Origin: a virus
Virus record (IMG/VR): IMGVR_UViG_3300010399_000066
Span: 1-34,300 of that record
Reading direction: 5' to 3' (one strand)
Length of the DNA: 34,300 nt
Shown: positions 1 to 34,300 of the stretch, one piece after another
How the letters are laid out: each line of letters opens with the position of its first letter
Position numbering within the stretch: the first letter of the stretch is position 1
Program-made: the position numbers and the translations under genes
Notes under the pieces: model-generated
Told to the model about the DNA's origin: nothing
The model's input: only the letters and a program-made list of their open reading frames with translations
Databases searched by the model: none

Positions 1-675
1 CTTGACGCGTTCGGCACCCGGGCTGCCCTCGCCTGGCTCATGCCCGTCGCCGTCGACGGGTACGTCGTCGTTGCCCTTGTCCTGTGGATGTCACCGGTAC
101 CCGCTGCGGTGGCCCGGTTCGCCCGGGCCAACACCTACGCCGCCGCCGGAATCGGCGTCGCCGCCCAGTCCGCCTACCACTGCCTCACCGTACTGTCCGG
201 CACCGGCCTGGTATGGCAGGCCGTGCTCGCCGCGATCGTCGGCGCACTGCCGCCGGCCGGGGCCGCGCTCAGCGTCCACATGCGCGCCCTGCTCATCCGC
301 GAGTCCCGGCCCGCAGTGCCGTCGCCACTTCCGCCCTCGATCGCGGAAGCGCCGCAGGTCACCGCCCCGACGCCGGCCGAGCCGGTTCCCGCCGAGCTTC
401 TCTCGCCCGAGCCGGTACCGGCCGTCGACCTCGATCAACCCGCCAAGGTCCGCAAGCCGGCGCCGGCTACCGCCCCCCGCCGGGCGTTCGCCACGACCCA
501 GCGCGCCGCCGCGGCCATGCAGAGCGACGGCATGACCGTGGCCGAGATCGCGGAAGCGCTCGGCGTGTCCGAGCGCCAGGTACGCAACGCCCTCAAGCCG
601 GTCCCGGTCGGCGCCGGCGTAGCGGTGGGCGCGGACAGCACTTCCCCGCCGGCCGCGCCCACGGGGGAGCGCTGA
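1..675 (+). CDS. DUF2637/SpdB-like membrane protein with C-terminal HTH, 5' partial
   Basis: The frame is open from base 1, so the true start is upstream; an internal ATG at 40 is not needed. The N-terminal half is hydrophobic, with about three visible membrane segments, and contains the LMPVAVDGYVVVALVLWM stretch typical of DUF2637 proteins. These are related to the SpdB spread proteins of Streptomyces plasmids and pSAM2-type elements. A Pro/Ala-rich linker follows, then a C-terminal helix-turn-helix (MTVAEIAEALGVSERQVRNAL). By family it would sit in the membrane and help plasmid or element transfer between mycelial compartments; that role is inferred. The next gene starts in a TGATG overlap at 675, so the five genes to 2141 form one operon. 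The family call is fairly secure, the transfer role is not. Confidence 0.75.
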   Translation, partial: LDAFGTRAALAWLMPVAVDGYVVVALVLWMSPVPAAVARFARANTYAAAGIGVAAQSAYHCLTVLSGTGLVWQAVLAAIVGALPPAGAALSVHMRALLIRESRPAVPSPLPPSIAEAPQVTAPTPAEPVPAELLSPEPVPAVDLDQPAKVRKPAPATAPRRAFATTQRAAAAMQSDGMTVAEIAEALGVSERQVRNALKPVPVGAGVAVGADSTSPPAAPTGER

Positions 676-1262
676 TGTTCCTCGCCGTCGTCGACCCGCG
701 CGGGCCGGCCACCGTTGCGCCGACCATGTCCGCGACCGCCGTGTTCGCGCTGATGCTCACCGCTCTGCTCGTGGACTACTCCTCGTTCGGGCCGGACAGC
801 CTCCGGGACCGGGCCGCGTTCCTCATGGGGTTGGCGGCGGTACGGGTCGGCTGGGACGGCAGCGCCCTCGACCGGTACACCGTCGACACCATCAGCGCCT
901 GGATCAACGAGGCCAAACGCACCGGCAACACCGACCTCGCGGCCGCCCGCACCGGTGAAGTCCTCGGCGTCCTCGTCTGCCTTCTCGCGATGTACTGCGC
1001 CGGGTGCCTCCTGCCCACCAAGGCCAGCGCCAAGCTGGGCCGCTACGCCCTGCTCGCGTTCACCCCCGCCGCCGGTCGATCCGGCGGCGGGTCCGCGGGA
1101 TCGAGGTACCGGCTCAACTGGCGGCTGTGGGCCTGCGCCTGGCTGCTCGGCATGCTCGCCGACCTCGGCGGCGGCGCCATCGGCGAAGCCACCCAGGGGT
1201 TCATCGACCTCGTCGTCCGCGTCCTCACGCCGGTCCCCGGCTGGCTGTTCGGAGTGTCCTGA
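675..1262 (+). CDS. Predicted membrane protein in the Spd-like operon
   Basis: A 195-aa protein whose ATG overlaps the upstream stop (TGATG). Three or four hydrophobic segments are visible: near residues 15-35, a Cys-containing one around 95-115, one around 150-165 and a C-terminal one. The middle is hydrophilic and basic. I do not recognise the family by sequence. Position after a DUF2637 protein and tight coupling suggest a partner membrane component of a transfer or spread system, as such operons often carry several small membrane proteins. Nothing catalytic is visible. The existence of the gene is well supported by coupling and by continuous GC3-biased coding; the function is open. Confidence 0.7.
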   Translation: MFLAVVDPRGPATVAPTMSATAVFALMLTALLVDYSSFGPDSLRDRAAFLMGLAAVRVGWDGSALDRYTVDTISAWINEAKRTGNTDLAAARTGEVLGVLVCLLAMYCAGCLLPTKASAKLGRYALLAFTPAAGRSGGGSAGSRYRLNWRLWACAWLLGMLADLGGGAIGEATQGFIDLVVRVLTPVPGWLFGVS

Positions 1263-1684
1263 TGCGCCTGCTCGCCCTCATTGCCGCCCTGGCCGTGTTC
1301 GCGCTGTACGCCCAATGGCGCCACGACCACCCCTCCCCCGGGGAAGGGCCACCCCTGGGAGAGTGGCTCAAGTCCCTGGTCAGCCGTGACACTGACACCG
1401 ACGTCGACACTGACCTTGACCCTGACATCGTCGTCCCGGCCGGGTACCGGCTCGTGCCCGTCGACGAGCACCGCACCGAGGTCGAGTGGTACCCGACCCT
1501 CGACGACCTCCCGCCGGCCGTACCGACCGACGAACCCGAACAGAGCCGCCTGCAGGCGTGGGTCGCCGACGCGGTCGACCGGGGAGTCCGCACCAAAGAC
1601 ATCGTCAAACAGGGCACCCGGCTGTTTCGGGTGAGCACACGCACCATCACCCGGGCAATCAGCGCGGTCCGGACCCGAACATGA
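1262..1684 (+). CDS. Membrane-anchored small protein with C-terminal HTH-like segment
   Basis: A 140-aa protein starting at an ATG in a TGATG overlap at 1262. It begins with a short hydrophobic helix (LLALIAALAVFALYAQW), a probable N-terminal anchor. An Asp/Thr-rich acidic stretch follows near residues 42-58 (DTDTDVDTDLDPD), then a GYRLVPVDEHRTEVEWYPTL segment. The C-terminus resembles a short helix-turn-helix (RLFRVSTRTITRAISAVRT), echoing the HTH at the end of the DUF2637 protein two genes upstream. Two membrane-linked proteins with terminal HTHs in one operon is notable. No family was recognised; a role in transfer is inferred only from the neighbours. Confidence 0.65.
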   Translation: MRLLALIAALAVFALYAQWRHDHPSPGEGPPLGEWLKSLVSRDTDTDVDTDLDPDIVVPAGYRLVPVDEHRTEVEWYPTLDDLPPAVPTDEPEQSRLQAWVADAVDRGVRTKDIVKQGTRLFRVSTRTITRAISAVRTRT

Positions 1685-1881
1685 TCACCGTCATCTACCG
1701 GTACGGCCGCGACGAGCTGTACACCGCCACCGTCCACGAAGTGCCGGTGGTGGGCGACGAGGTCACCATCCCCGCCCACGCCATCCCCGTGTGGACGGTG
1801 ACCGGGCGCCGCTGGCTCACCCTCGACCGCGACCACGGACCGCACGGGCAGCACGTCGAGGTGTGGGTCGTCCCGTGCTGA
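1681..1881 (+). CDS. Small conserved-looking protein, 66 aa
   Basis: The ATG at 1681 overlaps the upstream stop by 4 nt (ATGA), the usual coupling signal in this operon. The product begins MITVIYRYGRDELYTATVHE and appears to be a small all-beta protein: alternating hydrophobic residues, two VW-containing strands and no membrane segment or cysteine cluster apart from a terminal Cys. No function is recognised. Its stop overlaps the start of the next gene. It probably accompanies the Spd-like genes as a cytoplasmic accessory protein. Confidence 0.6.
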   Translation: MITVIYRYGRDELYTATVHEVPVVGDEVTIPAHAIPVWTVTGRRWLTLDRDHGPHGQHVEVWVVPC

Positions 1882-2141
1882 GCACCGCTCATCCGCCGTG
1901 GTGCGCCCGCGGGCACCGGTGCGGCCTCGGCGAGCACCGGTCCGCGCCGCACGTGGTGCAGGTGGCCGGCGTCGGGCGGGCCGTCCTCACCCGGGTCCGC
2001 GGTGCCGGCGGCCGGGAGCACGCCGAGGTGCTCGTGCGCCTGGAGCTCGCCGGGCACGAGCCGCGGGCACGGTGGCAGCTGGGGATGCTGCTCGCCGGGA
2101 TGGGGCGGGTCCTCGGCCGGGCGCGGGCGCTACGCGGCTGA
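1875..2141 (+). CDS. Small protein of unknown function, last gene of the Spd-like operon
   Basis: A GTG at 1875 lies 7 nt inside the end of the preceding gene; starting here gives an 88-aa protein with no upstream extension into non-coding sequence. It carries His/Cys residues near the N-terminus (HPPWCARGHRCGLGEH) that could bind a metal, then a basic helical C-terminus. I do not recognise a family. The operon ends here: a strong inverted repeat begins 12 nt after the stop. An alternative reading frame (1898-2314) also stays open, but it runs through the hairpin and into the opposite-strand gene, so it is rejected. Confidence 0.55.
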   Translation: MLSTAHPPWCARGHRCGLGEHRSAPHVVQVAGVGRAVLTRVRGAGGREHAEVLVRLELAGHEPRARWQLGMLLAGMGRVLGRARALRG

Positions 2142-2152
2142 CCCCGGACACG

Positions 2153-2205
2153 ACGAAGCCGCCCCGCCCACCTCCGAAGAATGGAGGCGGATGGGGCGGC
2201 TTCGT
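2153..2205. terminator. Bidirectional hairpin terminator
   Basis: A perfect 13-bp outer stem (ACGAAGCCGCCCC pairing with GGGGCGGCTTCGT) encloses a second small stem (CCTCC/GGAGG). It lies between the end of the rightward operon at 2141 and the end of the leftward DUF6941-like gene at 2221, so it can terminate both. The left arm shares GCCGCCCCGCCCACC with the hairpin at 3164-3197. Confidence 0.8.
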
Positions 2206-2220
2206 ACGTTCCCGGGGCTG

Positions 2221-2715
2221 CTACCCGCGGCGCACGATGGTCTGTTGCGGCACCAGAACACGGAATGGAACGCGCTCGACCAGCAGGCCGTTGATGGACA
2301 GTGCGAATCGGTAATAGCCCGGCGACTGGAAGACGAGCTGGTCGAGGTTGACCGCGAGCGGCACGACTTGGGACTCACCGAGCGGCATCGCGGTCATGCG
2401 GGGAACGGTCAATTGGACGCCGACGCCCATCGGGCGGCGCTCCTCGCTGCCATCGGGAATGCGCTGCGGCGGTCCGAGTGGCACCACTTCTCCGTCCTCG
2501 TTTTCCAGCTTGATCTCCAGCATGATGGCCTTGTTCGTGCCCGAGTACGGCACGCTGAGCAGGATCGCGAGCCCGATCCTGGGCTGCACGAACGGGAACT
2601 TCGGTGTGCCGAGGCTGCTCCAGCCGCCGCCGTGGACGAACAGCTTTCCTTCGGCGGTCGACACCGAGTCGCAGAGCATGGCATTGATGGCGAATTCGCC
2701 TGGATTTTCGATCAA
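2221..2715 (-). CDS. DUF6941-like protein
   Basis: A 164-aa protein. I chose TTG at 2715 because GGGAG lies 8 nt before it and because the longer open frame to 2814 runs across a divergent promoter region. An internal ATG twelve codons on would start MLCDSV and is possible. The stretch AMLCDSVSTAEGKLFVHGGGW, then RIGLAILLSVPYSGTNKAI and LEIKLENEDGE, matches the pattern of DUF6941 proteins, predicted all-beta proteins of unknown role found widely in actinobacteria. It ends with a beta-rich GYYRFALSINGLLVERVPFRV segment. It sits between two terminators, opposite a ribbon-helix-helix regulator, and is less GC-rich than the phage late genes, as expected of an acquired accessory gene. No catalytic residues are evident. 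Confidence 0.7.
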   Translation of the reverse strand: MIENPGEFAINAMLCDSVSTAEGKLFVHGGGWSSLGTPKFPFVQPRIGLAILLSVPYSGTNKAIMLEIKLENEDGEVVPLGPPQRIPDGSEERRPMGVGVQLTVPRMTAMPLGESQVVPLAVNLDQLVFQSPGYYRFALSINGLLVERVPFRVLVPQQTIVRRG

Positions 2716-2813
2716 GTGGTCAACTCCCGTATGACGATAAGCGCTCTTGCTCGCCCTTGATCGTACACACGATGACCCGATTGAGCGACTGGTGGCGATG
2801 ACGCTGTGGGTCA

Positions 2814-2834
2814 TGCTGTACTACGGATACAGCA
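2814..2834. promoter_or_regulatory. Inverted repeat upstream of the RHH gene, possible operator
   Basis: TGCTGTA at 2814-2820 and TACAGCA at 2828-2834 form a perfect 7-bp-arm dyad with a 7-bp spacer. It sits 22 bp before the ribbon-helix-helix gene start, in the divergent intergenic region. RHH proteins often repress their own promoter through such dyads; binding here is inferred. Confidence 0.5.
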
Positions 2835-2856
2835 AGCAATGAGGGGGCCACCACCG

Positions 2857-3144
2857 ATGGCAAAGGAACCAAGGGGCGCGATTCTGTCCGTCCGGGTCTC
2901 GGATGACGAGCAGGTCCTGCTCCGCAAGATGGCCGAAGACCGCGGAACCTCGGTGTCGGACCTAGTCCGCTCGTTCGTGGCACGCGAGGTCGGCGTGATC
3001 ACCAGCGAGACCATCACAACCAGCACCTCGTGGACGGGCAGCGCTGCCGACCCGCAGGCACAGCCGATCTGGTTCGCTGGGGAGCAAGCTGTGGTTGACG
3101 GGAGCACTGTGACCATCATGACCAGCGAGCCCGACTGGATGTAA
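2857..3144 (+). CDS. Ribbon-helix-helix (CopG/Arc-like) DNA-binding protein
   Basis: A 95-aa protein. The ATG at 2857 is preferred over an in-frame upstream start at 2806 because GAGGGGG precedes it and because the upstream start would read through the inverted repeat. Residues about 6-42 fit the RHH fold: a beta strand (AILSVRVSDD), helix A (EQVLLRKMAEDRG) and helix B (SVSDLVRSFVAREVG). The C-terminal 50 residues, rich in Ser/Thr and Trp, are unlike known toxin partners. RHH proteins dimerise and bind DNA with the N-terminal strand pair. The gene is divergent from the DUF6941-like gene and probably regulates one or both through the dyad at 2814-2834. No toxin gene lies next to it, so an antitoxin role is not supported. 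Confidence 0.75.
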   Translation: MAKEPRGAILSVRVSDDEQVLLRKMAEDRGTSVSDLVRSFVAREVGVITSETITTSTSWTGSAADPQAQPIWFAGEQAVVDGSTVTIMTSEPDWM

Positions 3145-3163
3145 CCTTCGCCAGACGCGACGA

Positions 3164-3197
3164 GCCGCCCCGCCCACCCGAAGGTGAGCGGGGCGGC
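3164..3197. terminator. Hairpin terminator
   Basis: A perfect 10-bp stem, GCCGCCCCGC (3164-3173) with GCGGGGCGGC (3188-3197), and a 14-nt loop. It follows the rightward RHH gene and lies 20 bp beyond the leftward holin-like gene, so it probably ends both RHH and late phage transcription. Confidence 0.8.
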
Positions 3198-3216
3198 CTG
3201 TATTTCTATCGGCTCG

Positions 3217-3429
3217 CTACGCGGACGGGCGCCGCTGGCTGGCGAAGTCCGCCGGCAACGTCGCCACCCGGCCCGTGTACGCCGCCGTGCCCGTCTGCAC
3301 TGCGGCGACGATCAGCACGAACCAGGCCGCCGCCGTGGGCGTCAGCAGGTCCGCGAGGTTCCCGGCAGCGGCGATCACCTGCAGGGCGGCGAGGATCGCC
3401 GTCCACACGCCGAGCATCTTGGACGTCAT
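3217..3429 (-). CDS. Holin-like small membrane protein
   Basis: A 70-aa protein with ATG at 3429 preceded by AGAGGAAAG. Two hydrophobic segments are visible, residues about 6-27 (GVWTAILAALQVIAAAGNLA) and 33-55 (TAAAWFVLIVAAVQTGTAAY), separated by a short turn with an Asp, and the C-terminus is short and basic. Size, topology and position as the last leftward gene of the lysis cluster fit a class II-type phage holin that would make lesions in the cytoplasmic membrane. The sequence alone does not prove lytic function; another small phage membrane protein is possible. The plus-strand gene at 3474-3770 separates it from the other lysis genes. Confidence 0.6.
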   Translation of the reverse strand: MTSKMLGVWTAILAALQVIAAAGNLADLLTPTAAAWFVLIVAAVQTGTAAYTGRVATLPADFASQRRPSA

Positions 3430-3461
3430 GATCTTTCCTCTCGAAGTTGTTCGAACGGCTG

Positions 3462-3467
3462 TACGAT
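3462..3467 (+). promoter_or_regulatory. Putative -10 hexamer for a leaderless gene
   Basis: TACGAT fits the actinobacterial TANNNT -10 pattern and ends exactly 6 nt before the ATG at 3474, the spacing expected if transcription starts at the A of the start codon. No convincing -35 is present. Confidence 0.45.
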
Positions 3468-3473
3468 GCGCCG

Positions 3474-3770
3474 ATGGCGCGTGATCAGGACCTCGAACGG
3501 GCCGCCGAGCAGTACCGCCGAGCAGCCCTGCTGCTGACCCGGAACATGAGCGAGCTGCGCCGCGCGCACGTCCCGGTCGACCCCGAGCCGGACGGCACGC
3601 CGCCGGCGTGGACGCCCGAGCAGCGCGAACTCGTGTTCGGCGCCGCCTGGTCGTGGTGGTGCTACGCCCGCGCCCGCGGCGAGTACGACGCCCTGGTCGA
3701 CCCCGCCACAGCCGCGGTGGCCGAGCGCGCCGGCGAGCTGGTGCGCGAGCAGTTCCCGCCGCTGGCCTGA
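3474..3770 (+). CDS. Small helical protein, plus-strand moron in the lysis region
   Basis: A 98-aa protein (MARDQDLERAAEQYRRAALL...) reading against the surrounding lysis genes. The ATG at 3474 is preferred to an in-frame upstream start at 3447 because it lies 6 nt after a TACGAT hexamer and has no Shine-Dalgarno, as in leaderless actinobacterial genes. It appears wholly alpha-helical: an amphipathic N-terminal helix, a proline-rich turn, then a Trp-rich helix (FGAAWSWWCYARARGEY) and a C-terminal helix. No membrane segment or known domain is seen. An isolated opposite-strand gene with its own promoter inside the late array is typical of a moron expressed in the lysogen. Function unknown. Confidence 0.6.
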   Translation: MARDQDLERAAEQYRRAALLLTRNMSELRRAHVPVDPEPDGTPPAWTPEQRELVFGAAWSWWCYARARGEYDALVDPATAAVAERAGELVREQFPPLA

Positions 3771-3784
3771 GACATACGCCGGCG

Positions 3785-4018
3785 TCACCGGGTCAACGCC
3801 AGAGCCGACACGACCAGCGCCGCAATCGCCACCAACGCCGCGATCGACGGCAGCGGCCACCGCCCCCGCTCCAAGGCGCGGATCCGCGCCTCGTGGTCCT
3901 CCACATCGCCCCGGATCGCCGACACGTCGTGCGCGACCCGCTGCAGGTCGCCGTGCATCAGCACCAGCCGGTCGTAGATCTCCCGCCCGGTGATCTGTAC
4001 GGCCAGCGGGTCCGACAT
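3785..4018 (-). CDS. XhlA/holin-like protein with a C-terminal membrane helix
   Basis: A 77-aa protein whose ATG overlaps the lysin stop (TGATG). Residues about 15-50 form a heptad-like amphipathic helix (IYDRLVLMHGDLQRVAHDVS, then RGDVEDHEARIRALERG), followed by a single membrane segment (SIAALVAIAALVVSALAL) and a two-residue tail. This coiled-coil plus terminal TM layout matches the XhlA-type proteins found next to phage lysins, which assist the holin or act as regulators of lysis. Coupling to the lysin supports a lysis role. It could itself be the holin, with the 3217-3429 protein as its partner. Confidence 0.65.
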   Translation of the reverse strand: MSDPLAVQITGREIYDRLVLMHGDLQRVAHDVSAIRGDVEDHEARIRALERGRWPLPSIAALVAIAALVVSALALTR

Positions 4019-4935
4019 CAGCCCGACGCCGGCGGTGCGAGCGCGGCGGCCAGGCGCTCGCGCAGCCGCTCCGCTTCCTGCCGCGAGCTGGCCAGCTCGG
4101 CGCGCATAGCGGCTAGCTCCGCGAGCGCCTTGCCCATCGCGGCCGACTCCGCCGCCGCCACGGCGTCGATCCTTGCCAGAATCGGCGCGGTGTCGATCGT
4201 GCCGCCGGCGCTGCCGGTAACAGCCTTCGCGAACGAGTCGAACGCGGCCCGGAACGCAGCGTCGCGCGCCACCTCGCCCGCGTTGTTCGTACGCACCGCG
4301 GCCAACGTGTCGCTGATGTTCCACGCTGCGATCCAGAGCAGATCAGCGGCCTTGCCAGGTCCGGGCTGCCTACCGGTCGGGTCACGGAGCAGTTCATCGA
4401 ACGCGCCCATGTCGTCTCCTTCGATCAAGGTCCGGAGCAGGCCGAGAAGGTTCCGGGCGTCCGCGCGCCGGCCCTCGCTGTCGCGGAACAGTGAGATGTG
4501 CGTGTGGGTCAGGTGCGACGAGTCGCCGGACTCCCGGATGCCGAGCCGGTCCCAGCGCAGGACCCGCTTCCCGTCCGGGCTGTAGATCACCTCGCGGATG
4601 TCCGCGCACCGGGGATCGCCGGCCTTGCACCGCTCGACCAGGGCCACCGACAGGGACCGCAGCGTGACGACCGACCCGTCCGGGCGGCGGTGCTCGAAGT
4701 AGCCGATGTCGATCGCACTGGCCGCGTTCGACCCGGGCCGGTCGCGGCTGCTCTCCCGCTTGGAGTAGTCCGACAGCAGCCGCCCGACCCGGTTGAGATC
4801 GTCGTTGCCCTCGTGGTAGCCGCCCGTGGCGACGTGGTCCGGGTCGCCAACGATCCCGATCGCGTCGGCGGCCAGGTCCAGGGTGACGAGCAGCCACCGC
4901 CGGATGTCGAGCAGATCAGTCGGTGCGTACGTCAC
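4018..4935 (-). CDS. Putative endolysin (M15-like peptidase fold suspected)
   Basis: A 305-aa protein. I chose GTG at 4935 because GGGGGAGG lies just upstream and the longer frame to 5136 would overlap the preceding gene with non-coding-like sequence. The N-terminal 175 residues contain conserved-looking His/Asp motifs: GGYHEG (H41), SAIDIG (D76), then HLTHTHISLF (H144, H146), an arrangement suggesting a zinc peptidase active site related to M15 peptidoglycan hydrolases. Spacing differs from canonical SxHxxGxAxD enzymes, so the assignment is tentative. Residues 181-305 look like a cell-binding or oligomerisation region ending in a long coiled coil (ELAAMRAELASSRQEAERLR). Its place between tail genes and holin-like genes strongly suggests the lysin cleaving host peptidoglycan. 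No signal peptide is seen, so it needs a holin. Confidence 0.6.
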   Translation of the reverse strand: MTYAPTDLLDIRRWLLVTLDLAADAIGIVGDPDHVATGGYHEGNDDLNRVGRLLSDYSKRESSRDRPGSNAASAIDIGYFEHRRPDGSVVTLRSLSVALVERCKAGDPRCADIREVIYSPDGKRVLRWDRLGIRESGDSSHLTHTHISLFRDSEGRRADARNLLGLLRTLIEGDDMGAFDELLRDPTGRQPGPGKAADLLWIAAWNISDTLAAVRTNNAGEVARDAAFRAAFDSFAKAVTGSAGGTIDTAPILARIDAVAAAESAAMGKALAELAAMRAELASSRQEAERLRERLAAALAPPASG

Positions 4936-4948
4936 GACGCCTCCCCCG

Positions 4949-5443
4949 CTAGGCCGGTCGGTAGCTGTAGAACAGCCGATAGGTGTCGTTGACCGCTGGT
5001 ACGACAGGGTTTGCCGCGCCGAGGAAGTTCGCCACTCCGTCGTCGATGCAGGACAGGTAGCCGGCCGCCGCCGGGTAGCAGATCCCGGCGTGGTTCGTGC
5101 CTGGCGAGGCGTCGAGGTGGTACAGCTCCCCGACACCGCCGGTCAACTCGTCCGCGTGCGCGTTGAACGGCAGGCTGAACCGGTAGTCCCCAGTCCCGAC
5201 CACGAAGGACGTACCGATGATGACGAGGATCTTCACGTCGATCAGGTCAGCACCGGCCGGCCTGCGGTACAGCGCCTTGTACGTGCTGTTGCCCTTCGTG
5301 GGGTTGGTGCCGCTCGACGTGAGGGTGAACGTGCCGGAGTAGTCGACCCACCCCGGCGCGGTCAGGCTGTCGATCTGAGCCGACAACAGGTTCAGATCCG
5401 ACGCGGCCAGCGGCGCGCCGGCGAAGAACGTCGGCATGGGCAC
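4949..5443 (-). CDS. Tail-fibre-region structural protein
   Basis: A 164-aa protein from GTG at 5443, 5 nt after AGGAGG; an ATG two codons in (5437) is an alternative. It opens FFAGAPLAASDLNLLSAQID, a pattern recurrent in small distal-tail proteins of actinobacteriophages, where a short helical N-terminus is followed by a jelly-roll-like beta domain (here from GWVDYSGTFTLTSSG onward, with a GTGDYRFSLPFNAHA strand pair). Such proteins are thought to sit at the tail tip or fibre and may bind the host surface; this is family-pattern knowledge rather than proof. It lies between the minor tail protein and the lysin, 9 nt beyond the former. Confidence 0.6.
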   Translation of the reverse strand: MPMPTFFAGAPLAASDLNLLSAQIDSLTAPGWVDYSGTFTLTSSGTNPTKGNSTYKALYRRPAGADLIDVKILVIIGTSFVVGTGDYRFSLPFNAHADELTGGVGELYHLDASPGTNHAGICYPAAAGYLSCIDDGVANFLGAANPVVPAVNDTYRLFYSYRPA

Positions 5444-5452
5444 GGCAGCCTC

Positions 5453-7642
5453 CTATGGGACGGGTCGGAACGCGTCGACCACCCGCACGGGCGCGCCCGC
5501 CGGGTGGTCACGACGGATGCCGTTGACCGCCCGTTCGGTGATCACGAAGGACTGCGGCGACGACCCGCCGCTGATCGACGACAGGCGGATGAACTCACCC
5601 CGGACCTTGATCAGCATCGGGAAGTGCGCCGGGTTGGTGGTCCACAACGTCGCGTCGTTGAGCTGGACCGACACCGCCCCGAGTTGCCCGGCGGGGAGCG
5701 CGGCGACCAGCTCGGCGTCGCCGGCGAGCCGGCCAAGCCACATGTCGTCCAGCAGCCCGACCGTCATCGGCTGCGCCGGCGATGTGAACAGCGTCCCGGT
5801 CCAGTCGCGGAGCCCGTTCAGGACGTGCGTGCGGCCTTCGTACAGCATCGCCATGTCCCCGGGCGGGTGCTGTGGCAGGACCGTCCGCACGTGGAGCACC
5901 TGGACCAGGTCGCCGAGCTGAAGTCCTTGCCAGCCACGGACCAGGTTCGGGTGCTTGCCCAGGTTCGCGGTGACCGCGGACACCCGCATCCCCGGGGTGG
6001 TGGTCCGGGCGGTCCGCCACGCGGCATGTTGCATCAGCCGGTCGTCTGTGGCCGGGTTGATGGTTGCCGAGTCGGGGAGCCGGGCCCGCTTCTGGTGCTC
6101 CCTATCCGCGTATGTGGCGCTGGACCCGGACGGGCGACTCACCGTCCACTCGTTACGGATCACGCTCTTGTCCCGCGTCGGCTTGAACGGGTCGCCCAGC
6201 TCACCGGCCGCCGCGTCCACCAGGTACCCGGCGGTCTGGTTGTACAGCGCTGTCCGGGGTCGGTACCGGAACCCGAACGCGTGTTCACTGAGCCGGCCGC
6301 CGTCAGTTGCCTCGCACTCCAGCACGATCGCGGCCGGCGTGCCGGGCTGCTGCGGGCCCATCGGCTCGCTGTCGCCCGGGACGATGTCGACCGGGATCCG
6401 CTCCTCGGCCGCGACCCGCTCGATCCGGTCCGAGGCCAGCTCACCGGCGTGCCCGGTCCCAGCGGGGTACAGGTACGCGGCGTCGGGGTCGCCGGCGATG
6501 ACGAGCTGCGCCACGCCGGCCCGGACGATCCCGTGTACGGAGTCGAACCCGTCCGGCTGCTCGGCGTCGGCACCTACGATCGCTTCGATCGGTGGGCCGA
6601 GGGTCAGCGGATCACCGCCGCTGCCGCAGACCTGCGGGGTCGTGTCGACCCGCCCATCGATGTCGTGGAGGATCTCGATCGTGGACGCCGTGGCCTGCCG
6701 GACCCTGACGCGGCTGTGCACCCATCGGGGGAACGGTCCGTCGAGGACACCCCCGAACCCGGGGAACGCGGGGAACGACGGATCGTCCCTGTGCACCCAC
6801 AGGGTGATGCCTTGCACGCCGTCGGTGTCGACCTCGTGTGATATCCGGATCCGGCCCAGCGACCCCGCGCAGTCGATCTTCAGGACGTGCGCGGACTCGA
6901 AACCGTCCATCTCCGCCGGTGGTACGGATTCGACGAACGTCCACACCTGGACCGACCACCCGGCCGCTGGCAGTCCGGACAGCGGCGCCCGCAGCGACCC
7001 GACGTACGCCCCGTCTGTGACCACCTGCACGTACGAGCCGGGCGCCCCGGCCAGCACGGGATCGCTGACCGCCCCGAACGACGGGCGCAGCTGGCCCGGC
7101 ACCATCGGGCGGCCCCGGTCCAGGCCGCTACCCGCCTGCGTCGCGTCCTGCCCGTCGTTCAGCGGCCAGTGGAACGCCGGTGCGAGCGCGTTCACGGCCC
7201 GCTGTACCGGGGTCAGGTCGGGTGGCGTGCCGGTCTGGAGCACGCCGAGGATGCCCGTACAGGCCACCCTGACGACCGCGCCGTGCCGGGTCCGCCCGGG
7301 CCACTCCGGTAGGAGTGACGAGATATAGCCGGCGAAGTAGTCGACCTGGCCGTGTCCGGCGTCCACTTGCCACCACACCGGTGTGCCCTCGACCACGCCC
7401 AGGTCATCGTCGGGGGTGTGGACCCCGGACGGGTTTTTCAGCGTGAACGTGCAGGTACTCGTCTCCAGCTGTGACCCGCCCTCTGAGCGGCCCTCGGTGA
7501 CCGGTACCGGGACGGACACCTCCCACCCGTTCGCCCCGGTTGTGTAGTCCACCCAGGGCCACGTCGCCGGCGGCGTCGACACGTCCGCGCCGTACGCGAT
7601 GAGCAGCGTCACCAGCAACCCGTCGCGGGGGAACTCCACCAC
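5453..7642 (-). CDS. Minor tail protein with LamG-like domain
   Basis: About 729 aa from GTG at 7642 (GGGGG upstream; GTG at 7639 is equally possible). Residues 1-145 resemble the beta-rich N-terminal region of distal-tail proteins. About 150-380 look like a LamG/concanavalin-type jelly roll (FHWPLNDGQDATQAG, then SVQVWTFVE, KIDCAGSLGRIRISHE and RVRQATASTIEILHD), a fold used for carbohydrate binding. The remainder is an extended beta-rich region ending in GIRRDHPAGAPVRVVDAFRP, a motif often closing such tail proteins. It follows the tape measure gene by 10 nt and is the largest protein of the baseplate region, so it is the best candidate for host-surface recognition. No hydrolase motif was found. 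Confidence 0.75.
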   Translation of the reverse strand: MVEFPRDGLLVTLLIAYGADVSTPPATWPWVDYTTGANGWEVSVPVPVTEGRSEGGSQLETSTCTFTLKNPSGVHTPDDDLGVVEGTPVWWQVDAGHGQVDYFAGYISSLLPEWPGRTRHGAVVRVACTGILGVLQTGTPPDLTPVQRAVNALAPAFHWPLNDGQDATQAGSGLDRGRPMVPGQLRPSFGAVSDPVLAGAPGSYVQVVTDGAYVGSLRAPLSGLPAAGWSVQVWTFVESVPPAEMDGFESAHVLKIDCAGSLGRIRISHEVDTDGVQGITLWVHRDDPSFPAFPGFGGVLDGPFPRWVHSRVRVRQATASTIEILHDIDGRVDTTPQVCGSGGDPLTLGPPIEAIVGADAEQPDGFDSVHGIVRAGVAQLVIAGDPDAAYLYPAGTGHAGELASDRIERVAAEERIPVDIVPGDSEPMGPQQPGTPAAIVLECEATDGGRLSEHAFGFRYRPRTALYNQTAGYLVDAAAGELGDPFKPTRDKSVIRNEWTVSRPSGSSATYADREHQKRARLPDSATINPATDDRLMQHAAWRTARTTTPGMRVSAVTANLGKHPNLVRGWQGLQLGDLVQVLHVRTVLPQHPPGDMAMLYEGRTHVLNGLRDWTGTLFTSPAQPMTVGLLDDMWLGRLAGDAELVAALPAGQLGAVSVQLNDATLWTTNPAHFPMLIKVRGEFIRLSSISGGSSPQSFVITERAVNGIRRDHPAGAPVRVVDAFRPVP

Positions 7643-7652
7643 CCACCCCCGA

Positions 7653-9650
7653 TCAGGTCGTGTTCTGTCCGAACGCGGCCTGCACGTTGCCGCCGCCCTT
7701 GAGCTGGACCTCTGTACGGATTCCCTGCAACATGCCGGTGCCGTCGATGACGACGCGGCCCAGGACCACGTCGGGGCCGAACGGCCAGTCAGCGGAAGCG
7801 CCGTCGCTGCCCCGCAGCGGCCGGACTCCGGCGCCCTGCGGGAGGAACACCTGCTCGGCGCGGCCGTGTTCGCCGACGTTCGCCCAGCCTGCCGTGGTGG
7901 CCACGCCGCCGGCGGCGAGGTAGGGCAGGTCGGGGATGAGGTCCGGCACGGTGAACGTTCGGCCACCGATGCCGGGGATGCCGTCCGGCACCCGGATCCG
8001 GATGCCGAAGTCGAGCCGGTTCCACAACCCGATGATCATGTTCAGGGCGCCGCGTGTGGTGGACACGAGTCCGTCCCACATGTTCCGCGCCGATTTCGTC
8101 ACCCGACCCGGTATCCCGGTCAGGAAATCGACCAGTTCATCGAACTTTCCGACGACCCAGTCTTTCGCCGCACCTGTCGCGTCCTTTATCTGCTGCCAAT
8201 GGCGGACGACGAACAGGACCGCCAGACCGAACGGGCCGGTCAGGATTGCGAGCAGAAGCGGCCAGTTCTCTTTCGTCCAATTCCAGACACCTTTTATCGC
8301 ACCCCAGATATAGCCCCACATCGATATGAAGAAGTTGCGGAACGCGTCCGAGTGGTGCCAGAGCAACAGGATTCCGGCGACGATCGCCACAATCGCGATG
8401 ATGATCAACGTGACGCCGGACGCGGCCATGGCCACAGCGAGAGCGGTCTGTGCCGCTGTCCACAGCCAGGTTGCGGCCGTGACCACGCCGTAGATCGCGG
8501 CCACAGCGGTCAACGCGCCGACCAGCGGGACGATGATCTCCGAGTGCTTGTTCAGCCACTCACCGACCTTGATCAGCGTCGGTACGGCGGACGCAAGTTC
8601 CTTCGTGAACGCCAGCTCGACCTTGCGTTTGAACGCGTCCAGCTGCGCCCCGGCGCTGTTGCCGAGCGCGTCGGCCATCTTCTGCGACGCCCCCGCCACG
8701 TCGCCCATACCGGCGGCCGCGGTGTTGAAGTCCAGGCTGTACAGCGCGGCGCCCAGGTCCTCGGCCTGGGTGCCGAACAGCGCGGTCGCCGTCGCGGCCT
8801 GCAGCGCCGGGTCCTTCATGGCCTTGAGCCGCTCCAGCACCAGCGCCGTTGCCGCCGCCGCCGAGGGACCACCTTTCGCGATATCGCGCTGCATCTTGGT
8901 CGCGTTCAGTCCGAGCGTGCGATAGGCGTCGGTAACGTCCTTCGCCCCGCTGATACTGCGCAGGCTGAATTCTTTGAAAGCGTCGGCGACGATATCGAGA
9001 TCCCGGGCGCCGCCTTTCAGACCCTGCTGCAACAGGCCCATTGCCGTCGTGCCGTCGATACCCAGTTTCCGAAACTGCGTGGAGTATTCGGAGAACGTGT
9101 CAAGGAGATCATCGGCGGGGTCGCCGGTCTGCTGGAAACCCCGGGCGATGATGTCGAACGCCTCGTCAGCGTCCTTCGCCAGTCCGGTGCGGACCATCTG
9201 CCCGGCCGCCCGGGCGGCCTCCTTCACGTCCACGTCGAACGTCGCGGCCAACGCCTGCGCCTTGGCGGTCAGTCCCTGGATCTGCGCGTCGGTCGCGTCC
9301 TCGTCGAGCAGCCCCCGCGACATGATCACGCGGACGGCTTCCATGTTGTCCGCGACCGAGTCGCCCCAGCCTTGGGCGTACAGCTCGCCGGCGTCGCGGC
9401 CCAGATCCTTCGCGAAGCTGGCGCTGCCGAGCTGGGCGGTCAGCTTGGCCTGTGCCTTGTCCATGTCGAGCGCGGACACGAACGCCGCACTCAGGGCGAT
9501 CGCGACGGCCGCACCAACGGCCGCCGCGCCGATGCCGAGCCGCTTTCCGAACTGCCGAAACTTGCCCTCGGACTCGTCGAGGCCGGCCTCGAACTCCCGA
9601 TCGTCGACCGAAATGGTGGTCTGCAGCTCGCCGAGGTTCAGCGTGGACAC
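7653..9650 (-). CDS. Tail tape measure protein
   Basis: A 665-aa protein from GTG at 9650 with AGGAG 5 nt upstream. It begins TTISVDDREFEAGLDESEGKFRQ in the manner of TP901-type tape measures. It then runs through long Ala-rich helices (DMDKAQAKLTAQLG, AADAFKEF-like repeats) and a central cluster of hydrophobic helices (IIVPLVGALTAVAAIYGVVT, VTLIIIAIVAIVAGILLLWH). A C-terminal globular region follows, with Gly-rich GVATTAGWANVGEHGRAEQ typical of tape measures. It sets tail length and helps DNA ejection through the membrane. At roughly 1.5 angstrom per residue the tail would be near 100 nm, an estimate from the general rule. It is the usual next gene after the tail chaperones and is placed so here. 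Confidence 0.92.
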   Translation of the reverse strand: MSTLNLGELQTTISVDDREFEAGLDESEGKFRQFGKRLGIGAAAVGAAVAIALSAAFVSALDMDKAQAKLTAQLGSASFAKDLGRDAGELYAQGWGDSVADNMEAVRVIMSRGLLDEDATDAQIQGLTAKAQALAATFDVDVKEAARAAGQMVRTGLAKDADEAFDIIARGFQQTGDPADDLLDTFSEYSTQFRKLGIDGTTAMGLLQQGLKGGARDLDIVADAFKEFSLRSISGAKDVTDAYRTLGLNATKMQRDIAKGGPSAAAATALVLERLKAMKDPALQAATATALFGTQAEDLGAALYSLDFNTAAAGMGDVAGASQKMADALGNSAGAQLDAFKRKVELAFTKELASAVPTLIKVGEWLNKHSEIIVPLVGALTAVAAIYGVVTAATWLWTAAQTALAVAMAASGVTLIIIAIVAIVAGILLLWHHSDAFRNFFISMWGYIWGAIKGVWNWTKENWPLLLAILTGPFGLAVLFVVRHWQQIKDATGAAKDWVVGKFDELVDFLTGIPGRVTKSARNMWDGLVSTTRGALNMIIGLWNRLDFGIRIRVPDGIPGIGGRTFTVPDLIPDLPYLAAGGVATTAGWANVGEHGRAEQVFLPQGAGVRPLRGSDGASADWPFGPDVVLGRVVIDGTGMLQGIRTEVQLKGGGNVQAAFGQNTT

Positions 9651-9652
9651 GG

Positions 9653-9943
9653 CTACTCCTCGGGAGTCAGGGCCCGCGCCAGGCGAGTGTCAGCGGACAA
9701 CAGGCCGACGATCCGGGCACGGAGCCACCGCCACGGCCGGCCCAGCACGCCCGAGTCCCCGAGGTCGATGCCGTACTCCGAATGCAGGTCGCATTCGACC
9801 AGCGCCCAGCGGGTGAGAATCTCCGGCCACGTCACCCGCCGCCCCGACTTCAGGTCCGGCGGGAGGTCGTACCACTCGTAGATCCCCGTGACCGGGTCTT
9901 GCTCGCCTTGCCCGTACGCCGCGATCGCTTCGAAGCCGCGCGG
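9653..9943 (-). CDS. Tail chaperone T-domain, expressed by -1 frameshift (gpGT-like)
   Basis: This frame codes for a T-type domain ending ALTPEE, with WPEILTRWALVECDLHSEYG and IDLGD, the Asp-x4-Tyr-Gly pattern of tail chaperone C-terminal domains. A GTG at 9835 could start it, but the frame is already protein-like upstream (FEAIAAYGQGEQDPVTGIYE, then WYDLPPDLKSG) and I find no ATG, GTG or TTG there. Comparing codon phases, ribosomes leaving the G frame would have to step back one base to enter it. That is the conserved arrangement of siphovirus G/GT chaperones, which coat the tape measure during tail assembly. I could not find a canonical X-XXY-YYZ slippery heptamer, so the shift point is unplaced; the right boundary given is only the limit of clear coding. 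Confidence 0.65.
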   Translation of the reverse strand, partial: PRGFEAIAAYGQGEQDPVTGIYEWYDLPPDLKSGRRVTWPEILTRWALVECDLHSEYGIDLGDSGVLGRPWRWLRARIVGLLSADTRLARALTPEE

Positions 9944-10347
9944 CGCTCCGCGCGGCTCCCCGCTTCCGGGCGGCCACCTGCCTTGAGGTACCTCGTGGCG
10001 GCCTCGTCGCCGGCGACGATCCAGGTAAAGACCATCGCGCCGATTTCACGGATGGTCACGTGGTTGACCCCGTTCGCGACCAGCCGCGCATACGTCGCGC
10101 CGAGCACGCGTTCCTGCAAGGTCAGCCCGTCGTCGAGGGTCGGAACCTGCTCGATCCGGGCGGCGGCGGCCGTGATCTCCTCATCGGTCGTCGCGGCCCG
10201 CAGCGGCCCCACCACGGCGGCGATCCGTTCACACCACAGGCCCACAGCGGCCGTGGGCGGCTCCACCCGGTACGGCACACCCGCCCACGTGAACTCGACC
10301 CCGGGCAGGTCGAGCAGCTCGTCCAGGGCGCCGAAGTCGAGCGTCAT
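9850..10347 (-). CDS. Tail assembly chaperone, G-type
   Basis: A 165-aa protein starting MTLDFGALDELLDLPGVEF at an ATG that overlaps the stop of the tail tube gene. The N-terminal 120 residues are a compact mixed fold with a central helix (GLWCERIAAVVGPL), a LTLQERVLGATYARLV segment and IREIGAMVFTWIVAGDEAA. The last 40 residues become Arg/Lys/Ser-rich and low in complexity, which is what the unshifted G frame usually shows after the slip point. By position, between tail tube and tape measure, and by size, it is the G-type chaperone. Most ribosomes should make this form and a minority the fused GT form with the downstream T domain. Confidence 0.75.
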   Translation of the reverse strand: MTLDFGALDELLDLPGVEFTWAGVPYRVEPPTAAVGLWCERIAAVVGPLRAATTDEEITAAAARIEQVPTLDDGLTLQERVLGATYARLVANGVNHVTIREIGAMVFTWIVAGDEAATRYLKAGGRPEAGSRAERRAASKRSRRTGKASKTRSRGSTSGTTSRRT

Positions 10348-10817
10348 GCGATCGGGTTGGTGATCGGGATTGCGCCGCGGCCAACGTCGGCAAAGCTGAC
10401 CTTGAGGCCGTCGAGATCCTCGACGCCGGTTGCCGCCGGTTCGGCGGCCGGGATCCCATAGAACTCGTACGCCTCCGGTGCTCCGGTCCGGTCGTACCAG
10501 CGCAGGTGCACCGTGCCGTCGTCGTCGAACAGCGGCACCGCCTTGCGGATCGCCTCGTGCGCGTCCATCGGGGCCCCGGCAGCGTCCAGCTTCCGCAGGT
10601 ACGTGACCTCGACGCTGGTCTCCTGCATCACCTTCTGGTTGCCGGCGTTGCCCTCCGTCTCGTAGTCGCTGGTCGCCTTGTTGGTCGGCTTGACCATGGG
10701 CTTGAAGTCGGTCATGCCGTACAGCCGCGCCCAGACCGGCGGGCCGGACGGCCAGGCGGTGTCAACGTCGACCGCGAAACGCCGCGCCAGCGCGGTTGTG
10801 GTCGGTGCTCCGGCCAT
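10344..10817 (-). CDS. Major tail tube protein
   Basis: A 157-aa protein with ATG at 10817 and GGGAGAG upstream; the longer frame to 10976 only overlaps the neighbouring gene. It has the look of an actinophage tail tube subunit: N-terminal ALARRFAVDVDTAWPSGPP, a central GMTDFKPMVKPTNKATSDYE and EVTYLRKLDAAG, and a C-terminal RWYDRTGAPEAYEFYGIP followed by GLKVSFADVGRGAIPITNP. Tube proteins polymerise as hexameric rings into the tail. Its stop overlaps the start of the chaperone gene, the classical order tube, G/GT, tape measure. Length is on the short side of the family, with no extra Ig-like domain. Confidence 0.85.
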   Translation of the reverse strand: MAGAPTTTALARRFAVDVDTAWPSGPPVWARLYGMTDFKPMVKPTNKATSDYETEGNAGNQKVMQETSVEVTYLRKLDAAGAPMDAHEAIRKAVPLFDDDGTVHLRWYDRTGAPEAYEFYGIPAAEPAATGVEDLDGLKVSFADVGRGAIPITNPIA

Positions 10818-10833
10818 CAGATTCTCTCCCTGC

Positions 10834-11274
10834 TCAGTACGGGCGATGCCGGTTGGCGTGCATCGCGGCCACGTAGTAGTTGTCCGACCGCTCGAACCGG
10901 TCCTGCTGGTCCCGGCCGAGCTGGGCATACGACTGGCGGTGCATCTCCGCGACCTGCACACCGCCGATGTCGACACCGGTCAGCCCGTGCAGCGCCTCGA
11001 ACACCGCGTCGGCGAGATCGTCGACGTCGGTCGGGTTCGTGGCCAGGCCCCGGGTCCGGATCTGCAGACCGGTCACGGAGTCGGCGAGGACCTGGTGGTC
11101 GGTGACCGGGTACGGGGTCAGGACCACCACCCGGTCCGGTGCCGGCGGGTACGCCTTCAGGACGATCCCGGTCTGCCCGGCCGCATACGCGGCCGTCGTC
11201 GACCAGGTCCCCACGCCCTCGCCGGCGAGCAGCTCGGCCACCCCGACCAGGAGCCGCCCGGTCCACCCGCTCAC
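10834..11274 (-). CDS. Tail terminator / minor capsid-type neck protein
   Basis: A 146-aa protein from GTG at 11274. It begins WTGRLLVGVAELLAGEGVGTW and contains GIVLKAYPPAPDRVVVLTPY and LQIRTRGLATNPTDVDDLAD, the characteristic pattern of siphovirus tail terminators (minor capsid protein family, DUF3168-like fold) that cap the tail tube at the head side. It is directly upstream of the tail tube gene, the usual place. Its start overlaps the end of the preceding neck gene by 4 nt, so it is translationally coupled. Confidence 0.8.
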   Translation of the reverse strand: MSGWTGRLLVGVAELLAGEGVGTWSTTAAYAAGQTGIVLKAYPPAPDRVVVLTPYPVTDHQVLADSVTGLQIRTRGLATNPTDVDDLADAVFEALHGLTGVDIGGVQVAEMHRQSYAQLGRDQQDRFERSDNYYVAAMHANRHRPY

Positions 11275-11624
11275 GATCCGACCGCCCGCCGCATCTCGGC
11301 GGCGATCAGTGCCTGGATCGTGTCCCGCTCGGCGTTCATCGGGTCTTCCAGGTACTTCGCCTTACGCCCGTCCGCGTGCCGGTACGTCATGTCCTCGTGC
11401 TGCCGCCGCGCGTACGGGGTGTCGAACACCACGGCGCGGCTCAGGTCGCCGGCATCGACGACGCGGCCGGACCGTTCGAGGGTGCCCTCCTCGTGCGGCA
11501 CCTGCTTGCGTGCCTCGCCCAGCAGATGCTCGGCGCCGAGGTCCAGGCCCCGATCTGCGGCGGCGCGCATCTCGGCCAGCACCCGGGCACCGTTCCACCC
11601 GACACGCGCTTCCTGAGCCACCAC
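11271..11624 (-). CDS. Head-tail connector (gp10-like/minor capsid 2 type)
   Basis: A 117-aa protein from GTG at 11624. The sequence HLLGEARKQVPHEEGTLERSGRV followed by AVVFDTPYARRQHEDM fits the HK97-gp10-like neck proteins, in which a conserved V-P-x-x-x-G-x-L motif precedes a beta hairpin and a Y-A-x-x-x-H signature. It would join the connector to the tail during assembly. It stands between the head-closure-like protein and the tail terminator, in the standard order, with a 4-nt overlap to the next gene. Confidence 0.8.
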   Translation of the reverse strand: MVAQEARVGWNGARVLAEMRAAADRGLDLGAEHLLGEARKQVPHEEGTLERSGRVVDAGDLSRAVVFDTPYARRQHEDMTYRHADGRKAKYLEDPMNAERDTIQALIAAEMRRAVGS

Positions 11625-11630
11625 AGCCCC

Positions 11631-11957
11631 CTATTCGCACGCGATTTCGCGGTGGTCGGGCAGGCCGAGGCCGGCCCCGTCGAGCAGCGGCGCGGTGATC
11701 ACCAACGTGACGTCACCGGACGGCAGGGTGACCCGCGATCGTGGCGGCGCCACCGTGCCCGGCGGCGCGTACACCGTGGACTCCGACACCACCTGCGACC
11801 CGTCCGGCGCCCGGACCAGCCGCCGTTTCTCGACCACGAAACCGGTCACGGTCACCGGTGCGGCGTACACGTCGCCGGTGCCCCCGGAACCCTGGTACGC
11901 CTCGACGCTGACCTGATGCGGTTCGGGCAGCAGCGACAGGAACTCGTCAAAGTCCAT
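11631..11957 (-). CDS. Head-closure / minor capsid 1-type protein
   Basis: A 108-aa protein; ATG at 11957 is chosen because TGAGGT precedes it and because a GTG 12 nt upstream (11969) has poorer context. The sequence is a small beta-barrel: QVSVEAYQGSGGTGDVYAAP, VTGFVVEKRRLVRAPDGSQV, TVYAPPGT and TLPSGDVTLVITAP. The phrase around Val-Tyr-Ala-Pro-Pro-Gly is common in head-closure proteins that plug the connector after packaging. It overlaps the preceding adaptor gene by 11 nt. Confidence 0.75.
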   Translation of the reverse strand: MDFDEFLSLLPEPHQVSVEAYQGSGGTGDVYAAPVTVTGFVVEKRRLVRAPDGSQVVSESTVYAPPGTVAPPRSRVTLPSGDVTLVITAPLLDGAGLGLPDHREIACE

Positions 11958-12381
11958 ACCGGACCTCACCCGGCGCCTGGTTGGTCAGGCCCTCCTGGGC
12001 GAGGATCAGCCACGCCTGTTCGCACAGGTTGCCGACCCGGCGGACGGTCGCGGCGTCGCCCTGCCGCTGCGTGACCGCGATCCCGCCGATGCTGAACGAC
12101 TGCGGCCCCTGCCCGCCCAGCCCGGTCCGGGAACCGTCCGCCAGCCCCGCACAGACCTGCTCCACGGTCGCGGCGCAGAACGCCGCAGCGTGTTTCGGGT
12201 CGGTCGGGAACCCGTTCTCGTCAACCGGGTAGACCGCCGTGAGCAGTGCCAGTTCGACGTCGCGGGACGCGCGCCACAGCAGCAGCTCGGCGTTGGCCGG
12301 TATCGGCGAGAGGGGGAGGTCTTCCAGGTCGGCCACGGTCGCGTACACCCGGCGCCCGTTGTTGCCCGCCGGTACCGGCAT
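11947..12381 (-). CDS. Head-tail adaptor protein
   Basis: A 144-aa, largely helical protein with ATG at 12381 and GGGGGGAC upstream. It starts with RVYATVADLEDL, followed by helices LLLWRASRDVELALLTAVY and AAAFCAATVEQVCAGLADGS, then FSIGGIAVTQRQGDAATVRR. The motif of a helical bundle with an inserted S-x-G-x-x-x-V hairpin matches the gp6/gp15-type adaptors that bind the portal. Position, first of the four neck genes, supports this. The beta-helix gene ends 15 nt before its start. Confidence 0.75.
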   Translation of the reverse strand: MPVPAGNNGRRVYATVADLEDLPLSPIPANAELLLWRASRDVELALLTAVYPVDENGFPTDPKHAAAFCAATVEQVCAGLADGSRTGLGGQGPQSFSIGGIAVTQRQGDAATVRRVGNLCEQAWLILAQEGLTNQAPGEVRYGL

Positions 12382-12396
12382 CGCGTCCCCCCAGGG

Positions 12397-14265
12397 TCAG
12401 AGCAGCGTCCACTTCCAGGTGGGCGCCACCGAATAGGTCAGGGTGATCGTCTTCCCGGTCGGGACGATGACGAGCCCGGATGTCACGCCGAGGGTCTGCC
12501 CGTCGACGGCGATCACGGTCACGGTCCCGCCGGCGATGTGCACGGCGGCGTCCCGCCAGAACGGGTTGCGCAGCGCCACAGTGGACGCTGGTACGCCGGG
12601 CGCGGTCGCGACACCGGGGAAGCGGTTCAGGTCGATGATCCGCCACTGCCCGCACCCGGTGACGGTGGGCGCGCTGGCGTCGTTCGCGGTGTAGCCGACC
12701 TGCCCGACCAGCCCGTTGCCGGCGTCGATGAACGCGGTCCCGGCGGCCAGTTCGGTGTTGAGCTGCCCGATCATCAGCGGGAACCGCCCGCCCGGGGTGA
12801 TGACCGCCTCCACCGCCGTGTCGCAGTCCTCCACGCTGGCGTTGACGATGCTGGCGCCGTGTTCGTTGGCGGCGCCGACCCCGTACAGACCCATCGCCAC
12901 CCGGCAGTAGATGATCGCCACCCGCACCGCTGTCAGATGGTCCGTGAGCGTCATCCCGTAATACCAGCCCTCGCAGGCATACGACCCGATCACCACGTAG
13001 TCGTTGTTACTGACCCGGGGCACGGCCAGGCCCAGCCCGCCGTCGTTGACCGGCTTCACCGCGTGCATCTCGGTCGGGGTCCGGTCCGCCAACGCCGCGA
13101 ACGTAGCCACGTGGAGCTGGGCGACCCGGACGGCGTAGAGCGCGGTGAACGTCGGGTCACGCGGCCCGAGGATGGTCAGCCCGTCGACGACGAGGAGCAT
13201 GTTCGACCAGCCGGCGTCGAACCCGCCGCCCAGGTCGGCGCGGGTCGGCCCGCCGAGGCAGGCCGGCGGCCCCCACGTCCCATCGGACACCGCCCCGAGC
13301 AGGGTCGAGCGGAGCACCGCCCCGGACGTCTGCGGCACGGTCTGCATCCAGTGCGCGAACGCCGCACCCTCAGCCGTGCCCAGTAGGACCAGGGTGAACT
13401 TCTGCCCCGCCTCCGGGATCACGGGTAGGCGCAGCTGCGCGTGCCCGTAGTACGGGGCACCGGTCAGCAGCGGCCCGGCGATCATGTACTGGCCGGCGGA
13501 GAACACCACCTCGGCGTAATGGGTGCCGTTGGCCTGGCCCGCCGCCACGGCGGCGTTGAGGGCGGCCTGCACCGCCACGGTGTCGTCCGTGCCGTACGTG
13601 GCCCGGGCGCCCGTCACGGTGACCGCCGCCGGCGCGGCCAACTCGACCGTGGTCGCGTTGGTGACGCTGGCGATGGTGGTCACGAGGGTGTTCTTCGTGG
13701 CGTTCGCGCCGGCGCCGGTGACGGCCACGATCTTGCCGACATCGCCGGCGGTGAACCCGGCCGACGCGGACGTGAGGGTGTTGTCCGCTTCGGTGATTGC
13801 CGCGTCGGTGATGGTGCGCCCGTCCCGCTTGGCGCCGAACGTTTCGGGGGTGACCCGGACACTGTTCGCGGCGACGAGTAGCGCGGTGTCCGCGATGCCG
13901 TGCACCGCCGTGGTGTCGGCCTCGTGGGCGGCCAGGTCCCCACCGTCGCCGGCCTCCAGGTCGTCGACCCGGACGGTGAGCGCGTCGACCCGGTCGTCGA
14001 CGCGGGCGTACAACGGGGTCACCGGCCCGCCGTTGACGACGGCGTAAACGGTGTCCACGCCGTCCGGGAACCGGAACAGCGGGATCCGCGAGTACGCGTT
14101 GACCGTCAGAGCCGAGCCGGGGACCGCCGCGCCGGCCTCGGTGAGGACGTCGGCCAGGACCGTTGCCCCCAGGTCGGCGTACACCACCACCGTGTAGCCC
14201 TGGGCGCGGAGCCGGCCGTCCGGGGTGTAGACCGCCCGGTCGTCCGGGCCCAGGAGACGGGTCAC
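12397..14265 (-). CDS. Right-handed beta-helix protein in the head module
   Basis: A 622-aa protein starting MTRLLGPDDRAVYTPDGRLR. The first 130 residues form a compact N-terminal domain followed by a short helical stretch (RVDDRVDALTVRVDDLEAG), perhaps a trimeric stalk. From about residue 145 (TFGAKRDGRTITDAAITEAD, then TYGTDDTVAVQAALNAAV) it has the typical entry of pectate-lyase-like beta-helix proteins, continuing through many short strand repeats to a C-terminal beta domain. In phages this fold makes tailspikes and depolymerases. Here the gene lies between the decoration-like protein and the head-tail adaptor rather than with the tail-fibre genes, so it may be a head-mounted fibre. Its start overlaps the previous gene by 4 nt. 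No catalytic triad can be assigned from sequence. Confidence 0.75.
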   Translation of the reverse strand: MTRLLGPDDRAVYTPDGRLRAQGYTVVVYADLGATVLADVLTEAGAAVPGSALTVNAYSRIPLFRFPDGVDTVYAVVNGGPVTPLYARVDDRVDALTVRVDDLEAGDGGDLAAHEADTTAVHGIADTALLVAANSVRVTPETFGAKRDGRTITDAAITEADNTLTSASAGFTAGDVGKIVAVTGAGANATKNTLVTTIASVTNATTVELAAPAAVTVTGARATYGTDDTVAVQAALNAAVAAGQANGTHYAEVVFSAGQYMIAGPLLTGAPYYGHAQLRLPVIPEAGQKFTLVLLGTAEGAAFAHWMQTVPQTSGAVLRSTLLGAVSDGTWGPPACLGGPTRADLGGGFDAGWSNMLLVVDGLTILGPRDPTFTALYAVRVAQLHVATFAALADRTPTEMHAVKPVNDGGLGLAVPRVSNNDYVVIGSYACEGWYYGMTLTDHLTAVRVAIIYCRVAMGLYGVGAANEHGASIVNASVEDCDTAVEAVITPGGRFPLMIGQLNTELAAGTAFIDAGNGLVGQVGYTANDASAPTVTGCGQWRIIDLNRFPGVATAPGVPASTVALRNPFWRDAAVHIAGGTVTVIAVDGQTLGVTSGLVIVPTGKTITLTYSVAPTWKWTLL

Positions 14266-14771
14266 GCCGACGCGCCCACGATCACGATCTTGTAGGTGAC
14301 CGACGACCCGGCCCCGCTGTTCCCGATCCGGAGCAGGTCACCCGTTGTCGCGGTGACCGCGTACCCGGTGGCGTCCGGTGCCACCAGCAGCAGCGCACCA
14401 CCCGGGCGGACCACCACCTTGTCGGTCGCGTCGGACACCCAGTTGATGAACGCATTCGACGCGGCCCCGCCGACCAGGACGTTGTTGACGTTCAGCCGGT
14501 CCGCGACGACAAGGAGGCCCTTCACCCGCGCGAACACAGCGGTCGTGTTCAGCGGGTCAAGCAGCGCCGTGCCGGCCAGGTCCAGGTCTTCTGTCGCGGA
14601 CGCGGCCAGGGTCCGGGTGTCGTGCCACAGCCGGTCCGCCTTGTCGGCGCCGGTGCCGGTCGCGAGCCGGTACTGCTGGGACAGGTTCAGGGTGCTGTCC
14701 GCGCTGGCCAAGTCGAGCGCGTTGGACAGGGCAGCGATGACGCTGAGGTCGATCTTCGTTGCGAGAGTCAT
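14262..14771 (-). CDS. Head decoration-like / fibre-base protein
   Basis: A 169-aa protein with ATG at 14771 and GAGCAGGAGCACCCC upstream. An N-terminal helix-turn region (TKIDLSVIAALSNALDLASA) is followed by a beta-rich body (YRLATGTGADKADRLWHDT, GTALLDPLNTTAVFARVKGL, VVVRPGGALLLVAPDATGYA, LLRIGNSGAGSSVTYKIVIV). Similar proteins occur beside capsid genes in actinophages and in fibre-base contexts, without known activity. It overlaps the beta-helix gene by 4 nt, so the two are probably made together, and it might anchor the beta-helix protein to the capsid. That link is an inference from coupling. Confidence 0.6.
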   Translation of the reverse strand: MTLATKIDLSVIAALSNALDLASADSTLNLSQQYRLATGTGADKADRLWHDTRTLAASATEDLDLAGTALLDPLNTTAVFARVKGLLVVADRLNVNNVLVGGAASNAFINWVSDATDKVVVRPGGALLLVAPDATGYAVTATTGDLLRIGNSGAGSSVTYKIVIVGASA

Positions 14772-14810
14772 GGGGTGCTCCTGCTCGTGAGCGCGCGTGG
14801 GTGGGCCGGG

Positions 14811-14845
14811 GGTGGCCGGGATGTGGAGGATTCAGCCCGGCCACC
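14811..14845. terminator. Hairpin downstream of the major capsid gene (second)
   Basis: A perfect 10-bp stem GGTGGCCGGG/CCCGGCCACC with a 15-nt loop, in the 182-bp gap after the major capsid gene. Together with the hairpin at 14854-14896 it may partly terminate leftward transcription or protect the capsid transcript from 3' decay. Confidence 0.65.
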
Positions 14846-14853
14846 GCCGGACC

Positions 14854-14896
14854 CGCCCACGGCCGGCGGCTGTCGCCTGACCGCCGACCGTGGGCG
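14854..14896. terminator. Hairpin downstream of the major capsid gene (first)
   Basis: A 9-bp outer stem CGCCCACGG/CCGTGGGCG with an inner GGCGG/CCGCC pairing. It starts about 60 bp beyond the capsid stop in the leftward direction. No U-tract follows in either direction, so partial termination is more likely than a full stop. Confidence 0.6.
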
Positions 14897-14953
14897 CCGC
14901 CGAACCAACCGGGGCCGGGGTTACACGTGGCCTCGCGGGGTTCGGACGTCTGA

Positions 14954-16168
14954 TCAGACCTTCAGGCCCCGAATCAGGGCGTGCCCGAGTTCGTTGCCGT
15001 ACTCCAGGCCGATCTCGCCGTAGATCTGCACCTCATCGCTGCTGCCGGTCTTGGCGAGGGGTTCCTCGAAGAACACGCCCTTACCGGGCACGGACAGCAG
15101 CACCGGGCGGAGCATCTCCATCGACAGGACCGCGATCGCGTCCCTCGGGACGTGCCGGTCGAGCATGATGTTGAGCCGCCCGAAGTCGGTCACCACCGTG
15201 TCGACCGCGACACCGCCGACCGACCGGGACGAATCCACGTACGTGATCTTGATCCCGGCCTCGGCGTAGGCGCGGCTGATCTGCCGCTTCTGCTGGCTGT
15301 TGACCGCGATGGTGGCCGTCTTCTGCTCGCTGATGCCGCCGTTGTCGTAGGCGAGCTGGAGCAGGTCGTCCACGTCGGTCGTGGCCAGGTCGGTAGTCCG
15401 CGGCACGAGGTAGTCGACATTCGCCGTCGAGGTGCCCAGCGTCAGCGGGGCCCCGCCCTGCGTCCGGGACACCTTGAAGGTGTTGGTCGCCTTCTGCACG
15501 ACGAAGTAGGCGCGGCCGGCGACGACGTTGGTCATGTCGCCCACCGACGTAAACACGATCTTGTTGTCGTTCGCCAGGGCGGTAGCGGTCTCCGTGATCG
15601 TGTCGGTGGCCGACGACAGACCGGTGATCGTCGAGGTGGCCTTGCTGATCCGGTTCGTCGCGATGGCCTGCATCAGGCCACGGGTCCGCCGCGCCGACGC
15701 GTTGTTGGTCGGGTTCGCGAACTGGCTGTTCCAGAACGCGTAGTTGACGTCGAGCGCCGTGGTCTTGATCGCCTTTTCCACCTGGAAGTCCAGCTCAGAC
15801 GTGACGGGATTCGACCCGGGCACGCCCCGGAACGGCGCCGACGTCGGGGTGGCGATCTGCCCGGTGGCGGCCTGCTTGGTGTACGACACCGAGCACTTCT
15901 CGTGGAAGATCTGGCACACGTTGCGGACGTTGCCGCGCACCCGGGACTCAGCAGGCGGCGCGGTCGCGCCCTCCAGCCGGTCCCGCTTCGACGGGTCGCG
16001 CAGGTCGAAGGACTGCCATTCGAATTCGACCGCGTTGGTCTGCGCGCCGCCGGTGAGTCCACCGATGGCCGACAGGAGCGGCGTGTCCTCCGGCGTGAGG
16101 CCGAATAGTTCGCCTACGTAGTTGGGCAGGCCGAACGTGTCGGCAATGCCGGTGATGCTGCCAGCCAT
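14954..16168 (-). CDS. Major capsid protein, SU10/DUF5309 type
   Basis: A 404-aa protein with ATG at 16168, preceded by AAGGAGA. The N-terminus (GIADTFGLPNYVGELFGLTP, then DTPLLSAIGGLTGG and VEFEWQSFDLRDPSKRDR) is the hallmark of the SU10-type HK97-fold capsid family. About residues 175-260 form a Ser/Thr/Val-rich beta segment (TGLSSATDTITETATALAND, VAGRAYFVVQKATNTFKVSR), probably an inserted Ig-like surface domain. The C-terminal part carries QQKRQISRAYAEAGIKITYV and EIGLEYGNELGHALIRGLKV as in the family. It forms the icosahedral shell. The scaffold gene is immediately upstream and two hairpins follow, both usual for this gene. Confidence 0.92.
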   Translation of the reverse strand: MAGSITGIADTFGLPNYVGELFGLTPEDTPLLSAIGGLTGGAQTNAVEFEWQSFDLRDPSKRDRLEGATAPPAESRVRGNVRNVCQIFHEKCSVSYTKQAATGQIATPTSAPFRGVPGSNPVTSELDFQVEKAIKTTALDVNYAFWNSQFANPTNNASARRTRGLMQAIATNRISKATSTITGLSSATDTITETATALANDNKIVFTSVGDMTNVVAGRAYFVVQKATNTFKVSRTQGGAPLTLGTSTANVDYLVPRTTDLATTDVDDLLQLAYDNGGISEQKTATIAVNSQQKRQISRAYAEAGIKITYVDSSRSVGGVAVDTVVTDFGRLNIMLDRHVPRDAIAVLSMEMLRPVLLSVPGKGVFFEEPLAKTGSSDEVQIYGEIGLEYGNELGHALIRGLKV

Positions 16169-16180
16169 CAGGCAGTCTCC

Positions 16181-16939
16181 TTACTGGGTCTGGTACGCCT
16201 TTTGGCGTTTGAGTGCGATGACCCGGCGGTGGTCGCCGGCCTTCTGCGCGGCGGCGATCTGCTCGTCGATCGATCCGGCGTTCGAGCCGCCGCCGGTGTG
16301 GTCGGCGCCGAGCCGCGCCGGGCCCGCAGCCCCGCCGACCTTCAACGTCGGGTCGTCTTTCAGGGCCTGCGCGACGAGGGCGGCTACGGCCTTGTCGTAG
16401 CCGGCGTCGGCCGGGTCCAGCTCGCCGACCTGGCGCATGAACGAGCGGGAGTCGGCTAGCTTGTCGGCCTTCGCCCCGGCCTTGCCGGCGGCCTTCAGAA
16501 GCGCGTTCTCCGCGACCAGTTCGGCGACGCGGGCTTTCGCGTCGGCGGCTTCCTTCGCCACCGCCGCGACCTGCGCGGCCGGGTCCGTCTTCGGGTCCGG
16601 CTTGAACCCGAGCGCCACCCCGAGCGAATCGATCAGATCCTGCTTGGCCTTGGCCGCAGCAGTGGCGGCCTCCTTCGCGGCCTTGGCGTCTGCTCTGGCC
16701 TTGCCGAGGTCGCGGGCGGCCCGGTCCTTGTCCAGGTCCCCGGTGATGGCCGGGGTCCGGGTCGGGTCCGTACCCGCCGCCGTACCGTCGTCGCCCGTTC
16801 CGGTGCCGGCATCGGCGCCGCTGTGGGCGCCGGTGCCGGTGTCGCCCGGGTCGTCGCGGCGCCAGCCCTTGGCCGGCGGCCCGAACACCCCGAGCCCGGA
16901 CAGGGCGGCGAGAGTACGGGTGCGGGTGCGGTAGTGCAT
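16181..16939 (-). CDS. Capsid scaffolding protein
   Basis: A 252-aa protein. ATG at 16939 is chosen because AAGGAGG lies 7 nt before it; the open frame to 16981 has no such signal. The N-terminal 65 residues are Gly/Thr/Asp-rich and disordered-looking. Residues about 85-160 are a long charged coiled coil (DLGKARADAKAAKEAATAAA, VAKEAADAKARVAELVAEN), and the C-terminus is basic and helical (DHRRVIALKRQKAYQ), the part that usually contacts the capsid protein. The layout matches siphovirus scaffolds of the DUF4355 kind. It lies 12 nt before the major capsid gene. No protease motif is seen, so removal of the scaffold is not explained by this protein. Confidence 0.85.
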   Translation of the reverse strand: MHYRTRTRTLAALSGLGVFGPPAKGWRRDDPGDTGTGAHSGADAGTGTGDDGTAAGTDPTRTPAITGDLDKDRAARDLGKARADAKAAKEAATAAAKAKQDLIDSLGVALGFKPDPKTDPAAQVAAVAKEAADAKARVAELVAENALLKAAGKAGAKADKLADSRSFMRQVGELDPADAGYDKAVAALVAQALKDDPTLKVGGAAGPARLGADHTGGGSNAGSIDEQIAAAQKAGDHRRVIALKRQKAYQTQ

Positions 16940-16998
16940 GACGTGGCCTCCTTGAGGCTGGTCGATGATGCGGGCCGCCACTCTTTGCAGCGGTCCGG

Positions 16999-17004
16999 TA
17001 ACCT
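16999..17004 (+). promoter_or_regulatory. Putative -10 hexamer for a leaderless gene
   Basis: TAACCT ends exactly 6 nt before the GTG at 17011. The following bases (GCGCCC then GTG) closely resemble those after the hexamer at 3462-3467 (GCGCCG then ATG). No convincing -35 is present. Confidence 0.45.
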
Positions 17005-17010
17005 GCGCCC

Positions 17011-17361
17011 GTGGATGTCCAAGGGCACACGGCTCACGTTTCGTGGGACGGCTACCAGGTGGTGATCACCCGGTCCGGGATGCGCGGCATGGTCGGCCAC
17101 GGCCGAGGCGAGCAGACGATCCCGCTCGGAGCGATCCAGGCGGTGCAGTTCAAAGCCGCTGGCCTGCTGTCGAACGGGTTCATCGCGTTCACCGTCGCCG
17201 GTGCGCAGAACATCAGTGGCGGTGTCGGTGGCCGGACGGTCGACGCTGTCCGCGACCCCAACGCCGTGGTGTTCACCCGCAAGCAGCAACCCGGATTCGA
17301 GCGGCTCAAGCAGGTCGTGCGGGCGGCCGTGGTGGCGCACCAGCAGCGCGGCTACCGCTGA
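17011..17361 (+). CDS. DUF4429/PH-like small protein, plus-strand moron in the head module
   Basis: A 116-aa protein from GTG at 17011, reading against the late genes. The sequence HVSWDGYQVVITRSGMRGM, then GEQTIPLGAIQAVQFKAA and GFIAFTVAG, has the strand pattern of DUF4429, a PH-like domain common in actinobacteria. The family reading is DNGxxVxIxR...IPLxxIxxVxxxxP, with the end helix ERLKQVVRAAVVAHQQ. Function is unknown; PH-like folds bind lipids or peptides. It has its own TANNNT hexamer and its own terminator, which sets it up as an independent unit between scaffold and Rmf-like genes, as expected of a moron active in the lysogen. A role in superinfection exclusion is possible but unproven. 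Confidence 0.65.
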   Translation: MDVQGHTAHVSWDGYQVVITRSGMRGMVGHGRGEQTIPLGAIQAVQFKAAGLLSNGFIAFTVAGAQNISGGVGGRTVDAVRDPNAVVFTRKQQPGFERLKQVVRAAVVAHQQRGYR

Positions 17362-17413
17362 CACGCAAGTGCCGGCCCCGCCCAACGGACGGGGACCGGC
17401 CCCTGTCTTGCGC
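17361..17413. terminator. Hairpin terminator after the DUF4429-like gene
   Basis: GCCGGCCCC (17371-17379) pairs with GGGGACCGGC (17391-17400) with one bulge, inside a weaker outer pairing of CGCAAG with CTTGCG. It follows the plus-strand gene directly and lies beyond the leftward Rmf-like gene, so it may act on both strands. Confidence 0.7.
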
Positions 17414-17457
17414 GTGCCCTAACCGGGCAATGGGTAGCTGTGTGTGACCCTTGGCGT

Positions 17458-17652
17458 TTACCGGTAGCTGACCGCGTTCGTGCGCTTCGCGGCCCGGTAC
17501 CCGATCACGAACCACCGCGCCAGGACCGGCAACGCTTTCGGGTCGAACGGGCACGCGTTGAGCGGCTGCCCGCTGACCCTTGCCAGACGGCCGGCGCGAT
17601 AGGCGGCCAGGTTGACGGGGTCCGCCTTCACACGCGTGCGCTTCGTGCCCAT
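17458..17652 (-). CDS. Rmf/CrpP-like small protein
   Basis: A 64-aa protein with ATG at 17652 overlapping the stop of the minor capsid gene (TGATG). The core AAYRAGRLARVSGQPLNACP (about 16-35) followed by ARWFVIGYRAAKR (45-57) matches the pattern of ribosome modulation factor and the Rmf/CrpP family: a Y-x-x-G-x-x-A-R helix, an N-P-Y or C-P-F turn, then W-x-x-G-Y. In enterobacteria Rmf pairs ribosomes into inactive 100S dimers, and CrpP-like proteins have been linked to quinolone modification, a disputed claim. Placement in the late operon, coupled to a virion gene, suggests action on host ribosomes during infection or packaging into the particle. Function here is inferred from a short motif only. 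Confidence 0.55.
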   Translation of the reverse strand: MGTKRTRVKADPVNLAAYRAGRLARVSGQPLNACPFDPKALPVLARWFVIGYRAAKRTNAVSYR

Positions 17653-19655
17653 CAGATGAAGTCCTCCGCATTGCTTTGCAAACGCGTGCGTTCAGCGGCT
17701 GCGATGTCGGATTCCCGTTGCAGGACTTGGGCTTTGAACTCCGTGAAGTTCATTCGGCCGTTGTCCGCCCACCACCGTAGCAGTTCCTCGCTGGCGTATT
17801 TCCGGGCGCGAGCGATCGGACCTGAGAACAGCTCGACCGGGTCCACGCCGGCGGACACGCCGGCCCGGTTGAGCATGTTCCCCCGGCACGCTGCCTCCGC
17901 CTGGAGCTGCTGGACGTGGACCCATTCGTCGTACGCCCGGCGCACGGCCTGGTCGAGGGTCTCACCCGCCCGCCGTTCGACCGCGGACGCGGCGGCCTGC
18001 CGTTCCAGTGCGGCGGCGTCGAGGCCGTAGACCTCGGCGTACGCGTCCACGTAGGAGCGGCCCCGTGCCATGAGGTCGTCGATGGCGACCTGATCGGGGG
18101 TGAGGTCGGTCGGGTCCGGCCAGTGCAGCTGCTCGTCGGCCGGCCCGGATAGCCACGCGTCGTCCGCACCGCCCGGCGCGTCGCCGGTGAGCGCCTGCTC
18201 CCGCCGGTCCATCTCGTCGGCTAGGCGCAGGATCGCGGACTCGTTGACCTGCCCGCTTGACAGCCGGCCGAACAGGTCGAACAGCTCGTCGTCGGGGAGC
18301 TGCTCCAGGTCGACGCCGTCCAACGGGTCAGCGGCCCGCCGCGCGGCGGCGTCGAAGTCGAACCCATCCTGTCCGGGCAGCTCCGTACGAGGGTCGAGAT
18401 CCGGGGTGCCCTCGTCCGGTACCCCCGTGCGCGGTGCGCGTGCGGGGGCGCCCGCGCGCCCGCCGTCGAGGGTCGGCTGACGGGTGATGTCCAGCGGTCG
18501 GGCGGCGTCGCCACGGCCGAGGTTCCCGGCGCCGGGACGTTCCCGGTGTGGCTGCCGGCGCAGGTTCGGGTGCGCGGCCAGGTGCTGGCGTAGCTGCCCC
18601 TGTAGGGCCCGCTCCCGCACTCCGAACGCGCGCTGCGCCTCAGGTGTGAGCGCCGCCGCGCGTTGCTCCTTGGCCTTCCTGAGCCGCCGTTCCAGGGCCC
18701 GTTGCTGCTGTCTGGCCTTGTCGCCGTCCGGGTCCTCGGTCGGCCCGGGCGGCGGTTTCGTCACCCCCGGCAGGTACGCGGAGATGCTGTGCCGACAGTT
18801 CGGGTGGAACAGGCCCGCGCGTCTCGCCTCGTCGAGGGTGGCGACCACGGTCACCGTGACCTCGCGGCCGTCCTCCGTGGCGTGCGGCAGCGTGACCCGA
18901 CCCACCGGGCCCGGATCGCGGCGCAGCACCTTGCCCTCGAACGGGCGGCACCGGACGCATTCCTGCGCGGCGTCGGACACGAGGACCAGGTCGACGCCGA
19001 GTTCGGCGAGCCGGTCGGCCTGTCCCTGTACCGCCGCCCGTTGGCCGACCGTGCGGACGGCCATCTCCACGTACGACGCGAGTTCCCAGCGCCGTCCGGC
19101 CCGGTCCGTGAACCCGGTGACACCCCGGTTCACCAGGGCCTGCCACGCCTGCTGTGACGCTTCCAGCCGGGTCGCCCCGGTGGTGGCTTGCCTCGCGACC
19201 GCGCCGGCCACGACCGAGCGGTAGACGTCCGTCGTGTCCCGCAGCACGTTGGAGTGCCTCGCTCCAAGGTCGCGGACCAGCGCGGTCGCGAGGGTCTCTA
19301 CGGTGTCGGCCTGCGGCACCTGGCCCAGCGTCCGGCGTGCGGCACGGCCGAGCCCGGACGCGGGGAACCACCGGTCGGGTACCTCGGCCAGCGCCGACCC
19401 CCGCCCGGTCCGGTACGCCGCGGCGACCGCCTGACGGGCGGCGAGGGACCCGTCAGCGGCGAGCCCGCCGGCGATGGCCTCGGCCGAGCGACGCAACGCG
19501 CCCACGGCGGCGAGCCGCTCCACCGCCCAGCCGGGGGTGTCACGTCCGGCCGCCAGGTGCCGGCCGACAACCGCCTGTAGGTGGGCTTCCGCGTCGCGGT
19601 AGACACCGGTGACCGTGGCGGTGATGTCGTCGATGTCGTCCGGGTCGATCGGCAC
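17652..19655 (-). CDS. Phage minor capsid protein 2-like (portal-associated) with long C-terminal extension
   Basis: A 667-aa protein from GTG at 19655 with GGTGG upstream. Residues 1-300 match the Phage_min_cap2 family: helical N-terminus, then RRWELASYVEMAVRTVGQRA, LVLVSDAAQECVRCRPFEGK (Cys-x-x-Cys at 234-237) and FHPNCRHSISAYLPG at 283-297. The family is attached to the portal inside the capsid. Residues 300-667 are an extension with a disordered Arg/Pro/Asp-rich linker to about 440 and then helical segments (LEQLPDDELFDLFGRLSSGQ, RSYVDAYAEVYGLDAAALER, ARARKYASEELLRWWADNGR). Such C-terminal parts of portal-linked proteins are known to vary and to carry effectors in other phages, but no enzyme motif was recognised here. 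Confidence 0.85.
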   Translation of the reverse strand: MPIDPDDIDDITATVTGVYRDAEAHLQAVVGRHLAAGRDTPGWAVERLAAVGALRRSAEAIAGGLAADGSLAARQAVAAAYRTGRGSALAEVPDRWFPASGLGRAARRTLGQVPQADTVETLATALVRDLGARHSNVLRDTTDVYRSVVAGAVARQATTGATRLEASQQAWQALVNRGVTGFTDRAGRRWELASYVEMAVRTVGQRAAVQGQADRLAELGVDLVLVSDAAQECVRCRPFEGKVLRRDPGPVGRVTLPHATEDGREVTVTVVATLDEARRAGLFHPNCRHSISAYLPGVTKPPPGPTEDPDGDKARQQQRALERRLRKAKEQRAAALTPEAQRAFGVRERALQGQLRQHLAAHPNLRRQPHRERPGAGNLGRGDAARPLDITRQPTLDGGRAGAPARAPRTGVPDEGTPDLDPRTELPGQDGFDFDAAARRAADPLDGVDLEQLPDDELFDLFGRLSSGQVNESAILRLADEMDRREQALTGDAPGGADDAWLSGPADEQLHWPDPTDLTPDQVAIDDLMARGRSYVDAYAEVYGLDAAALERQAAASAVERRAGETLDQAVRRAYDEWVHVQQLQAEAACRGNMLNRAGVSAGVDPVELFSGPIARARKYASEELLRWWADNGRMNFTEFKAQVLQRESDIAAAERTRLQSNAEDFI

Positions 19656-19667
19656 CCGTCCACCGCC

Positions 19668-21278
19668 TTATGCCGCTGTCGCCTCCTCGTCGTCCGGGTC
19701 GCCGTCCTCGGCCCCGGCGCCGGCCGCCGGCGGCGGTTCGTTCCCGGCGAGCGCGCCCAACGTGTCCGCCGGCGGCGGGGCCAGTTCGACCGGGCCGCCG
19801 GCCTGGTCCTCCCGGATCCGGGCGACCTCGTCTTTGACCTGGTCGTCGTCCCAGTCCGGGTTCACGCGCCGGACCCGGGTTTCCAGGGAGATCGATTCGG
19901 CGGCGTGCAGGAGCTGCACCGTGCGGGCCACCGTCTCCAGCGACTCCGACACGCCATCGGACATCTGGACGTAGGGCCGGAACGGGGTCGTCGTCCCGAA
20001 CTGCGCGTACTCCAGTTCGGTGAGCACCTCGACCGCGTCAGCGGCACCGGTCGTCCACTCCCCGCCACGGGCGCCCTTGTTCGCGAACGACAACCGTTCC
20101 CGCGACTCGATCTCCGTCGCGGTGACGGCCATGTCACCCTCCTGGCCCACCGTCTGCTCGGACAACGCGACGTGCAGCAGCACCGCACCGCGGATCTCGT
20201 CCAACGTGGCCTTGTGCTCCACGTGGCGGATCGCGAACTGCGACAGGGTGATCCCGGACCCGGTCATGTCCTTCGGCATCGCCTGCAGCGTCGTGTACAC
20301 CTCGCGGTCCGCGTCGAACGTGGCACCCTGCCCCGGGCCGTTGCTGTCCAGGTACTGGGCCGGGACCATGATCCGGCCCCGGGCCAGGTGGATGTCACGC
20401 ATCCACGACGTCCACACCGCGTCGAACCGGTCGAACAGCGGTTCGGCACCGTCGAAATCGCTGCGGCCGTGGTACTTCAGGCACGGCTCGTTGCGCCACG
20501 CCCGCTGAGGGCCGGTGTTCCGGATCCGGACCACGGCGAGCCGGTTCAGGCCGGTGTACTGGACACCGTCTTTCAGGTCCCCGGCGACGGCGGCGGTGGT
20601 CGGGTGCGCCTGCACCGGCATCCGTACGCCGAGGTCGACCGGGCTGCCCCGGAACAGGGCGTACTCGACCAGCCCGGCGGAGTGGTGTTCCAGCAGCCGC
20701 CAGTACTCCCGGCCGTCGATGTGGACGAGGCTGTGGAACGTGACCTCGGTCAGCCGACCCCACCGCATGACCGGGATTGCCCCGTCCGCGTGGATCGGGG
20801 TTAGGAACGCCCGACCGGGCATGACCTCCTGGTCGATGGTGGGGCGTAGGTACACGTCCCCGAGCGCGGACGCGGCCTCGGCGGCGGCGAGGAGCACCTG
20901 GTGCAACCCGTCCTCGGCGAGCTGCTCCAGCCGGGCCTGACTGGCCGGGTCGTCGCAGGTCAGCTTCGGCGGTTCGGCGAACAGCAGCCGCGACACCGAC
21001 GCGGCCAGGTCGGCGGGCAGCGGCACGTGCAGTCGCCCGTCGCGGGCGTTCGGGTTCTGCGGGGCGCCCCACAGCCACCGGCTGATCCGGCCGAACAGGC
21101 CACCACCGCCGGGGGTCCATTGCGACGGTGGCAGCGGCCGGCCGTCCGAGCCGCGGCCGGTGTAGACCTCGCGGAGGCGGGCGGCGTCGCCGACGTACCA
21201 GGCGTCCCAGTCGCGGTACGCGAGGTAGGCCCGCTCGTGGCCCTTGGGTGGCCACACCCCACCGGACGGCATCGGCAC
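19668..21278 (-). CDS. Portal protein, SPP1 gp6 type
   Basis: A 536-aa protein from GTG at 21278 (an ATG two codons in is possible; GGGGG lies upstream). It opens ERAYLAYRDWDAWYVGDAAR and contains FGRISRWLWGAPQNPNARDG, LHVPLPADLAASVSRLLFAE, EVTFHSLVHIDGREYWRLLE and ALSEQTVGQEGDMAVTATEI, with the clip, wing and stem order of SPP1-type portals. The C-terminal tail is acidic and disordered. It forms the dodecameric ring through which DNA is packaged and to which the neck proteins attach. The next gene begins 13 nt downstream. The length is normal for the family and no frameshift is seen. Confidence 0.9.
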   Translation of the reverse strand: MPMPSGGVWPPKGHERAYLAYRDWDAWYVGDAARLREVYTGRGSDGRPLPPSQWTPGGGGLFGRISRWLWGAPQNPNARDGRLHVPLPADLAASVSRLLFAEPPKLTCDDPASQARLEQLAEDGLHQVLLAAAEAASALGDVYLRPTIDQEVMPGRAFLTPIHADGAIPVMRWGRLTEVTFHSLVHIDGREYWRLLEHHSAGLVEYALFRGSPVDLGVRMPVQAHPTTAAVAGDLKDGVQYTGLNRLAVVRIRNTGPQRAWRNEPCLKYHGRSDFDGAEPLFDRFDAVWTSWMRDIHLARGRIMVPAQYLDSNGPGQGATFDADREVYTTLQAMPKDMTGSGITLSQFAIRHVEHKATLDEIRGAVLLHVALSEQTVGQEGDMAVTATEIESRERLSFANKGARGGEWTTGAADAVEVLTELEYAQFGTTTPFRPYVQMSDGVSESLETVARTVQLLHAAESISLETRVRRVNPDWDDDQVKDEVARIREDQAGGPVELAPPPADTLGALAGNEPPPAAGAGAEDGDPDDEEATAA

Positions 21279-21297
21279 GGCGGGCCCCCTCTTTCGG

Positions 21298-21477
21298 TCA
21301 GCGTTCCCGGGTTTCCTGTAGGCCGGCGATCCCGAGCCACGTCGAGGCGAGGTCGTCGAGGCGGGCCATCAGTGCCTGGTCGGTGGTCATCTCAGCGGCG
21401 CGGAGCAGCCGGGCCGCGTTGGCGAGCGCCTCGTCGCAGGTTGGTGCGGCGTCGGCGGCCGGTGCTACGGCCGACAC
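21298..21477 (-). CDS. Small helical protein before the portal gene
   Basis: A 59-aa protein starting at GTG 21477, 13 nt inside the end of the upstream gene with GAGAAG before it. It appears as two helices (TCDEALANAARLLRAAEMT and LMARLDDLASTWLGIAGLQ). No family is recognised. A start further upstream would overlap the neighbour more widely. Short helical genes before portal genes are common in actinophages and have no known role. Confidence 0.5.
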   Translation of the reverse strand: MSAVAPAADAAPTCDEALANAARLLRAAEMTTDQALMARLDDLASTWLGIAGLQETRER

Positions 21478-21887
21478 GGCTTCTCGTCGTCGGTCAGGAC
21501 CGCCCGGTCGACGCTGTAGGTCACGACGCCGCCCTTGGCGACCTGGGCGCCCGCAGGCCACCACGACGGATCCCGCCCGTCGCCGGCGAGGACCGCGACC
21601 CGGCCTTCCGCCCACGCGGTGATGTCGATCAGCACGGCACCGCACCGGGTGCACGCCTGCACCATCCGCTGGGGGATGCCGGCCACGTGCACGAGCACCG
21701 GGACCTGGACGCCGGCGGCGTAGGCGGCCCCGCCGGCATAGGCGGCGGCCATCCACCCGTTCTGAACCGCGCCGGTGAGCTGCTCCCACGCCGGGAGCTG
21801 CTCACCGTGGACACTGACCCCGCCGACGACGAACGCGTACGCGTCGTAGCTGGTGCGGCCCATCTCCTCCGGGGTCGGCTTGCCCAT
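21465..21887 (-). CDS. Unknown protein between methyltransferase and portal
   Basis: A 140-aa protein with ATG at 21887 overlapping the preceding stop (TGATG). It starts KPTPEEMGRTSYDAYAFVVG and contains GWMAAAYAGGAAYAAGVQVP and a CTRCGAVLIDITAWAEGRVA segment with a Cys-x-x-Cys pair, then a short beta-rich end. The CxxC pair, without a second pair, is weak evidence for a metal site. No family is recognised; coupling to the neighbours supports a real gene. Confidence 0.6.
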   Translation of the reverse strand: MGKPTPEEMGRTSYDAYAFVVGGVSVHGEQLPAWEQLTGAVQNGWMAAAYAGGAAYAAGVQVPVLVHVAGIPQRMVQACTRCGAVLIDITAWAEGRVAVLAGDGRDPSWWPAGAQVAKGGVVTYSVDRAVLTDDEKPCRP

Positions 21888-22168
21888 CAGACGCGCGGCG
21901 GCCAGTAGGCGCCGACGTGTGGGCCCATGTGCTCAGCACCCGGCAGGGTGGCCAGGCGGGCCCGTTCCGTCTCGTACGCCTCCAGCGTCGGGTACAGCGG
22001 CACCGATGTGCGGCGCACGACCGGGCCGTCCCGGTCGGGCAGAACTGTGAGGTTGACGCAGGTGTCGGACCAGACGCGCGTGATGATCGCTGGTGCGGTG
22101 TCGGTGCCGTTGTTGTCGATCGGCAGAAGCCCGCCGATCAACACCATGCGGGCAAGACTCGGCTTCAC
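21887..22168 (-). CDS. Small conserved phage protein, unknown function
   Basis: A 93-aa protein from GTG at 22168, with AGAGGAA upstream and a 4-nt overlap to the methyltransferase stop. The start MKPSLARMVLIGGLLPIDNN, then DTAPAIITRVWSDTCVNLTV, recalls a family of small phage proteins that read as a beta barrel with the phrase D-T-A-P-A-I-I-T-R. They are often encoded near structural or replication genes, with no known activity. The C-terminus (LEAYETERARLATLPGAEH) is helical. Confidence 0.6.
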   Translation of the reverse strand: MKPSLARMVLIGGLLPIDNNGTDTAPAIITRVWSDTCVNLTVLPDRDGPVVRRTSVPLYPTLEAYETERARLATLPGAEHMGPHVGAYWPPRV

Positions 22169-22959
22169 AGAGATTCCTCTCGGATGGGTGGTAGCACGTC
22201 GAGCAGGGTTGCCTGACGCTGCGGATCGGGTGCCATCTCGGCGGCCGTCAAACGGGCGACGGCATCGGTGACGTGGTGCGCGATCTGCTCGACCCCGACG
22301 AAGCGGCGCCCCTCGATGAGTGCGGCGACACCGGTCGTCCCCGAACCGGTGAACGGGTCGAGGATCACCCCGCCGGGCGGGCAGATCCGCACCACATCCC
22401 GCAGAACCTCCAGCGGTTTCTGGGTGATGTGCGTCCGTTCCCTCAGCGCATTCGCCTCGAAGAACCCGCCGAGGGTCTCTGACGCGTCCCGGGGTCGGGG
22501 GCCGTTGGTGCCCCAGACCAGGTACTCGCAGGTGTTCGCGTACCGGCCCTGCGTGCGGCGCCCGTTCGGCTTGTGCCACGGCACGATGCCCCGCCACACC
22601 CACCCGCCGGCCTGCAACGCGTCCGTCGTCGTCGGCAGTTGCCGCCAGTCCGTGAAGAGGACACACGCACCGCCCGGGGCGGTCACCCGCCGGGCCTCGG
22701 ACAGCCACAGCGCCGACCAGTACCCGTAACCGCGCTGGTCGCGGTTGTCACCGCTGAACCCGGCGAGTGCCCGCCCGGTGACGCTGTCGGTGTTGACGTA
22801 CTTCGCGTGGACGCCTTGGGTGCGGTCACCGCGGACCATGCCACCGGAGGAGTACGGCGGGTCGGTGATCACCGCGTCGACCGTCGCGTCGGGCATGGCG
22901 GCCAGGACGGCGAGGGCCTCGCCGTGCCACAGCGTGGCCCGGTCGGTCGCGTACACCAC
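22165..22959 (-). CDS. DNA methyltransferase, N6-adenine/N4-cytosine type
   Basis: About 264 aa from GTG at 22959 or 22956, a few nt after the TerL stop; the longer frame to 23139 lies inside terL and is rejected. Motif IV, DPPYSSGG (33-40), comes before the SAM-binding motif I, DPFTGSGTTG (201-210), the order of beta-class amino-methyltransferases. The target-recognition region lies between. A TQKPLEVLRDVVRI segment before motif I matches the usual motif X. It transfers methyl groups from SAM to adenine N6 or cytosine N4; DPPY slightly favours adenine. No restriction gene is near, so it is an orphan enzyme, probably protecting phage DNA from host restriction or marking DNA for packaging. Confidence 0.88.
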   Translation of the reverse strand: MVYATDRATLWHGEALAVLAAMPDATVDAVITDPPYSSGGMVRGDRTQGVHAKYVNTDSVTGRALAGFSGDNRDQRGYGYWSALWLSEARRVTAPGGACVLFTDWRQLPTTTDALQAGGWVWRGIVPWHKPNGRRTQGRYANTCEYLVWGTNGPRPRDASETLGGFFEANALRERTHITQKPLEVLRDVVRICPPGGVILDPFTGSGTTGVAALIEGRRFVGVEQIAHHVTDAVARLTAAEMAPDPQRQATLLDVLPPIREESL

Positions 22960-22964
22960 CCGGT

Positions 22965-24257
22965 TTAGGCGGCCAGTGCGAGGTTCACCCACGGCCGCCA
23001 GATCCCTTCGGTGGTCTTCACGACGTACCGGCCCGCGTCCAGGGAGTGATCGCGGGCCTTGATCGGCTTGTCCGCGCCGAGGAGAGCGGCTTTCGGGTCC
23101 CAGGTGTAGCCGGTCACCTCGTCGATCCAGCCGGTACACGACTCGTGGACGGCGAGCAGCCCAGCGCCGAGCAGCGACGACATGAGCCGGATCCCGTCGA
23201 CGACCGCGTTGTCCGCGTCGGTCGACGGCACACCGTCACGGCCGAGCTGCTCGGAGAACGACGCAGCGGACGGGTCAACAACGGTCCACTCTGGACGAAC
23301 GCTCATGGTGTCGAGCCACCCGCGCAACGCTCGCGAGTAGTCCAGGTCGGTCATCGTGCGCCGCTCGCGGCGGGAGTCCCACCGCCACTCACGGGCCAGG
23401 TACAGGCGGTGCCGCTGCTGCTCGGGGTCGAAGCCCAGGCCGAGCAGCAGCGCCGCGAACGCCGCGGTGGTGGCGTAGTCCACACCCAGGCCGATCCACC
23501 GGTCGATGGGTGGCAGCGTCGGCACCACGTGCCGGACAGGGTCCCACATGGAGTAGATCGCGCCGTCCGCGATCACCCATTCACCGAGAATGAACCGCTT
23601 GTACCAGAGGCCGAGGTACTCGCGTTTCAGCTGCTCCACATAGGACGGGTTGCTCCGCAGCAACCACAGGTTGTCGTCGAGCCGGAACGAGAACCGGTGC
23701 AGGTCGAGGCGGTCGGGGCCGTCGAACCGCAACGTTTGCCCGTCGCCGGTCAGCCACAGCGACGCCCGGGACAACCAGTCCCGCATCAGCCAATGCCCGG
23801 GATTGTCCGGGTTCGTGGTCGCGAACAGCTGGGCCCCGGGCTCGGACAGCCGACCCGTGAGCATGATCCAGAACGATTCCGGGACCAGCGACGCCTCGTC
23901 GACGTAGGCGCCCACCAGGGTCAAGCCCCGGATCTTGTCCTGCGCCAGTTCGTTGTTCGCGCCGGCGAGATAGACCCGCCGGCCACAGATCCACAGCTCA
24001 CCCGACCCGATCACGTGGCGCGCCCGCTTGGGGCCGAGGTACGCCAGGATCGGGTCAATGATGTTGCGTTGCAGCGTCCGCTCGGTCTTCGCGACCATCA
24101 GCAGGTTGCCGGGCGGGGCGGTGCGGACGAACCGCAGCCACCGCAGGATCGACACGAGGGTCTTACCGGACCGGATGCTGCCTTCGAGGATGTTGATCCG
24201 GGCGGTGCACAGCTCGGCGGTGCGGCGGCCCTTGCCCTCCAGCGGTGTGATGGCCAT
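22965..24257 (-). CDS. terL: Terminase large subunit
   Basis: A 430-aa protein with ATG at 24257, which overlaps the TerS stop (TGATG); the longer frame to 24281 is not needed. Walker A is GSIRSGKT (26-33) and the Walker B-like strand with catalytic Glu is GAYVDEAS (116-123). The nuclease half has GLGVDYATTAAFAALLLGLG and DPSAASFSEQLG, with D407 in SLDAGRYVV, candidate metal-binding acids of the RNase H-like fold. It resembles PBSX-type terminases. The protein pumps DNA into the procapsid with ATP and cuts the concatemer. Gene order TerS-TerL-portal is canonical. Headful or cohesive-end packaging cannot be told from this sequence. Confidence 0.95.
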   Translation of the reverse strand: MAITPLEGKGRRTAELCTARINILEGSIRSGKTLVSILRWLRFVRTAPPGNLLMVAKTERTLQRNIIDPILAYLGPKRARHVIGSGELWICGRRVYLAGANNELAQDKIRGLTLVGAYVDEASLVPESFWIMLTGRLSEPGAQLFATTNPDNPGHWLMRDWLSRASLWLTGDGQTLRFDGPDRLDLHRFSFRLDDNLWLLRSNPSYVEQLKREYLGLWYKRFILGEWVIADGAIYSMWDPVRHVVPTLPPIDRWIGLGVDYATTAAFAALLLGLGFDPEQQRHRLYLAREWRWDSRRERRTMTDLDYSRALRGWLDTMSVRPEWTVVDPSAASFSEQLGRDGVPSTDADNAVVDGIRLMSSLLGAGLLAVHESCTGWIDEVTGYTWDPKAALLGADKPIKARDHSLDAGRYVVKTTEGIWRPWVNLALAA

Positions 24258-24733
24258 CAGGCGCCCATCGCGTCGAGCCACAAGTCGACGTCCGCGCCGC
24301 CGGCAGAGGTGGCCTGGTCGTACTCGGCAAGCTTGAGTGCGGTCTGGGACAGGGCCTGGATGGCGCTCGCGATCGCCTGCTTGTCGCGGAACGGCGGCTC
24401 GTCGTGCTGTTGCTCGTTGTAGTCGTTCTCCTTGCCACCGAAGTTGAAGACCTTCGTCGGGGCGAACATCTGGCCGAGGAGCCTCTGTGCGGCGACGAGC
24501 GCGTCGCCTTGCAGTTGGGCGCGGCGGGCGGCTGCGTCGACCTTGCGTGCCTCAGTGGCCGCGGTGGTGGCGCCGGTGCGCTCGAAGCTCAGGCCCAACT
24601 CGGCTGCGATGCGGCTCACGGTTCGCCCGGAGCGACCGGTAGTCCGGGCGATCTCGTTGCGGGAAAGTCCTTGGGAGTGGAGGGCGGCGACCTGGCGGCG
24701 GTCGTCCTCACCGATGGGCCGTGGGCGGGCCAC
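24257..24733 (-). CDS. terS: Terminase small subunit
   Basis: A 158-aa protein from GTG at 24733. Residues about 10-50 form a helix-turn-helix (DDRRQVAALHSQGLSRNEIA, then TGRSGRTVSRIAAELGLSF), like the DNA-binding domain of many TerS proteins. A charged central helix follows (ATEARKVDAAARRAQLQGDA) for oligomerisation and an acidic C-terminus that would contact TerL. Its stop overlaps the TerL ATG. TerS selects the phage DNA for packaging at a pac or cos site. The similarity of the HTH to resolvase-like or sigma-4-like domains is usual; position fixes the call. Confidence 0.88.
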   Translation of the reverse strand: MARPRPIGEDDRRQVAALHSQGLSRNEIARTTGRSGRTVSRIAAELGLSFERTGATTAATEARKVDAAARRAQLQGDALVAAQRLLGQMFAPTKVFNFGGKENDYNEQQHDEPPFRDKQAIASAIQALSQTALKLAEYDQATSAGGADVDLWLDAMGA

Positions 24734-24737
24734 CGGG

Positions 24738-24836
24738 TCACACGCCGAGGCCGGCTTGGATCAGCAGCCCTCCCACGAGGATCGCTGCAACAGCGAGCCC
24801 GCTGATCAGGGATTCGAGGTACCGGCGATGGACCAT
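24738..24836 (-). CDS. 32-aa single-span membrane peptide, first late gene
   Basis: ATG at 24836 follows AGGAGG with a 6-nt gap, one of the best ribosome sites in the window, and the frame stops only 4 nt before the TerS start. The product begins MVHRRYLESLISGL and continues with one hydrophobic helix (LAVAAILVGGLLIQAGLGV). A longer frame reaching 25091 exists but would read through the palindrome and terminator, so the short form is preferred. It is below usual annotation limits. Being first in the late operon, it should be abundantly made. Function unknown; a lysis timing or membrane-altering role is conceivable. Confidence 0.6.
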   Translation of the reverse strand: MVHRRYLESLISGLAVAAILVGGLLIQAGLGV

Positions 24837-24859
24837 CGGGTACCTCCTGGCGCGATTTG

Positions 24860-24887
24860 GTGCACGATAATTGGGGTTATCGTGCAC
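24860..24887. promoter_or_regulatory. Perfect inverted repeat at the early/late boundary, candidate late operator or regulator site
   Basis: GTGCACGATAA (24860-24870) and TTATCGTGCAC (24877-24887) form perfect 11-bp arms with a 6-bp spacer. The site lies 23 bp upstream of the first late gene in the leftward sense, just beyond a terminator, where the late promoter should be. Reverse-strand AATTAT and GATAAC hexamers inside it could be -10 elements. It lacks a U-tract and so is more likely a protein-binding site than a terminator. Confidence 0.6.
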
Positions 24888-24905
24888 TGATCTTGGACAC
24901 AGAAA

Positions 24906-24939
24906 AGGCGAGGTGCCCGGATCTGGGCATACCTCGCCT
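24906..24939 (-). terminator. Intrinsic terminator of the early operon
   Basis: Read leftward, AGGCGAGGT pairs with ACCTCGCCT over 9 bp, with an inner GCCC/GGGC pairing, followed by TTTTCT. It follows the early gene ending at 24958 and separates early from late transcription. The U-tract points to leftward use. Confidence 0.85.
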
Positions 24940-24957
24940 GCTGTAGTGGATGTGGGA

Positions 24958-25248
24958 TCAGGATGCGATCTTGCCCCGGGCTGCGTCAAGTCTCTTCCCC
25001 CGGACGCGCCGCGATCCGCTCGTAAGCGCCTCCACCTGGGCGGCTGCAGCGAGGCTGTAGAGGGTGGTACCTCGGCCTTGGCCTGGGACATTGTGCCGTG
25101 ACAGCAGGCCGTAGAGCGGGTCGCCGAGAGTGGCGGCGCGCCGGCCCCAGTCCCGCACGGTGGCCGCGCTGATTGGGCGCGCGTTCGAGGTGAGGACCGC
25201 GGCGATCTGGTCGGCGGTGCCGTACTCGCGGCCGCCCAGGATGATCAC
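24958..25248 (-). CDS. HTH DNA-binding protein at the end of the early operon, candidate late regulator
   Basis: A 96-aa protein from GTG at 25248, overlapping the preceding stop by 4 nt (GTGA). Residues about 8-35 look like a MerR/excisionase-type helix-turn-helix (YGTADQIAAVLTSNARPISA, then ATVRDWGRRAATLGD), and the middle GLLSRHNVPGQGRGTTLYSL resembles the wing region. The basic C-terminus ends RVRGKRLDAARGKIAS. It lies last in the early operon, right before the terminator and palindrome that precede the late genes. A natural hypothesis is that it activates late transcription through that palindrome; the sequence does not show it directly. Confidence 0.65.
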   Translation of the reverse strand: MIILGGREYGTADQIAAVLTSNARPISAATVRDWGRRAATLGDPLYGLLSRHNVPGQGRGTTLYSLAAAAQVEALTSGSRRVRGKRLDAARGKIAS

Positions 25249-25433
25249 CGCTGGCTCTGCTCGATGTGCCCGCAGGGCATTCCGATCTCGGTGAGGGGGT
25301 GCCTGCCTATACCAGGCTGCATGCCCTGGGTCCCGCGTGAGACGAAGTACGCGATGGTTAAGCCACACTGCGGACACGAATCGCCGGCACTGAGCCGCGC
25401 AGGCTCGCTGCGGTCGTTTGCCCTGGTGTCCAT
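25245..25433 (-). CDS. Small zinc-ribbon-like protein
   Basis: A 62-aa protein with ATG at 25433 preceded by GGGGGTGAG. It holds CPQCG near residue 21 and CGH near residue 53, separated by a 30-residue loop (YFVSRGTQGMQPGIGRHPLT), so a zinc-binding fold with Cys-x-x-Cys and Cys-x-His is likely. Coupled to the HTH protein by a GTGA overlap. A longer frame to 25634 has shadow-like composition and was rejected. No family recognised. Confidence 0.6.
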   Translation of the reverse strand: MDTRANDRSEPARLSAGDSCPQCGLTIAYFVSRGTQGMQPGIGRHPLTEIGMPCGHIEQSQR

Positions 25434-25525
25434 GGATCTCACCCCCGATTGATCTAGTGCTGAGGGTACGCCTCTGGTGGGTGATCGGACGCCGAGTTCG
25501 TCGCCGGCGGCGGTCGGGTGACCCG

Positions 25526-26218
25526 CTACCAGATGTGGCGTTCGCCGGCGACGCGTACGGGCATAGTGCAGGGGCAGGCGTCGCCGGCGGCCGGGTCGCC
25601 TGGCCCGAGGCACCAGCACGCCGGGTTGGTGCATACGGCGGTCCAGTGGCGGGGGTCGGGTGCGCTGGTCTGGACGCGGACGAGGCGGGTGCGGCAGGCG
25701 GGGCAGCGTGGGTTGTCGGGGTGCGGTGCCCGGTCGGGACCAACGCCGGCGATAGCCCGGGCGCGGGCGTCGACGGGCTCAACGAGTGCGCGGATCTCGG
25801 CGGCGATGCCGGGCGGAGCCACGGACGTTGCTGCGACGAGCCAGGTCCGGCGTCCGGCGTAGAGGTCCCAGTGCGGGCTGTGCCGTATCAGGTGATGGCC
25901 GCGGTGGATGTGGGCGAGCAGCTGGTGCACGTCGACCAGGACGTCGCGGATCTCGCGGTCGAGGTCGAGCAGGCCCGGCGCCACCGGTGCCGGGCCTGCG
26001 GCCATCTTCGCGCCGGCGAGCGCGCCGCGGTCCGGGCGCTCGTCGCGTAGCAGGGCGTCGAGAGCGGCGAGCTGGGCGAGGCTCCGCGGTCGGGCGTGGA
26101 TGGGGCCGAGCTGGGGCCGGCGGATGAGGATCGTCTCGCGGTGCTCGGCAAGGTGCTCGCGGGCGCGCCACAGCGACCACAGTGCCGCGCCGGCGTGGAG
26201 CACGTGGGGGTGGGTCAT
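25526..26218 (-). CDS. Unknown early protein with C-terminal zinc ribbon
   Basis: A 230-aa protein with ATG at 26218, overlapping the previous stop by 4 nt. The N-terminal 150 residues are helical and charged (LHAGAALWSLWRAREHLAEH, DLDREIRDVLVDVHQLLAHI) and end in a Trp/Tyr-rich turn. The C-terminal 60 residues carry CPACRTRL, then CTNPACWCLG and CPC, a zinc ribbon pattern of the kind seen in many phage and transfer proteins that bind nucleic acid. Similar proteins recur in actinophage early regions without known function. A 92-bp gap separates it from the next gene downstream; no clear promoter was seen there. Confidence 0.65.
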   Translation of the reverse strand: MTHPHVLHAGAALWSLWRAREHLAEHRETILIRRPQLGPIHARPRSLAQLAALDALLRDERPDRGALAGAKMAAGPAPVAPGLLDLDREIRDVLVDVHQLLAHIHRGHHLIRHSPHWDLYAGRRTWLVAATSVAPPGIAAEIRALVEPVDARARAIAGVGPDRAPHPDNPRCPACRTRLVRVQTSAPDPRHWTAVCTNPACWCLGPGDPAAGDACPCTMPVRVAGERHIW

Positions 26219-26508
26219 GGCCTGCCGTCCCCGGGCGCGCGCGTGGCGGAACCGGGGCCGCCGAGTTGCTCGGCCTGGGCGATGAGCCAGCGGTAGTGCT
26301 GGCCGCGGCAGCAGTCACATTCGCCGGGTGGGCCGTAGGTGCAGAGGTCGTCGTGGCCGGTGGGTTCGAGGCGGTCGTCGTCGACGAGGACGGCGGCAAG
26401 GTCGCGGATGGCGGCGGCGATGCCCGCGCTGGCGCAGCACGGGCGTAATGGGCCGTGGCAGCAGTCTGAGGCCGTACGTTCGAAGGCGGCGACCGGGTCT
26501 GTTGTCAT
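26215..26508 (-). CDS. Small Cys-rich early protein
   Basis: A 97-aa protein from ATG at 26508, with 4-nt overlaps on both sides. It has two clusters, CCHGPLRPCCASAG (about 17-30) and CTYGPPGECDCCRGQH (about 57-72), which could form a binuclear or treble-clef zinc site. Between them is a helix (IAAAIRDLAAVLVDDDRLE). No family recognised. It belongs to the set of small zinc proteins in this early operon. Confidence 0.6.
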   Translation of the reverse strand: MTTDPVAAFERTASDCCHGPLRPCCASAGIAAAIRDLAAVLVDDDRLEPTGHDDLCTYGPPGECDCCRGQHYRWLIAQAEQLGGPGSATRAPGDGRP

Positions 26509-26693
26509 CGGCAGCGGTGTCCTTCCGGGTAGACGGTGTCGATGGGGCCGAAGCATGTGGGGCACTGGCGTAGCTCGGCGCGTGGCGGCGGTTCGGTGGG
26601 CGGCTGGGTGCGGTGTGTGTCGACCAGGTCGGCAGCGCGGGCTCGTACCGCGGCGGCGGCTCGGGCGATGCGGCGGTCTCGGGCGGTGTTCAT
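26505..26693 (-). CDS. Small protein with terminal zinc-finger-like motif
   Basis: A 62-aa protein with ATG at 26693, preceded by GGAGGA at 5 nt. The N-terminal half is a basic helix (ARDRRIARAAAAVRARAADL) and the C-terminal half has CPTC and a GHRC end, a probable short zinc ribbon. The basic helix could bind nucleic acid. ATGA overlaps join it to the replication-initiator-like gene upstream and the Cys-rich gene downstream. Confidence 0.6.
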   Translation of the reverse strand: MNTARDRRIARAAAAVRARAADLVDTHRTQPPTEPPPRAELRQCPTCFGPIDTVYPEGHRCR

Positions 26694-27607
26694 GCGGCTC
26701 CTCCGGTGATGACGCGGAGTGATGGGCGGCCGGGGGTGCGGCGGTCGGGTGCGAGGGCGCGACAGAACACACACGCGAGCCGGCCGTCCGGGCGGGGTCC
26801 GGCGCGCTGGGTCGGATGCTCGGCGCATGGCCCGGGCGCATCCACATCCGAGGAAATCTGATCTTCAGGCGGTGGGCTCGCGCGGGAAGCGGTGACGGCC
26901 GTACGAAGATCCGTATCAGGGTGGTCGGTGGTAGTTCTGGTGCGGTCGTGGTCGGTAAGCGGGTCCGCCGGACCCCCCGGCGCTGGTCCGCCGGACCACC
27001 CAGAGCTGTTTTCGGCGGGTCCGGCGGACCCCCCAGCCTCAGGCGCGCACACCTCGTCCGGGTGGTCCGGCGGACCACCCACGGCGGAGTTGTCCACAGC
27101 CTGTGCGTGGTCCGCCGGACCACCCACAGGTTCGGGCGCGGGTGGTCCGGCGGACCCAGCGGGCTTGCCGCGGGCCGCGTCGCGCAGACGCCTCGCGGCG
27201 AGCTTGTGTTGCGCCGGCGTGGGCACGTTCAGGACGTCGAGGAGGTCGCTGGGGAGGGTCAGCCGGTACTCCTCGCCACGTTCCCCGTGCCTGCCGCGTA
27301 CGTGCTGGAGCAGGCCCAACTCCAGCAGCTTCTTACGCACGGTGACGACGTTCTTGATGGTTGTTCCGAGGTCGACCGCGATGGTGGCGTCCCCTGCCCA
27401 GATCTCCTGACCGCGGTCGTTGGCGTAGGAGGCCCAGCACAGCGCGATCGCAGTGAACGTCAGCTCGGTCATGCCGCCCTTGGTGGGTCGGCCGTCCTTG
27501 CCGAGGCGGGTGCTGCCGGCGATCAGGCTGCCGGTGCGGGCGCGGCGGATGATCTGCTCCCACTCGTAGCGGCCGGCGGCCCTCAGCTCGCGCTGGTCCT
27601 CGGTCAC
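26690..27607 (-). CDS. Replication-initiator-like winged-helix protein
   Basis: A 305-aa protein from GTG at 27607, 5 nt after GGGGGCG. Residues about 40-125 form a winged helix (TELTFTAIALCWASYANDRG, then TIAVDLGTTIKNVVTVRKKL and LELGLLQHVRGRHGERGEEY), a pattern found in phage replication proteins of the O/DnaD-like class. Residues about 150-220 are a Gly/Pro/Asp-rich linker whose DNA carries six perfect dyads. The C-terminal 80 residues include a Cys-x-x-Cys (ACVFCRAL). In lambda, O protein binds iterons inside its own gene to open the origin. By analogy this protein would bind the dyads at 26962-27156 and recruit the host helicase. This is inference. A general transcription regulator is the alternative. 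Confidence 0.65.
   Translation of the reverse strand: MTEDQRELRAAGRYEWEQIIRRARTGSLIAGSTRLGKDGRPTKGGMTELTFTAIALCWASYANDRGQEIWAGDATIAVDLGTTIKNVVTVRKKLLELGLLQHVRGRHGERGEEYRLTLPSDLLDVLNVPTPAQHKLAARRLRDAARGKPAGSAGPPAPEPVGGPADHAQAVDNSAVGGPPDHPDEVCAPEAGGSAGPAENSSGWSGGPAPGGPADPLTDHDRTRTTTDHPDTDLRTAVTASRASPPPEDQISSDVDAPGPCAEHPTQRAGPRPDGRLACVFCRALAPDRRTPGRPSLRVITGGAA
26962..27156. repeat. Six perfect 13-bp dyads inside the initiator gene, candidate replication origin
   Basis: Copies of GGTCCG-N-CGGACC occur at 26962-26974, 26985-26997, 27018-27030, 27064-27076, 27109-27121 and 27144-27156. Each has perfect 6-bp arms around a single C or G; the fourth extends to 10-bp arms (27060-27080) and the fifth to 8-bp. 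Start-to-start spacing is 23, 33, 46, 45 and 35 bp. All lie in the linker-coding part of the winged-helix gene, residues about 151-216, and I saw none elsewhere in the window. Irregular spacing and dyad symmetry fit protein-binding sites rather than CRISPR. Function as an origin is inferred from the lambda O arrangement. Confidence 0.65.
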
Positions 27608-27701
27608 CTATCGCCCCCAAGATCCACAGGTATCGATGACGTTGTGTATGCAGTGCGGCGCGGGCCCGCCGTGGCGGAACCGCGCCGTGAATCGCGAATC
27701 G

Positions 27702-27785
27702 CTAGTCGGACTGCGTGTACCGGCGCCAGTGCCGGCTCGTGGTGTCGTCGTGGTCGACGTCGGCGGCCGTCGTTGTCTCGGGCAT
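27702..27785 (-). CDS. Possible 27-aa coupled micropeptide
   Basis: ATG at 27785 overlaps the stop of the preceding gene (TGATG), as in neighbouring true gene pairs, and the frame encodes 27 residues beginning MPETTTAADVDHDD and ending in a basic RHWRRYTQSD. It is hydrophilic with no known motif. The coupling is the main support. The remaining 94 bp to the initiator gene contain no other gene; a GAATCGC direct repeat is visible near 27690. It may simply be an unselected frame. Confidence 0.35.
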   Translation of the reverse strand: MPETTTAADVDHDDTTSRHWRRYTQSD

Positions 27786-27967
27786 CAGTCCTCGTCTCGT
27801 TCGCCGACGCGCCGTAGTTCGGTGGCGCGCTGGTCGGGGTCGGGTGTGGGTACGTCGTGGCCGCGCCACTGCTCGGGCATGCCGCAGGTGCAGGGGTGTC
27901 GGCCGCGGTGGTCGGACACGTCGGTGTCGGCCTGGTAGTGGTGGGTGGCCACCGTCCGGCGGGTCAT
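27785..27967 (-). CDS. Small early protein with CTCG motif
   Basis: A 60-aa protein with ATG at 27967, a 4-nt overlap to the upstream gene. It contains GRHPCTCGMPEQWRGHD and is otherwise charged and hydrophilic. His and Cys residues could bind zinc. No family recognised. A longer frame to 28099 overlaps the neighbour entirely and was not adopted. Confidence 0.55.
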   Translation of the reverse strand: MTRRTVATHHYQADTDVSDHRGRHPCTCGMPEQWRGHDVPTPDPDQRATELRRVGERDED

Positions 27968-28356
27968 GGCGGTGCCTCGGGGTCGGCGGGCTGGTAGTCC
28001 GTGCAGGCCGGCCAGCTGGCGCGCACGTCGGTGCCGGGTCCGTGGCTGATCCGGTCGCGGCGGACCTGGCGACTCAGATCGGGCTCGGGCCAGCAGCACT
28101 TCGGGTAGGCCCGGCTGCCGCCGTGGACGGGCACCCGATGCCGGCAGGCGCCGCAGTGTGGCCCGGTCCCGCCGATCTCCCGCGCCGCGTCCGGGTGCAG
28201 CCGCAGGTACGGCGCGGTGGTGAGGCTGGGCGGGTGCATCCCGACCGCGATCACGCCGCGCTGACGGGCGATCCGCCGCTGCCCGGTCGTGGCCGGCAGT
28301 GCCGGAACGGGGGCGGGCTGGCGGAGGTCGTCGACGTCGAACAGGGCCTCGGTCAC
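27964..28356 (-). CDS. Early protein with zinc-ribbon-like core
   Basis: A 130-aa protein from GTG at 28356, coupled by 4-nt overlaps on both sides. It starts MTEALFDVDDLRQPAPVPAL, a short motif frequent at the start of actinobacterial phage proteins of this class, and carries HCGACRHR, YPKCCWPE and a terminal WPACTDYQP: four Cys positions suited to one zinc. Similar proteins are found next to replication genes in actinophages, with no known activity. Confidence 0.65.
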   Translation of the reverse strand: MTEALFDVDDLRQPAPVPALPATTGQRRIARQRGVIAVGMHPPSLTTAPYLRLHPDAAREIGGTGPHCGACRHRVPVHGGSRAYPKCCWPEPDLSRQVRRDRISHGPGTDVRASWPACTDYQPADPEAPP

Positions 28357-28586
28357 GGTGTCGCTCCGGAGCGCCGTCCGCGGTACCAGGTCAGCACCGC
28401 TATCACGGCCCGGCGGTGCGTGGCCCGCAACTCCTGGTTGGTCCGGTCGCCGCGGAGCGCCCGCCAGGCGCGGGTCACCCGGTCGCGGACATCGGCGGGC
28501 AGCAGCGCCCAGCAGGTGCGGCAGGCCAGCATCGAACGGCGGACCTGGGTACCGCAGCCCGGGCAGCCGTGCATCGGCTCAGCCAC
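28353..28586 (-). CDS. Small zinc-ribbon protein
   Basis: A 77-aa protein from GTG at 28586. CPGCG (8-12) and CRTCW (22-26) form a compact two-knuckle zinc ribbon, followed by a long basic helix (LPADVRDRVTRAWRALRGD) and RRAVIAVLTWYRGR. The fusion of a ribbon with a basic helix suggests nucleic-acid binding. It overlaps the next gene by 4 nt and the previous one by 8 nt. Confidence 0.65.
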   Translation of the reverse strand: MAEPMHGCPGCGTQVRRSMLACRTCWALLPADVRDRVTRAWRALRGDRTNQELRATHRRAVIAVLTWYRGRRSGATP

Positions 28587-28752
28587 GGCGATCCTCGGCG
28601 AGCGCGTGTGCTTGGCCCGCGGCCTTGCGGACGGCGTGTGTCGCGGTGGGGCCGCCCCACGCGGTCATGCACCGTTGCAACGGCGTGGCGTTGCAACGGG
28701 TGCAGGGTACGGCCAGGGACGCGGGGTCGGCCTGGACCCATTGGCGGGTCAT
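28579..28752 (-). CDS. Phage zinc-finger protein, 57 aa
   Basis: Starting at ATG 28752 with a 4-nt overlap to the helicase stop. The product (MTRQWVQADPASLAVPCTRC, then NATPLQRCMTAWGGPTATHA and VRKAAGQAHALAEDRRG) contains Cys-x-x-Cys, then Cys, His: the C-x-x-C-x-A-x-P-x-x-x-C-x(n)-H-x-x-R pattern of short zinc-binding phage proteins common in Streptomyces elements. It is too short for most gene finders. Probably nucleic-acid binding; function unknown. Confidence 0.6.
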   Translation of the reverse strand: MTRQWVQADPASLAVPCTRCNATPLQRCMTAWGGPTATHAVRKAAGQAHALAEDRRG

Positions 28753-30416
28753 GTTCGGCTGCCAGCGAACAGGCCCGTGATTGCGGACCAGCGGGCGGCG
28801 GCGGCCGGGTCACAGATGCACCGGGGTGAACAGCAGCGCAGGCACATCGAATCGGTGGCGGGTTTGGTCGCCGGGGCCGGCACGGTATGGGCTTCGATCT
28901 GATCGATTTCGTCGTCGGGCCAGTCGTCCGGGGGTTCCGGCTGGGCCAACGGCCGGAACGGCGGCGTCGCCGTCTTTGGCGTCCACCGGTCGACCCATGC
29001 CAGGCCCTGCCGGCCGAGAACCTGCCGGGCCCTGGTGACCGCGACGTACGCGAGCATTGCGTCCTCCCGCGGGATGCGGGGGTTGGGGTTGTCTTCGGAC
29101 GTCTTGGGTTCGCGGAAGTCGTCGGCGATCTGCACGCGCGGCCACTCGCGCCCCTTGGCCTTGTGCGCGGTGGAGATCACCACGTCGGCGTGGTCCTCCG
29201 GTACCAACCGCCCCAGGATGGCGATCACCTGCTCTGGACCGTAGGTGTCGATCAGTCGGACGGCCACCTGCAGATCCGAGCCGGCCGAGTCCTCCTCGAC
29301 GTAGGCGATGACGTCGGACCAGCTGGCGAAGGCGCACAGTTCGGGGTGGGCAGTGCTGCCGGTGCCGCGTAGCTCGAGGGCTGCTTCGGCAAGGGATTGG
29401 ATCTCTTTGCCGCCGCCGACGAGAGCGGTGCGGGCACCAGCGGTGGTGTAGGCCATGCACTGGCGGACGGCTTCGGCGTTGGTGCGGCACAGGACCGCGT
29501 CCGCGGCGATAGTGTCGACCACCTGTGAGGCGATGCGGTCGAAGCCACGCAGCCGCAGCCGGGCGCCGAGGACCGCGAGCCATTTGTTGGCCTCATCCGC
29601 CACCGCGGGCCCGAACCGGAAGCTCTGCGATAGCAGCAGTCGGAGGCCAGGGGCATGTTCCATGGCGTCGACGGCGCCGCGCCATCCGTAGATGGCTTGG
29701 GACCGGTCGCCGACCCAGATCCGCTGCGCGTGCTGCCCGGTGACGAGGGCGGCGACGCACGGGTTGGAGTCCTGCGCCTCGTCGAGCAGCACGTAGTCCG
29801 CGCCGAGCTGGGGGCCGGACATTGCCCACAACTTCAGGTAGCAGTCGTGACTGAACCGTAGGCGGCCGTCGAGCGGGGCTATGTGCTGGTCCCAGGCGGC
29901 CTGCGCGACGGGTACCAGATACCCGGCCAGGTCGGCGCGGTGCGGTTCGCTGTCGATGCCGTTGACGAGGGGCACATGTGTCCGCTGGAGCTGGTTGTCC
30001 GCGCTGTAGCAGAACCGTTGCACCGTTTCCATCACGAGGCGGGCCAGTTGCTGGGGGGCGAGCGGGGCGCGGTCCTTGTCGAGCTGGACCGGGTCGTTGA
30101 GTCCGAGGATGCGGGCGGTTTCGCGGGCCGGCATGCGGGGCGCGCGGAGCCGGTGAGCGTACTGGCGGCCGACCGCGGCGTAGGCGAGGCTGTGTGCGGT
30201 CTTGCACAGCACGTTGACGGGGAAGGCGCGGGCGGCGTCGACCTGGATCGCCTTGTTGTAGGCCAGGTACACGCCGCGCTTTCCCGCGAGGCGGGCGGCG
30301 ACCAGGCGCAGGGTGGATGTTTTGCCGGTGCCGGCGCCGGCCTCGACAACCAGGTCGGCGCCGCTCGCGGCGGCATCGACGATGGCGGCCTGCTCGGGTG
30401 TGGGCGGGTGGGTCAT
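28749..30416 (-). CDS. UvrD/Rep-like superfamily 1 helicase
   Basis: A 555-aa protein with ATG at 30416, overlapping the recombinase stop by 4 nt; the open frame runs on to 31541 but that part is shadow. Motif I is EAGAGTGKTS (25-34), motif II VLLDEAQDSN, motif III VGDRSQAIYGWRGA, motif V STAHKAKGREWPRVQI and motif VI LAYVAVTRARQVL. All are in order, so an active ATP-dependent 3'-5' helicase is expected. The C-terminus has CLRCCSPRCICDPAAAARW, a possible zinc site. Next to a Sak4-like recombinase it would serve in recombination-dependent replication or repair of phage DNA. It is shorter than UvrD (about 720 aa), as is usual for phage members. Confidence 0.9.
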   Translation of the reverse strand: MTHPPTPEQAAIVDAAASGADLVVEAGAGTGKTSTLRLVAARLAGKRGVYLAYNKAIQVDAARAFPVNVLCKTAHSLAYAAVGRQYAHRLRAPRMPARETARILGLNDPVQLDKDRAPLAPQQLARLVMETVQRFCYSADNQLQRTHVPLVNGIDSEPHRADLAGYLVPVAQAAWDQHIAPLDGRLRFSHDCYLKLWAMSGPQLGADYVLLDEAQDSNPCVAALVTGQHAQRIWVGDRSQAIYGWRGAVDAMEHAPGLRLLLSQSFRFGPAVADEANKWLAVLGARLRLRGFDRIASQVVDTIAADAVLCRTNAEAVRQCMAYTTAGARTALVGGGKEIQSLAEAALELRGTGSTAHPELCAFASWSDVIAYVEEDSAGSDLQVAVRLIDTYGPEQVIAILGRLVPEDHADVVISTAHKAKGREWPRVQIADDFREPKTSEDNPNPRIPREDAMLAYVAVTRARQVLGRQGLAWVDRWTPKTATPPFRPLAQPEPPDDWPDDEIDQIEAHTVPAPATKPATDSMCLRCCSPRCICDPAAAARWSAITGLFAGSRT

Positions 30417-31510
30417 GCGGTCGCTCCAGCGGGTTCCTGTTGGGCGAGGAACGACTCCAGCCGTGTAACCACCTGTTCGACCTCGTCCGGGGTCAGCTGG
30501 TCGGTGCTGGCCAGCTCCCGGCCGACCACTTCGCCGGCGAACGCGAGCTGCTGGTCCTGCTCGCCGAACTCCGCCTGGGCGAGTAGTGCGAGCATCCGGC
30601 GACGGCGCGGGTCGTCGGCCACGGTGGTTGCGGTACGGGCGGCCCGGCCGCGGTCGGCGATCAGTTCGCCGAGCGTGGTGGCGCTGCCGGCGGCGTCGAC
30701 CACGGGGGCGCCGAGGATGCCGGCCCTGCGGGCCCGCTCGTACAACGCGAGTAGCTCGTCGCGGCTGGTGCCCGGTACCAGGGCGGCGTCGCGGAGCTGG
30801 ACCGCGTTCGGGCCACCCTCGACACCATCGTCGAGCCAGGCCCGGATGGTGCGGCCCAACTCTTCGTCGGGCTGGCGAATCACGGCACCGGACAGTGACG
30901 CGCACCTCGACTTCGAGACGACCAGGTTGTTCTCCTGGTCGAGGTCGCCGACGATGTCGAACTCGTACTCGATCCCGTCCCGCTGCACGGCCTTCATGCC
31001 GATCTTGCGTGGGACCTTCTTCCCGCGGTCGTTCTCCTCGATCACCCACTCGGTCTTGGTCCGCATCGTGACGATGAGGTGCCCGGGGTAGGCGAGCATG
31101 GCGTCGACCATCCGCCGCTCGATCGGGGTGACCTCTTTCCACCCGCCGAAGCTGTTGCCGCCGGCGGAGCGCTTCGCGGCCCGGTCGACCTGTTCGAGCA
31201 TGCCGTCGATGCCCATCCAAAAGTGCGACAGCGAGTCGACGATGAACACCTCGTACCCGCCCGCACCGCCGGCGGCGAGCGCTTCGATCAGCGTCTTCGG
31301 GTCGTACGCCGTCAGGGCGAGGGTGTCGAAGGTGAACAGATCGGCGTACTTGCTGGCCGAGCCGTGTTCGGTGTCGAGCAGCGCGATCCGGGCGCCGAGG
31401 CCGGTCGCCAGGCGCAGCGCGGTGTACGTCTTGCCTGATCCAGCGGGGCCTTCGAGGGCGATGCGGGCCTTGGCCTGCCTTTTCGTGGCCGGCGCGAACT
31501 GGAGTGCCAT
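30413..31510 (-). CDS. Sak4-like RecA-fold ATPase (AAA_24), single-strand annealing recombinase
   Basis: A 365-aa protein; ATG at 31510 is chosen, though GTG at 31513 sits one codon upstream. Walker A is GPAGSGKT (21-28), Walker B VFIVD (88-92), with ALLDTEHGSASKY between; a basic DRGKKVPRKIGMKAVQRDG segment follows. This is the AAA_24 family to which the Sak4 recombinases of lactococcal and other phages belong. They anneal single strands and work with an SSB and a helicase. The helicase is the next gene. The C-terminal 120 residues look like a helical domain of variable type. No SSB was recognised in the window, so a host SSB may be used. Confidence 0.82.
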   Translation of the reverse strand: MALQFAPATKRQAKARIALEGPAGSGKTYTALRLATGLGARIALLDTEHGSASKYADLFTFDTLALTAYDPKTLIEALAAGGAGGYEVFIVDSLSHFWMGIDGMLEQVDRAAKRSAGGNSFGGWKEVTPIERRMVDAMLAYPGHLIVTMRTKTEWVIEENDRGKKVPRKIGMKAVQRDGIEYEFDIVGDLDQENNLVVSKSRCASLSGAVIRQPDEELGRTIRAWLDDGVEGGPNAVQLRDAALVPGTSRDELLALYERARRAGILGAPVVDAAGSATTLGELIADRGRAARTATTVADDPRRRRMLALLAQAEFGEQDQQLAFAGEVVGRELASTDQLTPDEVEQVVTRLESFLAQQEPAGATA

Positions 31511-31755
31511 CACCGGCCGCCCTGCATGGCGCTGAGGTCACCGACGAACGGGGCCGTACGGCGAGTGTCCCGGTCGGCGTCGAGCGCCTCGGCGATCTCG
31601 GCCCTCGACAGGGGCAGGGTGTGCTCCACGAGCACGGACGGCCGGTGCGCGCGGGGGGTGAAGTCGCCGAAGGCGTGGCGGCCGGACGGTGCGATCGCGC
31701 CGGGACGGTGCCGGCCGGGCTGGGTGCGGCGGAAGAAACGGTCGAGCAACTTCAC
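31510..31755 (-). CDS. Small basic early protein, unknown function
   Basis: An 81-aa protein from GTG at 31755 with GGAGG and 6-nt spacing. It starts MKLLDRFFRRTQPGRHRPGA and is proline- and arginine-rich to about residue 40, then helical (LPLSRAEIAEALDADRDTRR). No family or metal site. It precedes the recombinase and is coupled to both neighbours by short overlaps. Confidence 0.55.
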   Translation of the reverse strand: MKLLDRFFRRTQPGRHRPGAIAPSGRHAFGDFTPRAHRPSVLVEHTLPLSRAEIAEALDADRDTRRTAPFVGDLSAMQGGR

Positions 31756-32063
31756 GAGGAACCTCCGGTGAGGTGGCGGAGTTCGGCGTCCCAGTCGACG
31801 CAGATCGGGTCAGCCCAACGGGCCAGCTCGGCAGGGCGGGGAACGTCGCCGTCCCGGTCGGGTGTCCGGGTGCGTTGAGGCAGAGGTCGGCCGTCGATGC
31901 GCGCCGCCAGCTCGGGCGTGGCGGGGTCGGGAACCGCCCGGGCCAGGCTGCGGCGGGCGATCGCAGGCACGCCGTAGTGGACGAACACAGCGACCACGAC
32001 GGCGACGAACACCGTGCCTCCGACGGCGAGGACTATCGCGGCGGGCGACGGCTCGTAGATCAC
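31752..32063 (-). CDS. Early membrane protein, unknown function
   Basis: A 103-aa protein; GTG at 32063 overlaps the preceding stop by 4 nt (GTGA), and the open frame upstream to 32231 is shadow. It has one strong membrane segment (IVLAVGGTVFVAVVVAVFVH) near residues 10-33 and then a cytoplasmic or periplasmic tail with WADPICVDWDAELRHL. An early phage membrane protein may act in superinfection exclusion or in attaching replication to the membrane; neither is shown. Confidence 0.6.
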   Translation of the reverse strand: MIYEPSPAAIVLAVGGTVFVAVVVAVFVHYGVPAIARRSLARAVPDPATPELAARIDGRPLPQRTRTPDRDGDVPRPAELARWADPICVDWDAELRHLTGGSS

Positions 32064-32623
32064 GTCGTCACCGGCCAGCAGCGCGGGCACGGCTTGGCCT
32101 GGTAGCGGTCCACGGCGGTGCCGGCTTCGAGCACGATCCCGGTCCGGGTGGACCGGTCGCAGCCGGTCGGGGCGGGTGCGTCGCCGGTGCGCCGGTGCAT
32201 GTCCAGGCCGGCGCGGCCGACGCTCATCCACACGATGTCGCCCGGGGCGGGCCCGGCCGGCGCGGTGGCCGGCTCAGGCTCGCACGGGATCCGCACCGTC
32301 AGGTCGGACAGGACCCGGTAGTGGACCTCGGTCGCCGGGTACGTGATGACCGTGGAGCACATGTCGTCGTGGTCGACGTCCTCGCACTCCAGGACGGCGA
32401 CGGCGGCGGCGTAGACCGAGCCGGTCTCGGTGTGGATCTGGACCTGCCAGCCGGGCTGCACGTACTCGACGGGCAGCAGCAGCGGCGCGGTGTACGCGGT
32501 CACCGGGGCGAGCGCCGGGTGCTTGACGCCGGCCGCACGCTCGAACGGGGTCAGCGGGGCGGAGTAGTCAGCGCACAGACCGGCAGCGGCGGCCGTGGCA
32601 CCGGATGGGCCGGCGGCGGTCAC
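32060..32623 (-). CDS. Unknown early protein, 187 aa
   Basis: From GTG at 32623, coupled by a 4-nt overlap. The sequence contains LPVEYVQPGWQVQIHTETGS, LECEDVDHDDMCSTVITYPA and DIVWMSVGRAGLDMHRRTGD, and ends YQAKPCPRCWPVT with a Cys-x-x-Cys. It reads as two beta-rich repeats: parts of the type VQPGWQV and APGDIVWMSVG share a W/V pattern. No family recognised. It belongs to the early operon by position. Confidence 0.6.
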   Translation of the reverse strand: MTAAGPSGATAAAAGLCADYSAPLTPFERAAGVKHPALAPVTAYTAPLLLPVEYVQPGWQVQIHTETGSVYAAAVAVLECEDVDHDDMCSTVITYPATEVHYRVLSDLTVRIPCEPEPATAPAGPAPGDIVWMSVGRAGLDMHRRTGDAPAPTGCDRSTRTGIVLEAGTAVDRYQAKPCPRCWPVTT

Positions 32624-32979
32624 CGGTCGGCTCCCGCCGGCTGGTCGGCGGATGTCGGTGCGGTGAGGCGGCCGTACAGGGTGTACCGCCACCCGCAGGG
32701 GTGGACCAGGGCCACCTTGCGGTACTCGGCGCCCTCCGACGGGCCCTCCGCGACGTGCGCGCCCTCCATCGCGAGGTGGGCGGCCCACCGGTCGAGGTGC
32801 TCGGTCTGGTCGAACCACAGGTCGACGTGCGGCTGGTCGCCGAACACCCGGTTGAGGGTTGCGTCGAACAGGTTGATCGTGTGGGGCGCGGGCAGGCCGG
32901 TGAGGACGATCGTGCCGGCGATGGCCTGGAGGACACCGGCGCGGCTGGCGACCGGGCGGGTCTCGGCGTCGTCGCTCAT
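32620..32979 (-). CDS. Unknown early protein, 119 aa
   Basis: ATG at 32979, overlapping the previous stop by 4 nt. The sequence runs ETRPVASRAGVLQAIAGTIV, LFDATLNRVFGDQPHVDLWF, EHLDRWAAHLAMEGAHVAEG and ALVHPCGWRYTLYGRLT, giving an alpha/beta pattern of helix-strand-helix-strand. Related proteins are seen in actinophage early regions, but I know no function. The GC-rich antisense frames here are shadows. Confidence 0.6.
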   Translation of the reverse strand: MSDDAETRPVASRAGVLQAIAGTIVLTGLPAPHTINLFDATLNRVFGDQPHVDLWFDQTEHLDRWAAHLAMEGAHVAEGPSEGAEYRKVALVHPCGWRYTLYGRLTAPTSADQPAGADR

Positions 32980-33212
32980 CGGGTCACCGGTCCGAACGCG
33001 TCGTCGAGCAGGGCGTCCAACGTGCCGGCCGCGTACTGGACGGTGGTCAGGGTCTGGCCGGCGCCGAGGCCAAGGGTCCGGGCGTCCGGGCAGCTGGGCC
33101 GGTGGCGGGTGCCGATCCGGTCCAGGATCGTGCCGGGGGTGAGGGTGGTCGGGCAGCCGCATGTGTCGACGCCGCGCGCGTTGTCGGGGGGTGCCGGTAT
33201 GGTCGTTGTCAT
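32976..33212 (-). CDS. Small early protein, unknown function
   Basis: A 78-aa protein from ATG at 33212 with GGAGGG 7-8 nt before it; an in-frame TTG at 33227 is a weaker alternative. It contains GVDTCGCPTTLTPGTILDRI and SCPDARTLG, so a CxC and a further Cys near His might bind metal. A short helix follows (GTLDALLDDAFG). No family recognised. A hairpin lies upstream, before the excisionase-like gene. Confidence 0.55.
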   Translation of the reverse strand: MTTTIPAPPDNARGVDTCGCPTTLTPGTILDRIGTRHRPSCPDARTLGLGAGQTLTTVQYAAGTLDALLDDAFGPVTR

Positions 33213-33286
33213 CGGTGTGCCCTCCAAGGGGGTCTGCCGTTGGGAGCCGCTGGCGGTGAGGCGCTGGCGGCTTCTGTGCGTGTGGG

Positions 33287-33328
33287 CCCGGTGCGGCGGT
33301 GCCTAGGGCTGGCCTCCGCCACACCGGG
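33287..33328. terminator. Hairpin between excisionase-like gene and early operon
   Basis: CCCGGTG pairs with CACCGGG and GGCGG with CCGCC around one mismatch, with a 16-nt loop. It lies 4 bp beyond the stop of the excisionase-like gene in the leftward direction. No U-tract is seen, so it may be an attenuator that lowers read-through into the early operon. Confidence 0.55.
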
Positions 33329-33331
33329 AGA

Positions 33332-33622
33332 TCAGGTGGAGGCGGTGGAAGCGGCGGCGGCCGTCTGCTGGCGCCGCACGTAGGCGCGGATGGACTGGAG
33401 CAGCACCATGCGGCGCCCCTGTCCGTGACCGACATCGCTGCCGGCGGGGCCGCCGACAGCGATCGACTCCAGCTCCCCGGAGTCGAGGAGGCGGTACACC
33501 GTGCGCTCCGAGATGCCGCCCAGCAGTTCCTGGGTATCCGCAACGCTCGCGACCAAGGGCCGAACCTTGACGACCCTGACCGTATCGGGCGTGACACATT
33601 CGATCTCGACTGTCTCGTGCAT
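33332..33622 (-). CDS. Excisionase-like / MerR-type HTH protein
   Basis: A 96-aa protein from ATG at 33622; a GTG at 33655 would add 11 residues but has a Shine-Dalgarno too close to be used. Residues about 26-58 form the winged helix of excisionase/MerR-like proteins (VADTQELLGGISERTVYRLL, then DSGELESIAVGG), and RRMVLLQSIRAYVRRQQ follows, as in phage HTH_17 proteins. Such proteins bind the attachment site to drive excision or act as Cro-like regulators. First in the leftward early operon and divergent from the repressor, it could do either. The near-palindrome at 33611-33628 overlaps its start codon, suggesting tight control. Confidence 0.7.
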   Translation of the reverse strand: MHETVEIECVTPDTVRVVKVRPLVASVADTQELLGGISERTVYRLLDSGELESIAVGGPAGSDVGHGQGRRMVLLQSIRAYVRRQQTAAAASTAST

Positions 33623-33628
33623 GAGACA
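33611..33628. promoter_or_regulatory. Near-perfect 18-bp palindrome over the excisionase-like start codon
   Basis: TGTCTCGTGCATGAGACA reads the same on both strands except at two symmetric positions. It covers the start codon of the leftward gene, so a bound repressor would block its expression. It may be a repressor or self-regulatory site. Confidence 0.5.
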
Positions 33629-33696
33629 GAGGTTGTCATGTCCTGCGCGTAGCACGCCTCGTACTTTCGGCTAGTGTTTGCCCGACGTTGTCAGCC

Positions 33697-33726
33697 CTAC
33701 TATTTGCCACATGCAGCCCATGACAA
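33697..33726 (-). promoter_or_regulatory. Putative leftward early promoter
   Basis: Leftward TTGTCA (33726-33721), an 18-bp spacer and TAGTAG (33702-33697) form a plausible sigma-A promoter, about 75 bp upstream of the excisionase-like start. The sequence GTTGTCA also occurs rightward at 33632-33638 and 33687-33693, so it may also be a protein-binding motif. Confidence 0.4.
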
Positions 33727-33786
33727 CGCCAGTCAGAGCCCACGCACCTCCGTCGCATGCTTGCGACGGCTCCTGCGTGGTACACA

Positions 33787-33812
33787 TATGTCCCCTGAGC
33801 AGGACATACGGT
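33787..33812 (+). promoter_or_regulatory. Repressor promoter with overlapping operator dyad
   Basis: TATGTCC (33787-33793) and GGACATA (33802-33808) form a 7-bp-arm dyad with an 8-bp spacer. The second arm overlaps TACGGT (33807-33812), a TANNNT hexamer ending 6 nt before the repressor ATG, so a bound protein would shut this promoter: typical autoregulation. An ATGTCC half-site is also present at 33638-33643 near the leftward gene. Confidence 0.5.
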
Positions 33813-33818
33813 CTCCCT

Positions 33819-34300
33819 ATGCCCCCCGCGCCCGACACTCGGCACGCAAATTTCGCCGAGTTTGTGCGGCGCGCCGTCGAGGTCGCACAGCAGGACCACG
33901 ATTGGACCAAGGACGAGATCGCAGACCGCGCCGGGATCAGTCGATCCACGCTCTATCGCTGGCTTCGTGGTGACTGGCGACAGGATCCGCAAGCCAAAGA
34001 GGTCGTCGCGTTCGCAGACGCGCTCGACATCCCCGCCGAGCGCCCCTTCAAGATCCTTTGGCCCGGTAAGGCGCAGCGCGCCGAGGTGCCGGAGCCACTA
34101 CCGTTCGCCGATCCGGACATGGCCGCACTGGCGCGGGACCTTCGGGATCCGAACGTGCCCGACGAGGAGAAGTACCACATCCGGGTCGAGCAGGCCCGAC
34201 CCGAGATCTCCCGGTGGTACGGCGGTGACCTCGTCTGGGTCCACGGCACGCCAGTGCCGGACGAAGCCGGCGGCGAACAGCTCGGCGTCGTACGCCAGTA
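33819..34300 (+). CDS. HTH repressor, candidate immunity repressor, 3' partial
   Basis: From ATG at 33819 the frame is open to the window end (160 residues). Residues about 30-52 form an XRE/Cro-C1-type helix-turn-helix (WTKDEIADRAGISRSTLYRW, then LRGDWRQDP), with AKEVVAFADALDIPAERPFK after it as in many lysogeny repressors. The remainder (ADPDMAALARDLRDPNVPDE, EKYHIRVEQARPEISRW) is helical and may serve in dimerisation. No peptidase Ser/Lys motif is seen in the part present. It has no Shine-Dalgarno, but a TACGGT hexamer 6 nt before the ATG indicates leaderless expression. Divergent from the early operon, it most likely keeps that operon silent. The stop codon is outside the window. Confidence 0.8.
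   Translation, partial: MPPAPDTRHANFAEFVRRAVEVAQQDHDWTKDEIADRAGISRSTLYRWLRGDWRQDPQAKEVVAFADALDIPAERPFKILWPGKAQRAEVPEPLPFADPDMAALARDLRDPNVPDEEKYHIRVEQARPEISRWYGGDLVWVHGTPVPDEAGGEQLGVVRQ

Follow-up and report, generated by a model that had tools for sequence, protein, structure and literature searches.

A candidate replication origin within the initiator-like gene of a probable actinobacterial phage

An initiator-like gene at positions 26690-27607 (minus strand) of a viral IMG/VR record contains a cluster of short inverted repeats, raising the question of whether this gene carries a replication origin within its own sequence. In the window (the whole record, 34,300 bases), six exact copies of GGTCCG-N-CGGACC are present, all within 26962-27156. 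A search elsewhere in the 34.3-kb window found zero exact and zero one-mismatch copies, in agreement with a sequence-only reading of this DNA that had reported six such dyads here and none at other positions.

The dyad array and the protein it encodes

All six dyads are exact matches on the minus strand. In gene-strand order, dyad 1 (GGTCCGCCGGACC) is at 27144-27156 and is followed by dyad 2 at 27109-27121 (35 bp beyond dyad 1), dyad 3 at 27064-27076 (45 bp beyond dyad 2), dyad 4 at 27018-27030 (46 bp beyond dyad 3), dyad 5 at 26985-26997 (33 bp beyond dyad 4), and dyad 6, the last, at 26962-26974 (23 bp beyond dyad 5). The resulting spacing is 35-45-46-33-23, in which dyad 6 is the anchor of a conserved 46-33-23 spacing. 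Because the left flank of the repeat unit, TGGG(G/T)GGTCCG..., is also conserved, the unit in the window is a directional iteron with an internal dyad rather than a bare palindrome.

In the AlphaFold2 model of the 305-amino acid product, residues ∼10-145 form a winged-helix domain predicted with confidence (pLDDT mostly >80), residues ∼150-250 are disordered, and a C-terminal segment follows; a zinc-ribbon-like CxxH-x14-CxxC motif is found at the C terminus from residue 261 on. The six dyads encode residues ∼151-215 of the Gly/Pro-rich, repetitive linker, directly past the winged helix and within the disordered stretch, so the model bears out the earlier placement of the dyads in the linker-coding part of the gene. 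The protein matched PHROG replication initiation families (phrog_270, the O-like phrog_391, and phrog_428; E values of 4e-5 to 3e-3); these initiator-profile matches are weak (E about 5e-5) and do not extend beyond the winged helix and the first part of the linker. Among the 25 members of a family alignment, phrog_270 was matched by 17 (best E = 2.4e-10) and phrog_391 by 15 (1.7e-8), and other members matched phrog_1032, phrog_345, and phrog_678. A Pfam scan of the 305-amino acid protein found no family, a PDB sequence search with the initiator gave no significant match, and a PDB fold search with its model returned only generic winged helices (E ≥ 4e-3), the weak matches including the winged-helix regulators MarR, CodY, and CymR. 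On the basis of its sequence relationships, the gene at 26690-27607 is a relative of replication initiators.

Helicase and recombinase neighbors had been proposed for this gene, and both Pfam and PHROG identify them as a UvrD/Rep-type helicase (28749-30410, start approximate, minus strand; scanned as part of ORF 28749-31541; Pfam UvrD; phrog_1967, E = 4.8e-84) and a Sak4-like recombinase/AAA ATPase (30413-31513, minus strand; Pfam AAA_24; phrog_1366, 3e-92; phrog_124, 1.7e-8), which share one replication/recombination cluster with the initiator-like gene. No lambda-P/DnaC-like loader was recognized among the neighboring ORFs scanned, where small unannotated genes remain. The window also encodes an N6/N4 DNA methyltransferase (22165-23139, minus strand; Pfam N6_N4_Mtase, phrog_67) and a DUF6941 gene of unassigned function (2221-2814, minus strand; Pfam E = 5.6e-23).

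Relatives of the initiator and constraint on the sites

A tblastn search with the window protein against phages and plasmids gave no match, and relatives were reached solely via profiles and divergent members. Profile searches identified 18 loci in viral contigs and 11 in GTDB genomes, and within Micromonosporaceae, the family of Virgisporangium, 25 of 355 genomes had a match. With divergent members as queries, tblastn reached Mycobacterium abscessus prophages (e.g. phiGD34-2 and phiGD21-1), Mycolicibacterium phages of 10.9 kb, WillG among them, and CP108834, a phage-like extrachromosomal record of 58.7 kb from Micromonospora sp. NBC_00855 that carries terminase, head protein, integrase, and RecT. 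The ∼40 relatives thus comprise actinobacterial phages, prophages (many of them presumed), satellite-sized phages of 10.9 kb, and one extrachromosomal phage-like record.

Nearly all of these relatives have an array at the same place in the initiator gene region. At the fixed mismatch threshold used for detection, arrays were weak, doubtful, or absent at 11 loci (L024, L050, L051, L057, L058, L060, L064, L065, L067, L070, and L075), and none was found in the podovirus MW202738 (L078). Matches on Streptomyces and Rhodococcus plasmids (H37-H52) are distant winged-helix proteins; five were examined, none had an array, and the plasmid matches were therefore left out of the count.

Several individual loci have features of their own. 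The initiator of WillG (L079, OR387121, 4741-5853) has a 7-copy array with the irregular spacing 18-23-14-31-19-22, and the 10.9-kb satellite-sized phages that carry the initiator are from Mycolicibacterium aichiense. Two IMG/VR contigs from different metagenomes (L006 and L007; 3300043331_001462 and 3300036839_000035) have identical initiator genes and arrays. The M. abscessus prophages L077 and L080 have a second HTH gene just downstream of the initiator homolog (5079-5954 and 4100-4975, respectively) and a phage-encoded sliding clamp upstream of it. On three Streptomyces/Kitasatospora plasmids (L083, L085, and L086), distant winged-helix relatives without a dyad array adjoin genes of the DUF721/DciA type, a helicase-loader family, and these are possibly plasmid replicons made of a winged-helix HTH protein plus DciA.

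A repetitive, Gly/Pro-rich linker could by itself yield repeated DNA, in which case the dyads would be a by-product of a protein-level repeat. When synonymous codons were permuted with the protein unchanged, 0, 1, and 2 dyads appeared in 8949, 1010, and 41 of 10,000 trials, respectively, compared with the six observed. In addition, the window dyads are read in two frames, as S-A/G-G-P and G-P-A/P-D. Across six pairs of relatives, 4-fold sites were identical at 68 of 74 positions (92%) in the dyads versus 243 of 413 (59%) in the DNA-binding domain (Fisher p = 3e-9), so the dyads are conserved at synonymous positions, as the sequence-only reading had suggested checking. The gene ends after ∼140 codons in Nocardia prophages (L017, L018, L021, L032, and L036; L021 is an IMG/VR contig of this type), with most or all of the array beyond its end, and in CP108834 most of the array is in an annotated intergenic gap (L081 6346-6664); the arrays outside the gene have a 46-45-45-22-22-type spacing. 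Because these arrays are mostly non-coding, a coding explanation is excluded, and the protein-repeat account, against which the codon permutation, mixed frames, and 4-fold conservation also stand, retains next to no probability.

The dyads might also belong to a palindrome found throughout the host, and the earlier reading had named equal frequency elsewhere as grounds for abandoning an origin. Among three related genomes, dyads were absent outside the array in two, and the third contained 7 scattered copies versus 7 for a control pattern, the number expected by chance. A host-wide palindrome is thus unsupported in these genomes.

Conserved spacing and flanking elements

Relatives typically have arrays spaced 45/47-46-33-23 or 45-45-22-22 on the gene strand. 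The individual spacings are 54-45-46-33-23 (L005), 47-46-33-23 (L048, L028, and L029), 36-45-46-33-23 (L054/L059), 45-46-33-23 (L055, L061, and L072), 44-46-33-23 (L053), 46-45-45-22-22 (Nocardia-type L021, L032, and L036), and 33-33-33-34-23 (phiGD21-1). An array in L011/L012 is spaced 35-67-23, with one expected copy decayed (GAGTCCGGCGGAGC), and represents a natural reduced array.

Site copies inside one array stay alike, and the cores differ among relatives (GGTCCGNCGGACC; CTGATCCCTCAGGGATCAG; GACCTGCAGGTGC; GGGTGCCTCAGGCACCC). The cores of some site classes share just 7-9 of 19 bases (shuffled expectation, 8.3), so that an identical 46-33-23 spacing is found with site cores at chance-level similarity; the repeat sequence has been replaced, in several cases to this extent. 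The constants across the family are the position, spacing, and direction of the array. Dyad symmetry is strong in the clade of the window and weaker in other relatives, where some sites keep one good half. The earlier description of short perfect dyads is therefore exact for the window, with perfect symmetry a feature of its clade, and the family-wide unit is better named a directional iteron with an internal dyad.

Intervals between sites cluster at 21-23, 32-37, 43-49, and 54-57 bp. A common period of 11.35 bp fits them best (mean cosine, 0.71; 10.5 bp gives 0.04, and the 95% level of the jittered null is 0.20), a value to be taken as a lead because intervals are non-independent across relatives. 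If real, this period suggests that the sites face the same side of a DNA that is wrapped or underwound.

Dyad 6 is immediately followed on its 3′ side by a candidate strand-opening element (26909-26961, minus strand) that is G-poor, ACC-rich, and relatively AT-rich (AT 0.38 versus 0.29 background). The stretch past the last dyad contains 12 G per 60 nt versus 21, and 7 ACC versus 1.7. In the 60 nt past the last site of 42 homologs, the median G count is 11 versus 19.8 and the median ACC count is 5 versus 1.65, and all 42 fall below their own background for G and above it for ACC (Wilcoxon p = 5e-13, a value that overstates the independent evidence, as do the other flank p-values, because relatives share ancestry). 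Averaged over the family, AT content is highest at +30..+60, where it exceeds background by 13.5 points, with an absolute AT of about 38-45%. Beyond this element, about 60-90 bp past the last-dyad centre, is a conserved end box, CTTCGTACGGCCGTCACCG...CGCGCGAG (26875-26908, minus strand). Past the array, CGTACGG is present in 15 of 42 homologs (0.6 expected) and CGCGCG in 27 of 42 (3.6 expected), and these end boxes are mostly +79 to +85 bp (∼82) from the last-site centre, including in the non-coding Nocardia copies.

The array as a probable origin and its precedents

The homology to initiators, the constraint on the sites at the DNA level, and the spacing and flanks that persist independently of reading frame, together with the candidate strand-opening element, support the earlier proposal of a self-contained origin. 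Based on these results, we conclude that the array is very probably the replication origin of an actinobacterial phage, of the lambda-O kind and built into its own initiator gene. The neighboring helicase and recombinase genes and the satellite-sized phages that carry the gene with a 7-copy array also point to an origin. By analogy with lambda, the winged-helix domain, presumably acting as a dimer, would occupy the six dyads within the DNA that encodes the linker, the phased protein-DNA complex would strain the adjacent G-poor, ACC-rich stretch at 26909-26961 until it opens, and host DnaB helicase would then be loaded, possibly aided by the zinc-ribbon tail. Since no P/DnaC-like loader was recognized, DnaB recruitment may be direct or may occur via an unrecognized small gene.

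Dyads are often bound by winged-helix proteins as dimers, and among solved structures generic winged-helix regulators come closest, at weak E values; the sites could thus be operators through which the protein regulates its own transcription or an early operon, with the origin elsewhere. We consider this unlikely, since the array occupies a central or 3′ position in the gene rather than a promoter, operators seldom consist of 5-7 phased copies with fixed spacing plus a fixed element beside them, and the PHROG matches of the family point to replication initiation. A parS-like partition site or a pac site that happens to fall in the initiator gene is very improbable. Repeat clusters do mark such sites, and a small terminase gene is about 2.2 kb off in the window, but ParA/ParB were not recognized among the window genes scanned and the terminase is not at a constant distance (in CP108834 the annotated terminase is at 7.3-8.9 kb with the initiator at 16.2 kb; in WillG the two genes are at 0.1-0.4 and 4.7-5.9 kb, respectively), the array always going with the initiator gene and not the terminase. 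An equally slim probability attaches to an RNA element in the mRNA, such as attenuator or terminator hairpins. Each dyad could form a short GC-rich RNA stem, but the one-base centre limits such a stem to about 5 bp closed by a 3-nt loop, and the sites in some relatives that keep one half are unable to form a hairpin while the spacing is still kept.

An origin inside an initiator gene is of a known kind, as lambda O illustrates. In lambda, O dimers on repeats inside gene O open a neighboring AT-rich stretch (PMC5043065, PMC7466680), and the layout noted in the sequence-only reading, with candidate sites inside an initiator-like gene past its DNA-binding domain, does correspond to that of lambda. 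The contrast that it drew with lambda-type iterons fails because those are themselves dyads, being near-perfect inverted repeats bound by O dimers (PMC5043065), as is directly visible in the J02459 sequence. Both systems have an origin (here a candidate) in mid-gene, several inverted-repeat iterons (six perfect dyads in the window), and a last spacing of 23 bp; the easily melted stretch directly downstream in lambda may have its counterpart in the candidate element here. Lambda differs in having four 18-19-bp iterons 20-24 bp apart, whereas the family described here has 5-7 sites separated by 2, 3, or 4 steps of ∼11.35 bp; in having a 40-bp AT-rich tract in place of a C/A-rich, G-poor element that is only moderately AT-rich (38% versus 29%); and in having the P loader gene next door, where no P gene was recognized here. 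The end box and the zinc-ribbon tail are extra in the present system. The window protein matches O-like phrog_391 with its N-terminal part (E = 6e-5), lambda O matches the C-terminal part of that profile, and lambda O also matches phrog_345 and phrog_678, to which 10 and 9 relatives, respectively, match as well. Judged from these profiles, homology of the family to lambda O itself would be at best remote.

In RepA_N plasmids, too, the origin is located inside rep. The best match in the fold search, 4pql (E = 4e-3, not significant), and 4pt7 and 5kbj, which were also listed, are what we take to be RepA_N-type initiators (the N-terminal domain of pSK41-type RepA); however, none of the 25 family members has a Pfam match to the RepA_N domain. 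Rep_3 likewise had no Pfam match in the window genes scanned or the 25 members, and Rep_3-type plasmids have non-coding direct-repeat iterons, unlike the dyads within the gene here. The Streptomyces plasmids pWTY27 and pFP11 are also actinobacterial theta replicons with Rep-bound repeats (binding being predicted here), although the pWTY27 iteron is in non-coding DNA beside the rep genes (PMC3583192). The nearest experimental work found concerns the mycobacteriophages Miko, Rachaly, and Jeeves, whose RepA is an actinobacterial phage initiator with an N-terminal HTH, is needed for prophage maintenance but not lytic growth, and has an origin inferred to be immediately upstream of or within repA; the regions examined have no repeated motifs, in contrast to the array in the window family (PMC7157519).

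In the open-access literature on origins and iterons, our search found no description of this actinobacterial array family, and its family-wide architecture, specificity switching, flanking boxes, and relocation outside the gene appear to be undescribed there. Phage-like origins of linear Streptomyces plasmids, pSLA2 among them, are the subject of older work, and, to our knowledge, the origins of most temperate actinobacterial phages are unmapped.

These observations raise the possibility, which we regard as evenly balanced, that in this widespread family of actinobacterial phage origins the conserved code is the spacing in ∼11.35-bp steps and not the site sequence. A switch in initiator specificity would then rewrite all 5-7 sites together, inside coding DNA and across reading frames, while the geometry stays, and a step longer than that of B-DNA would be the mark of an initiator-DNA complex, wrapped or underwound, that opens the ACC-rich strand. 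The array signature locates the likely origin in dozens of prophages, named mycobacterial ones included, and the initiator plus array suggest compact replicons for actinomycete vectors. The ∼40 natural initiator-site pairs, whose sequences have changed while their geometry is almost constant, would allow direct tests of joint specificity change and of what a winged-helix initiator needs for DNA opening, and the pair is well suited as a model of coupled change in initiators and origins.
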